Source of the DNA: Whalleya microplaca
Taxonomy: Eukaryota; Ascomycota; Sordariomycetes; Xylariales; Xylariaceae
Reading direction: 5' to 3'
DNA length: 64,000 nucleotides
NCBI GenBank assembly: GCA_022497155.1
Contig: MU385730.1
Span: forward strand, 558,001-622,000
Notes under the pieces: generated by a model
Seen by the model: only the letters and a program-made list of their open reading frames with translations
The model's database searches: none
What the model was told of the DNA's origin: nothing
Part shown: positions 1-64,000 of the stretch, one piece after another
How positions within the stretch are numbered: position 1 is the stretch's first letter
Layout of the letters: each line of letters opens with the position of its first letter
Program-made: the position numbers and the translations under genes

Positions 1-2
1 GA

Positions 3-2072
3 AAATGCCTATTATAGTGTGATAAGCGAGGGATTCTATTACCTGTAGCTTATTATTTTAGGCGCTTAATCCCGGCAAAAGTTAATTATAAAATCTATAA
101 TAAAAAGCTATTAGTAATTATAAGCTACTTGCGAATATAAGACGCGAAGTTATAAAACGTAGCTTTAATATTTATAATTTTATTTAACTATAAAAATTTA
201 AAATATTTTATAACTTTTAAAAGACTTTTCGAGCGATAAATATATTAGTTAAAAGAATTAACACGCTTTAATTTCCGATTGGAATTCCGTACTAAATACT
301 TAAGCACTAAACCCGACGTTTTTTTACGGCGCAAACAAAACCTGTTATAAAAAATATAAGATAAAAAGTATAAAAAACGGGAATTTTAACTACTATAAAA
401 AAAATAGTTACTTTATACGTAATTTAAGAAATATAAATAAGCGGGGACTATTAAAATAAAATATATTCAGTTATACGGATAAAATATCCCGGAAGGTAAA
501 AAAATTTTCGAATATAAAAATTTATAATTATTATAAAATATAAAAGTAGCGAAAAACTTAAGTTACGCGCGAGTAATAAAAGCGGTAGTCTAAAAAAACT
601 AAGCGTTCTCTAAAAACCTAAACGTAAAAATATCGTTATCGGAATATAATATCGATAATAAAGGTTAATTATATTTCCGCGAGCGTATTTAAATCCCTAA
701 TTAGAAGCCGTTCCGTATTGTTTTAGTATAGAATATTTATAACTTATATTTAGTAAGGCATTCGGAAAAAAAAAATATATTAATAATGTTCTCGAGAACG
801 TTTTATTAGCTTAAAATATCGGCGTTTGTAAAACGCTTTTATAAAAATTGCGATATTTATAAAAGAAAAACGGTATAGCGTAATTAAAAAAAAGGGCTTT
901 TAAAACTGTTATTTATCCCGGATCGATTTTATAGTAAACTATTTATCGATTTTATAACCGACCTGCTAGCTATTTCTGAATAAAACCTTATTTTTATAAT
1001 AGTAATTTTTAATCGATTAAAAAAGTAGGTTATATTAGAAACTATAATTTCGATAGAGGCGGAAATATATGCCGAACGGTTTATAAATTATTATTAAAGG
1101 TATTATAGTTTTTCCTGTATTATAATTAATAATAGAAAATTTAATTAAATAAAGCGGTTTTAAAAATAGCTTTACTTATTGGTAGAAATCGAGTAGCGTT
1201 TATTAACTACGTTTTACCCGGAAACCGATAAAATTATTAAACGAATAAACCAAAAAATATTAATATATTTTCGAGCGTTTATATTATATGCTTAATTCGA
1301 ATAAAACTTATTACTACCGGAAACGATACTCGTAATTAATAACCGAAATATTATAATAATAGGGCTAAGTCCCTTTTTTATATTTTATAGATACTATATA
1401 AAACCTATTCCAGTAATAAAATATATCCCGAGACTTATTTCCGAACCGCGCGTACGGGCGGAAGCTTTTATTTAGCGCCTAAAAAAAGCGATAAAATTCG
1501 TATAAGCCGTAATAATAATTACGTAATAACGATAAAAAAATATAGCTAATAAGCGGCGATTTTTTATAAAGTAATTCCGAATAAAAAATAAGATATAATT
1601 AACGCTTAAAAATATTTCTATACCTTAATCTTTATAAAAATTAGTATAATTATATATTAAATATAAAATAACGCGCGTTATTAACCCTTAGGTTATAAAA
1701 CTAAATATACCGAAAAAAATATATAACCGGTTTTATATCGAGCTTATTTGCTGCGTAAGAAATAATCCCTTGCCTTTTTAAAGGAACGAAAATATATAAT
1801 TTCCCCCTATAGTTAATAAAAAAAAAGAAAAAAAAACAAAATAGCAAATAAAGGAAATTATTCGAGTAACTACTAAACGGAAAAGGCAAAAAAAAACTAA
1901 ATAAATGTTAATAAAGTAAGTAAGCCATATAGCCCTAACGTAAAAACCGCTCGAAAACTTAAAAAATACCGAAATAATAGACTGTTTTAAAGAAAATTAT
2001 GGTAATATAAAAACAAATAATAAGCTTAAAAAAATTAGTATAAAAAAAAGGGCGAAAGCTACGCTCGCGTAG
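3..2072 (+). pseudogene. RIP-inactivated Ty3/gypsy pol relic (RNase H, integrase, chromodomain)
   Basis: One frame (codons starting at 3, 6, 9 and so on) reads as the C-terminal part of a Ty3/gypsy polyprotein with no net frameshift but dozens of stops, nearly all TAA or TAG. The order is: RNase H from the window edge (VAYYFRRL..., then NYKNLKYFIT at 186); an integrase zinc-finger region at about 750-900, with the pattern CDIYKRK in which one Cys has become Tyr; the integrase core, starting FIDFITDL at 942; a GLSPF motif near 1360; a FHVELL-type region at 1731; and a chromodomain at 1905-1990. Of the integrase acidic triad, the first Asp (948-950) is kept, the second reads as Asn and the Glu reads as Lys, all G-to-A changes. 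The reverse transcriptase and gag would lie left of the window. The element is non-functional. Confidence 0.88.
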
Positions 2073-4028
2073 TAATTGTATAACTAATAAAACACTAATA
2101 AAATATAGAAATAAAAAAATATAAATAGGATAAAAAAATATTATAAAAGATTATAAATTTTCTATTATTATAAGTAGCGCAAACGTTATTCCCGAGCAAA
2201 TAATAAATAACCCCCCTTATTTATATAATTTTTTTTAGCAAACCGATAACTAAAACCACTATAAAACCGACCGAAAAACGTAGTAAACTTAACCGAGCGG
2301 TATATTTATATTAGCCGGGAGCTAATAGTTTAGCTCGTTTTTTTTATTGTTTTTTTCCTTTTTATTTATATCTATCGCCTTCTTTTTTACCTTTATAAAA
2401 AGGAGCTTAAAAAGGCAGCTACGGCAGTAAAAAATATTAATAAAAGTAAGGGAAACGCGCGAACGAAAAGCACGTAAGCTGCGCCTAAGCGAGAGATTTA
2501 TAATAGTAATAAAAGCGGGCGGAACGGGCCGAAAAAAAGAACCGAAAATAGAAGTATGTATATAAGCGGCAGGCCCGGCATTACTTATTATAAAACGCGT
2601 AATAGCTATAATATCGCTAATATTATTAGCGATACGCTCGAACGGGTAAATAATTTTCTTAAACGTGGCTATAAATTATTTCTATATAACGTATAAGTTA
2701 AAAAAAATTACAGAAAAATAAAATAAAAACTTATATATTATTTTTATTATTACTAAGCCCCGGCCCGGCCTAAAGCTGTAGCGCCTATTTTAGTACGTTT
2801 AAAATATATAGCGGCGTTAATAGCGCGTTACGCCCGCGTTCCGGCCGATTTTTAAGTAGCGATAGAAGTTAAATAAAAAAAATAAATAATAGAAATACTA
2901 TAAAAAAGCGGGAAAAATAAATAACTTACTAAAATTCGAGCTATCGTAAGCTCGATAAGCTTTTATTAAAGCAATAGCGAAAAAGCGAATCTCGGTACCC
3001 GCAAGTAGTTACGAAACGGGGTTAAAAAGCGGTATTCGAATAAAAAAAACAAAAAATAATTTATAATAAAATAATTATAACCTTTAATATATTTTATATA
3101 TTATATATTATAAATAGCTAAATATAGTTAGCATTATATTTAAAATATTTTAAAATTAAAAAAAAAAAAAAGGAAAAACTTATAGGTTTAGTCGGAATAA
3201 AAAGCAAAAAAATCTCTAATTATACGGCCGACGTAAGAGCGGCATAAAATACGACGCGTAAAAAAAGGAAAAGCCGCAAAAGTAACGCGAACGGGCGGCC
3301 TAGAGGCGGCAAAACCGGAAAAAAAACGAGACGAAAATATAGCGGCGGCGGCAAAAGTAAAAACAAACAAAAATAGCGGCAAAAAAGAAAAAGCGCGCTA
3401 TAGGAATATTACGGGAGAACATATTAGTAACCTAAATAATAAAAAAATAAAAAAATTAAAAAATTAGAAATTTAGAAAATTGAAAAATTGGAAAACTAAA
3501 AAACAGGAAAATAAAATAAATAGTTAGAAAAATAAATCTTTATTTATAAATAGCCTAAAAAAAAAAAAAAGAAAAAAAGAAATTTCGAAAAGAGGGCTTA
3601 AAATATTTAAGCGACCCTAAAAAAAGATTAATCGCGCGACTAATTATAAAAGCTAATTATATATTATACTAATTACGCGTTTAAACTAATTAAAAACGGG
3701 AATTAATTTATTAATTTAAAAATAAATTTAATTACCGAATAAAGAACTAATTAAAAACGGAAATCGAGCTTTAATTTTACGCGCGTTTATCTTATACTTG
3801 ATTAGCCAATAATAACGTAAAATTAAAAACCTTTATAACAAAAAAATTCTTTTATAAAAGTACTTTTACACCATTTCCCGAACCGGGCTTAATTAATAAT
3901 AAAATAAACTATTAGCAGCTAGAAAGGCTAATAATTAACGAAAATTTATATATACCTTACGTTCGGGCATAAAAAACGCGATATAATTGCGTAAAAAGTA
4001 AAGGGGGGGGTAATATAATAGGCTATAC
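2073..4028. other. AT-rich RIPped sequence, no identifiable gene
   Basis: No gene is readable. A basic, Lys/Arg/Glu-rich stretch at about 2400-2700 (plus strand) ends in a frame open for roughly 40 codons (GITYYKTRNSYNIANIISDT...). It may be an extra transposon frame, but I do not recognise it. 3180-3400 encodes only low-complexity basic sequence. Homopolymeric A runs are frequent. Confidence 0.5.
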
Positions 4029-4173
4029 TGTAATAAGGAATATCGGCGATTATAAGCCGATATAGCAGCACAGCTCTCGAAAGCTAGTATAAATGCTCTC
4101 GAGCTATATCGATATACCTTCTTGATTTTCTTTTCTTCTTTAGTTAGAAAATAAACACTTATTTGGCATTACA
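4029..4173 (+). repeat. Possible short LTR, less RIP-damaged than its surroundings
   Basis: The segment begins TGTAATAAGG and ends GGCATTACA, so it has TG...CA ends. It contains a TATAAA-like box (TAGTATAAATGC), and it keeps CA and TG dinucleotides that are rare in the flanks. These features fit a retrotransposon LTR. No second copy is visible in the window and no target-site duplication was confirmed, so the call is tentative. Confidence 0.3.
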
Positions 4174-4505
4174 AAATTACATCTTAGCGTAACGGCCTTT
4201 TATATAATAAGCTCGGAAATTTAATAAAGCCGGGCTTTTAATAGACAAAAAAAAGAAACAAAAAAATACTAAAATCGTTTTTACTAAAGTCGAGCTTTAA
4301 AAATTCGACAGTTTGTTCCGGCTTTTATTTATTACCGGAATCGGGATCGAAAATTTTAAAAAACGGAACTTATTTTTCTACTTTATTATCCGGAAGCTTT
4401 TTTTTATTTTTGTTATTAAAAAAAGCACCGCTTTTTTGCCCCTTCTTTTTTATAATACAAGTTTCGGGCTCGTTTTCGGGCTACTCGAATATAACAATAT
4501 TATTA

Positions 4506-4595
4506 GACTTTTCGGGAGAGTCTTTATTATTTTTAAGCTTTTCGGGAAAATTTTTACTATCGTTAGGCTTTTCGGAAAAACTTTTACTACCGGAA
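4506..4595. repeat. Tandem repeat, 3 x 30 bp
   Basis: Three consecutive 30-bp units start at 4506, 4536 and 4566, each opening with a form of GACTTTTCGG or GGCTTTTCGG. Read on the minus strand they give a repeated decapeptide around FPEKxxxSK; read on the plus strand they give FSGKxLLxLx. The array is probably a decayed repeat inside a transposon coding region (gag-like). The source protein is unknown. Confidence 0.7.
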
Positions 4596-5394
4596 ATCTT
4601 ACCGCCGGGATATAAAGAATTATCCCCTAAAAAGCCTTAAAGGTTTTAAATAATAAATTTAAAAATCTCGCTACTAAAAGCGGAAGCGGGAAGCGAACCC
4701 GGCAAAAAGTTCGGTAATAAAAGCTAATTATCTTTAAAAGTAATATAGTAATACTTTAAATTAATAACGTAATATTACTTATATAAGCGAGCGAAAAAAT
4801 ATATCGCTTCCTTTTTGTAAATATAACGCTCTTTTTTAAATTTAGCGATTTTTTAGCGAGCGCGATAAATACGCTTATAGCTATAAGCCGAAAAATTACG
4901 TTTTAAAACTATAATTTGGGATAGTGGTTATAAAAATCTATATATTTATTAATTAAACGTAGCTTTAAATATATATAATTACGTAATTACTTACTGTAAG
5001 AAAGCTTAAAATAATAATAAAAAATCTAAAAACGCGAAAATAATGCTTAATAATTGCTATAATAAAATTAGCGATATAGATAAAAAAAGTATAGTAATCG
5101 CGAAAACATTTTAAAAACTTATAAAATTGTTATTGCGATATTCGAAAAGTCTGAAAAATTTTAAGCACTAAAAAAAAATCTTATAGTATTATAAAAAACA
5201 AGATTTTATAATAACTAACGGGATTATTACCGGGGAAGCTATTTTTAATTACGCTAGCTAAAGTTTTAATAAGTTATTAAATAACGGATTATAAATATAG
5301 CTATATATTTATTAAATAAGCTTCGGGCAGCTATTTTTATTTATATTTATACGATCGTGGATATTTTTTTAAGATCTCCTGCTGAAATAAAGGG

Positions 5395-5595
5395 TATATC
5401 ACGATAATAGGGATATTAAAGATTTCTTTTAAGCCTATAAATCTCGGAGTAATATTATTCCGAGATTTATAGGCTTAAAAAAAGATCTTCTATAACTAAA
5501 AGATCTTTCGGATCTTAGATTTTTATATAATTTTACTAGAGTAATCACGGCAGCACCTAAATGATCTTTATACACACTGTAACTGTAATAAACAT
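5395..5595 (+). repeat. RepA dispersed repeat, copy 1 (diverged, with palindromic insert)
   Basis: This copy aligns with 20913-21087 and with the reverse complement of 57987-58137. Shared blocks are an end like TATCACGATAATAGGG, a GATCTTCTA...AAAGATC hairpin, and a core ATCACGGCAGCACCTAAATG followed by CACACTGTAACTGT. It differs by an extra palindrome at 5431-5476 and by some RIP-like changes in its left half. It marks the border between the RIPped block and normal DNA, and it ends exactly where a truncated gene begins. Confidence 0.8.
5431..5476. repeat. Perfect 18-bp inverted repeat with 10-nt loop
   Basis: The arms AAGCCTATAAATCTCGGA (5431-5448) and their exact reverse complement (5459-5476) flank the loop GTAATATTAT. 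The pairing continues imperfectly outwards for about 10 more bases. The other RepA copies lack this segment, so it looks like a small insertion or a local inverted duplication. Confidence 0.85.
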
Positions 5596-6174
5596 GGTTT
5601 ACCTGTACGACTGACGATACCACCCCAGTAAAGAGACTGAGATATCTATCGCCGCTTGGGATTACGCTGAATAGAGACTTGTGTCCGTCCATGGTATCGA
5701 GAAAGGACAGAAATTTCGCCTTAGCCTTACCAAGTCCATGACTCCTTTTTTCTTCCCATATGGACCGACTCTCAGAGACAATATCATAGACCGTCTGGAT
5801 AGAAGGTGGACTGTCTCCTTGGATTCGCGCGTCGGGAAAGTTCATTTTAAACGTTTCCCACATACCAGCTACCTCTTTGCATTGTGCTTCAAAATCGGCC
5901 GCTGTAAGATCGCTAGAAGAGACTGTTAATTAGTCAATCGGTAGCTTTGATTACCTACAATGATTAATTACCTCGAAGCTCTGTCAAACCTCAGCCAGCT
6001 CTGCCAAGCCATGAGCTCTGCATCCTTGTTGTGCTCTCCTTGGCCCCATGTAGTAAGGACTTTCGCGAGAGTGTTGTCAGGCGTTTCTTGCTTTGCCACT
6101 TTATCGCTATAACTCCGCACAATGTGAGTGGTTCGAGGCTCAAGGTCTTCTCTCCTCATCGCGCACATCTCCAT
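5596..6174 (-). pseudogene. 5' fragment of a STAND/NACHT-associated gene, truncated by a repeat
   Basis: The first exon is 6174-5972. A 59-nt intron (5971-5913) has donor GTAATT, branch TGACTAATT and acceptor TTCTAG. Exon 2 starts at 5912 and runs into RepA at about 5595. The start codon is the first ATG after an in-frame TAA. The fragment encodes about 170 residues ending in a conserved-looking stretch (FLSFLDTMDGHKSLFSVIPSGDRYLSLFTGVV). This resembles the helical N-terminal region found on many large fungal STAND/ankyrin proteins (DUF7708-like; from memory, not a search). Everything downstream is missing: the frame enters RepA and stops at 5435. Function is unknown; such genes are often involved in non-self recognition. 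Confidence 0.6.
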
Positions 6175-6898
6175 AGCGTCGGTTTTTTTTTACATATAAA
6201 AATGACAGGATAAAATGACGAAAAGTTGGATAAGAAACCGAATTCAATCAAAGTGTTCAAGTGGCATGCAGATGACAGCCGAACTCGAAAGGGCAGCCTC
6301 GTTATCAAATTCCGAGAGGCAGCCTGCATATCCTCAATCAGAATCAAAGCATCTCAGCAGACTCAGCCCCAAAAAAATTGCTCATGGGCCAATAGCATAG
6401 TTTTTCGGTTCCACCATTTCCTGTATGACTGTTACATCGATATTATCCAACAAATCAGTCGCTTGTTATAAGCAACCAACGATTACAACCTGCAGGTTGG
6501 GGGCCAAGCCTGTCACTGCGCCCGCAGTTGTTGGTTCATGGGTGTCAGCGATCGAGCGTATAGAGAGTGATAGAAAGAGTTGGTATGGATTACTAACTAA
6601 TAACTAGTGAAGATGAAAGCTGAAGCCTGGCCGTTCTAAAGCCCGGGGGCCTCGTAGACCCCCTGTAAACCCTTCTACCCTTCATATTACGCTATCTCGG
6701 TAATGTCGCAGCGTGACTTCAGATTACCTGACAATAGGTTTCAATTGGTCGTCCTCGAAGTCACCGCCTCTCCAGGCTCCCAGCCGAGTTCTAGGTATTC
6801 TGTGAAGATAACATTTTCAATCTCACGTTTCACACTACTTGATTAACTCGGTAGTTCGAGAATCAACGGATCGACACCATTGAAAATATTGACCTACC
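6175..6898. other. Intergenic, divergent promoter region
   Basis: This 724-bp spacer lies between the truncated minus-strand gene and the plus-strand AAA+ ATPase gene, so it probably carries both promoters. No RNA gene, repeat or conserved coding sequence is visible. Confidence 0.6.
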
Positions 6899-9860
6899 AT
6901 GTCAGATAAGGACTCTGAGGTTGTTGAGCGGCCTGTGGCCACCAGCTCGACCACTGATGAGATATCTTCCGATGCTACGGACCAGCCCAAACTAGCTTCC
7001 GATTCAAGCAACAATAGCGGCGTCCTAGAGACGTCAAATGCTGGTAGCCAATCAATTCCGACAAATACACAAGACCAAACGACTCAAAGCACTGGTGTCA
7101 ATGAAGAGCAAGGGTCACAAGATGCAACTGCTACCACGCAGTCAAACGAGGAACCTTCAGCTACCTTGTACTGTCCTAAAACGAAGCGCCTTCATTCTTC
7201 TCTGCTCGACTTTGGCATCTTGTGCTGCCCTTCGTGTTCTCAGGATATCTCTGACAAGACTGACCCAAACAAGAAAGACGATTCATCGTCCAAGCCTAAG
7301 GAGGAGCCTTCCAAGAACAAGGGAGGCGCAGATGTATTATATAACTTGACCTTTCGAGATTCCGGAGACTATTTCATTACAAACGAGCCTTTACCTGGAC
7401 CATTCGATCTCGCTGAAGCCAAGAAGGCTAAAAAGCGCGGGGACGATCCAATCATTACCGTGGTGACTGTCCTTCGAACATCTCATTCTGAAGATAGGTG
7501 GCGGAGTCGGCGAGAAGTAAAGGATTTAATGGAGGAAGGGGTCTTAGAAAACCCTCGTATAGACGTCCGAGTTCAGAGTACCACGATCGAGATCTACTCG
7601 GGCGAAATCATTAGAACTCTCAGAAAGCTGGTCCACTACTATCCAGGTGTAAATCTTGATACAAGTGTCGTCATGCTAGGAGAGCCCTATGCTGTTGTTT
7701 ATCACTACCTCGCCGAGTTAGAGGCATACAGGTCAACCTTCGGAGGGTTGCCAGACGCAGAAGAAAGACCGAACGGTGGTCTTGTTCGATCTCTTCATGA
7801 AAAGCATGGCGCTTGCGACGAGCTAAACTATAAGCACACAGGCGTTCTGCTCGAGCACGTTCAGCAACCCCTGTTCATAGATCGAATACAGGAAGAGCAA
7901 GCACGTCATAGACATGACCCCCCTCTCTGCACATATCAAATGCTTTGGCTTCTCTATAAACCCGGAACCACAGTCTATGCTGACGCCGATGGGATATTAA
8001 GTGCTTTCATCATCCAGTCAGTAGAAGTAGATCCAGGCATTATATCTGGTCGATTGGACAAGCTCAAGCCTTATGAAATTAAGTTATGGGGTCTCGACTT
8101 CGATGGACGATACGTTCGACGACGAACAAGGAAGGTCACGTTCCCTACGTTTGACGGAGAAAGACCCATCACAACCCTGATGGTCATTCCATGCGAGTTT
8201 CAGGATAGAAGCGACGGGTCTAAGATGCGGGATAGACTTATCAGAGAGGGTCGGCAATGGTATGACCTTCTCAAAGGCGGCCAGATCTACTACGACGGCC
8301 TTGTTTTCGGTTCACCCAACAAGAAGGTATAGATATATCATTACACTGTTGTCACCTCTCTAGATTTTCAAACTGACCGGAAGATACAGCTTGTAGGACG
8401 AGTTGTGGTTGACTCGACTTCCTACATAAACTTCAACCCAGGGGCCATTAAATTTGAAGAATTCGAAATCAATGATTTCGGAGAAGGTCTCGTTGATTGC
8501 CCATGCAATCAGTGCCATGGCCTACGGCCACACCCCCCGAAAGACTTCCCCTGGACTGACTACGACGTAATTGACCCCAAAACGGAGAAAACATTGGAGC
8601 TCGATGGACCTGATGAACATAGGGAACTCCGCTATCTCTTGTGTCCAAGATACCAGTACGGCTTTGCACTAAAATCCAGATCATGGGGTACGTAAAGGTA
8701 ATCTCTTAAACTTTGAGTTATACCGTTACTCATACTATCGCCAGAAATTCTCAATATTGCGTATTGTTCTCCGCCTAAGATAAATCCCCAGTCAATTGAA
8801 TATCTAGTGCTAGAGGAAGATTTGAAACGGATGATCAAAGCACTGGTCAACAACTACGCCACCAGTCCCGCATCTGCAAATAATCATTCAAGGGAGTGGG
8901 GAGCAGATTTCGTCGACAGCAAGGGAGAAGGCAAAATCTTCTTGCTTCACGGAGGTCCAGGAGTTGGGAAGACATATGTAAGGACTGCCTTATGAACGTT
9001 GTATCACATGCTAATCTCCCCGTAGACTGCCGGCAAGTTCCCAATAAACACAGAAATGGGCGTCAACTGACTGAGATAGAATGCATTGCCGACTTCACCG
9101 GCCGGCCGCTCTTGGCTCTGACCTGTGGCGACCTAGGAACCAATGAAAAAGATATGGAGATGAACTTGACCAAGTGGTTTAAACTCGGAGAAGAATGGGG
9201 AGCCGTCATGCTTCTCGATGAAGCTGATGTGTACCTAGAAAAGAGGCAATTCGCGGATATCCATCGAAACAGCCTCGTCACTGGTGAGTACCCTGTAAGA
9301 CATGAAAAACAGGCTCTCTGGCTAAGAAACATGGCAGTTTTCCTCCGTTGTATGGAGTACTATAAGGGTGTCCTCTTCCTTACCACAAACCGCGTCGGCT
9401 CCTTCGACGATGCCTTCGTCTCGAGAATTCACGTAAGCAACTGGTGCCTCACAGACGCCGGCTCCCGTACTGACGACAGCAGGTTGTGATCCATTACAAG
9501 GACCTCGGCGAGGTGGAGCGGCGCAAGATCTGGGAGCAGTTCTTCGACAAGCTGGCGCGAGAGCGCCCACACATCTGCGTGCCGAGGAAGACGAGAAATT
9601 ACGTGCTCAACGCATCGGAGATGACGAGGCTAGAGTGGAACGGACGCGAGATCCGCAACGCCTTCCAGACGGCCGTGGCTTTGGCGGAATACCGTCACTC
9701 GACAGTGCCTCCGACTGAAGACGGGGAGAGGGCCGAGCTTGACCGAGATGACTTCGACCAGGTCTGCGAGATGACCACTGACTTCAAGCAATACCTCGAT
9801 GATGTCCATGGCCGTGATGAAAATGCGAGGGCGTACAACGAGAAGGCGAGAGCTTATTAG
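6899..9860 (+). CDS. AAA+ ATPase with N-terminal DUF7025-like domain
   Basis: Exons: 6899-8326, 8390-8687, 8745-8977, 9026-9032, 9080-9283, 9338-9432 and 9483-9860, giving 880 residues. Residues 1-150 are Ser/Thr/Gln-rich and disordered, with a CPxC motif. Residues 150-450 match the region that precedes the ATPase in a large fungal family (WGLDFDGRYVRRR, then VIPCEF). The ATPase has Walker A GPGVGKT (646-652), TAE after it, Walker B LLDEAD (700-705), sensor LFLTTNR and SRIH near the end. Exon 4 is only 7 nt, and the intron after it is GC-AG. Together they restore the GKTYTAE consensus, which no simpler splicing does. The family resembles mitochondrial and other AAA unfoldases, but the substrate is unknown. 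Codon use and GC are normal, so the gene looks active. Confidence 0.85.
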
Positions 9861-12800
9861 GGATCGAAGCCGTTCGTAACGACAAGATGCTTCCATCGAG
9901 CCATCACTGAATCGGAAGCAGTAATAAGTCGGGGCCCTCGAACATTGACAGCGCTTTCAACAAGCCAATTAATCTGACGTGGCTTGACTTAATTGTGTTC
10001 CGGAATTAACTCAGGTCAAGTCGTTGTCTAGGAAAAGCTTGACACATTTCAAATATATTGAGGTTACTTTACCCTTATACATAGATATAACCCCCATCTA
10101 CCATGACAATTTCCTAGTGTTTATTAGTGGTTAGTTGTCAGCCAGCTTTTACACCACCCCTTGTTAAACTCTTAACTGCAATCATCTCCACGAGAACTTT
10201 TCCTTCAGATGGATCAAACTAACTGACTGACTGATCGCCTCAAGACCGAGTATGACAAATAGCAATAAGAGCCTCAGCAGAAGATCCCGAGGGTTCGAGA
10301 TCAAATCGAAAGAGTATCCTAGTGGGTGACCAATCAAGTTGAGTTGTGAATATTATGAAGTCGAGCCAAATTTCAGATAAATTGACTCGACTAGCGGTCA
10401 AGTCAGGCTAATGGTGTGATCAAATTGACTTGACTTATTAAGCTCTGGAATCATGACATGTCAAATGAACGCCACCACTTAGATCGATCAATATGAGCTA
10501 TTGCCATGAGATTAATAAACGAATATTTATCGTACATATGAAAACATGGAGATGAGAGTGGTTCTCAAGTACATATGAGGAAATCCACAGGCAAAGAGGC
10601 GAGTGTGGCTTGCTTCCGATAATTGTGGCTTGTTTCAATTCAATAGCTGAAAGGGGTATGCCCCCTCCGCTTGATTATATAATCAAAGATGATTGGCTTA
10701 CCCCAGAATCTGAAACTGAGACCGAGCTGGTGCTTGTGGCGGTACCGAGGCGCATCAGAACACGCCGGCGGGTCCACCGTCCCTTCAGCCAAAATTCAAT
10801 TTTGAAGAGACGTTCCCGCCGTCCCGTCGCTACGAAGTACGATGTGCAACCTTCATACCGAGACATTGTGGGCGTGTACTCCTCCTCTTATAGACTCTAG
10901 CTACACTCAATCAAACTTGACAGCTTCTAAGGTGACTGTCCTACCCATGTATTACCTAGGTATGTATGTACGCAAGTATGTATGTAGTTTGTTCGTGGGT
11001 TTTCTTCGCAGACGGTACCTAGGTAAGCGAAGAGAGCTTTCTGTAGCGAACACGGGCCAGACCGACGGCCCTGATTGGGGTTTCACAGTGTTCCAGGACC
11101 AGGCCTACATTCGGTACGTGACGGAGTCTCTATAAAAAGGTGGATCTTCAAGTCTCTGGCACGCAGGATCGCCCGCGCATGAGAGCGAACGTAATCATCG
11201 TCAGCACCCAATGAACGACGGCAGCCGACTAGCGGCAGCCTGTCAGATGAGTGACGACACCGACGAAGCGCCGACTAGGGTCTTGAACCTTCTTCAATGC
11301 AATTCAGACGAGCTGATTCGGGCAGGCGACGGTGGTCCCAGGCCGATGATAATACAATTGCCCTAAAGGGACGGCCATTGGAAACGATGGACGACACTGC
11401 GACGAAGTGCGCATGACTGACGATAGAGGCTAGTCTCCACAGCAACAAGAGCAACAATCTTCCGACAGTGATGCGTTTGTCAAGTTGTCCGCAAATAGGC
11501 GATTTGCACAGGGGCATGTTGCCAAGAGACCAGCTTCCCAAACGCCTTACGCAGTGGGTGGACGCTTCAGCAGTTACAATCATAGATACATCAGAGTTGA
11601 CACCAAAATTGGAGGGCTAACGAAATTGAGGGGCTCACAAGCGATGGGTCACCCCGGTCATTGCGAATTGCAGTGCAGCCAGCCCAGCCCATCCTGCCAT
11701 TGCATTGACGACATGGTCTGGGGTTCCCGTCGCTCATCCTCAATTTGGCGAACGACCAACGACAGCCAATGTCGACTTCCATTTTCGGCCCTCCCATCAA
11801 TGCACACTTGTCCACCATGTTATCGTGACTGTTCCACCTTGTGGGCTTCAGTTTGCTCGACTTCATCTCAAACTTTCGGTAGATCCTGTCCGGTGGCTAG
11901 GCTGCTAGCTCACGAACGACATCCCCCTATAACTCTGTAATAATCACTTTATGCGCCCGCGAATGCGGATGCACGACGCCGTCTTGAAGGGGCAAATTGC
12001 CTACTGAAAGCTCCGTAAATACTTTGATGACGGGCAGATCTTTAATTTTCCCACTGGGAATTGACTGATCTTGGAATGCAGTTCGTGAGATTCTTCTTGC
12101 CCGGAAGTTGGTTTATGATGTTATGACGTCGAAAAGCCCAGGCGTCTGAAATTAAGGGCCTAGATATCTCTCGTCAGCATATCTGACAGGATTGACGACC
12201 GACCACGATCGACTACGATCGACTTAATGGCTCGATTATCTATCAGCTAAAACTACCAAGTAGGAGGAGCAAGACCGTACAGTCCATAGAAGGACAGTTG
12301 TTCGTCTGAGGGATTGAGATGATGGGTGCACCCGATTGCTTACACATGCGCCACCACCGTCCAGAGCTCGACATGACAAACAGGTTCGTAACTACAGATC
12401 TATACACGACATCGGTATTACAGATCCGGGTGCATTCAGCTAACGTAGCTGTCCACGTGGGCCTTGTCGCAACTGATTGACGGAAGATAGGTAGATACTT
12501 TGATATAAAATAGAGGCGAACAATATGTATGTAAGTAATAGATATATCGATATGTACGCACATGTACGTACCTGGGGGGGGGGGGGGAGGTAGAGAAGTA
12601 AGGTGGTATGGAGAAGGTACTCGTGTATCTCTGTATCAGCTGTATCAGATTCATTGGATTGCACTGCCTGAACTGCCTGAGCAAACACACCCCGGCAAGC
12701 GTAGGTGGGACGAAACCCTGTGGCCAATCAGAGGCTGTATGCTCGTCGACAACCTTCCCAGGTAGGTACGGCCCCTACACAGGTCCAGACACCACCAGGA

Positions 12801-13655
12801 CCTGCCTGCCGCTGCTTATCCTCAATTACACAAGCATTTCCCTCGCCTGCCGCTGGCTGCACTTCCACTTGACTCTTTCATCCTTCTCTGTCTTCGCAAG
12901 CCTTTAGGTTGCAGGCGAGTTTCCACTCATTTGACTAAACCGTTCACTCATTCATTCATATCTTCCTGCCTGCGCCTCTGCATTTCCTTCATTCACTTCG
13001 ATCAGTGAAATTCTAGAAAGAGAACTCGCGGTGGTGAGATTTTCCCACTGTGTGGTGTTCTGCGTGTCTGTTGCTTGGGAGATCTGGTCGGAGGCCACTA
13101 TCACCATATCCACGACAACACAACCGCCAAAGAAAACATAAAAACGAAAAACAAAAACTCGGTTATCTGAGAACATCTCAGTTCTTCGCAGTTTCCGACT
13201 TCTGAACACACGTCCGGTTACATATAGCCAGATTCTTCTCTCGGACTTCCGGGTATCTGGGCCATATCGCACAAGTCGGGCCTGGTCAGTCCCGAATCTC
13301 ACATCGCCATCGGCCTCGCCCGTCCAATTGGAAGGCCTGGCCTCGTTCCTGTGGAACAAACCTATTTGTTCGAGTCAATACACGGCCATGGGCAGCTTTA
13401 CAGGACTCTAATTACCCGTATTCGTCCTACCCAGCTTCTCCCTCTGTCGTATTTGATTTCTTCGACCGGCTCAACTAGTTTGGCCATTTTCACTCAAGAT
13501 ACCCCCCATCTTCACTTCGTTTTCGCTTCTACGCCGGCCAGTTACTTAGGGCCTACACACCATCTTTTCACCACCCTTACTCCGATTGACAGTGAGCTCT
13601 CACTTTCAGCACTGCCTCCGGTGAACCCCGCCGCTGTCTCAAACTGGAAGACAAG
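9861..13655. other. 3.8-kb intergenic region
   Basis: I see no convincing gene. Short open frames here overlap on both strands and lack family features. Landmarks are a cluster of TCAAGTC/GACTTGA motifs at 9950-10440, two TACCTAGGTA palindromes (10953-10962 and 11016-11025), a G14 run at 12574-12587, and pyrimidine-rich sequence at 12780-13650 that is probably promoter and leader of the next gene. Confidence 0.6.
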
Positions 13656-15005
13656 ATGCTACTTCCAGTCTTCACCTCCCTTCTCATTCTCTTCCTAGGC
13701 CAAGTTCGGTCCGAAGATGTGGCCCCCTGCGCAGTAAGTAGACTTGATTCCCAAAGGACACAGATATGCATACTCAGTGAATGGTTGATGAGCCGGCTGA
13801 GTCGACTCTTTCCAGCTTTGACGGGGGAATAATGTGGCTAACGTCACCTTTTGTCTTCAGGTTGGCTGCGTCGACGGTGTTTTCGCAAACTCGATCAACC
13901 TGGGATGTGCTGCAGGAGACCAACTATGTCTATGTGCCAAGACTACCGACATGACGGATGGCATCAGAGACTGCGTCAATTCAGCCTGCGGAAGTGATGC
14001 TGCCGCCCAGGCACCCCTAGCTCAGACCTATGGGAGCAACCAATGCCAAGGTAGGTGGCCAATAGCCGGCTGCAGTTCCCTATGACGTCTAGAAGGCCTT
14101 AAATTAATCAACGATTCCTGCAGCTGCATCTTCCAAGGCTGGCCTGTTGGCGGCTGCCACGCCAACTCCTACACCATCGCCTGCCACAGCCCAGGAGCAA
14201 GCAGCTACCACACCAACAACGGCTGCCGCAGAGACTGCGGAGGCTAGTCCCAGCCCCAGCCCAAGTCCTAGCGCAGACGCAAGCCCGAGTCCGAGCCCAA
14301 GCCCCGCAACCCAAGCCGTAGCTGCGGCATCGCCCAGTACTTCGGACGCAACGGCCGAGGCTACCAGCCCAACCTCAGCTTCAGCTTCGACATCGGATGC
14401 GGCATCGACTACGGCGGCAGCAGGATCTTCGAGTAGTTCCGTAAGTTGTTTACCCTAATGATCCTGGGGGCAAGAGGCTCATCTATTCATAGTCGGTTTC
14501 GGCATACATCACTGCTGGCACGAGTGTCGGAAGTGCGGCCGCAGCCAAGAATTCCGACGACGCCTCATCTTCTGACGATGGTAGTGGTCTCACGACTGCC
14601 GCAAAGGGTGGGATTGGTGCCGGCGTCGGCGCGGCGGTAATTGTGGCCACGGTTATCGCCTGCTGCTTATGTATGCGACGCAGACAAAAGAAGAAGAGAG
14701 ACGCAGAGATCCGGGCGCGCTCTCTCCAGATCTCCCAACCACTTCCTGGGTCCGGACGACAGTACGCGGATAACATGCGCCAGGCCGAGGCAGGCTTATC
14801 CAGGACGTTTACGACGACATCAGCACCGCGCATAGGCGAGGCAGTCTCTTCACCTTCGCCGACATCCCGCGTGGCAGAAAAGGTATCGCCTGAGTCGCCA
14901 CCTATGTCACCGTCGACGACGGCATCGTACTATTCTGAGCTCGACCACAATCTCAGACGCTACGAAGAGATGACGCCGCAAACGCAACCTCGAACCATGA
15001 TATAG
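13656..15005 (+). CDS. Membrane-anchored CFEM-domain surface protein
   Basis: Exons: 13656-13733, 13861-14050, 14124-14440 and 14493-15005, giving 365 residues. A signal peptide (MLLPVFTSLLILFLGQVRS) precedes a compact eight-cysteine CFEM domain at about 25-89, including GCAAGDQLCLCA, DCVNSAC and a last Cys in SNQCQ. Residues 90-230 are an Ala/Ser/Thr/Pro-rich stalk with SPSPSPSP runs, probably O-glycosylated. A single transmembrane helix at about 234-255 is followed by RRRQKKKR and a cytoplasmic tail of about 105 residues. CFEM domains act in haem or iron handling, adhesion and virulence-related sensing. The helix and long tail instead of a GPI signal suggest a receptor-like or wall-sensor form; that is inference. 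No downstream partner is adjacent. Confidence 0.88.
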
Positions 15006-16859
15006 TCGGCCGGGCTCCGGCCCGCGCGATTCTCTTTGCTTCGTACCCTCGCCGAACTGTCCTGGGCTTGCTAGCTGGAAAAGTCTTGTTGAATGGCGAT
15101 GCGTTTTTCATGTGTTAAGATGACTGGAATTTGAAGTCATTCCTATCCCCTCACGGGGCTAATTAAGGGCGACTCAACCCTATTTCTTTTTGGCAGTGCT
15201 TTTCGAGTGGACGTTTAAAAAGGGTGTAGTTTTGATGATGTAATGGAATGCAAGACCTACTGATAGCCCAGGCATGTGTGTGAGCTATACCACAGCCGGG
15301 TTGTGTGCAGACAGCCAAGATGTAGTATAGGAACGAATGAAGGAGACTTGCTATTTATATATTGAGATGCCATATTACTATTCTATTGATTGCCGCATTG
15401 CGTAGCCCGAGCAGCAGTTAAATTCCCCAGACACATGCCAATACTCTCGAGTCACTTTAGCGGCTGACGTTCAACTGTCTCCATATGCACGATACCCCGC
15501 AAGTAAGCATCAGCCTCAGACCATACTGGGGTCCCATCACCTCACTATATATACTACAAGGAACACATGAGTACATGGGAAACCCTCGTTGCGATAGCGA
15601 GATATCTGAGAACGCCTCCAAGCGAAGCTAATCTGATTTTCTTACTTAGTGATAAACCCAAGGGACATGGGCAATTGCCTCCAACGCCTGCATCGCTCTT
15701 GTCAGCTTTACAGGCCCACGGCTGGCTGATGAGGTCTTCGCAGTTGCAGACAACGATGAAGAATATGGTCTAGGTATTATAGTCAACCCTACTGACTATC
15801 AAGGACATTTACCAGCCACGCTTGGCCTGTCAGCTGGACCTTCGCTTATTCTGCTGCCGGTATAACCATTGCGGACCCCGTCTGGTTTATAAGAAAAATG
15901 TGTCGTATAGCCTTGCTTTCTTGTCACGCAGTCCGCGACGAGGACTACCAAGGGGGAACCAAATTGAGGGCTCTGATACTTAGGTAGGAGCGTAGCGTAT
16001 TCGTGGGGTTAGACTGCGTATGCTTCTTATATTTGCCACTAATGTTTTACTTACTCCGCCGTTCCCACTCATCCTTTAAATCATCAATGTTGCTGTGTGG
16101 TAGAATGCTGCAAAGACGGTAAATTACAGATGAGAACCGGCCGAAAATAGACCGCCTCCGGTCCTCTTGGCAGAGATAGCGGGAGTGGGGCCGGGTGGCG
16201 ACGTCGTTTGGCTCGGCCCGGATTCGGCTTCTGGGAGAAATAGCAGGCGGCCCACGGATTTGAGTACCAAGCTCGAACAGCCTGCGAGCAACACAAGATA
16301 GTAACAGAACCAAAAGAGCTCTTCTTACCAAGAAAAAAAAAAGAAAAAAATCACTGTTCAATAGTGCTGGGAATTCTCTGCCCTATCGTCGAAACAGAAG
16401 TTTATATTGTCATCATTGTCGTTGACTAAACGGGCCATCAACATGTTGCCTTAGAGGGGCTGTATCTGGGATGGTAACTCAAATCCGTCGGCCGCCTGAA
16501 TAGCCATGGAAATTATTCTGAATGGCTCTATTTTTTTACTTTCGACTTCGGCTCCAAGTTACGTGACGTCTTCTTGGACTATATAACCGCTTGGCTGTGA
16601 ATCAAAACATTCTTAAAATATAAGGCAATTTATTTCGCGGAATTTAAATCACTGGTTGTTACAAAGAGTCTCTTTTCGTTGCCTCTGTAACGAAGCCGTT
16701 ACCACAGGTCTTGATTTAATGTAACAGAAGGCGTAGAAGGGTAATTACTTAGATTGATCGCTGGCTAGCTAAAGGAGAGTCTATCTAAGGGTTGGCGAAC
16801 CGAAATCTTATATATTCCTGTATGGCTTCCTATTGCAGGCATGGATTGCCAAGAGGTCT
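15006..16859. other. Intergenic region
   Basis: 1.85 kb between convergent genes. It holds the 3' flanks of the CFEM gene and of the decayed phosphorylase gene. I see no coding sequence, RNA gene or repeat that I can support. Confidence 0.55.
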
Positions 16860-19743
16860 TCAGGTGACTATTCCGGGGGTAAGAGGAGGTTGGGATGAGT
16901 GGCTAGGTTGTAACAGCTTCTTAGCCGCTATCGTACCCCGCGGAACCCTAGCGAGGAGATCTTTCGCATATGCAGCTGCTGTCATTGCTGCGTAGCCTTG
17001 CCACAGAGTATCTTTATGTGTGTCTGAGTAGTCACATATGCCGCGAATAGCAAGGCAAGGAATGTCAATCCTTAGCCCTGCAACTTCCGTCTCAAAACAC
17101 AAAATTTGATTCTCAACAGAAAGCTTATCTCGTAATAAGGCATCTTCCATTTCCCGGTTTGCAGAAGCGATTAAGCCATAATGTATTGCCGGGTTATGGT
17201 CATGTTCTGATCGCTCGATTCTGGAAACCATGTCCGATTCAGTATTGGCGCAGCTCTCCTCTGAATATGTACGAGTTGATTGGTATAGTCTGTCGGTATT
17301 AGCATCTGGACGGCGATACATCGCTTTCAACCTCGGTTTATCTTCAAGCTTGCGATTAATAGCCTCCTCGATATCATTGCCATGCCCTTCATGCTGAGCT
17401 TTCAGCCTGGATATTCCCACTACCATTGATGGTGGAGGCGGGCGCAAACGTCTAGTGGCAGTCAATCTTTTCTCTTGGATCGCCTTTTGATAGTCATACT
17501 GTAATATACCTCCATCCTGAGATATATTGTCAGAGTAACCAACGACAACGTCGCCTAGGCGGATGTCATGACTCCGGCTTGGTGCTCCCCTACCGACGCC
17601 TACCATCAACAACATGTGTATATTGCGAAAACCGCGTAGCACGTTTTCTTCAACATCCCTGCCCTTACCAACTCCATATTCCCAACGTGGCAGCATAATG
17701 ATAACAACCAGATGGTCTTCAATTCGTCCAAAAATGTATTCGTTGGTATAGTTGAATAGTGAATGATCTGGCGCGGGGTGTTCTTCGCTAAGAAATTCAC
17801 GGGCTGCAATGAACTCGGTTCGGTAAGCACATATCCAGCCAATGTTGTACTCGGCAGGGGTCGGATATTTTCGTGGACCTAATTGCTTATCCGCATCGTG
17901 ACCGCCTTTGACTGGAACTGAATCTTTCAGATCTTCGCCATACCCGCTTGAGTAGGATGCTTCTTCTCCTTCATTTGGCCGACGACCCTTCTTTCCGTCT
18001 TCAGACTCGTCTTTCCTACTCTCAGTCATCCCTGTTTCCCTGTTGTGGTCAGCACTGGTAAGGACATCAAGGCGAGATCCTTAAGATGACTGGCGATATG
18101 TTCGTGTAGCTGGTGTCGGATTGCTGTCGGATCGCTGGTCGGGATCGCTGGCCTGAGCTTGTCTGGGATGCAGTCACAGAAGGGGCACGAAAACTCATCC
18201 TCACGCATGACAAGTTTTCGCCTTATTTCGGAAAGGGTAGCTAGTTGCAGAGCGCTCGGTGGACGTCTATCTGGATGGTTGGATGGATCTTTCATGTGTT
18301 CCATGAAGCTCTCAAGGTCGTTGAATTGCTTAGCTTCATGGTCAGTATCGCAGTACCAGGTGCTCCTATGGATTCTTCGAGTCCACTGCTCTGAATGCAC
18401 AGTGTTCATGTGGTCGACCCATTCTTTCATGTGAACAAAGAAAAGCAACGGTGATGTGCATCCTTCCGCAAGGCAGACGTAGGGCTGTACATCCTCGTCT
18501 AGATGGTCTCTAGTGTGAACTCGTTAGAATCTGGGCTGAGAACGGGGGCATTGATAACGAAAAGCAAATGCTTACTCCCAAAAGGTGGGAATTTGGCTTA
18601 ATTTATCGATGGGCAGCCGCTTTGCGCAATATGGACACGCGCAGTCGGTGGCTTCTGGCGGGAAGTAAGGCTTGGGCGGATACTTGCGCCTAGGCAAGCG
18701 CCCAGAAGATCCCATGTTGATGGTTGAATGGGCTGGCTCTAGCTTTAAGCTGCGACGAGCCATACCGGCGTCCAGGGCGCTCCTCGTGTCGGCAGATCTA
18801 GTAGACAAATTGCGACCACCGGCTTGACGCAGCTGAAGGAGAGGCATGGGCGAGGGGCTAGGATGAAGCCGGTACGGCTGCGACTGGGTGACAGGGACAA
18901 CCTGTGTTTGGTTGATGTCAACTTGGTTTGGTGCTTATCTTCTCTTCAATCTCTCCTCGTGCTTCATCTTATGATACAGTCGTTTTCGGCGAACTGCGAT
19001 CGATTCACTGAGTTGCTTGCAGAGAGATAGTCGAATATGGGGGAATGTGTTCTTGATGATGAGAAACGCGTGACTTTCAAAGGGGTTGTCCCTATTGGTT
19101 CTGGAGGAGAGGCTGTAGTCCTGACTTCGTACGGACGATCTGCGAATCAATTTTGCTACGAAATGCAGCTCTTGAACCGCATACCGGATGGCATCGACCG
19201 CTTCCTTATGTAGATCACCGCTTGAGCTCTTTTCATTCCCGGTGCCCGTGTTTACTGGTTGAAATAAGTACTCATTTTGTCGCTTAAGATAGCTTAAAGG
19301 GTTTTTGCTCGGGACGTACAGTATTCTAGGTTTCTCGCGAGCATCCGGAGCAGCTCTACGACTACGAATTATATGTCTTTGTATCTTTGTAGGCGCGTAT
19401 CAAGGGATCGATCAACAGAGGCAACTGAAGCATCGGTATTATCAATCCAGTTGTTGAAGCTTCTTTTCATTTCCTCCACAAATTCGACTATCTCAGTTAG
19501 GCGCTCGTCCGTAATTTCTGACTTGACAGTGGTATCCGACGAATTCGCTTGCCCTTCAACGCTATGAAAGAGCCCGAGGCAATCTTTAACCGCATCATAT
19601 ATTACCTTGTGGTTGTTTTCATCGTCCTCCTCATCGGAACCTGTCTCGTATTCATATAGCGAGTTTAAAGCGTCGTAGTGTTCGCAGCTTGAATCTTTAG
19701 GATCCTCGAAATTTCTGTCGTTGCGGTAGATTGTCTCTTCCAT
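16860..19743 (-). pseudogene. Decayed C2H2 plus nucleoside-phosphorylase-like (PNP/UDP) protein gene
   Basis: Minus-strand pieces join into one fungal architecture. 19743-19369 gives the N-terminal region (IYDAVKDCLGLF ... SLDTRL). From about 19367 the frame shifts and reads on through IRRSSVR and IAVRRKRLYHKMKHEERL to 18576. A 66-nt intron (18575-18510) follows, then 18509-18030 encodes C2H2-like fingers (CPYC, YVCLAEGC, WYCDTDH, CPFC) ending HIASHLKDLALMSLP. A second frame change leads into 18029-16860: a PNP/UDP domain (IGWICAYRTEF, MVGVGRGAPS, RLGDVVVG, FETEVAG, IRGICDYSD). An in-frame TAA at 18935-18937 interrupts the middle; CAA to TAA would explain it. PNP domains cap many fungal STAND proteins as effectors; no NACHT follows here. 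Alternatively the last piece, whose ATG overlaps the upstream TGA, is a separate 389-residue gene. Confidence 0.7.
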
Positions 19744-20267
19744 TTTGGCCTTGCTAGTATTTCAAGTTAAGAATGAGAGTTTACAGAGCCTTTCTCCGAG
19801 GTGTGCTGCTTGACATATGTGCGTTGCTCTTCATCGGTCATATGGCCCCTTTCTAGATTGCGGTACACGTTGCGAGATTACACAACCCTTTATAAATGTA
19901 CGTCAATCTAGAGACAGAATCGATATTTATAAAGGAGGACCATGAACAGGAAAATGCGCAGCCTGACTCACATTCATAAAGATGGACGGGTGACTCATTG
20001 AAGCCGTTTGCTCATCAGGGTTATTTAAGCGACGCAAACACTCATTTAGATATGCATCTGTACAACTACAATACACTCTTTTACTTACCTCTCTTTTTTG
20101 GTAGTGTGTAAGCAGATGGTTGCAAGAACACATGTCATATAATGCGAGCCTTCTAAATAGTTTTTAGCATCAGACAATTGCAGGCAGTCCAATATATACT
20201 CCAGTTTAGGATAGAAGTACTCCGAAAAATTCAACGCTAGCAAATTTGTATATGTAGACTTAATACG

Positions 20268-20660
20268 TTATTTATGATGTATTGGTTTGGATTGTTGCGA
20301 GTTTAAGAGACTAAGAACATGGCTTGTGGAACTTTTAAGCACTGAGACCAAAGAGCCCCCATCATCTACAAAAGAAGAATAGCGGTATGGGGAATAGCTT
20401 TTGGACAGTGCATTCATGTCGGAATCACTCCGTTCCGCAGAAAGGCTGGTTTCCTCGCCAATGCTGTTTAGGCTCATGAACTTAGCCCAGAGACCGAGTT
20501 GGCCGCGCTTCATCCTCTTCCTCGTGGCTGTAAACCCTTCATTGTGGTCCATAAAACTCTTGGGAGTGGCAATTAGTTGTGCCTCTCGTTGGTTGAGTGA
20601 TCGCATCTGTTCCTTCTTCTCAAAGTCTCGCAACACAGTTCCAAGATGAAATGGGCCCAT
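20268..20660 (-). CDS. Uncharacterised open frame, doubtful gene
   Basis: A 130-residue frame (MGPFHLGTVLRDFEKK...) with balanced composition. Lys/Arg-rich middle and Ser-rich end (SLVSVLKSSTSHVLSLL). I recognise no family, see no introns that extend it, and find an overlapping frame on the other strand. It lies between a decayed gene and a repeat copy, so it could be a gene fragment or chance. Confidence 0.2.
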   Translation of the reverse strand: MGPFHLGTVLRDFEKKEQMRSLNQREAQLIATPKSFMDHNEGFTATRKRMKRGQLGLWAKFMSLNSIGEETSLSAERSDSDMNALSKSYSPYRYSSFVDDGGSLVSVLKSSTSHVLSLLNSQQSKPIHHK

Positions 20661-20912
20661 GGGAGGAGGTGGTAAGCCGGTCTAGCTTCTATTTTCTTTG
20701 GATGAGCTTACTACAAGTGAATTACGGAGGCAATTGGGGGACATGTTGGTAGTCTAATACCAGGCCACGTTGATATATATATATGTCGGTGTGTGTGTGT
20801 AATTGAATCCCGCAAATGTACATCTATTAAGTCATCCACATGATGTGTGTAAACAATTGTAAAGTGTGGCTTGAGACAAAGTCGCTCAGGCCATTAGACC
20901 ATTATAGAAACC

Positions 20913-21087
20913 TGTCACGATATTAGGGGTATTAGTTATAGTGTTAAGGGATCTTCTAAGCTACTAGAAGATCTTTTAGATCTTAGGCCTTTACACAATT
21001 CTAATTGAGTCAACTAAAGTGATCACGGCAGCACCTAAATGATCATTGCACACACTGTAACTGTGATAAAACCCCTATAGCAGCACA
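20913..21087 (+). repeat. RepA dispersed repeat, copy 2 (most complete)
   Basis: A 175-bp unit starts TGTCACGATATTAGGGG and ends in a sequence whose reverse complement is TGTGCTGCTATAGGGG, so the ends form an imperfect inverted repeat of about 23 bp. Inside is a hairpin (GATCTTCTA...TAGAAGATC) and the core ATCACGGCAGCACCTAAATG. It is either a small non-autonomous transposon or a solo LTR. I see no clear target-site duplication. Confidence 0.75.
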
Positions 21088-22384
21088 GTTGATAGCCGGC
21101 GTGTCAGCATCTAGAAGAGCTACAAGGCCCTGAAGGGACTTTTTCGTACCTAGGTCTCCCGATCCCCCCTAATATCTACAGGAGTTAGCGTGAAAGGCTG
21201 CGTAAGACAGCCAGGATACTCGCAAAGTATTTCCCATCGAAGTGATGGTATGGAACTATTGCATTAATCCATTAATTGCACTTTCTAGTTGCAAATGTTC
21301 TGACTAGTCCATTCACTTGCCATGGCGAGGAGTTTGACACGATCCCTGGGCTGTCTCCCGAATGTCCCGACAACTAGGCCTTCAGGGATTCCCATCTCTA
21401 TTTATCTGATATTGCCATGCTTTTGATTGTGTTACCGTTTGGTAGCCGGAGGACGGGATTCTAGTGCCTCTTGTGCGCATCATGAGAGCTTCTCGGCTGT
21501 AATAATGATTTATAGGTTGTTATAAAATAGCCCATGAGGATATTCCAGCATCTAACAAAGTAGAGTGAAACTGTTTTATTTCGTCGTTCCTCTATTTGAT
21601 TTACAGATTCTCTCAGACCCCATACCTGTCACTTTGTAGAAAGATGAGGTAGAACTACATATAAAAACTGTCTTCGCGGCAGTGAGACTCAGACCAATGG
21701 CAAAGATGTTCTATCTACTTTAAAGTTTAAGTGACTCTCAACTAAGATACATACCTTCTACATCTCTTATCTGCGTTGTAAGCCCGCCAGGCTATTATGA
21801 TCCTGGGTAGCAGAGAGCTGCACGTGGTTGCGACAGCATACCGAATTCCGCACCACATTTTATCAATCTTGTTTTACCATCCGTCCCTTTACTGACAAAA
21901 CCAGAAAAGGGGTACCCCTAGAGCGTGAACCTAAGTCTCAGCCCATATGATAGGGGTGATTTTTCTTATGCCCGAATATAGATTTCTTACTCTCCAAAGG
22001 TTGCCCGATCTCTTTCACTATTAAACAAATGCCGATATTCAATCTTGTATGCATGCCTATACGTGATATCAAGCGAGGAGGGCACATGTATGGCATATCC
22101 ATTTACATAGCTCAGAGAGGCTTCCAAATATGTAACCTAACTAGTTTAGATACTACTGGAAATAGAAGCGTCTCCATCATCTAGAGGAGACGAACACACT
22201 CCTGAATACGTCACCGCACGGCTAGGATGCGCAATTCTCTTGGGGCAATGCCGATGAGGCGTATTGCCGTCTCATCGAAGTTGAGTTTGAGAGTATGCTA
22301 CACGTATCATAGATACAGTTTCCTCTTACAAGCATGTACATGGCCTCTAGTAATTGGGTATGACAAGTTATCACATTATCTGCA

Positions 22385-23559
22385 TTACCAGGAGTAATAC
22401 GGTCTCTGTGCCGTGACCGGCCGATTGGGCAGGTGAACCCACGGCTTCTTCTTGGCCTTCTTCTCTACTTTCTCCTCATACTGCCGTATCCTCGTCTTCT
22501 CCTCTTTCAACACAACTGAGATCGCTGCATCGTCTGTCAGTACATATTCGCCCATGCTCACGCTAGCGCAATCAAACGTGTGAATGAAAGAAAAAAGAAA
22601 ATCCCCATATCACTTACAAGCAGTAGGCCGGTACATGGCAGACATGCGCCCTCGCGCGTGGTACTGTATCCTCATGCCCCGGTCGGGCCCCTTGTTGACC
22701 CACGACTGGTCGACGTACATGGTGGTGGGGTCGGCGATCTCGAGCCAGCGGCCGTCCTTGGCCTGGATCTGGCGGGGCTTGGGGAGGAGCTCGCCGTTGG
22801 CGGCGCCGAGGCCCATGCCGCGCGAGACGATGGCCTGGTCGCGGGCCTCCTCGAGCTGCCAGCGGACCTCGCGGGCCATCTTCTTCTTGCTGAAGCGCAT
22901 CTGCGTGATGGCCTCGTCGACGGTCTTGCCGGCGACCTGGTGGGCCAGGTGCACGAGCTTCTTGGTGCTCGTGGGCAGCCAGGAGCTCGCGCTCGCGGTC
23001 TCCTTCTCGGCCAGCCGCAGCCGCTGCTCGCGCGTCAGCTTGCCGTTCGCGCGCACCATCTGCGCGATCTTCTTCTTCTGGTAGCGCACGCGCCACCGCG
23101 GGTCCGGGTCCAGCGCGCGCTCCATGTGCTCGCGCACGCGGCTCGGGCCGATGGTCCTCTTCGGCCCCTCGCCCCACTCTAGGCGCTGCTTCTGCTGCCG
23201 CTCCTTCTCCGTGTCCTGCAGCTCCTCGTCGAAGATGGTGGCGCCCTGGGTCGGGTTCAGCATCTTCTCGGCGGCCCGCTGCTGGCGGTCACGCTTCGAC
23301 AGCTCCTTGGTCAGGGGCAATTTGGCGGATGGGGTGTCGCTGCCCCAGCCAAACCAGGCATTTCGACGTTGAGTTCGGGGAAGGAGGTACTGGAGGTGTA
23401 GCGAGGGCCTGCCGACGGTTGCCCGTGCTATGGAAGGGAGCGAGGGAGTTAGCTGAGAAGAGCTAAGAAGAGCTAAGAAGAGCCTGGTAGAGGTCAATTC
23501 GGGGCATCAATGGCCTTACCGGTGTGGGCTATCCGCCTGGCTGGCAGGTGAAGACTCAT
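22385..23559 (-). CDS. MRPL22: Mitochondrial large-subunit ribosomal protein uL22m
   Basis: Exons: 23559-23520, 23427-22618 and 22524-22385, giving 329 residues. The introns are 92 nt (branch GCTAAC) and 93 nt (branch TACTGAC). The short first exon (MSLHLPARRIAHT) gives a basic mitochondrial targeting start; the ATG at 23497 lies inside intron 1. Residues 35-150 are a fungal mitochondrial extension rich in charged residues. The uL22 fold follows: KKLVHLAHQVAGKTVDEAI, MRFSKKKMAREV, then ARGRMSAMYRPTASISVVLKEEK, with the last motif completed only by splicing. The protein lines the nascent-chain exit tunnel of the mitoribosome. The gene is divergent from COX9. Confidence 0.93.
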
Positions 23560-23954
23560 GGCTGCAGATTGGCGGTTCTCTGCAGCTTGAGGTGAAGCTA
23601 TCTAGAGGTCGTAAGGCAGTCGTACGGGAAAAAGTTGAAGTTGATGAAGTTGGATGGGACCGGCTCCAGCGCGAACTGCCGAAGATCAGCCGCTGTCAAC
23701 CCGGCGGACCGGATAGCGACGGCACGTGATATATAGTTATGGATCCGGCACCTGCATGTACCTAGGTACCTATTCATGAATACTTGGTCCAAGCTTTCCA
23801 GCGAATTGAATGCGTCGAATTGGGCGGGAAGCGCTAATCCCGCCATCGTCAGTCAGGCCATTCCCCTCGAATGACAACCTTTGCACAATCCCGAATTTAC
23901 TCACCTACACCGAACACCCAACGCTCAATCGAACCTCCCAGCCTCGACTTCACA
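23560..23954. promoter_or_regulatory. Shared divergent promoter of MRPL22 and COX9
   Basis: Only 395 bp separate the two start codons, and both products are nuclear-encoded mitochondrial proteins, so co-regulation is plausible. The spacer contains the palindrome TACCTAGGTA at 23759-23768, followed by another ACCTA. No TATA box is obvious. Confidence 0.55.
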
Positions 23955-24406
23955 ATGGCCATTGCACCTATCACCGGAGTAAGTTATCAGGGAGCTCGAT
24001 ATACGTCGATAGCCATTTTGCGCCAGTTCTGAGCCAGTTCTGAAGCTGATCTTCATTCCAGATGCTCCGACGGGGCCTCGTCACTGACCTCGGAATTGCC
24101 CTTGGTACGTGAACTTGCCTCCATTGGGCCGCACCCGACGACTTTCCAGGCCTAGGAAGCTCTTACTTCTACGAAAGCATACATGGAGGGTCAAATAGCT
24201 AACGAGTTGACAGGGCTTGGCGTGACTTTCGGCAGCCTCTACTGGTACGATGCACCGCCATGACTCCCACCGACGCCCGAGGCGAACTTGCGATGACTAA
24301 CTAACACGCCGTACGCAGGCACGGATACCACATGCCGCGCACCCACGCACGGGATAACTTCTACAAGCAACTCGAACAAGAACGAGCCGCCGCGCGATCC
24401 GGTTAG
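23955..24406 (+). CDS. COX9: Cytochrome c oxidase subunit VIIa
   Basis: Four tiny exons (23955-23978, 24062-24104, 24214-24244 and 24319-24406) encode 61 residues. The sequence MAIAPITG, MLRRGLVTDLGIALGLG, SLYWHGYHMPR and DNFYKQLEQERA follows the fungal COX9 pattern: a short matrix start, one transmembrane helix and a charged tail. All introns are GT-AG. It is a structural subunit of respiratory complex IV in the inner membrane. The length is typical of the family. Confidence 0.95.
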
Positions 24407-25839
24407 ATAGATGTCGAGGGTCGGAGACCTCAGTGAAGGAGGAGGGGGAGCGGTGAAAAGGCGTGTCCGATGAACATACGCGCGAACTGCTGGTTTTACT
24501 TTATTCGGGGATGCGATAGACGACAGTGTGTATGCTTCGACAGCTGGGACGGAACGGCCGACTGTATTATACGAATCCCGCGCCACCGAATTTAGACTCC
24601 CTCGGGCATCTTTTGAAATACCTCGTGTGTACTAGGCGGGGAAAATATCGTGTCTGGTGTGTGCTATGTGACCGTTATGACTATTTTTGAATGCGATGTG
24701 GAAACCCGTGGCCCATGCTTTCATATCACTGCCCAGGGATTTTCTCTCCTTATTGGCGTAACCAATATCAGTTGGAGCGTTGCTACATGCTTGAAACAGG
24801 CGGGAAATGACAGCAGGCGTGGATATGCACACCTCGTAATCGTTGACGTATTCATTCACTGAGACTCCTTCGGCACAGTGTCGACACGGCTATAATTAGC
24901 TGAGTTCTTATACTCCCACTCCAGGGGCTATATAGCGGAATAAAAATCTCGTGTAGCATCGATGAGGCAGATTCCCGAGGAGCGTGAAGCACCTAGCTGA
25001 CCTGACAAGCCTCGTTTGGGCAAATATTATATAACCCCACTGAGAGTTGAGCCAGTTTACTTCGTGGGGTACAGATCCCTCAACCTCCTGTAAGGTTCTC
25101 TGTTGGAGGCAACATCACCGCGTGGTCTCACACAACGCTGACTAGTTACATTCCCAGGGCCCAGTGGGCTATGACACGGCGACGATTCTCATAGACCCTG
25201 AGATGTTCAGACTGAGGCCGGCCAGTGCTTGCCACCAGCAACGTTCACGGAATCAAAGACCATCTCTTGCGGATACAGCGGAGTTGGGTTCCGGACATGG
25301 AGCGGTCTACCTCTTCGTTCATGAGTTTTATGGTTTCACTTGGGCGTCTCATTTCGCCTTCGTCAAAAAGAATAGCATCGTAGTTAGCCGTGGCATAGAT
25401 TTTTAGAGACTATCACATTCTTTCCGGTGAAAAAGGAAGTGTATTCCGAAAACATGCATCACAGAATCGAATCTCATCACTCTAGCTATTAGTACCGCTT
25501 CAACTGCACCTGGCCTTCTATTACCATCCTAGAATAATTAATGTTTATATACACGCAGGAGGACTTCCATTGTTCTGCGCAGTGCTCCTGTAGCCATTTG
25601 AACGTCTGATAAGTTAGTGCTGATGTCAACGTACCATACTTATATACAGAACATCGACTAGGGACAAGCAGAACAAATTCCCTGTCATCATCGAATTCTA
25701 TAAACTCACAAATTACCATACGAAGAGTCATTCGTAAGGCAATGTATAGCCCTACACGTTTTGAAGCAGGATGCGAAGAATAAAATATTCCTTGGGTATT
25801 AACCCAATCGACCTAGTCAAACAGTCAGTAAGTCAGTCC
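24407..25839. other. Intergenic region between convergent COX9 and SOM1
   Basis: 1.4 kb of 3' flanking sequence. I see no coding region with family features, no repeat with a second copy, and no RNA gene. Confidence 0.55.
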
Positions 25840-26347
25840 TCACGTCCAACTCTGGACCCAGTCCCTACCATCTTTTGCCTCGGCACGGTTGACCTGTGCC
25901 TTCTCACCTGCATCCCCTTTCACGGGCGGCGGCGGTGTCGTTACTTTCTCCTTCTTCCTACCCTCCCACATGGTCGTCTCGACCATGAAGCTTCCCCTCT
26001 GATCCTGACATCTACCATCGCGCAAAACCCGGGTCAGCCCGATGAACCAACCGATACCGAATTTACAGGAATAAAGAAACACCAGAGATCAGAGAGATCA
26101 GGGGTTAGTTAGGGGCCTGCCGTACGTACCGGCGGTACCAGCGCTGCACGGGCCAACAGTAGACGGGGCTGTTGGAGATCTCGGGCCGGTCGATGACGCA
26201 GTCGTGCTGCACCAGGGACAGCAGCTCGCAGGCCGACAGGTCGATGCGGCGGCCACCGCCCTGGGCCTTGCGCCGCTTGCCGAACTCGTTGGTCTGGATC
26301 TCCGTCTCCAGCTGCGACGCGGGGAAGACGCGACACGGCGGCGTCAT
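25840..26347 (-). CDS. SOM1: Mitochondrial export protein Som1
   Basis: Exon 1 is 26347-26130 and exon 2 is 26011-25840, separated by a 118-nt intron (donor GTACGT, acceptor GGTAG), for 129 residues. The start MTPPCRVFPASQL, the block RIDLSACELLSLVQHDC and the block YCWPVQRWYRRCQDQRGSFMVE are the Som1 pattern; the last Cys-containing block exists only after splicing. Som1 is a subunit of the inner-membrane peptidase complex (IMP) that matures some mitochondrial precursors. A longer N-terminus (MFEETKNLE) is open upstream, but the chosen start matches the family. It is the third mitochondrial-protein gene within 4 kb. Confidence 0.88.
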
Positions 26348-26801
26348 CTCTAGGTTCTTCGTTTCCTCAAACAACCAACCTGATTCCTTGCACTATACTA
26401 CTACTGCATAAGCTGTGTGCGCATACATGCATGTACGTGTATGGGATTATATCTATGAGTTGGTGAAGTGAGATGCGATGAGATGAGATCAGATCAGATT
26501 CAATCAGACAAGAGACCGATTAGTTAGTCGATCGAAGCTCGTCGATGGAAGAAGGGCAATGGATTCCACGGCTGCGAAGCACGTAGGTGCGCGATTGCTC
26601 GGCGAGGTCGAGGAGGAGAGTCTAGAAGAGGTACGTTCGTTTGTTTATGATCTAGTCTGATTGGGGCGATTGATGTGTATTGAACGGATGAAGGTTTGGA
26701 GTTGCCGGGCTCCTCTCACCTCACAACTGTCGCCATATAATCTCATACACAGTTTATTCTTATCTTATCGCCGCATTCACTCTCTCACTTACACGCAATT
26801 G
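26348..26801. promoter_or_regulatory. Divergent promoter region, SOM1 and RecA-like gene
   Basis: A 454-bp spacer between two divergent start codons, with purine-rich GATGAGATGAGATCAGATC repeats at about 26475-26500. No specific factor site is claimed. Confidence 0.45.
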
Positions 26802-27560
26802 ATGCATCTATCCACCATCACCACCATACCCAGACTCAACCCAGAACTCACTAACGGTACATCACAGCTCCTATCCTCCCTCCGCGCCAACCTCACTCAC
26901 GACAATTCCTCAACCCGCCCTCCCACTACACACCCCACAATCCCCATTCCCGCCCTGCAAGCCCTAAGCACCCGCCACCAAAAAGCAACGCAGTCCGCCC
27001 CGCCGCCCGTCCTCAGCATCAGCGGGCGCTACCTGCCACTGCTCTACCACCTGCTCTCGACGCTCATCGCGGCGCCGCACAGCTACGCCGTCGTCGTCGT
27101 CGACACCGAGAGCCGCTTCGACGTCACGCGCCTCGTCTCCCCTTCTTCCCCCCCTTCTCCCTCTTCAACTTCTTCTTCTTCTCCCCCAAGCCACCCCGCC
27201 CACCCCGCGGACCTAAAACACATCCACATCTACCGCCCCCCTCACAGCGGCGGCGGCGGCGGAACCCCGTCCCAGGTCCCCGGGCTCCTGGCCGCGGCGG
27301 CGTCGCACATGCTGTACGGGCCGGGGAACGCGAGCCGCGCGCGCGAGTGGTGGGGCACCGTGGTTATCGGGAGCGGCGGCGGGGACGTGAGCGCGGGGTG
27401 GCGGGGCTGGCTGCGCGTGCGGCGGGCCGAGGTCGGCGGGTTAGCCGTCGGGACGAGCGTCCAGGAGGCGTTGCGGGAGCGGGACAGGCGGCAGGAGGTT
27501 GTGGAGGGGGCCGGGTGGGTGGCGGGGAGTCGGTGGGGTGGGTATGTGTGGAGGGATTGA
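26802..27560 (+). CDS. RecA/Rad51-fold-like protein lacking a P-loop (hypothetical)
   Basis: A single exon gives 252 residues from the ATG at 26802; the frame is open to 26661, but the upstream part is non-coding-like. The layout follows Rad51 paralogues: PVLSISGRYLPLLYHLLSTL where the P-loop strand should be, then AVVVVDTESRFDVTRL (the RecA-family DTExRFD motif), then LKHIHIYRPP and REWWGTVVIG (the Walker B-like strand). The Walker A GxxxxGK[ST] is absent. A Ser/Pro-rich insert (27139-27195) and a Gly run interrupt the fold. The C-terminus (GWRGWLRVRRAEV, RRQEVVEGAGWV) looks conserved. A role in recombination with other Rad51 paralogues is inference; it may simply be an uncharacterised fungal protein. 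Confidence 0.6.
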   Translation: MHLSTITTIPRLNPELTNGTSQLLSSLRANLTHDNSSTRPPTTHPTIPIPALQALSTRHQKATQSAPPPVLSISGRYLPLLYHLLSTLIAAPHSYAVVVVDTESRFDVTRLVSPSSPPSPSSTSSSSPPSHPAHPADLKHIHIYRPPHSGGGGGTPSQVPGLLAAAASHMLYGPGNASRAREWWGTVVIGSGGGDVSAGWRGWLRVRRAEVGGLAVGTSVQEALRERDRRQEVVEGAGWVAGSRWGGYVWRD

Positions 27561-28708
27561 GAGAGGGAGAGGGAGAGAAAGGGAGGGGATGAGCTGGTGA
27601 GTGGGTAGAGGCGTGAGTGAGTTGGATGAATGAATGAGCGAGTGAGTGAAGAGAGTTGGTGAGTGAGTGGGTGATTGTGCGTGTATTACGACTGTGCTTG
27701 GCGAGGTTGGTTGATCAACTAGCTCTATGTCTGAGAGAAGGTAGAGGAACTACCTACCTACCTAAATCACCGCTCGATGGGCAAGGTATGAAGTGAGGTA
27801 AGGGGTGGAATGGATGTGCACACTTCATATATGCTCGACGAGCTAAGCTAGAGCTGTTCTATGAAGGGGCTCCCAAGCACCTATTTTGACACACCGAACG
27901 CGATCTAATACTTGAGTAATATCGCAGTCTATGCAACGTGATCCGTATAGCAAACATGAACTGGACTCAATCAAGTCGAAACCTCAGCTACAACCGTTGT
28001 CGAAGCCACTGAACTGGTGCATGGGCTAGGCAGGCAAGCTGGCTATCCAATTGGGTATCTTTACTCCTTGCTAACATAAGACCATGCAAGCATCAGGTTT
28101 GCGGCGTCTTCGTGTTCTCGACATGAGTATCTCACCCCCTTATACTTCCTACCTGGAGATACCTACATAACCAGCACTACTCTCGGATCAGCTTTACATA
28201 CCGCTCCCTCCCTCCCCAGGTATCTTGGGTAGCAGGCCAACCTATCCATACTCCAACTTAAAATTCAAGGACACAACAGAGCCACCGTACAGAGACCCAG
28301 GACTCCTGTTACAATTGTTCCTCGGCCCTAAGCTTAACTAATAACTACTAGATCCCCAGTACTGGAGTAAGACTGCTGCACATACATAAATGAGGCCCGA
28401 TGGTAACTCGTAAGTTTGTCATTATGTATATCCTAAAGATATGCCCTGGCTATGAGCGCTCGACAATAGACGGTAATCTAGTTGACCGGATATCTAAGAT
28501 AGACGAGTGTGAATGTGTTCGACTTGAGTCTCGAACAAGGCCACCTAAAAAATAGTCTCATACATACCACGTTCATTGCCTGAGACCGAGCAACACAGAC
28601 ACATAGTACGTACGCCAGGCTTTAACCAATTGCCCCTCAACCACCACCTCAGAAGAACAGCGATTGCGATGAAGGAGATCTCAACGACGACGACGACGAG
28701 GGCGAACT
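27561..28708. other. Intergenic region between convergent genes
   Basis: The left 150 bp are purine-rich (GAGAGGGAGAG and GAGTGAGTGAG runs). The rest holds no supportable feature apart from short TACC repeats at about 27750. Confidence 0.5.
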
Positions 28709-29887
28709 TTAAGTCCCAACCCCGCCGCCGCCGCCGCCACCTCCGTTCTCCTGCAAAATAATGCACGGCCGCCTAGCCCACATGCCCAACACGGTGGCCT
28801 GGTCGGCGCTCGCCTCCTTCTCGCCGGGCAGCTCGGTGTCGCACATGCTCAGGGCGCGGAGGATCTGGCGGTCGATGCGGTCGAGGTCGGGGTCCTCGAA
28901 CTCGCCCTTGAGGAACTCGGCGAGGCGCTGGGCGGGCAGGGCGGCGGCGCGCGCGAGCCGGCCGATGGCGCCGCGCACGCCCATGTTGTTCTCGCGCTGC
29001 CAGCGGCGGTACGAGGCCATGGTGTGCATGTCGCCGGGCGGCGTGACGGGGTGGTTGTGGTGCGGGTGCAGGATCTCGACGAACCAGTGGTCGCCCTCGC
29101 GCTTGAGGCGGCGGATGCAGGCTCGCCAGGGACACCCGCACTTGCGGCTCTCGCGGTTGCGCTCGCCCCGGCTCTGGCTCACGAACTCGTTGCCGCCCCG
29201 GTCGCAGCTGAAGTCCTTGCGCGTGATCGACCCCGCCGGGTTGTACTGCCCCGACGGCAGCTTCTCCTTCACCGTCCGCTTCTGCGACACCCCGTACCCC
29301 GACGTGAACACGTGCAGCTGCAGGTTGAACACCGCGTCCTCCAGCGTGTAGTACGGCCCCCGGCTGAACGGGTGCGGGGCCGCCGGTGGGTGCGGCGTCT
29401 CGGCGCGTGGCCGCTTGCGCGGGCGGCCGCCGCGCCCGCGGGGTGGCGTGGTGGTTGTGGGCGGGCCGTTGATCTGGATCGGCATGTTGGCGTTGAGGTC
29501 TGCGTTGGCATCGTTGGTGACGACGGCGGCAGCAGCGGCGGCAGCGGCAGCATTCTGGTGTTTTGCGGCGCTGAGGGGGGTTGACGACGATAAGGGGAGC
29601 TGCGGCGGGGAAGGGGGAGATGTTAGATCTGAGCTCGAGGTGGCGGTTGGAAGGGTGGTTTGTCGTTGTGCTTGTGCTTGGGCTTGCTGAAGATGATGTT
29701 GATGTTGATGTTGGGGTTGTGAATAGGGATTCGTGTGAGGCTGAGGGGCAATGGATTGGAATGTGAATTGTTGTTGGCGTTGATGCTGGTGTTGCTGGTG
29801 TTGCTGCTGCTGTTGTTGCTGGTGCTGGTGCTGTTGCTGGTTGAATTGTTGCAGGGGCGTCAGCGAGTTATACTGTGACGAGGCCAT
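28709..29887 (-). CDS. AT-hook / FAR1-like DNA-binding protein
   Basis: The single exon is read from the ATG at 29887, giving 392 residues; the frame stays open upstream to 30139, but that part looks like leader. Residues 1-110 are Gln/His-rich, with poly-Q/H and poly-Ala tracts. An AT-hook (PRGRGGRPRKRPR) lies near 150-165. The next 120 residues have the Cys/His pattern of FAR1/WRKY-GCM1 zinc domains: TLEDAVFNLQLHVFTSGYGV, KDFSCDRGG, RKCGCPWRA, WFVEILHPHHNHP. This domain is shared with MULE transposase-derived regulators. No transposase catalytic core follows. The C-terminus ends in a Gly run. Probably a nuclear DNA-binding regulator; targets are unknown. Confidence 0.82.
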   Translation of the reverse strand: MASSQYNSLTPLQQFNQQQHQHQQQQQQQHQQHQHQRQQQFTFQSIAPQPHTNPYSQPQHQHQHHLQQAQAQAQRQTTLPTATSSSDLTSPPSPPQLPLSSSTPLSAAKHQNAAAAAAAAAVVTNDANADLNANMPIQINGPPTTTTPPRGRGGRPRKRPRAETPHPPAAPHPFSRGPYYTLEDAVFNLQLHVFTSGYGVSQKRTVKEKLPSGQYNPAGSITRKDFSCDRGGNEFVSQSRGERNRESRKCGCPWRACIRRLKREGDHWFVEILHPHHNHPVTPPGDMHTMASYRRWQRENNMGVRGAIGRLARAAALPAQRLAEFLKGEFEDPDLDRIDRQILRALSMCDTELPGEKEASADQATVLGMWARRPCIILQENGGGGGGGGVGT

Positions 29888-30415
29888 TTCGTTTGTAGTT
29901 TGGCTCTTGTTACCCCGAATCCAATTGACCGTCTGTGTAGTGGATGGAGGATTGGATCGATCGGTCGTTTGACCGTATATGTAAAGCGCAGGGAACAAAG
30001 GAGGTTGGATGGATCTCAGTTCCCGCGACTCCACCTCCCGTCTGTTTAACCCCGGATGCTTATGGAGATATCGCTCGATATGCAATAACCTTCTTTTTAT
30101 GCATTCTTCTGATGACACCGGTAACATGAGTCTCACCATCTCTCACCATGAGTTTCAATTCATAATAGCTGTATTCAAACAGAGCAACTCTGAAGAGCAT
30201 TACAATACTAAGGCTAGGTATTTATACTCATAACACTCGTATCATGACACTTCATCGAATGAACACACACACACACACATATATATAGTACATCAACTGG
30301 GAACTTTTTATTCATTCAACACCGCGCTATGCGTATCCAACTGCAATGCGATGCGATGCGATGCGATGCGATGCGCTATGCAAATGCTCCCTTATGTAAC
30401 ACGACATCCATCTAC
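29888..30415. other. Upstream region of the FAR1-like gene
   Basis: 528 bp containing the leader and promoter of the minus-strand FAR1-like gene and the 3' flank of the fusion gene. It includes an AC microsatellite near 30263-30278 and an (ATGCG)6 array at 30346-30375. Confidence 0.55.
30346..30375. repeat. (ATGCG)6 minisatellite
   Basis: Six perfect ATGCG units lie just downstream of the stop codon of the isochorismatase-AlkB-GST gene. Confidence 0.95.
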
Positions 30416-33400
30416 TTATCTAGATTCCTCCTTGTCTCCCGGCTCCTCCCTGTTCTCCGGTGACTTCTTACTAGACTCATCACCTTTAGTCGCACCACCA
30501 CCAGCACCACCAGCAGTAGCAGTAGCAGCGGTATTCGTATCCCGCGCCTGCGCCGCCTCGCCGCGCATCAAGAACTTCGCAACCGCCTCCCTCGACTTCA
30601 CACGTTCGTAGTACATCCTCAGGTTCTCAAAGCTGTTGTTCCCCTTTTCCGCTACCGTTGTCGGGTCAGGGTCATCGCCGTGCTTCTTCTGATAGATATC
30701 GTGCAGCACAGGCCAGACGGCGAAGTCGGCCAGGCTCAGACCCGGGCCGGCGATGAACTCGGCCTCGCCCGCGTACGCGTCCCAGATGGCCAGCTCGCGC
30801 GTCAGCGTCGGGCTCGCGCGGTGCTTGTCCAGCAGGCTCAGGCCCTGCTGGAAGCGCGAGAACTGCCTGGCGAGGGCCGCCTGGGACGGGGACGGGGACG
30901 AGGATGAAGAAGACGGGTCGTCGTCGTCTCGCGCCTTCCCGTAGACCCTGTCGAGGTACATCATGATGGCGATGTCGCCCTGCACCGTCGTCTTCGCGAG
31001 GTCGTTGTCGACGAATTTGATGGGCAGGTCCTCCGGCACCGCCGCGGCGTCGCGGGCGGCTTTCCCGTCCTTCCAGTTGAACAGGGGACTCATGCTGCCC
31101 CGGGCGTAGCTGATCCCGTACTCGGCCAGCATGAGCTGGATGCGCATGTTCACTATGGGGTCTACGGAGAGGAACAGCCTCTGTGCGGCACTGATGTGCA
31201 GCACATCAAAGCCCGCGCCGTAGCATTCGTCCCAGTCGAATTCCGTGCTCTGGTTCTCCCGCCCGAACGCCTGCAGCATCTTAACTGCTTCGTCCGTTTG
31301 GCCGTTGATCACCTCGTGCGCCCCGGCCTGGCTCTTTGACCGGGCGCCCTGTCCCCATATCCGCTGGTTATCTCGGTCTAGGAACGTACCGATGTGTCTA
31401 AAGGTCAGAGAGATGCGCCCACCGTCGTAGGCGCGCTCGGCGGCCGATTTCTCGCGCTCTAACCGTTTGTCCTGCCGGATAGCGTGGAGCCAGCGCATGT
31501 TAGTGGCTAGTCCCATCTGGCATAACGAGTTGTGCGGCAGGTGTGCTCGCTGCACCTGGCGTTTGAGCTCCTCGGGCGAGGGCTCCGCGTTCTCCCCCGC
31601 GTCCGCGGCTGCTATCGTCTTGGACTTTGGCTGCCGCTTCGTGCGTAAGGTCATGGTTCGTTCCGCGCCCAGACTAACATTGGCAATGTAGCTACCTCGA
31701 GCGATGTCTAGCGTCTTGTCGCTGTGTTCCGAGATGTAATCGGTGCCGTCACGGTAGAATTGTATCAAGACGTGATTCAGAGGGTGGCCTAGCCGCTCCT
31801 CTATCACACCTCTGATCTCCTGTACTGTAGGCGAAAACGGCAATAACGGTGGCGATTCGTCTGCTGGGTGACGATAGACTGGCTTCGTCCCGTCTTCGTC
31901 CACTTGGCCTTGGACAGCAACGAGTCTGGGAACTTCGCCACCTTGATGTGACATCCGCTGCCATCGCACTTCATCTCGTATCCTCTCAAAGACATTATCC
32001 GAGAGCGGTGCTGGTAGGACGTCATAGATGACTTTAGTATCACCCTCACACAGAGGTTCGCTCTCACTCGGTCTTATATTCTGCGGCTCCATTCTGTTAT
32101 TATTACTCTCACCTTCTGTACTTGAAACTTTGATTGATTCTTCTTCTCGCCTTGGCTGTGGGTCGTCGGCCGCCCTACTTATGAGTCTTGGCTCTTTATT
32201 GGATGAGTCAGACAATGCCTTTGACTCAGGATTGGTTTTTTTAGCCAGCGATGATGATTCGTCGTCATCCGGTCGGATCGGATCGGCGCCTGCTTTGTGT
32301 TCTTTATCTGGTTGTGGTGCTATCGTTGAAGTGTCGTGCGAAACAAGCGCATTCATCGAGTGATCCTGGGCTGCTAGTGGCGATAATTGACTACTACCCC
32401 GCGAAGTGGCTTGTGCGTCCCTGTCCCCATCGGTCGGTGACGAGCCGACAACGTCTTCTGGTTCTGGTTCTGGTCGCGTCGCGTCAGATTTCACGATAGA
32501 CGGCGCGGTTTCCGGTACTTGGTCGCTCTTCTCCTGTTCGTGTTCCTTAGCTATCACCACGGGTTGAAGCGGCTGTGCTGGATCTTGCGTAGGTGCTTGA
32601 AGGTCGGGCTTATCGGCTGCAGGTTCACCACTTAGTGCCAAATTTTCAAGAGACGATTGGATTTTTGAGGTCGGGGACGCTGCGGTACCGTCCTCTTCCT
32701 CGGCACGACGTACGGTAGGTAACCTGCCACCCGAACCCACCGCGGGCCTATGATCCGGCCGCTTGGAGGCCACCTTCGGTTTGGCCGGCTTGAAGGACCC
32801 CAGAACCGCTTCTGCCGTCAAGACGTCACAGCCCGTCGTATCCGCGATCCGCTTGACGGCGCAGCGGTGACGCATCATACTCTGGAAGCCACAGCAGTCG
32901 TCGACGATAGTGATGGTATACCCATGGCTGGCAGCCTCGACAGCGGTGGCCATAATGCTGATATTGGTCATGCATCCGCAGATGAACAGCTCCGTGACAA
33001 ATCTCATCCGTAGCAACCGGAGCAGCTGCTCCGATCTAAAAGCTGAGTAGTAAGTCTTGACGAGCGAATAGTCCTTAGGTCCAACAGCATTTGCCACGGT
33101 TGGGTGCATCTCTATCCCCGGGGTGCCCGGCCGCACGCATTTGGGCTGTTTCGGACTTTCTTGCGTTAGGAAAGCCTCTGGACACTCGGTGGTCTGGGCT
33201 ATCTGGGGCGAGGCATGCCGCCGCCGGCCTCGGGCGATATCTGACGAGCGTATTTGCGCTGGTCTATCCGAGGTCAGGACCTGCTCGTCCTGGAGAGATC
33301 GCGACTTGTCAAACTGGCTGCACACCCAGATGACGTCGCCGCCGCTCTGGCGGAAGTCCGTTGCCAGGTCCGCCAGCCGTTCCGGGAGGTCCAGGGGGAT

Positions 33401-33511
33401 CTTGATAGGCAGGGCGCCCTCCTCGGCTAGAAAGTCGTTCTGAGCATCGATCACGATCAGAGCCCTACGAGTAGTCAAGGACGGGAGAAGCGTCTTGTCT
33501 ATGGGAAACAT
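30416..33511 (-). CDS. Three-domain fusion: isochorismatase-like, AlkB dioxygenase, GST-like
   Basis: One uninterrupted exon of 1031 residues from the ATG at 33511. The frame is open to 33676, but MFPIDKTLLPSL begins the domain. Residues 12-245 are an isochorismatase-like hydrolase: ALIVIDAQNDFL (Asp22), LVKTYY (Lys152) and CGCMTNIS. At the usual catalytic Cys position there is Ser185, as in isochorismatases rather than nicotinamidases. Residues 245-490 are disordered and acidic. Residues 495-715 are an AlkB-type 2-oxoglutarate/Fe(II) dioxygenase with HSD (596-598), WLH (His676) and RISLTFR (699-705), so metal and substrate ligands are present. Residues 774-990 are GST-like, with DNDLAKTTVQGDIAIMMYL and AGPGLSLADFAVWP. 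The C-terminal 40 residues are low complexity. The combination suggests repair or demethylation of alkylated nucleic acid linked to small-molecule or thiol chemistry; the true substrate is unknown. Confidence 0.88.
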   Translation of the reverse strand: MFPIDKTLLPSLTTRRALIVIDAQNDFLAEEGALPIKIPLDLPERLADLATDFRQSGGDVIWVCSQFDKSRSLQDEQVLTSDRPAQIRSSDIARGRRRHASPQIAQTTECPEAFLTQESPKQPKCVRPGTPGIEMHPTVANAVGPKDYSLVKTYYSAFRSEQLLRLLRMRFVTELFICGCMTNISIMATAVEAASHGYTITIVDDCCGFQSMMRHRCAVKRIADTTGCDVLTAEAVLGSFKPAKPKVASKRPDHRPAVGSGGRLPTVRRAEEEDGTAASPTSKIQSSLENLALSGEPAADKPDLQAPTQDPAQPLQPVVIAKEHEQEKSDQVPETAPSIVKSDATRPEPEPEDVVGSSPTDGDRDAQATSRGSSQLSPLAAQDHSMNALVSHDTSTIAPQPDKEHKAGADPIRPDDDESSSLAKKTNPESKALSDSSNKEPRLISRAADDPQPRREEESIKVSSTEGESNNNRMEPQNIRPSESEPLCEGDTKVIYDVLPAPLSDNVFERIRDEVRWQRMSHQGGEVPRLVAVQGQVDEDGTKPVYRHPADESPPLLPFSPTVQEIRGVIEERLGHPLNHVLIQFYRDGTDYISEHSDKTLDIARGSYIANVSLGAERTMTLRTKRQPKSKTIAAADAGENAEPSPEELKRQVQRAHLPHNSLCQMGLATNMRWLHAIRQDKRLEREKSAAERAYDGGRISLTFRHIGTFLDRDNQRIWGQGARSKSQAGAHEVINGQTDEAVKMLQAFGRENQSTEFDWDECYGAGFDVLHISAAQRLFLSVDPIVNMRIQLMLAEYGISYARGSMSPLFNWKDGKAARDAAAVPEDLPIKFVDNDLAKTTVQGDIAIMMYLDRVYGKARDDDDPSSSSSSPSPSQAALARQFSRFQQGLSLLDKHRASPTLTRELAIWDAYAGEAEFIAGPGLSLADFAVWPVLHDIYQKKHGDDPDPTTVAEKGNNSFENLRMYYERVKSREAVAKFLMRGEAAQARDTNTAATATAGGAGGGATKGDESSKKSPENREEPGDKEESR

Positions 33512-34875
33512 GATGGTGGTGCTATCTGAGTACGTATGGCATAGGGAACTCGCAGGTGATGTGTGAAGAACTAGCACGTGCGTTAGGAGAGCAGGGTGGT
33601 GGAAAGGCGAATGGTTCGGAAGCTTACTACATGAATACCGGCTGCTAGCTGCTATGATAGACACGAGTATACCCAAAACGTCGTATACGTGATGCTGCGT
33701 CGCGAGAGTTGCGGACGGCGGCGTATCATGAGAGAAAAGAGTCTATATCTAATGTGTTGGGCGTTTGTATCACTTCTAAGCTCGGGATCCGTCTTCGGCC
33801 GAGTAGGCTCTGGAGCTAACCGGAGATCAACGCATGGAACCAGGTACCAGGTAAAAGCAGCCAGTGTCAGTGTTATGTTATTGTTATGTTTGATGAAAGC
33901 CGATTGACAGGGTGTCGGAGGGTGGTATGGTATAACGGTATAACCAACAGCCGAGTTATGAGTTCGATAAGGCAGGTAAGGTAGAAATGTGCAGGGCGAT
34001 GAGAGCGATGGATGAGTGAGAACCAACCGAACCGAGCGTGTGTAAGTAAGAGCGAGATATGCCCAACTCGGAGCCGGAGCAAAAGCAAAAGAGCGGTGTT
34101 CACTATACTTCTAGGTAACGCGGTGGTAACGGTAATAATGCACGGGCTGCTCGAAACGGGGGGTGGTCTGGCCTTGACAAGAGGTCACAGAATGCAGATG
34201 GATGGCAGCTTGCAGCCTGCAGCTCTTGCAGCTCTTGCAGCAGGTAGGTTGCAGATGATAAGTAATGACAATGCCAATGCCAATGCTAATGATGACGATT
34301 CGAGGACTATGCGTAGGACGGTCGAGCTATTATGCAGCAGGACAGGGCTGGCGACGCCATTGATCTCATGAATGGCTAATAACTCGGCTGCTCGGTGTGC
34401 GTGCGCGCATGCAGCAGTCAGTCAGTCATCTAATAATAATAAGAAGCAATGTATCCCAATATCTCTCTAAACTGTATCTCTCTCTCTCTCTCTCTGCACA
34501 GCGCACAACGGTTGAATTGGGAATTGGGAAATTGGGGAATACAAGATTCGATGGCGAGGTGCAGGTGGTGTTTTGGAGGTGGTTATGAGAAAATGGGGGT
34601 GGACAGGGGAGGGGTTTATTGGGTTTATTGGGTTTATTGGAGTAGGTACGAACTGTAGAAATTCATTCATCAATTTTACCTTCGGCCCTGCCCTGTCTGT
34701 CAGAACCACATGGTCTGATGTATGTATTTAACTAACCTTTTTCTGTTTGGAGGGCATGAAGATCCTTTTAGTTGAGAGATGCCACTAAGGCTGTTAAGTA
34801 CCTAGGTAGTGCAGCAGTGTGCAGCGGGCTTACAGGGGCAAGAGGGGCAAAAAGAGGGGCCGGCCTTAAATGGCT

Positions 34876-34880
<5 letters not shown>

Positions 34881-34928
<48 letters not shown>
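34881..34928. repeat. (CT)24 microsatellite
   Basis: Twenty-four perfect CT units, followed at once by AT and 9 bp later by a TACCTAGGTA palindrome. Confidence 0.97.
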
Positions 34929-34931
<3 letters not shown>

Positions 34932-36834
34932 CTGCGTACCTAGGTACTTAAGTATCTTTCCCTCTTCCTCTCTGTGCCGGTCGTCTCTGGCTTCTAGAGT
35001 CTAGACCAAGCATTCCCTTCCCCACCAAATAGAAGCCCCAAAGTCATCACCACTGATAACCTGCATCAACGGGCGCGTCTGCCGATGTTGCGCTGCCCTA
35101 GGCAAATGCCCGAGAGGTTCCTATCGTGGAAGAGGAAAAGCCTCGCGCTGATCTGGAGTGCGTCGAGTATTATTGTCAGCAATGTGATTGCGCCAATCTG
35201 TTCTAGACTCTCTGATCGATGTCCTTGACAGTTTCATATATCCCTGATAATCCCCTGGTCAGCTTCTAGGTTTCTCCGCCTTTGCCCGTCAAGCGCCGTC
35301 AAGACCGTTATTAGTTGATCTCATAAGATATGAAACCGCAAGGGAAAGGCCGGCTAGTACGCATGTGTACTATGAATATGTAGTAGGTATATAGTGATAT
35401 GTAATAAGGATTTGTGATTACGTATCCCTATGATTCATTATTATGACGATGACGATGATGATGATTGTGTGTACGGAATATACACATTGCAGATGTTGTG
35501 TCTGCGTGTCTCCAGTCTGCGTATGTATCTGTCTGCCACGACCGGGCTTCTTGCTTGGTTCCATGTATAAAGTAAGCCGCACAATCTATTCTGTACTGAA
35601 GGCTGTTGTGTTATGTTGATAATAATAATAATAAGAGTCGCCCGTCATTTATTATCCTCGTCTCTTGTACGGAGTAAGGTATTGCAATTTTGTGGACCGG
35701 AAATCATTGCCAACTCGAGTATTCCGAATAAAGGATGATACATAGTACTGATCTCGTTGAATTGGTACTAGGGTCATGAGATCTTGTGACTAGACTATCG
35801 TATGTCGATGCCGTGTAGATCGTCAATATTGCAGTTGGAGCATCTTTATGCCCCAGCCTTAACAGACTTGATTACTCCAAGTCACACATACTTGCAGTAC
35901 ATACTTGTTGGAGCATGGAGGCGCCGCGCCCCAGACTTCTCACAGCATACGTGTACTCGCAGTACATACATACGCAATGACTTCTATGCCATAGCCTATC
36001 CATCACCTAGACCCTTCTTGCCCTTCAATTTCAATTGCTAGATGAGTTGTTCCTGCACGTCCATCTACGTATATGACTTGAGAGGTCGAGATGGAGTCGA
36101 GGACCTACTATAAACTCCACGATCTTCCATCTACCTCCAAGTAACGGTCCGTCCCGTCTATGTATGCGTACTTCGACTTTATTGCATCGTCGCATCGTTG
36201 TGGTATAAGTAAAATTTCCTGTGCCATGGCTTTAACCACTCATAATCACGTAATTACATTCATTTCGACAGATCAGGCAATTCATAAGGTACGCAATGTA
36301 CATATAGGTATCGCAACCCCTTGCGTGCGTGCCTCTAACTTAAAAAGTCCCCGGACAGATCCGCAACACACTCTAATATCCCGCGGATCTCAGTAATCTA
36401 CAGTTCCATACCACATGGGCATACGTAAGGGGTGTATAAACATGACACTCCCCTACTCTTCATCAGCGATGGGTAGCAACATAGATGGCGATGCAACCTT
36501 CGTGCCTGGCCCAGCCTGCCGCCTATACGCAAGATATATTAATTCACAGCGTAGATCGAGACCTCTACAAGGGCGAAATGGTCAAAAGCCTACTCGTTCT
36601 GGTCCTGCAAGTGTCATCATTGGCCGCCCTACCATTCGAACCGACTCGGATGCTACGATATAAATCCTGGTGCTTCCGGGATATGTAAAAGGACAATGCA
36701 GAGTTCCCTCGTGCGTGTGTGTCTGTGTGTCCGTGTGTCTGTATGTATTTATGTGTCCGTGTGTATGAAGTATGGTATTATATGTGAAGTATATGTGCGT
36801 AGTATATCTGCGTACCTATGTGCAGTATACGGAT

Positions 36835-36838
<4 letters not shown>

Positions 36839-36872
<34 letters not shown>
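36839..36872. repeat. (TG)17 microsatellite
   Basis: Seventeen TG units preceded by imperfect GTGTGTGTCTGTGTG sequence from about 36714. Confidence 0.95.
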
Positions 36873-36873
<1 letters not shown>

Positions 36874-38399
36874 ATTGGAAACCCCATGTCCAAAAATACT
36901 TACTCGACTACCGGATATAGCTAGACGGTATGTGGCGATTTTTAAGCCTCGCTCGGTATGTCTTGCAGCTGAGTCGTCGTCCGCCCCCGGCATCAGATCG
37001 GGTTCTGTCATGCGAAGGATCCACGACCCTGCTCCAGACATGGCAGCGCATCCTGCGATAACGACGGGATCATGCCTTCGAGCAGCGGAAGGCCTGCCGA
37101 AAGCAATACCTGCGCGGGGTTTTTCCTTTACAGATACTCTCATCGTGGTACTCACCGATGCTCATGTGTGTAGGTAGCATACAGGGTGTTACAGGGGAAA
37201 AAAAAAATAGAATAACTAAGGTAAGTAGCGACTATTGACCGAAAAGGCTCACTCTCTACTTCTGGCGATATCCTACTTGCCTACATAGGATACCTCACCA
37301 CCGGCGTGCATGCGCCGTGCATGCCCAGTACCTTGATGCTCGCGTGCTAGTCCTGCTGAGCGACCGGGGTAGAAAGTTCCGGTCGAGATCACCACGTTTA
37401 TCGAGGATGATCTCAGGGGTTCGTCGTGTTCGATGGGAGCGGGCGGGCAGTAGTTCCCGTGTGGCTATCGGACCATGCCTTATTGTGGGAGGTGGGTTGG
37501 AGAGCTGAAAAAAGACAGTCGGCCCTGTCGAAGGGGGATATGTGTGACATGATGACGAGTCGACGAGGTTCATCATCTCCGTAGCTAATTAAGGAACCAG
37601 CTGGGATGATGGCGAATAGTAACTAGTGCGTACGTCCCTCGTACTACGTACAGTAAACTCGGTAAGCAGGTGAGGGCATTATGTTCAAGAAACGAAGATG
37701 GTGTATATTGTACGCCCTCACATATCACATACCCGATGTTTCAGAGACGGGAGGCCGCAGATGGAGTTAGCGAGCAGCAAACCTCTCGTTCGTCCCTATC
37801 TCCGTTCGGCTTCGGCGTCGATTTTGAAATTCAAGCTGGTGTTGGATGTGACAGCAATTCTTACTTCCGTTATGAAGTTGCATTACAGCATGAGCATATA
37901 ACCGCCAATACGACCTACTGAGATCCCCTTTTGCCATGTCACAGTTACGCACATGTGTGTGCATAGTATGTCGGGTTGCTGCGTTCCGACGTAGTAGATG
38001 ACGAGTTCTGGTCTATTTATTGTCTATGTATGTATCTAGGTAGGTATAATAAGTCTATCTCTATAGGTAATTTTTATCCCTCTATTCTCTAGACTCTCAT
38101 TGGGCCTTGGGCACTTCAGATTCCTCCTGGCATTAATCTGACTGCGTCTTCGCGGCCCTATTTGCTGCAGTTCTTCTACCACAATTTGCCACACCAATAC
38201 CGTAACCCGAAACCACTGCCAGCCGGAACTTCATAACGTATTATTCCCGTGATCCCCAGCCTTGATTAAATGCCGGATTGATGAAGCCCGATCGAGTATT
38301 GGAGCCCGAAATGGCGGCTGCTCTCGAGCCAACGATGAGACAGACAACTGGAAATGCAATGGTCCTCTGCGGGATGGGTCGCTAATGCGGTAGCATCGA

Positions 38400-39803
38400 T
38401 CAAGACGACGTCCCATCATCCAGTTGATCCATCTCGCCCAACTGCCGATTGATCTCACCGAAGCTGGGTCGCTCGGGACCGACCGGGGAGGAGCATCGTC
38501 GATGCAGGGCAGCCAGCCGCATCGAGACCCTGAGCTCCTCCTCGCTAAAGCGCGGCTTCATGAGGGACCACACGTCCTCGATCAGGTGCGCGAAGGCCAG
38601 CGCCTCGAGCTGCTCCACCCTCCCGTAGTGCTGCTTCTGTTCCTTCTCCTGCTCCTGCTTATCATACACGGACGCGGCGCCGAAGTCGCCCAGGAGCGCG
38701 TGCCCGTCGTCGCTGAAGAGCACGTTGTGCGCGTACAGGTCACCGTGCGCCACGCCGCGGGCATGCAGATGGCCCACGGCGGCCGCGACGCCCCTCAGGA
38801 TGCCCAGGCCCTGGCGCGTGGTCAGCGCGGCGGCGCCGGGCGCGAAGCGGTCGCGCGTGCAGGTCTGTAGGGACGGCGGCTGGCCCAGGGTCCGGTAGCG
38901 GCTGCTGGGGATCAGCTGCATGACGAGGCCTTCCCGGCGGTCCGGGTGGTCGCGGATCTTGCCCAGGGGGTCGATGAGGTTCGCGTGCGGGCCGGCGCGC
39001 AGGCACGCGCGCATCTCGTCCGTCGGTGTCCCGTCGCTCGTCACGTCGCCCTTGAACAGCTTGATGGCGACCTCCCTGTGCGCGCGGTCGATCCCGTTCC
39101 AGTGGCCCTTGGAGATGATGCCCGAGGCGCCCTCGCCGAGGAGGTGGTGCACGTCGAGGTCGGCCCAGCTCACGTCCGCGAGACGGCTCGACGGGGTATC
39201 TGTGGCGTGTGACTCGTCATCATGCTTGGGTACAGCTGCGGCACAGGGGTTGCCGGCGAAGGAGAGGAAGGCGAGCTCCGGCAGCTCAAACAGCCAGCCG
39301 GGCAGTTCTGCAATGCGATTGGCCGAGAGCCGCAGCAAGCCGAGCTTCTTACACGCTGCCATTTCGTCTGGCAGGCTACGCAGCTTGTTACCGGACAACA
39401 TGCATTTCTGGAGGCGCGCGCACTGGCCGATGCTCTTGGGGAGCGATTCGATCTCGTTGTTAGTCAGGATCAGCCAGCGCAGCTTGGGTGGCAGAGAGTT
39501 CTCCGGGACCTCGGCCATCCGGTTGCCTCGAAAGGCGACCATCTCGAGCTCGGGACATTGTGCAAGCTCCTTGGGGAAGACGGAGAAGTTGCAGTTGGAG
39601 AATAAGGCGATCTTGAGCTTCTCCAGGCGGCCGAAGTCTTCTGGTAAGGTCGATAGGCCGGTGCCAGAGAGGTCGAGGTGCTCCAGGGTTTCAGCCGCAT
39701 CGAAGATTTCGGTAGGAAAGTGGCTTAGGGGCTTCGATATGTTCAGCTTTGTAGTAGGGCTCAGCGCCTCCCCGTTAGGAACCAGGTTTGCAGGTAGATG
39801 CAT
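38400..39803 (-). CDS. Leucine-rich-repeat protein kinase
   Basis: A single exon encodes 467 residues. Residues 20-190 form about seven LRRs of the LxxLxLxxNxLxxLP type (LEHLDLSGTGLSTLPEDF, LRWLILTNNEIESLP, LGLLRLSANRIAELP). A kinase domain follows: glycine loop GEGASG (223-228), ATP-binding Lys248 in VAIKLF, catalytic loop HGDLYAHN (353-360) and DFG (373-375). The HRD Arg is Gly, so this is a non-RD kinase that probably needs no activation-loop phosphorylation. There is no signal peptide or transmembrane helix, so it is cytoplasmic, unlike plant receptor kinases. The kinase C-lobe is short and ends close to the stop codon. The substrate is unknown. Confidence 0.85.
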   Translation of the reverse strand: MHLPANLVPNGEALSPTTKLNISKPLSHFPTEIFDAAETLEHLDLSGTGLSTLPEDFGRLEKLKIALFSNCNFSVFPKELAQCPELEMVAFRGNRMAEVPENSLPPKLRWLILTNNEIESLPKSIGQCARLQKCMLSGNKLRSLPDEMAACKKLGLLRLSANRIAELPGWLFELPELAFLSFAGNPCAAAVPKHDDESHATDTPSSRLADVSWADLDVHHLLGEGASGIISKGHWNGIDRAHREVAIKLFKGDVTSDGTPTDEMRACLRAGPHANLIDPLGKIRDHPDRREGLVMQLIPSSRYRTLGQPPSLQTCTRDRFAPGAAALTTRQGLGILRGVAAAVGHLHARGVAHGDLYAHNVLFSDDGHALLGDFGAASVYDKQEQEKEQKQHYGRVEQLEALAFAHLIEDVWSLMKPRFSEEELRVSMRLAALHRRCSSPVGPERPSFGEINRQLGEMDQLDDGTSS

Positions 39804-41394
39804 GGTGAGTGATTGGCCCTAAAGCTACCCAATGCCTGTAAAGAATGAATGTGTTGGTTTGATCGTAGGCCTGCCAATATTATAGAATCTCGGTGTTGTC
39901 TAACATACGTGTCACGGAGACGAGATCTGAGACACCCAAGGGAACACAGAGATCAGACGAGATTACCGATTAATGCATATCAGAGAAACAGCGACACCCC
40001 ATGTCATCGCTTGGTCATGGAGAAGTGTCAATATATAGTCCATGTAAATAGTTAACTCTGAAGAGATGGTTCCTACTCTGGATAACTCTGGAGCGCCCTC
40101 GGATGAAATATCAGGCATCTGATAGTGTCAGTCTTACCGACAATTGATAGGCGAGTCTCCGTATTGAACTTCATCATGTCTTACTGTATGTCAGCATGTT
40201 TGCTGGCCCTCAACAATGGGTTATCAAGCCATTATCAAGCGCATCTGAAGTATGTCTATCAGGTAGATTCTGTCTCCAGGCAACTCAAAACACTTTTTGA
40301 CTGCCACGTCCACCGTTTATGCGAGGTGTCACCGAGATAATAAATCTAGGCAAACTTGCCTCACTCTGATACGTTCAATATATGGGTTTGATTAAAACTC
40401 TCACTTCCACATTTCCTCTTTCAACTAACAACCTACTCGATATTTATCACAACCACCCTCCCCGACAACACAACGATACTTACGACGATACTTGGTGCTT
40501 CAGAATGAATCATCGGTTCGAGATTATAATGAGAAGACATTATCAACACAACAAGGCTATCAATATAAGATACCATAGAGTTTCCAACAGCACTCCAACG
40601 AAGACCACCGAGAGTATGTATTATGATACATCGCGAACGTGATCGATAATTGTACCTCATGGCACCAACCTCCACAATGCCGCTTTTTCGAGGTAGAAGG
40701 CCCTTAGGCCTACCTACCTATTATGTAATAAGCTTTACTCAACCCCGCTATGATGCCACCAAGCCTCTCTCATGGCACGTGATATGGCGTTGACTTGTCC
40801 AGCCACACTGTTCCTATGGCACTAGCCATATGCCCCACTATATTGACCAATATCACTAGCCACACTGATATCCACCGACTCCCGAGTGACTGGTACATGC
40901 GTACATGTACCAAAGCTCTCAACTGCTCTATCTTCAACCTCTAGCCGCGGAGACCAAACCGCTCTCTGGCTCGAACTTTTCCTACATATACACGCGAACA
41001 GCGGCCTCAGACAAACAGCACCAGCAAAATATTATCAAATAAATCATTTTCCAGCGTCGCGAGTTGTGTTTTCAATCTGACGATCTGTTATCCGTTTCCC
41101 ACTTTGCCATCGTTCGCAGTTTCGCAATTTCGCGTCCTCTGAGTCTCCAAAGCTGCCTTCTCGATCCCGTTGTCATTCTTGACAAGAACAGCTGCCAGAA
41201 GTGAATCACTCGAGAAGCATCGACACGTCTGTGTTTTCAAGTATATTCACTAATTCCAGCTGATTGTACCTCGTACATCTCACACCTCACACGTCTCCAG
41301 CTCTCCGTGCTTTCCCTATCCCCCGACCAATCTCTTCCTCGCCTACTTGTCTCTGATCTGCTCTGATCTTTTCGATTGATCTACATTTGTCATC
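39804..41394. other. Divergent intergenic region, LRR kinase and TAF8
   Basis: 1.6 kb between divergent start codons. No supportable gene. The last 300 bp before TAF8 are pyrimidine-rich, as in fungal promoters and leaders. Confidence 0.55.
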
Positions 41395-42446
41395 ATGGAA
41401 AGCATCTCTCGAAAGCGTCCGAGCTCCAGCGACGATGAGCATGACCACAATGACCGATCCAAGAGACAACGTACCGAGACTGTCGAGCCCGAGCCTGCAC
41501 CCACCCAACCTGACCCAGAAGAACCCGTCTCAGCAGTTACGGCAGCCCCTACATCATTTCCTATATCGGTTCCTGCAGCAGCTCCTACGTACGACCTCGT
41601 AAACCGCCCTACTGCAGAAGATCTGGGAAGAGATGGCATGAAGAGGGCCATCTCTATGGTGTTGAAGCATGTTGGCTTCGACTCCGCCATGAACGATGCG
41701 TTGGAGAGCTTCACGGAGACAGCCGACACATGTGCGCGCAAGCTTATCTGTAACATCCTGCGGTATGGTAGGCTAATCGATACGGCACAGATATCACTGG
41801 CTTTGTGGACCACCTGAAGCAGACTGCGAATGCGGCAAGAAGAGTCGAACCGACCCCAGCCGACTTCGCCACCATTTTGCGACGACACAACATTCCCATG
41901 GCCTCTCTGAAGCCACACCTGAAGAACCCCCTGCCGAAGACGCAACTCGAGCCGACGTGGTACAACCCCATTAAGGAAGATGTCGAGCACCTGCAGAAGC
42001 CACGTCCATTCCTGGGCGACGAGCTGGACGGCCGGGCAGAGAAGGAGGCCAGGCCGTGGATTCCGAAGTCTCTGCCTTCGTTCCCGTCCTTGCACACCTA
42101 CAAGTTCACCCCGGCCGTGGTGAAGCCGCGCGATCTGGACAAGAAGCGCGCGAAGGCATTGGCAGACGCGAAGAAGGGCGAGGCGGCGCTGAGACACATC
42201 GACCGGGCGGCCAAGATCAGTCGGCTTAAGGAGCTGAAGGAAGCAGCGCAACGCGACCCGCTGAGCAGGCAGCGCCACGAAGCATGGGAGAACCTGATGA
42301 CGGACCTCTTGCGGCAGGGCGGTGGTTCGGCAGAAATTGCGGACCACAGCACCATTGTTAACGCCAATGCGAAGTACTTCCGCAAGGAGTTGCCCAGGAC
42401 CAGCAGACGGCTTCCCACAGAGGCCACGCACGGCCATCAGAGTTGA
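41395..42446 (+). CDS. TAF8: TFIID subunit TAF8
   Basis: Exon 1 is 41395-41731 and exon 2 is 41791-42446, giving 330 residues. The 59-nt intron uses donor GTGCGC, branch GGCTAATC and acceptor GGCACAG; it joins FTETADTY to ITGFVDHLKQTANAARR and so restores the histone fold (about 75-150). Reading through the intron instead gives a frame that stops at 41817 and breaks the fold. The N-terminus has a basic nuclear signal (KRPSSS...RSKRQR). The C-terminal TAF8 block is clear: RPWIPKSLPSFPSLHTYKFTP. TAF8 pairs with TAF10 in the TFIID core and links it to TAF2. Lys/Arg-rich helices follow to the end. Confidence 0.9.
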
Positions 42447-43571
42447 GAACCGTCACGATTCGAATGCCTGCGAATTTCTACGAACATCTACGGATGTTCA
42501 CGATTAATTTATAATGTCTATTTTTTTTTTTTTTGTGGCGGTTCCAACGAAGTTCGCACTCTATGGACGTCTACTCGAAGGGATGCTCAGGGCGGTTAAG
42601 CTGAGGATGACTGAGAGTTTCAGCTTAATCTATAAGCCGGTGGAGAGGTTCCTGCTACAGACTTGGGTCTTCTATACCTAGGCTCAGGCCATCATGGAAG
42701 CTGGTGGAGGGGAGTGTGTTTGATTAGATTTTATCAGGGGAATGATTTGGCACTGCATTCAAGGTCTGCATGGGTGGATTGGGAGTTTGGTCATGATTCC
42801 GAGGATTTAAAGGATACAGGGAATACAAGGAATACAAGGAATACAGGCGTTCAGGAAGGGAGTACTGCGATGATTTGCAAATGATACCCTTTGTCGGAGT
42901 AGTGTCTTGTTACAACATTCTCTGCAATTATACGTTATGGTTTTTCATCCCTATATGATTGCATATCTCCATCACCCTATCTCTACATGTAGTGATTTGT
43001 GTGTATAATGGTGATCTAGGTACTTGTATGCTATGAAATCCAGCACTGAGGGTCTTTGTGACTTTGCTGAAGTGCATACCGGTGGCCATGTACCTACCTA
43101 CCCTAAGCACTTGAGAAATCTACCGTCGGTGCTTTGCACCCATTGTCTTCCATGACATGCATGCAAAGGTACATTATGTAAGGTAGGTCGGGTACTTGTA
43201 CCCGCTTAAGGCTGCCCGGTGTCTGACTGGAATCTGGACTGTCAGGCAGCCACAGGCAGCTGTCACAGTCATCATCGACGAGACCCCCTGATTGGCTACA
43301 GCCCCACCACGCAAATGCAAGGCTACATGTGTACCTGAGTACCTAGGTACATGTAGGTAGGCCATTAGCGACCCGGACCCTAACCAAATCCCACACAAAA
43401 TTTCTCGGGGAAAAATCGAAGACTCAGAGTGCAGGACCGCCAAACCGCCGACTTGTGTGTGCGTCGTCTTCTGAAGATACAGCCCAGCTCAATCTTTAAT
43501 TAATCTCTCTTTCTCCCTCCCCCGACACAAGGAGTACCTCGACACAGTCCAGCAGAGTATTCCCCCTCACA
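42447..43571. other. Intergenic region, TAF8 3' flank and cpc2 promoter
   Basis: A T13 run near 42521, a GGAATACAA tandem at about 42820-42845, and one TACCTAGGTA palindrome at 43340-43349, about 230 bp before the cpc2 start codon. No gene seen. Confidence 0.6.
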
Positions 43572-45153
43572 ATGGCTGAGCAACTGATTCTCAAGGGTAC
43601 CCTCGAGGGCCATGTAAGTTTTTTCATCTTCATCTTCATCTCCATCTTCATCTCCGCCTTCATCTTTCATCGCCGAAGCCATTCGCAGTCGAGGTGTAAA
43701 TGTGCAAAGGCGTAAAGGTGTAAATACTTTGATATACAATAAATACTAATATCCGCGTCGGCAGAATGGCTGGGTTACCAGTTTGGCCACCTCCATGGAG
43801 AAGTACGATTGATCTTAGTATGGATGATATCACGATCGCAAAGCTCACTGTCTTCTTCCTCGCAGCCCCAACATGCTCCTCTCCGGCAGCCGTGACAAGA
43901 CCCTGATCATCTGGAACCTCACCCGCGACGAGTCGCAATACGGCTACCCCAAGCGATCTCTGCACGGCCACTCTCACATCGTCTCCGACTGCGTATGTTG
44001 TTTATCCTCCTGCTCTTGCTGCTCTTGTTGCTCTTGTTGCTCCTGTTGCTCCGATTACCCTCGTTGGAACGGGGAGAAGGAGCGAAACGAACCGAAAGGG
44101 AACGAAAAGAAACGAATGAGACGGAACTGCTGCTGACGGGACTGGCTATCTACACAGGTTATCTCCTCCGACGGCGCCTACGCCCTGTCCGCTTCCTGGG
44201 ACAAGACCCTGCGGCTGTGGGAGCTCGCCACCGGCTCTACCACGCGACGATTCGTCGGCCACACCAACGATGTCCTCTCCGTCTCCTTCTCCGCCGACAA
44301 CAGACAGATCGTCTCCGGCTCGCGCGACCGCACCATCAAGCTGTGGAACACCCTCGGTGACTGCAAGTTCACCATCACCGACAAGGGCCACACCGAGTGG
44401 GTGTCCTGCGTCCGCTTCAGCCCCAACCCCCAGAACCCCGTCATCGTTTCCTCCAGCTGGGACAAGCTCGTCAAGGTAAGGGTTTTTTTTTTCCTGCCAT
44501 TTTTCATGCCTATCCGTTGCGGAAACAGAGAGAAGGAGAGATTGACGAACGCTTCACGTGATGTTTTGCATAACATTAAGTATTTGCTACTTCAGAGCTT
44601 GCTCGCAAGCCATGAGACCATTTAACACCAATGCCCTGATGATGCGCGCCTCTCCCTGTTTTCTGCACGATAGCTACTCCGTACTCCTATTCGAGTTGGA
44701 CTCGTCTTGCTGACTCGGCTGTCCTAGGTCTGGGAACTCTCCACCTGCAAGCTACAGACGGACCACATCGGCCACACCGGCTACATCAACACCGTGACCA
44801 TCTCCCCCGACGGCTCCCTGTGCGCTTCCGGTGGTAAGGACGGTACCACCATGCTGTGGGACCTGAACGAGTCGAAGCACCTGTACTCCCTGAACGCCGG
44901 TGACGAGATCCACGCCCTGGTCTTCTCTCCCAACCGGTACTGGCTGTGCGCGGCCACCGCCAGCAGCATCATCATCTTCGACCTGGAGAAGAAGAGCAAG
45001 GTGGACGAGCTGAAGCCCGAGTTCACCTCGGTCGGCAAGAAGAGCCGGGAGCCCGAGTGCGTGAGCTTGGCCTGGAGCGCGGACGGTCAGACCCTGTTCG
45101 CCGGTTACACCGACAACATCATCCGGGCGTGGGGTGTCATGTCGAGAGCATAA
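43572..45153 (+). CDS. cpc2: RACK1-type seven-WD protein, cross-pathway control protein 2
   Basis: Exons: 43572-43613, 43765-43802, 43866-43992, 44158-44475 and 44728-45153, giving 316 residues, the usual RACK1 length. Seven WD repeats are visible, with motifs [48 protein letters not shown] and [12 protein letters not shown]. The protein sits on the 40S ribosome head near the mRNA exit and scaffolds kinase signalling; the Neurospora orthologue is needed for amino-acid cross-pathway control, and the yeast orthologue is Asc1. Strong C-ending codon bias (GGC, ACC, AAG) fits very high expression. Intron 4 (44476-44727) carries a U24 snoRNA. Confidence 0.97.
44550..44646 (+). ncRNA. snR24: C/D box snoRNA U24 (snR24), inside cpc2 intron 4
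   Basis: A C box (GTGATGT, 44558-44564) and a D box (CTGA, 44636-44639) are bracketed by a terminal stem: CGCTTCA at 44550-44556 pairs with TGATGCG at 44640-44646, with one mismatch. The internal guide TATTTGCTACTTCAGA (44581-44596) matches the U24 guide known from yeast and human, and a second block, TTTAACACCAA, lies before the D box. U24 directs 2'-O-methylation of large-subunit rRNA. Yeast snR24 lies in the ASC1 intron, and ASC1 is the orthologue of this host gene. Confidence 0.85.
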
Positions 45154-45501
45154 GCGCCTCGGGCGCTCAAGCAAGGTCAACCAGACAGAACAAGCATGAT
45201 ACACCTTCTTCCTGGCGGTGGTGGGGAGGGGAATCGGTTACATTGACTGGGCGTACGGTATGGGGACTTGTCATTTGGTCTTTAACAATACGGAAGAAAT
45301 GGCAATTCATACACTGACTGTTGTGAAAACTTGGCAATCAATGAAACGAGCTGTACATGAGATGAGATGAGACACGTCGAGTTGCCTGCTCCCGGTTTGT
45401 TGCTGGCTGTGGCTGCTACCACAGCAAGGTAGACCCAAAAAAAGGATTGACGAAATCGTAAAAGACGAGTAATTCTTTCATGTCATTTTTGTGTGTGTCG
45501 G

Positions 45502-45534
<33 letters not shown>

Positions 45535-47520
45535 ACGTGATGATTTTGTATGAATTTTGGAGATGCAGGCTTGGCAGACTGCCTGCCTGACTGACTGACT
45601 GACTGACCATCTGTTCATTGAGTGTCCTATAATGACGAGTAGCTTGTGCGCGTGAACAGTGGCATGTTCGGGCGGCTACCCACGATCCATATCATGGAGG
45701 TGAGATGCAAATCGTCATAGATACCACCGCGGATATATCATATATGAGGCTTATAAACCGTATACGGACCTTCACTACTGACTGTCATGCCAGGCTCTCC
45801 TTACCCACAGCTCCGTCTTCCTTTCTTCGGACACAGCACCTCGGTCAGGGAAGCGCGTACTGTCAACATTTACGTTTCCCCGTTCCTAGGTGATGAGACG
45901 GGGTGAGTAATTACGTATGGCTGGTAAGCGAGCTATATCTCCGTACTGCGTAGAAGCATACATACATGCCAGGTTACGTGAGCCTTGTGCGAGGTAGTCA
46001 GTCGCCTCACTTACTTACCCTCTAAGTGCTTGGTGTAATGGATGATTGGGACATGTGGGTTCAGCTAGATGGGTCTACACTCCTGGTGTAAGTAGGCAAG
46101 GGAAACACCTGCCTGAGTAGTACTTGAGTTTGGCGAGGCCGGTTTCGCATGGTATCTTTCGCAAGTATTTCTTAGATCGAGGTGGCGATCACTTGATGGT
46201 GAAATCAGCCTCTCTTTGCCGTGCGATGAAGTGCTGAGAGGAGATGTCTCTCGTCTGCCCTTTCATACTTTCACCATGCTCTCTCATCGCTTGGTGGATA
46301 CATGCTTGGGAGAAAGGATGTTGATCTGTCCAGCATATTATCCTCGGCGTGAATATATAGATAGTAGAGACTTAGTTTATCCTCCCGAGCGAGAAGCCTA
46401 GTTTTGGTCCGCAGTGTGATGGACTAAGCCTGACTTCCCTTGAGATCATGTCCTCTATACTTGGGCGATTGACTATGCCATGGTTTACAAGCCATCGTGC
46501 GAGTGCCTCTTCTCTGTAGGGCTGCTGAAGGAGCAGTCTCCTGGTTTGCATGCAATAAAGGGGTAGGTAGGCTACACATCTAAGACCAGGCATCGGTGAT
46601 GCCCGGCTTTTCGTAGGTATCAGACTGCCGAGGGCTCATCGAAGCGTGATGTGGCGTGGCTATATGGAATGAGGTACAGCACGTGCAGGAAATCATATGC
46701 GGGAGTCGAACTCCATCACCGTTGTGAAATACTGGCGTTCTCGCTTGGCTGGGGTCTGTGGCGTTGTTATGAGACCCTGTCCCAATACGGATCTATACGT
46801 AGACTTTGATCTGTTTGCTACGATACTTTACATCGTTGATCCCTATACTTAAATGAACCCTTATATATATATAACATGAATATGTGTATGTATGTACATA
46901 TTAATATACATCCTCTCCCGAATACGTACGAAAAATATCTGTTACCACTGTCTCTATCATAAGACGAAGACTGATTTTGCCATTGACCAAGAGAGCCCCT
47001 TTTCGGGCAGATACATATCCTATACAGCTGAGACATGCATATCCGGATGTCCGCCCTCAGCCAACTTCGAGTCTGGAGACTTCCTATTAGGGGGGGGCGA
47101 GTACGCCACCGTATCATGGGTCGCTGAGACAACAATTTCTTTTTCCCCTCAGTCACTGGCTAAAAACCCCGGCATGCCACAGACGCTATCGCAATAACAT
47201 CTCATCTATCCCATTTCCGTAACTTCTTGCTTGGGTGTCTCGCCACATGCTCTTTTTTCCTTTGTCTTTCATCCTCTCTCTGCTCAACGCCGGACGATGT
47301 ATCGACTAGCACCACGAGACTCGAGAAGCTCTATTAGGGGAACGACGTCTTCATCTCGGCGTCCCCACCGGCTCTTTGACTGAGTTCTGATCAGCTCGAA
47401 TTCGCACCGACGAAGGGCCGAACGGAAAGATAATACGGAGACTGAAGACAGCAGGCCAGTGTAGGACAGGACAGGGCAGGACAGGACTGAATCAGGCCAG
47501 GCCAAACATTCTCAACCAAC
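45154..47520. other. Intergenic region between cpc2 and STE2
   Basis: 2.4 kb. It contains a (GT)13 tract at 45509-45534 next to CTGACTGACTGACTGA, and an imperfect GGACA repeat at 47465-47490 just before the STE2 start. No gene is supportable. Confidence 0.55.
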
Positions 47521-49207
47521 ATGGCTCCATCCCCGTCCCCGTCCCCGCCCCCGGCCCCCTTCGACCCGCGCAACCAAACCTTCTACATCGCCGGGCCGGA
47601 CGGGCAGGTCACGATCGCGATCTCGATGTCGACGATCGACGCGCAGCGGGTCCGGCTGGCCAACACCTCGATCAACTACGGCGTGCAGCTGGGGCTCTGC
47701 CTGCTCTCGCTGCTGGTGACGCTGATGCTGGTGCCGCCGCGGCGGCTGCGGCGCGCGCTGCTCCCGCAGGTGCAGGTGGCCGGGCTCGCCGTCGCCGTCG
47801 TGCGCCTCGCGCTGCTGGTCCTGTACTTCCCGGGCCCGCTGGCCGAGTACTACGTCGCGTGGACGGACGACGCGGGCGTGCTGCGCGCCGGGGACTACAC
47901 GGTGAACACGCTGGCGAACGCGTTCGGGGCCCTGCAGTTCGCACTCGTCGAGGGCGCGCTCGTCGTCCAGAGCTGGGCTATGGTGAGGACGTGGCCGAGG
48001 CGGTGGAGGGCGCCGACGCTCGGGGTGTCGGTTTTGTTGGCTGCGGGGACCGTGGTGGTGAAGTGTGTCTGGGTCGTGGTATGTGTCCTCTTCTGCAACT
48101 TTCCTTTACTTCTCTCTGTCTTTGAGTGGGGGAAGCTAGACGGCAACTGCCAGCGTGGTCTAGCTCTAGTACATGGAGTTGAGGTTCTAAGATAAAAGGC
48201 GAAATCTCGGATTTGTCTAACTACAAGACCAACGGATATATACATATATATATGAAGAGGGAGTCCGTGAAAGAGAGTGAGGGAGACTAACTTCGGTCTA
48301 TCATACAGCATCACACATGGGCGGTCCGAGGCCACACACTCCCCGTACCCCTCGACGATGTGGGCGAGACGGCGGTGATTATGGGCGCAGTATCGATATT
48401 CTACTTTTGCGGGCTGTTCTTCGCCCACCTGAGCCTGCACCTGCTGCTGACAAGGAGCATACTCCGCCGTCCCGACCGGGGCCTCACCTCGCTTGAGATC
48501 CTCGCCATTGGGAACGGCGTCCTGATGCTTGCGCCTTGTGAGTGTCTCTCCTATACATGGTTTCCAGTATATATATGGGTCCCGAGGTGGAAAGATTTTT
48601 GAAGAATTAAAAAAGAAATTAAAAGAATAAGGAGCAGAAGCAAATGTACTGACACTATCAATATCTAGCCCTCTTCGCAGGCCTCGACATCGCCGCGGGC
48701 CCCGGCAACACCAAGGTGCTCCCCTTCGACGCCGGGTCCTGGGTGCAAACGCTCGTGGTCGCGGGCCTGCCGCTGATCGGGCTGGTGGCGCAGTACCGGG
48801 CTGCGGACTCGCACTCCTCGCGCCCGCGCTTCGCGTTCCCGCTCGATGACGACCGCGACGATCCGGACCGCTCCCGCTCCAAGGGCGCCGGGCGCCGGGC
48901 CGAGGAGGAGGACACCACGCTCGCGGACTTCGGGAGCAACCACGCGGCCAGCTTCGTGGTCGTGGGTGGAAGCGGGGGTGAGGGGAGGAGCCCGACGTCC
49001 GCGACTGTGAGCCTGAGGAAGGGCAGGGAGGATGGGGAGCAGGCGGAGATGGGAGCGAGGAGAAGCGAGCTGGAGGGCGAGGAACGGAGTGCGAGTGGTG
49101 CGGGAGGAGGAATACAGGTTCGTAGGGATTACGCCGTGACAGTGGAGGAGGGGACAGGAACGGAAATAGGACGGGGAAGGATAGGCATAAGGGGAACTGA
49201 TATGTAA
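47521..49207 (+). CDS. STE2: Alpha-factor-type pheromone receptor (STE2 family GPCR)
   Basis: Exons: 47521-48078, 48309-48537 and 48669-49207, giving 441 residues. The extracellular N-terminus has a sequon at NQT (18-20). Seven hydrophobic segments follow; the first is INYGVQLGLCLLSLLVTLMLV. Family marks are DPRNQTFYIAGPDGQ, ITRS-like TRSILRRPDRGLTSLEILAIGNGVLMLAPSLFAGLDI and the sixth helix SWVQTLVVAGLPLIGL, whose LP motif is typical. The cytoplasmic tail of about 140 residues is charged and Ser/Gly-rich. The receptor binds the peptide alpha pheromone and signals through a G protein to mating (Neurospora pre-2 class). The second intron interrupts the codon for Ser in APSLF. Confidence 0.88.
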
Positions 49208-50547
49208 TGTAATCAAGAGAAGCTCCCCATCGACTTGAACATAACATCTAGTAGAAATTAACAAGACCCCTCTCTCAGGCCCAGGCAACAATTTTGTGAA
49301 TAATAAATGCCTTAAACTGGAATCGTATAGAGTGAGCCATGAATCGACGAGTACCTTGATTTATCTTACAAGTCCTTAGGTAGTTGATCAAGACCCTGTC
49401 CGCGAATCTTAATCCCAGAGAAGTGTCTTCGATAGCCAGCAATTCTAATAGGAGAGATCGAACTAAGAACTCACAGCTAGTTAGTTGGGTATGTAGGCAG
49501 CTCGCAGTCGACACCCAACTGCCTTAGCTTCTCTATTTCAATTCACCAACAGCCAACCCCTTACCATTCATTCCCTTTACTTCACAAGACCTTGCTCTAT
49601 AGAAAGCCGCCAGCATAGCATATGCTCTAAACCACGGCTAACAAACACATCATCGATTTACTTCACTCCATACATGTATACATGACCGCACTCACACATA
49701 TGCACAACACCCTGGCGCTCCCGGCCGGTCTGGACATCTGAGGAGGCATATCACGGAGATCAGCCGAGACGCCTGGACTAGGAAGATAGTAGGCTCTTGC
49801 GCGATGGATCTAGGATACAACAGAGCGTAGCAGACCGATACCCGCACCCCATATTGAAATGGAAGTAGTCACTCAGTCAACTTGCCTTGCTCAGCTCAGC
49901 TCAGCTCACCAACGCAATGGACTTGTAAGAGTGCCCATTCCTTGCAAGCAACACTCACAACCACCAACACTTGTAGTCACATAGATCGCTAAGCAGGGCC
50001 AGTCCAGCTATTCTCACCCTCATTCTTAGTTTCCCATGAAACCGTAGACAAAACATGCACTCGATATTGGGGCCATTTCACCTTCAGTTTGTGATTCTTC
50101 TCATATGAACATTACTCATACAGAAAAACACCATCGCGTGGACCTCTTCCTGAATCAACAAGTTGACCTGGCCGCCTTGTCGCTATATGAATGAAGAGAG
50201 CATCAACCCGCCCCGCCCCTTCCTCCCGTCAAGTTCCGCGGACCGTTGCGCCTCTCTACCTGGGGATCTCTGTGCAAACTCTTGTGTGACCAAATTATAA
50301 TATCAGCCAAGCATTGCCATAGAACTCTTATACTGAGTCGGTTTATGCTAGCCTACTTGTATGCTTATCGCATGATGTAAAAAAAAAACCGAGTATGAAA
50401 CAAACAAACGCCCATTTATATGCATCGCATCTTACATACGGACGAAGCGGGACTAGCTATATAAGTCTCATCCGGCCATGACGCTCAACCTCCTTTGAAC
50501 TCCCATTACTTGAACCCATTAATCGGTAGTCTCATTCCAGCCCCCAT
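49208..50547. other. Intergenic region between convergent STE2 and RPB2
   Basis: 1.34 kb of 3' flanks. GCTCAGCTCAGCTCA at about 49889-49903 is a short tandem. No other feature seen. Confidence 0.55.
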
Positions 50548-53500
50548 TTAGCGGATGCTCACGCCAGACCGATCGGTGAACATGCGAGAAGCAATGTTCA
50601 TCGCCTGGAGCTCCTGGAAGAGCAGCTTGGCCGCGTATGGGATCTGGACCTGCGCAATCTTCGTCTTGTTTTTGCAGGGACGGCACTCGAACGATTGCTT
50701 GCCGAGTTGGCTATCGAGTTTCATGTTAGCACGGACAATGATTTCCAACGACTAGTATTAGATAGATAGGTAGGTAGGTGGAAAGTACTTACGCAATCGG
50801 AGTCATGAGCCCACAGATCTCGCAGATGTGGACTCTGAACGCGTCCGAGACCTCGAACAGGCGTTCCTTGAGGAAGGCGGCGGCGCCGTGCGCGATCATA
50901 CAATCGCGTTCCATTTCTCCGAAACGCAGACCACCATCTCGAGCACGACCCTCGACCGGTTGACGTGTCATGATTTGCACCGGGCCGCGAGCCCGTGCGT
51001 GGATTTTGTCATCCACCATGTGGCGTAGACGCTGGTAGTAGGTGGGGCCGAAGAATATCTGGGATCGGAGCTTGCGTCCCGTGTGGCCGTGATACATGAT
51101 CTCGAAGCCCCGAGACTGGTAGCCGTGTTCGCGGAGGAGACTCGATACGGAATCGACGGTTACGTCGGTGAATGGCGTGGCGTCACCCTCCATGCCCTTC
51201 AGGGTGCCGACCTTGCTAAGAAGACATTCGATCAAGTGGGCAATGGTCATACGCGAGGGGATGGCGTGGGGGTTGATGATGATGTCGGGAACAATGCCCT
51301 CGCGAGTGAAAGGCATGTCCTCCTGTCGGTAGGTAACACCAATCGTACCCTTCTGTCCGTGACGGGAGGCAAACTTGTCGCCGATCTGGGGGATCTTGGT
51401 GGTACGGACGCGGACCTTGGCGTAGCGGAGGCCATCGGCGTTAGTCGTGAGGATGACCGAGTCGACGATGCCGCTCTCAGTGCTTCGGAGAGGCGTAGAA
51501 GCGTCACGCTTTTGGTGGTTCTTGGCGCGCTGGCCGAGCTCCTCGTTCTCGGAATTGAGGGGAGAGGTCTTCCCAATAATGATATCCTCGCCTGAGACGC
51601 GGATACCGGGTGAAATAAGACCATCGTCTTCCAGCTTATCATACGTGCCCTGCTTCAGCCGTAGCGTATCAGATCTAAACGGTTTCTCGAACGTCTCAAT
51701 CATATTGAGTCCGACTCTCGATTCGCTGTCGCTATACGAACGGTAGAACAGGCTCCGGAAGATACCCCGGTCGATACTGGACTGGTTCATAATGACTGAA
51801 TCTTCCTGGTTGTATCCCGAGTAGCAAGCAATGGCAACGATGGCGTTCTGGCCGGCGGGCAGCTCCCGGAACTTCAAGAATTCCATAGAATGGGTGGTAC
51901 CAAGCGGCTTCTGAGGGTAATACAGAATGTTTGCCATCGTATCCATGCGCCGCATATAATTAGTGAGAAAGAGGCCCATGGCCTGTTTACCCATGGCCGA
52001 CTGGTACGTGTTTCTAGGCGACTATAGGCAGGATTAGTATTGAGCAGGGACGGGCCTGATGGATAGCTTACCTGATTGTGGTCCGGGAAGGGAATGATGC
52101 TTGCGCAGATACCCAAAAGCATGCTAGGATGGACTTCACAATGCGTGTATTGGTGCGTAGTCGGGTTTGTCTTCGTCCTCAGTCGCTTGTTTATCTCGTC
52201 TCCGTTGTTCTGCGGTACCGCTTGGCCGGCCTTAGTCAGGCGGAATATGTCTAGATCCTCGGGTGTCATGCATATCATCGCCGTCTCCTCCTCTTCGGCA
52301 TCGAGATATTCAATCACGCCCTCGTTCACCAGACCTTCCCAGCCGTAGACCTCGTTGCCGGGACCATCTGCGTTGTCCTGCTCTAGTTTCCTTATCATAT
52401 CCTTGGTGAGAACCAGTGACCCCTTTTCGATGCCCGCTTCCGGGACGTCTTCCTGCTCGACAACAAACAAGGGACGCATAACACGACCGGCATCGGAGAA
52501 TATTTTGAACTCACGGTCGCGGATGTCCCGGACTAAAGACACCTCGGCTGGGATCTGGTTGCTTCTTCGCAGCTGCTGGACGTCCCTGACGAGAGCCTTA
52601 GGGTCCTGGTGCACGCCGATCCAAGAGCCGTTCAGGAAGATCTTGGTGGCGTTGGGATATCGCATGGGCTCGTACTCCTCCAGAACTTCCATGTTCCGGG
52701 TGATCATGTAGTCGATAATTGGCTCCGTCGACGTACCTACGCTGATGGAGCACATGAGCGACAGGTTCTTCACCAGACCACAAGCCTGGCCTTCGGGTGT
52801 TTCGGCCGGGCAAACCAGGCCCCAGTGCGTGTTGTGTAGCTGGCGAGGCTTCGCGAGCTTGCCATCTCTCCCAACAGGCGTGTTCGTCCTTCTCAAGTGG
52901 GACAGGGTAGAGGAGAAGGTGTATCGGTTCAAGACCTGCGACACGCCGGCCGTAGAGCTCATCGCCTTCTTCTGGTCACCCCAGTTGCCGGTGGCGAGGG
53001 AGTACTTGAGACCATTGGTGACGATGCCGGGCTTGGCGGCGATCTCGATCTGGAAGGGTCGGTTCTGCTCTAGGCACCGTTTAAGATGCATGCTAATCTC
53101 CTGCGTCAATCTGCGAACGATATTGCGGAACAGCTTGGCGAGAAGAGGGCCGGCAAGGTCGAGACGCTTCTTGCCAAAGTGGTCTCGGTCATCGGTGTCG
53201 CGTCGGCCAAGAGCACACTGCAGAAGCTTGTGAACCATGTAGCCCAGGAAGAAGGCCTTCCTGGTCTCGCACCCCTCGCTCTGCGATATGTGCGGAAGCG
53301 TCTCCTTCTGCAAGATGTCCTTCGCGGCTCGCACGCGGCGGTCTCGCTGCATTCCGGCCGTCTGGTTGCCACGCTTGCCGATGTAGTCCAAGGCCACCTC
53401 GCGATCCTGGATGCAGAACGCCTCCTCGATACACGGCCGCAGCATCTCGAGCATCTGGCTGTCGTTGCGGTCGTAGCAAATGTGGTTCAGGATCTCCTCG

Positions 53501-54471
53501 TCACTGACGACTCCTAAAGCCCGGAAGACGATAGCGATGGGCAGGTCGGCTTTGACGTACGGCAAGGTGGTATGGATGGTCTGGCCGTATCCGCCCCTAG
53601 AAGAGTCGCCCTTAGTATACAGCTTCAGCATGAGCGACGAAATGAGCCGGGATCCCTTCTCGAGGGCGCTTCGAATCTCAGCAGTGTAGGAGAAGGGACT
53701 CGGCTGAGCCTTCTTGAAGACCTGGACAATGTTGGCAGCAGACCGCTCCTGAGCGATCAAGACCTTCTCGCTACCATTTATTATGAAGTAGCCACCTTGA
53801 TCGTACGGGCACTCGTTCAACATAAACAAGTCGTCGTCCGACTCCTTACTCAGATGGCAAGCCTTGGACTTGATCATGACCGGGAGCTTGCCGATGAAGA
53901 CGTGGTCGCTCTTCTTGTCCTTATCCGTCGCGGCCGACTCTAGGACGTTCTCCTCGTCTTCCCAGACGAGGCGCGTGGGCGGCTTCTCGGTCCTGGCGTA
54001 CTCGGCCTGCTGCTCCTCGTCCATCTCGTTCAAGGGTACGGGATGTTCGACGCAGGCGGACACCTTGCTGGAGACCTTGACGTAGACGGGACTCGCGTAG
54101 GTCATGTTTCGGTCGCGACACTCGTAGGGCAGGAGGGGAGCGGAGCTGCCTTCGCCTTCCGTGTTGACGGGGCGGGAGATGGTGACATGCCCGAGCTTGA
54201 TCTCCCACCGACGAAGGGCGATCTCGCGGCCATCTTTGGAAGGGGGGCTGTTCTCGTCGATGCTAATATGAGAATATTCTTCAATCAGCTCTTGGATGGT
54301 TGTCTCTTGGAAATCATTGAAGGAATCGATTTGTTGGGAGACCAAGCCCTTCTTTGCGAAGTAGGCGTTGATGACGACCCAACAATCCTCAGGCGTGATG
54401 CTCTCGTCGGCGTACTGCTCCTCCTCATACTCGTCGTAGCCCTCGCCGTACGCCTCTGCGTAGTCGGCCAT
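50548..54471 (-). CDS. RPB2: RNA polymerase II second-largest subunit
   Basis: Exons: 54471-52072, 52021-50793 and 50710-50548, giving 1263 residues. Intron 1 is 50 nt and intron 2 is 82 nt with branch GCTAAC. The acidic start ([19 protein letters not shown]) is typical of filamentous fungi. Conserved blocks include [46 protein letters not shown] and the C-terminal zinc ribbon [20 protein letters not shown] with CKNK, completed across intron 2. RPB2 forms half of the active cleft of Pol II. Alternative acceptors nearer the donor of intron 2 break the zinc-ribbon frame. Confidence 0.97.
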
Positions 54472-54768
54472 GATGAAGCGCGGAAGACCTTGTCAGATCT
54501 TGTAGCTCGCAGTTGCGGATTTTTCAGATGTTGCGAATGTTGCAAAGCAGAGGTATCGCGGAGTTCGATTCGTGGGAGGGCTCAAGGGTGGCGAACGATG
54601 ACCATGGAAGGGGTGGGTGAAAGCCGGGTGAAGAGGTGATGAAATCGGCTAAAGGACGGGGCGGGGGAAACTGCTAGGATGTTGTTGAATATATCGACTG
54701 CAGGAAGGAGGGCGTCTGCAGAAGGGCGAGAGGATCAATAGCAAGGCTAGTGATGGTGGTGATGGTGG

Positions 54769-54799
<31 letters not shown>

Positions 54800-56843
54800 C
54801 AAAGGCGGCCTTGCTGAAAGCGCCGTTGAAATCAATCGGTACCGGTCAAACGGGCTTGACAGAAGCAGGTCAGAGATCCGAAAAGCGCGGCATAGACATC
54901 TAGGACATCAGAAGGAACGAGAGACGCACCACACGGGTTGTCGCAATGGGTAGGCCTGATGTTTTGCCCAATGTTGAAGGTAGAAAGTAGAAAGTTAAGA
55001 AGTAGGTATGTAAAGTTGAGTGGAGGCTGCTGCATCAAAGCAAAAAGGTACGGAATCTTCTCTACAATGGAAGTACGCGCTCTAGCGGCAAGAACGCGCT
55101 AGTCCCAATTCGGACTAAATACCTTGGTACTTTGTAGGTGTGAGGCTCTGTGCCTGTGCGCCTGTGCGCCTGTGCGCCTGTGCGCCTGTGCGCGCGCTGA
55201 TAAATCGAAATAAGCTTTGTGGCGTTCCTGTGGCTGTGCATCTCTGCCTACGTATTCTCATTCACTGTCTCATTCACTGTCTCATTCACTGTGGCAGGAC
55301 TTGTTGATAATAATCTCGACTGACCAGAAATAGAATCCCATGAACACTTCTCTTATTATCTGGGATGAACCTTCAACTTGCAAATTGCAGTCTAGAAGCA
55401 GCCTAACCATAGTTAGTACGTACTAGCCGTATACTAGGTAGAGATGTAACTATCATAAACCGGATTGATATTGACACGTCCATTCCTTAGAGCTAATCGC
55501 TGGTTTTATCTCACATGCTTCATTGATATATACAATTACTTAGACTTATTGTCCGTGCCCGGCCTTTATCTTGCAAAGGCACATTGATCCCTTAGGCCCT
55601 CACGGTCTTTACATAATACAATTTAGCTATCGTGGACTTCTCGGAAATGTCATTCAAGGAAGATCAACGAGTCCTTAAATACTATACTGGGTGATGGTAC
55701 TATGATGCTAGTTGCTCCGCGAGCTTTGACTTGCCTTCTAAATGCTTGGTTCCCTCCCGCTCTAGAGCCGACATAATTACTAGGTACCATGTAATGTGGC
55801 CCGTCCCAATCCAATTGTACAGCCTAGAGACTCTCCGCCAGTGAAGGCTACTATGACTATCATCATAGAGACGCGTTCATAGTATTAGACTATTAGTTCA
55901 GGCTAGCGAGTGCAATACGCTAGTATTTTATATAACCGTCTAGATAGCTCAAGTGCTTATACACTCAAAGTCAACTCAGAAGCGGGCAAGTGAAACATAC
56001 GGCATCGCATTGAAGGTAGTAGTTAGAGAAATATGCTAGTCTCTAACGGCGCCCCTGGTTGTCCAGGACACAATTACCGCAATACCTGAGTTGTGCACAC
56101 GAACTATTTTCTCGGTTCTCGGGTTTTCGGTAGCAAGGCAATTGTTACCTAGTCGCGAAATAGAGATAATCCATTCTGGTCTTCCTCGATGTTATATATC
56201 ATAGTCTGCTGGATTGCAGATGAGATAGAGATTGGCACGCAGATAGGTATCACAGCTATAATAGCGGCGGCGGCGGCGGCGGCGGCAGCGCCTACTGCAC
56301 TTGCTGCCGCATAGTCGGGCGATTCTTTGTACTAATCTGCCCCTCGATGACAATCGACTGTTAAAGTATCTATGTTATTTGTCACAATTCTTTGCTGCTT
56401 AATCCATGGAACCTCGAGTAAGTGAAGGCCGCTTGCTTCTTTCTAATGGTCACCACATGAGACTCACGTACATCGTCACATACTCATGCCTTCATGGGCC
56501 ATGGCAACGGTAGAATATACTAGGTAACCTTTCATTTCTCGAAGCGGCGAACTCACCATAGCAGTGTTTTCTGCCGTCAACGGGGATCTTCTCTCTCCTG
56601 CCAATGGTCCTGTGAGGAATATCCCGAGACCTAGCCTAGTACAAGCCAGTAACTCCAAGGGTATTCTGTGAGCTTGAATTATTATTCGTACCAATTACGC
56701 CGAATGACTTTGTCGCGATAGGGGTAGTTGTTAGTTACTCCTGCTGGTATGGAGCTCGGGTAAACAGCCGTGCCGAATGCTCTATATTTGCGTAGCATCT
56801 CTTTATACACTGGGAGAAGATTACTCAGATGGTTACAATACTT
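54472..56843. other. RPB2 upstream region and gene-free sequence
   Basis: It holds the RPB2 promoter, a GAT/GGT trinucleotide tract at 54748-54800, five CCTGTGCG units (55153-55192), three 12-bp CATTCACTGTCT units (from 55259) and a (CGG)n tract at about 56264-56286. No coding sequence supported. Confidence 0.6.
55153..55192. repeat. Tandem repeat, 5 x 8 bp (CCTGTGCG)
   Basis: Five perfect units, then CCTGTGCGCGCG-like drift. Confidence 0.93.
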
Positions 56844-56891
56844 CATTACGGCAGCACCCAAATGATAGTTATACGCACAATAACGGCGATA
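56844..56891 (+). repeat. RepA dispersed repeat, copy 3 (fragment)
   Basis: Matches only the core of RepA: ATTACGGCAGCACCCAAATG followed by a form of TTATACGCACAATAACGG. It is diverged relative to copies 1, 2 and 4, and no ends are preserved. Confidence 0.6.
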
Positions 56892-57141
56892 GACTTTTAA
56901 ACACCCTTTTCAAAGAGACATATCCAGAGTCTGGGCATACCTATAACCTATTGATCACAGGCCTTCTCATAACGAGCTTGAGTCTCGACCGCGGCCGATG
57001 TTCTGGCCAATATGGCTGGCCGTTTGATATCCATCGTTATGAGTAGAGGTGTTTATCCACAAAGGCACCCAGGAATGACGCCAGCACGGGGTTGGTACTC
57101 GTTGGCGGTCTAGGACCGAGAATTCAACTCCACGCAATAGG

Positions 57142-57602
57142 CAGGGTTGTAATCCACTCCACCCACTCCACTAGTGTCTCTAGTGGAGTGGGTGGTCCTT
57201 ATCCCACCATATAGCTATGTGGAATGGATCCACGGAGGGTGTATGTGGAGTGGGTGTACACCAAGTGGACGTGGATTAGCCACAGATATGAGGCGTATAT
57301 CAGCCACAGAGGTGAGGCGTATACTAGCTATAGTGGAGGCGTATATTAGCTACAGTTGAGGCGTATATTAGCCACAGCTATCAGATATACTACCTGTTAG
57401 GAAAACTACTAATTTTACTAGTAATTACTAACAACAGACCTCCTATTCCACAGTTAGTCCACCCACCCACCCACTTCCACCTACGAGGGCTTCAAGTGGA
57501 CGTGGATTAGTCAGCAGCAAGGCCAGATGGAGTGGAATGGAGTGGAGTGGCTCCCACAAAGTGGCCCACGCGTGGATTAGCGTGGAGTGGATTACAACCT
57601 TG
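57142..57602. mobile_element. hAT-like MITE with 8-bp target-site duplication
   Basis: A 461-bp element starts CAGGGTTGTAATCCACTCCA and ends in the inverted repeat of CAAGGTTGTAATCCACTCCA. It is flanked on both sides by GCAATAGG (57134-57141 and 57603-57610). The CAxGG termini and 8-bp duplication are the hAT signature. It carries no transposase frame, so it needs a helper elsewhere. The interior holds many TCCACTCCAC/GTGGAGTGG motifs, possibly transposase-binding subterminal repeats, and a tandem array of about 22 bp at 57274-57378. Confidence 0.9.
57274..57378. repeat. Internal tandem array of the hAT-like MITE
   Basis: About 4.5 imperfect units of 22-24 bp with the core GAGGCGTATATTAGCCACAG; unit-to-unit changes are mostly C/T and A/G. 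Confidence 0.85.
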
Positions 57603-57986
57603 GCAATAGGTAGCATGATACACGAGTCTCTTGAAATACACAATCTTCTCCATTCACTTTGATGCCTGACTGCGAATTGTCTCTTCGGCGTTGTTGGAGG
57701 ACTGCCTGCTCCTGAGTTGTGGCTGTAGGCTGGTACTAACTCCTGATTTATTTTAACAGTGCATAGGGCAGGCAGTTGAGGGGGCTCGACGGTGAGTGGC
57801 TTTATGCATAGTCTGCCGCGAGTCTTTTCACAGGGAAGCAAAAAAGAAGAGGAAGAAGCGCAACCTGTAATAGACGTAGCCACTGTATTTCTAAGTCTAA
57901 AGCTGCCTATAAGAATGACGACCTTTGACGACGTCTCCTCTCCCCCGTCCCGCGTACCATCCGCCTATTGCCTAATATGATATATA

Positions 57987-58137
57987 GTACAGTTACAGTG
58001 TGTGCAATGATCATTTAGGTGCTGCCGTGATCACTCTAGTTGACTAAGTAGAATTGTGTAAAGGTCTAAGATCCAAAGGATTCCTAACAGCTTAGAAGAT
58101 CCCTGGCACTCTAGCTAATACCCCTATTATCGCGACA
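57987..58137 (-). repeat. RepA dispersed repeat, copy 4 (inverted)
   Basis: The reverse complement starts TGTCGCGATAATAGGGG and carries the GATCTTCTAAGC segment, the core ATCACGGCAGCACCTAAATG, and CACACTGTAACTGTAC, as in copy 2 but without its last 20 or so bases. Confidence 0.8.
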
Positions 58138-59575
58138 ATATATATATTCCTCCCATCTTTATATAGGGACATTTGGCGAAACTATAGATCTTCTGCCGTA
58201 TTACACGAATACCCAACCCCTTGGCTCCCTTTCTTTAACTTATTTCGCATCCTCCACAACAACAGCCGCAGGGGCGCGCTTGGGATTAATCGTCTTGCCA
58301 CACTCGTCGACGTGTAGACGCGATACTAGATCACGACACACGGGATATTTAGACTAGCAGTTTATAGCATCTATTAGCGCGTCTCACGCCACAACACGAT
58401 TCTCCCGCCGTGAACCCAAGCTCCTCTGGCCTAGCCCGGGCTTCCTTCTTACTGGATTCGACTGCAAACAGCTCGCGTAGTTCATCGACTGGATTTGATG
58501 ATTTATCTAAAACCTTGATGACTAGTAGTAAGTGTAAGCGAAAGCATCGCTAATTGTTCATTTGACGTACGAGATCTTTGGAATTCCCCGCATACACGCA
58601 GGAGCAAAGCAAAACATCGAATCTGTAATAGTACAGGACAGCAATGTGCTCTTTCAATGTTGACGATTGATGTGTCTAATATAAACCAGAATAGGGGTTG
58701 TCGTCGTATTAATCTATAAACTTAAATAGTTTAAACTCTGTTTTAGTTTCTAATTTTGGGCTCCGATGTCCTTGACTTTACAATTAGCATTGTCTACTAT
58801 AAAGTTATGGAGAGTGACGCCATTTCCCATTACCAGGGTGCCAGGGTGAGAGCCAGGGGTAATTAGCTGATTATTCTTTCTCCCTTTGATTCAACGAGCA
58901 AGGTACATATCTAGCAAACACGTTAACGATATCGGCATGTGCCGGGCACGCTATAACTCGGGAGTTTAGACTATGCCAAGACCCGAAAGGTCTTTTATTA
59001 TATTCAGCTCTGCTGACACCGCCGAAAGCTGCCTAGCAATAGGGCTAAGGATGTAAGGAGATGTAGGTAATATTTTAAGGTGGTGGAATCCCCTCTTTTC
59101 AGAATCCCATGAGCAGCCGATTTGAGCCCGCCAAGTGCTTGGTAGCCCTGTTGTACATACCGCGAGTAGTATGTGGTGGGTATGGAATTCGCTGTGAGTT
59201 AAGGCTGGCCCCTGGCCCGTCTTCCCGTCTTCCCGGCTTAGCAGGTAGAGTTATAAGTACTGAAGTATATATATATATATATATACTATGAATTTCAGTT
59301 AGGATCAAATCCTAGGGCTTCTTTATCTTATTTATCAATACGCTAAATAACTACTTATAGCAATTGAGACTAGTGATGTATATGAGAGAGGCTCTATATG
59401 CGAATTATACACAGTCATGTAAGGAGATTAACTTATAATAAAGTTCGATCCTTCAGCTTCCATCGCTTCGGAAAACGCCATTCATTTTCTTCACAATGCC
59501 AGTCTACCTAGGTAGCGAGTTGGGGGCCGCCTCGGCGCGGCGGGATGCGGGGAAGCCTGTACAACACATGCCTAC
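58138..59575. other. Gene-free sequence between repeat copies
   Basis: 1.4 kb, AT-leaning, with a (TA)10 tract at 59266-59285. A TACCTAGGTA palindrome is at 59505-59514. No gene supported. Confidence 0.55.
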
Positions 59576-59584
59576 ATTAATAAG

Positions 59585-60065
59585 CGCCCCACCTAGAATT
59601 CCCTTCATGATTTCCTAGAATTCCCTTTACCCACTTAAGTACAGGGCTGTCATACGCTGACATAAATGCCCAGCCAGACTAGTACGGAGATTAATGTCCA
59701 GCCGTGTCGATCCGTGTAAATCTAATATACCGAACCACGATCCGTAGACATCGGGTTATATAGCTGTTTTGTACCTTATTGAAGCTATTCGCGTACAATC
59801 TTAAGGCAAATAGGTAGCCTCCTTTCGATACTATCGCTTAATAGCTATTTAATCTTACGTTATTCAAAGAAAATCGAATACTTATATATAAAAAAACACT
59901 ATACGCGGCCGGTCGGTTGGTCGGTTACAAAAATACGCGACAGGTGCCTTCAGCGCGTATGTTATTAATATCTTATCTACATACCCTAGGCAGATAGGTA
60001 CTAATTTGGAGGCTGTGGAGACAAGGGAATTCTAGGAAATCATGAAGGGAATTGTAGGTGGGGCG
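59585..60065. mobile_element. Mutator-like MITE with 43-bp TIRs and 9-bp target-site duplication
   Basis: The terminal inverted repeats are 59585-59627 and 60023-60065 (43 bp, one mismatch), opening CGCCCCACCTA. The flanking direct repeat is ATTAATAAG at 59576-59584 and 60066-60074. A 9-bp duplication and long TIRs point to a Mutator/MULE-type family. The TIR itself contains CCTAGAATTCCCTT twice. The 395-bp interior has no transposase frame but includes CCGGTCGGTTGGTCGGTTAC near 59910. Confidence 0.88.
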
Positions 60066-60074
60066 ATTAATAAG

Positions 60075-62691
60075 TATATTGTGTACTGACCAGCGGTCGC
60101 GTGGGCGCGTTAAAGAGCCCCTGTCGGAGAATTCAACAAGCGTCAAATGTCCTACGGCTGGACATGCAGGAGAGACTGAACGAACCGATGGACGTACTGC
60201 GATATCAGGCATACATATCGGTACCCAATAATGAGTGGACTGTGAAGAAGGTAACGTCGCAGTCCCAAGATTCAAGATGTTGGACTGACGCGTACCGTAC
60301 ATCATGCAATTTAAAGAATGCGAGGAACAAGATACGCATACATCATTCCATAGAAGTTGTATGCAAGTATGCAGATATGATATTCGAGCCTATTCGCAGT
60401 GTGTTATATAAGCAAGATTACACTAATCAAACCGGACAGGGTCTTAACGCTATGCCCTGCACGCTGCTCTACACAGTAGGTGCTTTGATTCAGGAATTCA
60501 CAGAGGGAAAAGGGGCTTCAATTTAAGTCGGCCGGGAACAACTAAGAGGAGTAACTACTGGATCTTACATATCAATGCTCTATGTATGTAATTTTTTACA
60601 TGCGTATACGAGTCATATTCTACTCTTGGCTAGAAGTGTCTATCGAGAGTGACTTATACGTACTTACGTACGTTGAATAGGAGTCTAGGTACCTACCTGA
60701 CAGCCAAGTGTATAGAAAGTTGGGGCCCCGCACTGCAGTGGTAACCAAGCCCTGTGATCAGCACGCTACCTAAGAAGTAGGTATGAATACACTCCTTACA
60801 TACTTCTTTTCAACGTAGTAGCAAATTCTCACGAGGACTTCTCCAACTGATCGCTCTTCTCCAAGCGACCCCACCTCGCGCTGGGCTGTGGTGGCAGGAT
60901 GGACATCAGAAAACAGAAAGATTTCTTCGGTTGGAGAAGAAGGATTTCGATAGTTTTTTTTTATTTTTATTTTTATTTATTTATTTATTTATTTTTTTTT
61001 TTATCCATCCCGGCACTCATCAACCCCACTTCCGCCCTATCCTATCCCAACGCTTCGTCCCTCAGCCATCTCCACACATAATTTTACGAGATCCGGAATC
61101 AACACGCATAATCAGGCATGGTCTGAGCTAACAACCTGAAGTCATTCCCAACTGCGCTACGTAGGGGGCTGCATAATCTAGAGTTGCACAAAGAAAGGGA
61201 TGGATGGAGGGCCATTCCAGGTTGCGCCAAGTTGCAATTGCCGGTAGTTCCCTCTGTTGCTCTAAAATGAAGCTTACGACGGGCTGCTAATCAGAAGCCC
61301 AGGATTTCTCTCTTTTTTAAAGTCATCAGGTATGGCCGTCATGCACCCGATCCGACAGCCGTTCAGGACCGTTGGGTCTAGGCCGCATGATGCCCGTTTG
61401 CCCGCTTGTTCGCGCTTGGCAATCTTGGAACTGAATCACCAGGGCAAAACACAGGAGTGATGAGCACTTACATACCACTTACTGCGTATGTATGTATGTA
61501 CATCCGCCTAAGTAATGGCATGAACCCCCATCCACCGTCCTCGACCAATGTCAAATCAAATTCGGTCCTTCTTGGAAACTCGTGATGCTTGTGACCAACT
61601 ATCTGTCTTGCCCTGTCTCTCGCCTTGTCTTGTCTTGTCTCGTCTCATCTCGTCTCATCTCATCTCATCTTATTGTTCTTCGTCGTCGTCTTCGTCGTCT
61701 ATCCTAGCGTAGGTTAGCATTCTGCCCGCTCTCCGCCGGGAGGAAGCAAGTGCTTCGCCCTTAGCCTATCCTATGGTACTATGTATATACACGACCCAGT
61801 CTTTCTTCGCTTTGACTTCCGCCGAAGTGGCTTGGCCCATATTGGCCAATACCGCGCTGATGTTTACTGTACATACATACATACGAGCCAAGGGCCGCAT
61901 CTCGCCCAGCCAGCTGCCAGCTTACCAGCACTTACAACGATGATCACAATTGCGCCTCTTAAACTAACCCCAGATCCCGTCGCGCATCAGCTCGTGCTGA
62001 CCGCTGCTTGGGGCCTAACGACAAACACTCTCGTCCGCACACAGTCGCACGGACAGGTCTAAGATTATAATGTTGCCGAACATCATGATATATGTATGTA
62101 CTCGGTGGGTACAGCCTCGCATAATCAGCCGTTACACTGCCTGCGTAGGCACGTAGGCTACCAGCCAAGAGTCCTTGCAGCTGCACACCTAGGGGTTTGG
62201 AGAGTCGCATGAGCGGCTACCAAGCGCTGAATACCCACCCACTCCCACGCGCACCGTGATCGTCGATATCGTTCCTAGATCTCACGTGCTGGGATCCAAG
62301 TGGCCCTGTACCTATATTTCCAAGATTCCAAGAATACGAAAACCGTCGACAAGAAAGGGAAGGTCCAGCAGCAGCTACCTCGAGTGTGGAGCACCCACGT
62401 TAGCCATCATGAAGTATTTAGGTGTATCGTTATTGTGCATGGATTCGACGCGAAGCGTGCCCCATGCCTGACTATTAGCTATCATCATGCTCTCTCCCAA
62501 AGTCTATATAAAGCATGGCACCCTGGCCCGAGTTGTTCGTGCCAAAGCGAGACCACTATCACCTCAGTCTTGGGAAGATCTCTCTGATTCCACTTTGAGA
62601 TCTAGCCGCTCTGCACTAGGTACTTAGTAGCCGGCGGCCCCCTTGACACCTCACCGATAAGCAGGAGTGTAGGAAAGGAAAAAAAGTAGCA
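60075..62691. other. Gene-free sequence upstream of the GH2 gene
   Basis: 2.6 kb. An open frame at 60101-60526 is doubtful. T-rich (TTTAT)n at 60952-61001 and TCTTG/TCTCA pentamers at 61622-61672 are low-complexity tracts. The last few hundred bases are the promoter of the GH2 gene. No RNA gene seen. Confidence 0.5.
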
Positions 62692-64000
62692 ATGAGGCTC
62701 CCCGGCTTGTTCCCACACCTGCTCACCCTCGTCCCGCTGTTGGACCTGGCGTTGGGGTACGAGGTCAAGGTTAGAGGATGAACCTCCCACTGAAAGCAGA
62801 CCATAGCTCACGCCGTACAGACTCCTCCACTAGATACTGATTGGACTTACTCAGTTGGAACGGACCCGTGGCCTGAATACCCACGCCCCCAGCTTCAACG
62901 CTCTGAATGGCAGAGTCTCAACGGGCTGTGGAAGTGGAAGCCAACTTCTGGCAACGACACCGTCTTGTCCAACCAGACATCCGGCGGGCAGGACATCCTG
63001 GTACCTTCGTGTATAGAAAGCGCCCTCTCAGGTGTCATGGAGAATAATGTAACCTACTCATTATTCTGGACCAGCTTCGAAGTCAAGGACGACTGGACTG
63101 AGAAAGACCAGCGAGTTCTGCTCAACTTCGAAGCTGTAGACCACCAGGCGACTGTTTATCTCAATGGAAAACCAGTCGGCACTCACAGAGGCGGTTATTG
63201 GCATTTCAATTTCGACATCACCAAATTCCTCAGCAAGAAGGGCAAGAACTTTTTGTCCGTATTGGTGTATGACCCTACTGACGCGGAGGGTGAGTAACAA
63301 CAATGTGGACCTCATGCCTATCGAGGAACTGACGGTATCGATAGGCACCATGAACCCCGTCGGCAAGCAGACCCTCAACCCTTCACACATCTTCTACACG
63401 CCTTGCACAGGGATTTGGCAGAGCGTAAGTGAAGTTCCTGGTGAACTATTCTCGTGAATATGCAAGCACCGGATGCTAATTTGTATTTGCAAAGGTATGG
63501 CTTGAGACTGTCCCCAAGACGTATATCAAGTCGGTTGATGTCATTGCGGATATGTCCGGTCAAGGTGAGTTGTGTGTGGAGAAGATCACTACCTATTTGA
63601 CCGCCAGAACTAACGGGCCGCCCGCGTAGTCAATGTGACAGTCTGCAGCGAAGACTCTGGGCCGGTCACCGTCAGTGTCCTTGATGATGCAGGCAAGAAG
63701 GTCGGCTCGGCGAAGGGCATCAGCAACAAGCCATTCGACTTCACGGTCGAGTCGCCGAAATTATGGTCGCCAGACTCGCCAACGCTGTCAGTGCACTCTC
63801 ATGTTTCTTCTTAACCCAACCCTGTCACAGTTTGTCTGACAGCATACACCACAGCTATAATATTACCGTTACGCTGGGAAATGACACCGTGACTTCCTAC
63901 ACGGGTTTCAGGACTCTTTCCATTGACGACGTCGACGGGGTGAAGCGCCCACTGCTCAACGGCGAATTCATCTTCCAGTTTGGTACGCTAGACCAAGGCT
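62692..64000 (+). CDS. Secreted glycoside hydrolase family 2 enzyme (5' part)
   Basis: Exons: 62692-62769, 62821-63289, 63345-63424, 63495-63564, 63630-63786 and 63855 to the window end. A signal peptide (MRLPGLFPHLLTLVPLLDLALG) leads to the GH2 sugar-binding domain: LQRSEWQSLNGLWKWKP, VTYSLFWTSFEV, LLNFEAVDHQATVYLNGKPVGTHRGGYWHFNFDIT, TPCTGIWQSVWLE. The immunoglobulin-like domain (LWSPDSPTLYNITVTLG) follows, and the start of the barrel (YTGFRTLSIDD) is reached at the edge. The catalytic glutamates lie beyond the window, so beta-galactosidase, glucuronidase and related specificities cannot be separated. The exact donor of intron 1 is ambiguous by two in-frame codons. Confidence 0.9.

Follow-up and report, generated by a model that had tools for sequence, protein, structure and literature searches.

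Fungal proteins that unite an isochorismatase domain, an AlkB-type dioxygenase and a thioredoxin-like/GST fold are already present in domain databases, where the Pfam family PF24470 is named for this architecture. An earlier note on this DNA had considered the order of these domains to be uncharacterised, which stands insofar as no paper describing the fusion was found by title or abstract (passing mention elsewhere is possible, and subscription journals lay mostly outside the search), and does not stand insofar as the architecture had already received a Pfam name. According to the accessible text of PMC10826363, F. graminearum carries five AlkB-type genes, one of which, ALKBH2 (FGRRES_09872), encodes a protein of 933 aa. 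Judging from size and clade only, FGRRES_09872 is probably the orthologue of the fusion; neither the word 'isochorismatase' nor the word 'GST' appears in the main text of that article. The accessible text of PMC11708048 concerns a 350-residue AlkB found through its similarity to human ALKBH5. As far as our searches go, the Whalleya microplaca protein presented here is an ordinary orthologue of a real, conserved, database-known and seemingly undescribed-in-print three-domain protein of the ALKBH2/3 type.

The protein is encoded on the minus strand of a 64,000-nucleotide stretch of contig MU385730.1 (the window), in a frame (30416-33511) that runs from an ATG through 1031 codons to a stop without interruption, as the earlier note had reported. 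Its features, in window coordinates, are as follows:

30416..33511, minus strand: single-exon coding sequence of W. microplaca, 1031 aa, ATG start; homologues of comparable length are likewise annotated as single proteins
32810..33463, minus strand: isochorismatase-like domain, Cys-free (residues 17-234), with Asp22, Lys152 and Ser185; Pfam Isochorismatase, residues 17-234, E 5.5e-27
32033..32809, minus strand: low-conservation linker (residues 235-493), between Pfam borders
31397..32032, minus strand: AlkB-type 2OG-Fe(II) oxygenase (residues 494-705), with His596, Asp598, His676, Arg699 and Arg705; Pfam 2OG-FeII_Oxy_2, residues 494-705, E 4.7e-34
31193..31396, minus strand: conserved C-terminal extension of AlkB, the 'bridge' (residues 706-773); its profile matches all 240 proteins listed
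30935..31192, minus strand: thioredoxin-like first half of the GST fold (residues 774-859); Pfam PF24470 Thiored_Isochorism, residues 774-859, E 3.3e-37, 127.1 bits against a cut-off of 35
30569..30883, minus strand: helical C-terminal half of the GST fold with SLADFAVWP (residues 877-981); Pfam GST_C_3, residues 901-981, E 8.2e-6, and GST_C_2, residues 877-939, E 1.4e-5, the latter barely over its cut-off
30416..30556, minus strand: C-terminal tail without conservation (residues 986-1031), together with the stop; 119 homologues (best 120 of 1312 matches) cover it to a median of 15%

All five Pfam models matched in the 1031-aa protein exceeded their gathering cut-offs, and confident models were obtained for the isochorismatase, AlkB-type and thioredoxin-like/GST domains. 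The three folds that had been read from this single frame were recovered by the domain search as matches to the isochorismatase, 2OG-FeII_Oxy_2 and GST C-terminal models, and the residues named at the time (Asp22, Lys152, Ser185, His596, Asp598, His676, RISLTFR at 699-705 and SLADFAVWP at 926-934) all lie where they had been placed. Measured between Pfam borders, the first linker spans 259 residues; its residues 245-484 are rich in Ser, Pro and Ala, with 44 Asp and Glu versus 29 Lys and Arg. Among the other 119 of the best 120 matches (of 1312), this linker ranges from 22 to 351 residues (median 212), and residues 240-480 have a median identity of 27%. Two further minus-strand frames were observed in the window: a neighbouring one (28709-30139) that encodes a FAR1 DNA-binding domain (Pfam E 9.8e-8) and a Gln/His-rich stretch, and another (38400-39803) that places a protein kinase domain after leucine-rich repeats, a pairing more familiar from plants.

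To establish how widely this arrangement is shared, the whole protein was used as a query, yielding 1312 matches, the best 120 of which, query included, underlie the counts given here; our own profiles for the individual parts were partly built from the same rows that they scanned. With these profiles, the order isochorismatase-AlkB-bridge-GST was found in 119 of these 120 proteins, the lone protein without an isochorismatase part being P0051. So consistent an arrangement in 119/120 of the best matches is more than chance would give, and a fortuitous or mis-joined frame was ruled out on the same grounds. The taxa among the matches listed include many Xylariales, Colletotrichum, Microdochium and Pestalotiopsis, the top homologue among them sharing 62% identity across 95% of the query, and the 119 other proteins among the best 120 measure 611-1113 aa (median 953). 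Three-domain homologues are recorded under the names 'isochorismatase' or 'DNA oxidative demethylase ALKBH2'. The order is thus conserved in several genera with its ligands kept, as regards the AlkB residues and the Asp and Lys of the isochorismatase domain. Taken together, domains, folds and conserved order support the earlier proposal of a three-domain protein, encoded by a single gene, whose core is a nucleic-acid dealkylase.

The same genome contains a second ALKBH2/3-type AlkB frame (L002:1207-2463, contig C9), which has the same bridge and lacks isochorismatase and GST parts; its last 381 residues correspond to W. microplaca P0121, an extremely divergent protein on a long tree branch and of unsure placement. 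Another AlkB-type frame, the third, has about 307 codons (L004, contig C8) and reads RINITFR, as opposed to the RISLTFR of the fusion family. A search with P0121 returned 688 matches, and the best 120 comprise 78 proteins with AlkB and bridge only, 38 with AlkB and GST (some with GST fragments only), three with isochorismatase and AlkB, and one from Penicillium (P0220) in which isochorismatase and AlkB are followed by the start of a GST, where the protein ends. Among the matches listed, AlkB-GST proteins occur in Macroventuria and Didymella, and isochorismatase-AlkB proteins in Phyllosticta, with models marked partial, as well as in Exophiala; two Serendipita strains (P0153 and P0176) combine AlkB with a canonical GST, and S. 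indica P0188 has AlkB alone. The absence of parts in some homologues may reflect faulty gene models. In a quick tree of the AlkB-plus-bridge region (85 proteins chosen out of 240), 23 three-domain proteins fall within a single group of 31 rows, with a support of 97, the remaining 8 rows of which have no isochorismatase part, and P0236, without this part, is sister to P0111, which has it. Labels on this tree change at least 10 times for isochorismatase and at least 8 times for GST, which at face value would signify repeated gain or loss; with many rows coming from metagenome predictions or from models marked 'partial', we draw no conclusion from these changes.

The AlkB domain was recognised both by a Pfam model over its cut-off and by its fold. 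The HxD...H iron triad (His596, Asp598 and His676) is identical in 119/119 homologues (best 120 of 1312) and in 25/25 rows chosen from the best 120 of 688, and both 2-oxoglutarate arginines, Arg699 and Arg705, are present in all 144 proteins thus examined among the matches listed. Within RxNxTxR, the canonical motif of the 2-oxoglutarate-binding arginines, the middle Asn is replaced by Ser in the same 144 of 144. The nearest solved relatives, by sequence as well as by fold, are ALKBH2 and ALKBH3, with ALKBH5 far below them at rank 40 of the Foldseek list. Since the AlkB ligands are invariant and ALKBH2 and ALKBH3 are nearest by both measures, nucleic-acid dealkylation is the best supported putative core function, and family membership makes it a strong candidate. 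The segment downstream of this domain (706-773), previously regarded as a second linker, shows a median identity of 69%, close to the 72% of the AlkB domain itself (n = 119 homologues, best 120 of 1312), a value that rules out a simple linker. The bridge also constitutes the C-terminal end of AlkB-only proteins, and it belongs to the AlkB part.

The N-terminal domain has both the profile and the fold of the isochorismatase superfamily (PF00857). Among the 118 homologues having the domain (best 120 of 1312), Asp22, Lys152, Tyr155, Ser156 and Phe158 are identical throughout; a Phyllosticta homologue lacks Asp22. Ser185 of W. microplaca had been viewed as an odd substitute for the usual Cys, a view that the family does not sustain: at position 185, 90 of these 118 homologues have Gly, 28 have Ser and none has Cys, so that the listed family is Cys-free. 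Nicotinamidases and biuret-type hydrolases use a Cys nucleophile, and the nearest sequence and fold matches of the domain include such Cys hydrolases (nicotinamidase-type). A nicotinamidase-type hydrolase with an Asp-Lys-Cys triad was nevertheless ruled out by the absence of Cys in 118/118. At the positions of the Gln and Arg that bind the ring carboxylate in true isochorismatases, the alignment places Ser65 and Gln77, respectively; Arg71 is conserved in 117/118 (best 120 of 1312), yet does not align with the ring-carboxylate Arg. No NCBIfam equivalog listed reached its own cut-off in the 8 proteins scanned, the top NCBIfam match of the domain being PRK11440 (E 2.4e-11; 43.9 bits versus a cut-off of 195), presumably the YecD model. 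Residue conservation on balance tips towards retained catalysis in this candidate enzyme, and its substrate is probably other than isochorismate. Elsewhere in the domain, the motifs DCCG (206-208 region) and TGC (226-228) are near-invariant, with Cys206 in 118/118 and Cys207 in 117/118 homologues (best 120 of 1312).

A search for stand-alone kin of this domain, which reaches only relatives sharing short exact words, gave 10 matches among 883 candidates and no clue to the substrate. Nine are fungal-like pieces or short models, three of which (P0242, P0243 and P0249) are named records annotating the isochorismatase part alone, and the tenth is a bacterial protein with 25% identity. At the sensitivity of a short-exact-word search, the domain appears to be nearly confined to the fusion.

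The C-terminal part retains the GST fold and the S/TxxD box of its helical half, with Asp929 in 119/119 homologues (best 120 of 1312). GSTs anchor the glutamyl group of glutathione through a Glu/Gln-Ser/Thr pair, and a cis-Pro is typical of their thioredoxin-like half. In the alignment of the same 119 homologues (best 120 of 1312), residues 845-846 are G-E/Q/D in 105 and Ser or Thr occupies position 846 in none, while the aligned cis-Pro position, 831, is I/V/L/M/D with Pro in 0/119 and a Pro one residue earlier in 92. No Pfam GST_N model matched the W. microplaca protein at E 1 or better, and PDB sequence matches of the GST part are weak (best E 0.034). The residues at 845-846 point to a GST fold that has likely forgone the usual binding of glutathione, and glutathione transferase activity is not favoured, the anchor being missing. 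Serendipita P0153 and P0176 present a separate case, in which the N-terminal half matches canonical GST_N models and the Glu-Ser pair is kept; these proteins may represent an AlkB-GST fusion that is active or independent.

We tentatively favour reading the whole protein as a putative ALKBH2/3-type dealkylase that carries, besides a GST fold of structural role, a hydrolase/lyase-like domain devoid of the Cys. The Fe(II)/2-oxoglutarate dioxygenase would strip alkyl groups such as those of 1-methyladenine or 3-methylcytosine from nucleic acid, and the C-terminal GST fold, without the usual glutathione binding, would provide a structural or docking module beyond the conserved bridge. On its long variable tether, the isochorismatase-like domain would operate as a Cys-free hydrolase/lyase whose chemistry depends on Asp22 and Lys152, with the main-chain amide of Gly/Ser185 offered to a carboxylate, as described for the isochorismatases SmEntB, VibB and PhzD. 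A narrower version, in which this domain acts on the product of the AlkB reaction or of the same stress (for instance a base or nucleotide adduct of the enol-ether, enamine or aldehyde type), coupling a second clean-up to dealkylation with the GST as scaffold, is conceivable and rather unlikely.

The isochorismatase domain could instead be a pseudo-enzyme acting as an oligomerisation scaffold, its tether allowing several AlkB modules to share one nucleic-acid target. Isochorismatase folds do form dimers in SmEntB, VibB, EntB and PhzD, according to the accessible text of PMC12210187, and both the lack of a Cys nucleophile in 118/118 homologues (best 120 of 1312), despite nearest matches that include Cys hydrolases, and the loss of Asp22 in Phyllosticta fit this explanation. 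A scaffold alone, however, needs none of the five residues that are invariant in the same 118 homologues, and true isochorismatases are Cys-free as well, yet active; we regard the pseudo-enzyme as a genuine possibility that falls short of being probable. Another alternative is an epitranscriptomic eraser, which would act on RNA (m6A or other mRNA marks) in place of damaged DNA. The accessible text of PMC10826363 treats the 933-residue F. graminearum ALKBH2, the probable orthologue, as a putative m6A eraser strongly upregulated in ascospore formation; the same text, on the other hand, places it near two alkylation-repair enzymes, ALKBH3 of humans and ALKBH2 of Arabidopsis, and the distant rank of ALKBH5 behind ALKBH2 and ALKBH3 further renders an RNA eraser improbable.

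The earlier note had speculated that repair or demethylation is coupled to detoxification of the alkylating agent or of a by-product. In a glutathione-dependent form, with released formaldehyde as the by-product, this is a model to which a GST fold fused beside a dealkylase, and the canonical N-terminal domain of Serendipita P0153 and P0176, lend some appeal. With the anchoring Ser/Thr gone by alignment in 119/119 homologues (best 120 of 1312) and no GST_N match at E 1 or better, such coupling now seems very unlikely. An artefact, by which two or three transcripts would pass for one through an open frame, could be read into the records annotating the isochorismatase part alone (P0242, P0243 and P0249) and into P0051, which is without it (best 120 of 1312). 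This is scarcely credible given that 119 of the best 120 matches (of 1312) are single predicted proteins with this order and that a 3.1 kb frame runs stop-free over both joints.

Many filamentous ascomycetes (from Xylariales to Colletotrichum among the matches listed) carry an alkylation-repair-type dioxygenase in lasting union with a hydrolase-like domain that has no Cys, and the names 'isochorismatase' and 'ALKBH2' each hide one half of the protein. Should the isochorismatase domain be active, nucleic-acid dealkylation would come with a dedicated second activity; should it be inactive, the family would be a clear example of enzyme folds turned into a scaffold around a repair enzyme.

Compared with known systems, the fungal PF24470 proteins (with PF00857 and PF13532) have the same domains in the same order as the W. 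microplaca protein, with no difference of substance; to that description the present analysis adds the invariance of the AlkB ligands, the Cys-free isochorismatase domain and the GST fold without a glutathione anchor. The solved chains of human ALKBH2 and ALKBH3 cover one domain, to which the W. microplaca protein adds the conserved bridge and two further domains, and it differs from them by a Ser in place of the Asn of RxNxTxR. The accessible text of PMC10826363 gives an ALKBH2/3-type trio of 933, 443 and 326 aa in F. graminearum, as against 1031 and 381 (P0121) residues and about 307 codons (L004) in W. microplaca. As for the fungal Ure2p-class glutathione transferases, their glutathione-anchoring motif is missing in the fusion. 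The isochorismatases EntB, VibB and PhzD match the N-terminal domain more weakly in sequence than do Cys hydrolases, and their ring-carboxylate Gln and Arg are not clearly recognisable in it. True isochorismatases combine Asp and Lys with a Gly for Cys; the family of the fusion has Asp22 and Lys152 in 118/118 homologues and Gly (90) or Ser (28) at that site (best 120 of 1312), the W. microplaca protein having Ser. Closest by fold and sequence score are YecD and the nicotinamidases and biuret-type Cys hydrolases, the latter two differing by a Cys that is absent from the family in 118/118 (best 120 of 1312). YecD of E. coli (PDB ID: 1j2r) is the top Foldseek match of the domain (E 3.2e-11), and its nucleophile position is likewise a Gly (TNIG); unlike the fusion domain, it is a stand-alone protein, and its NCBIfam model is named only 'hydrolase'.
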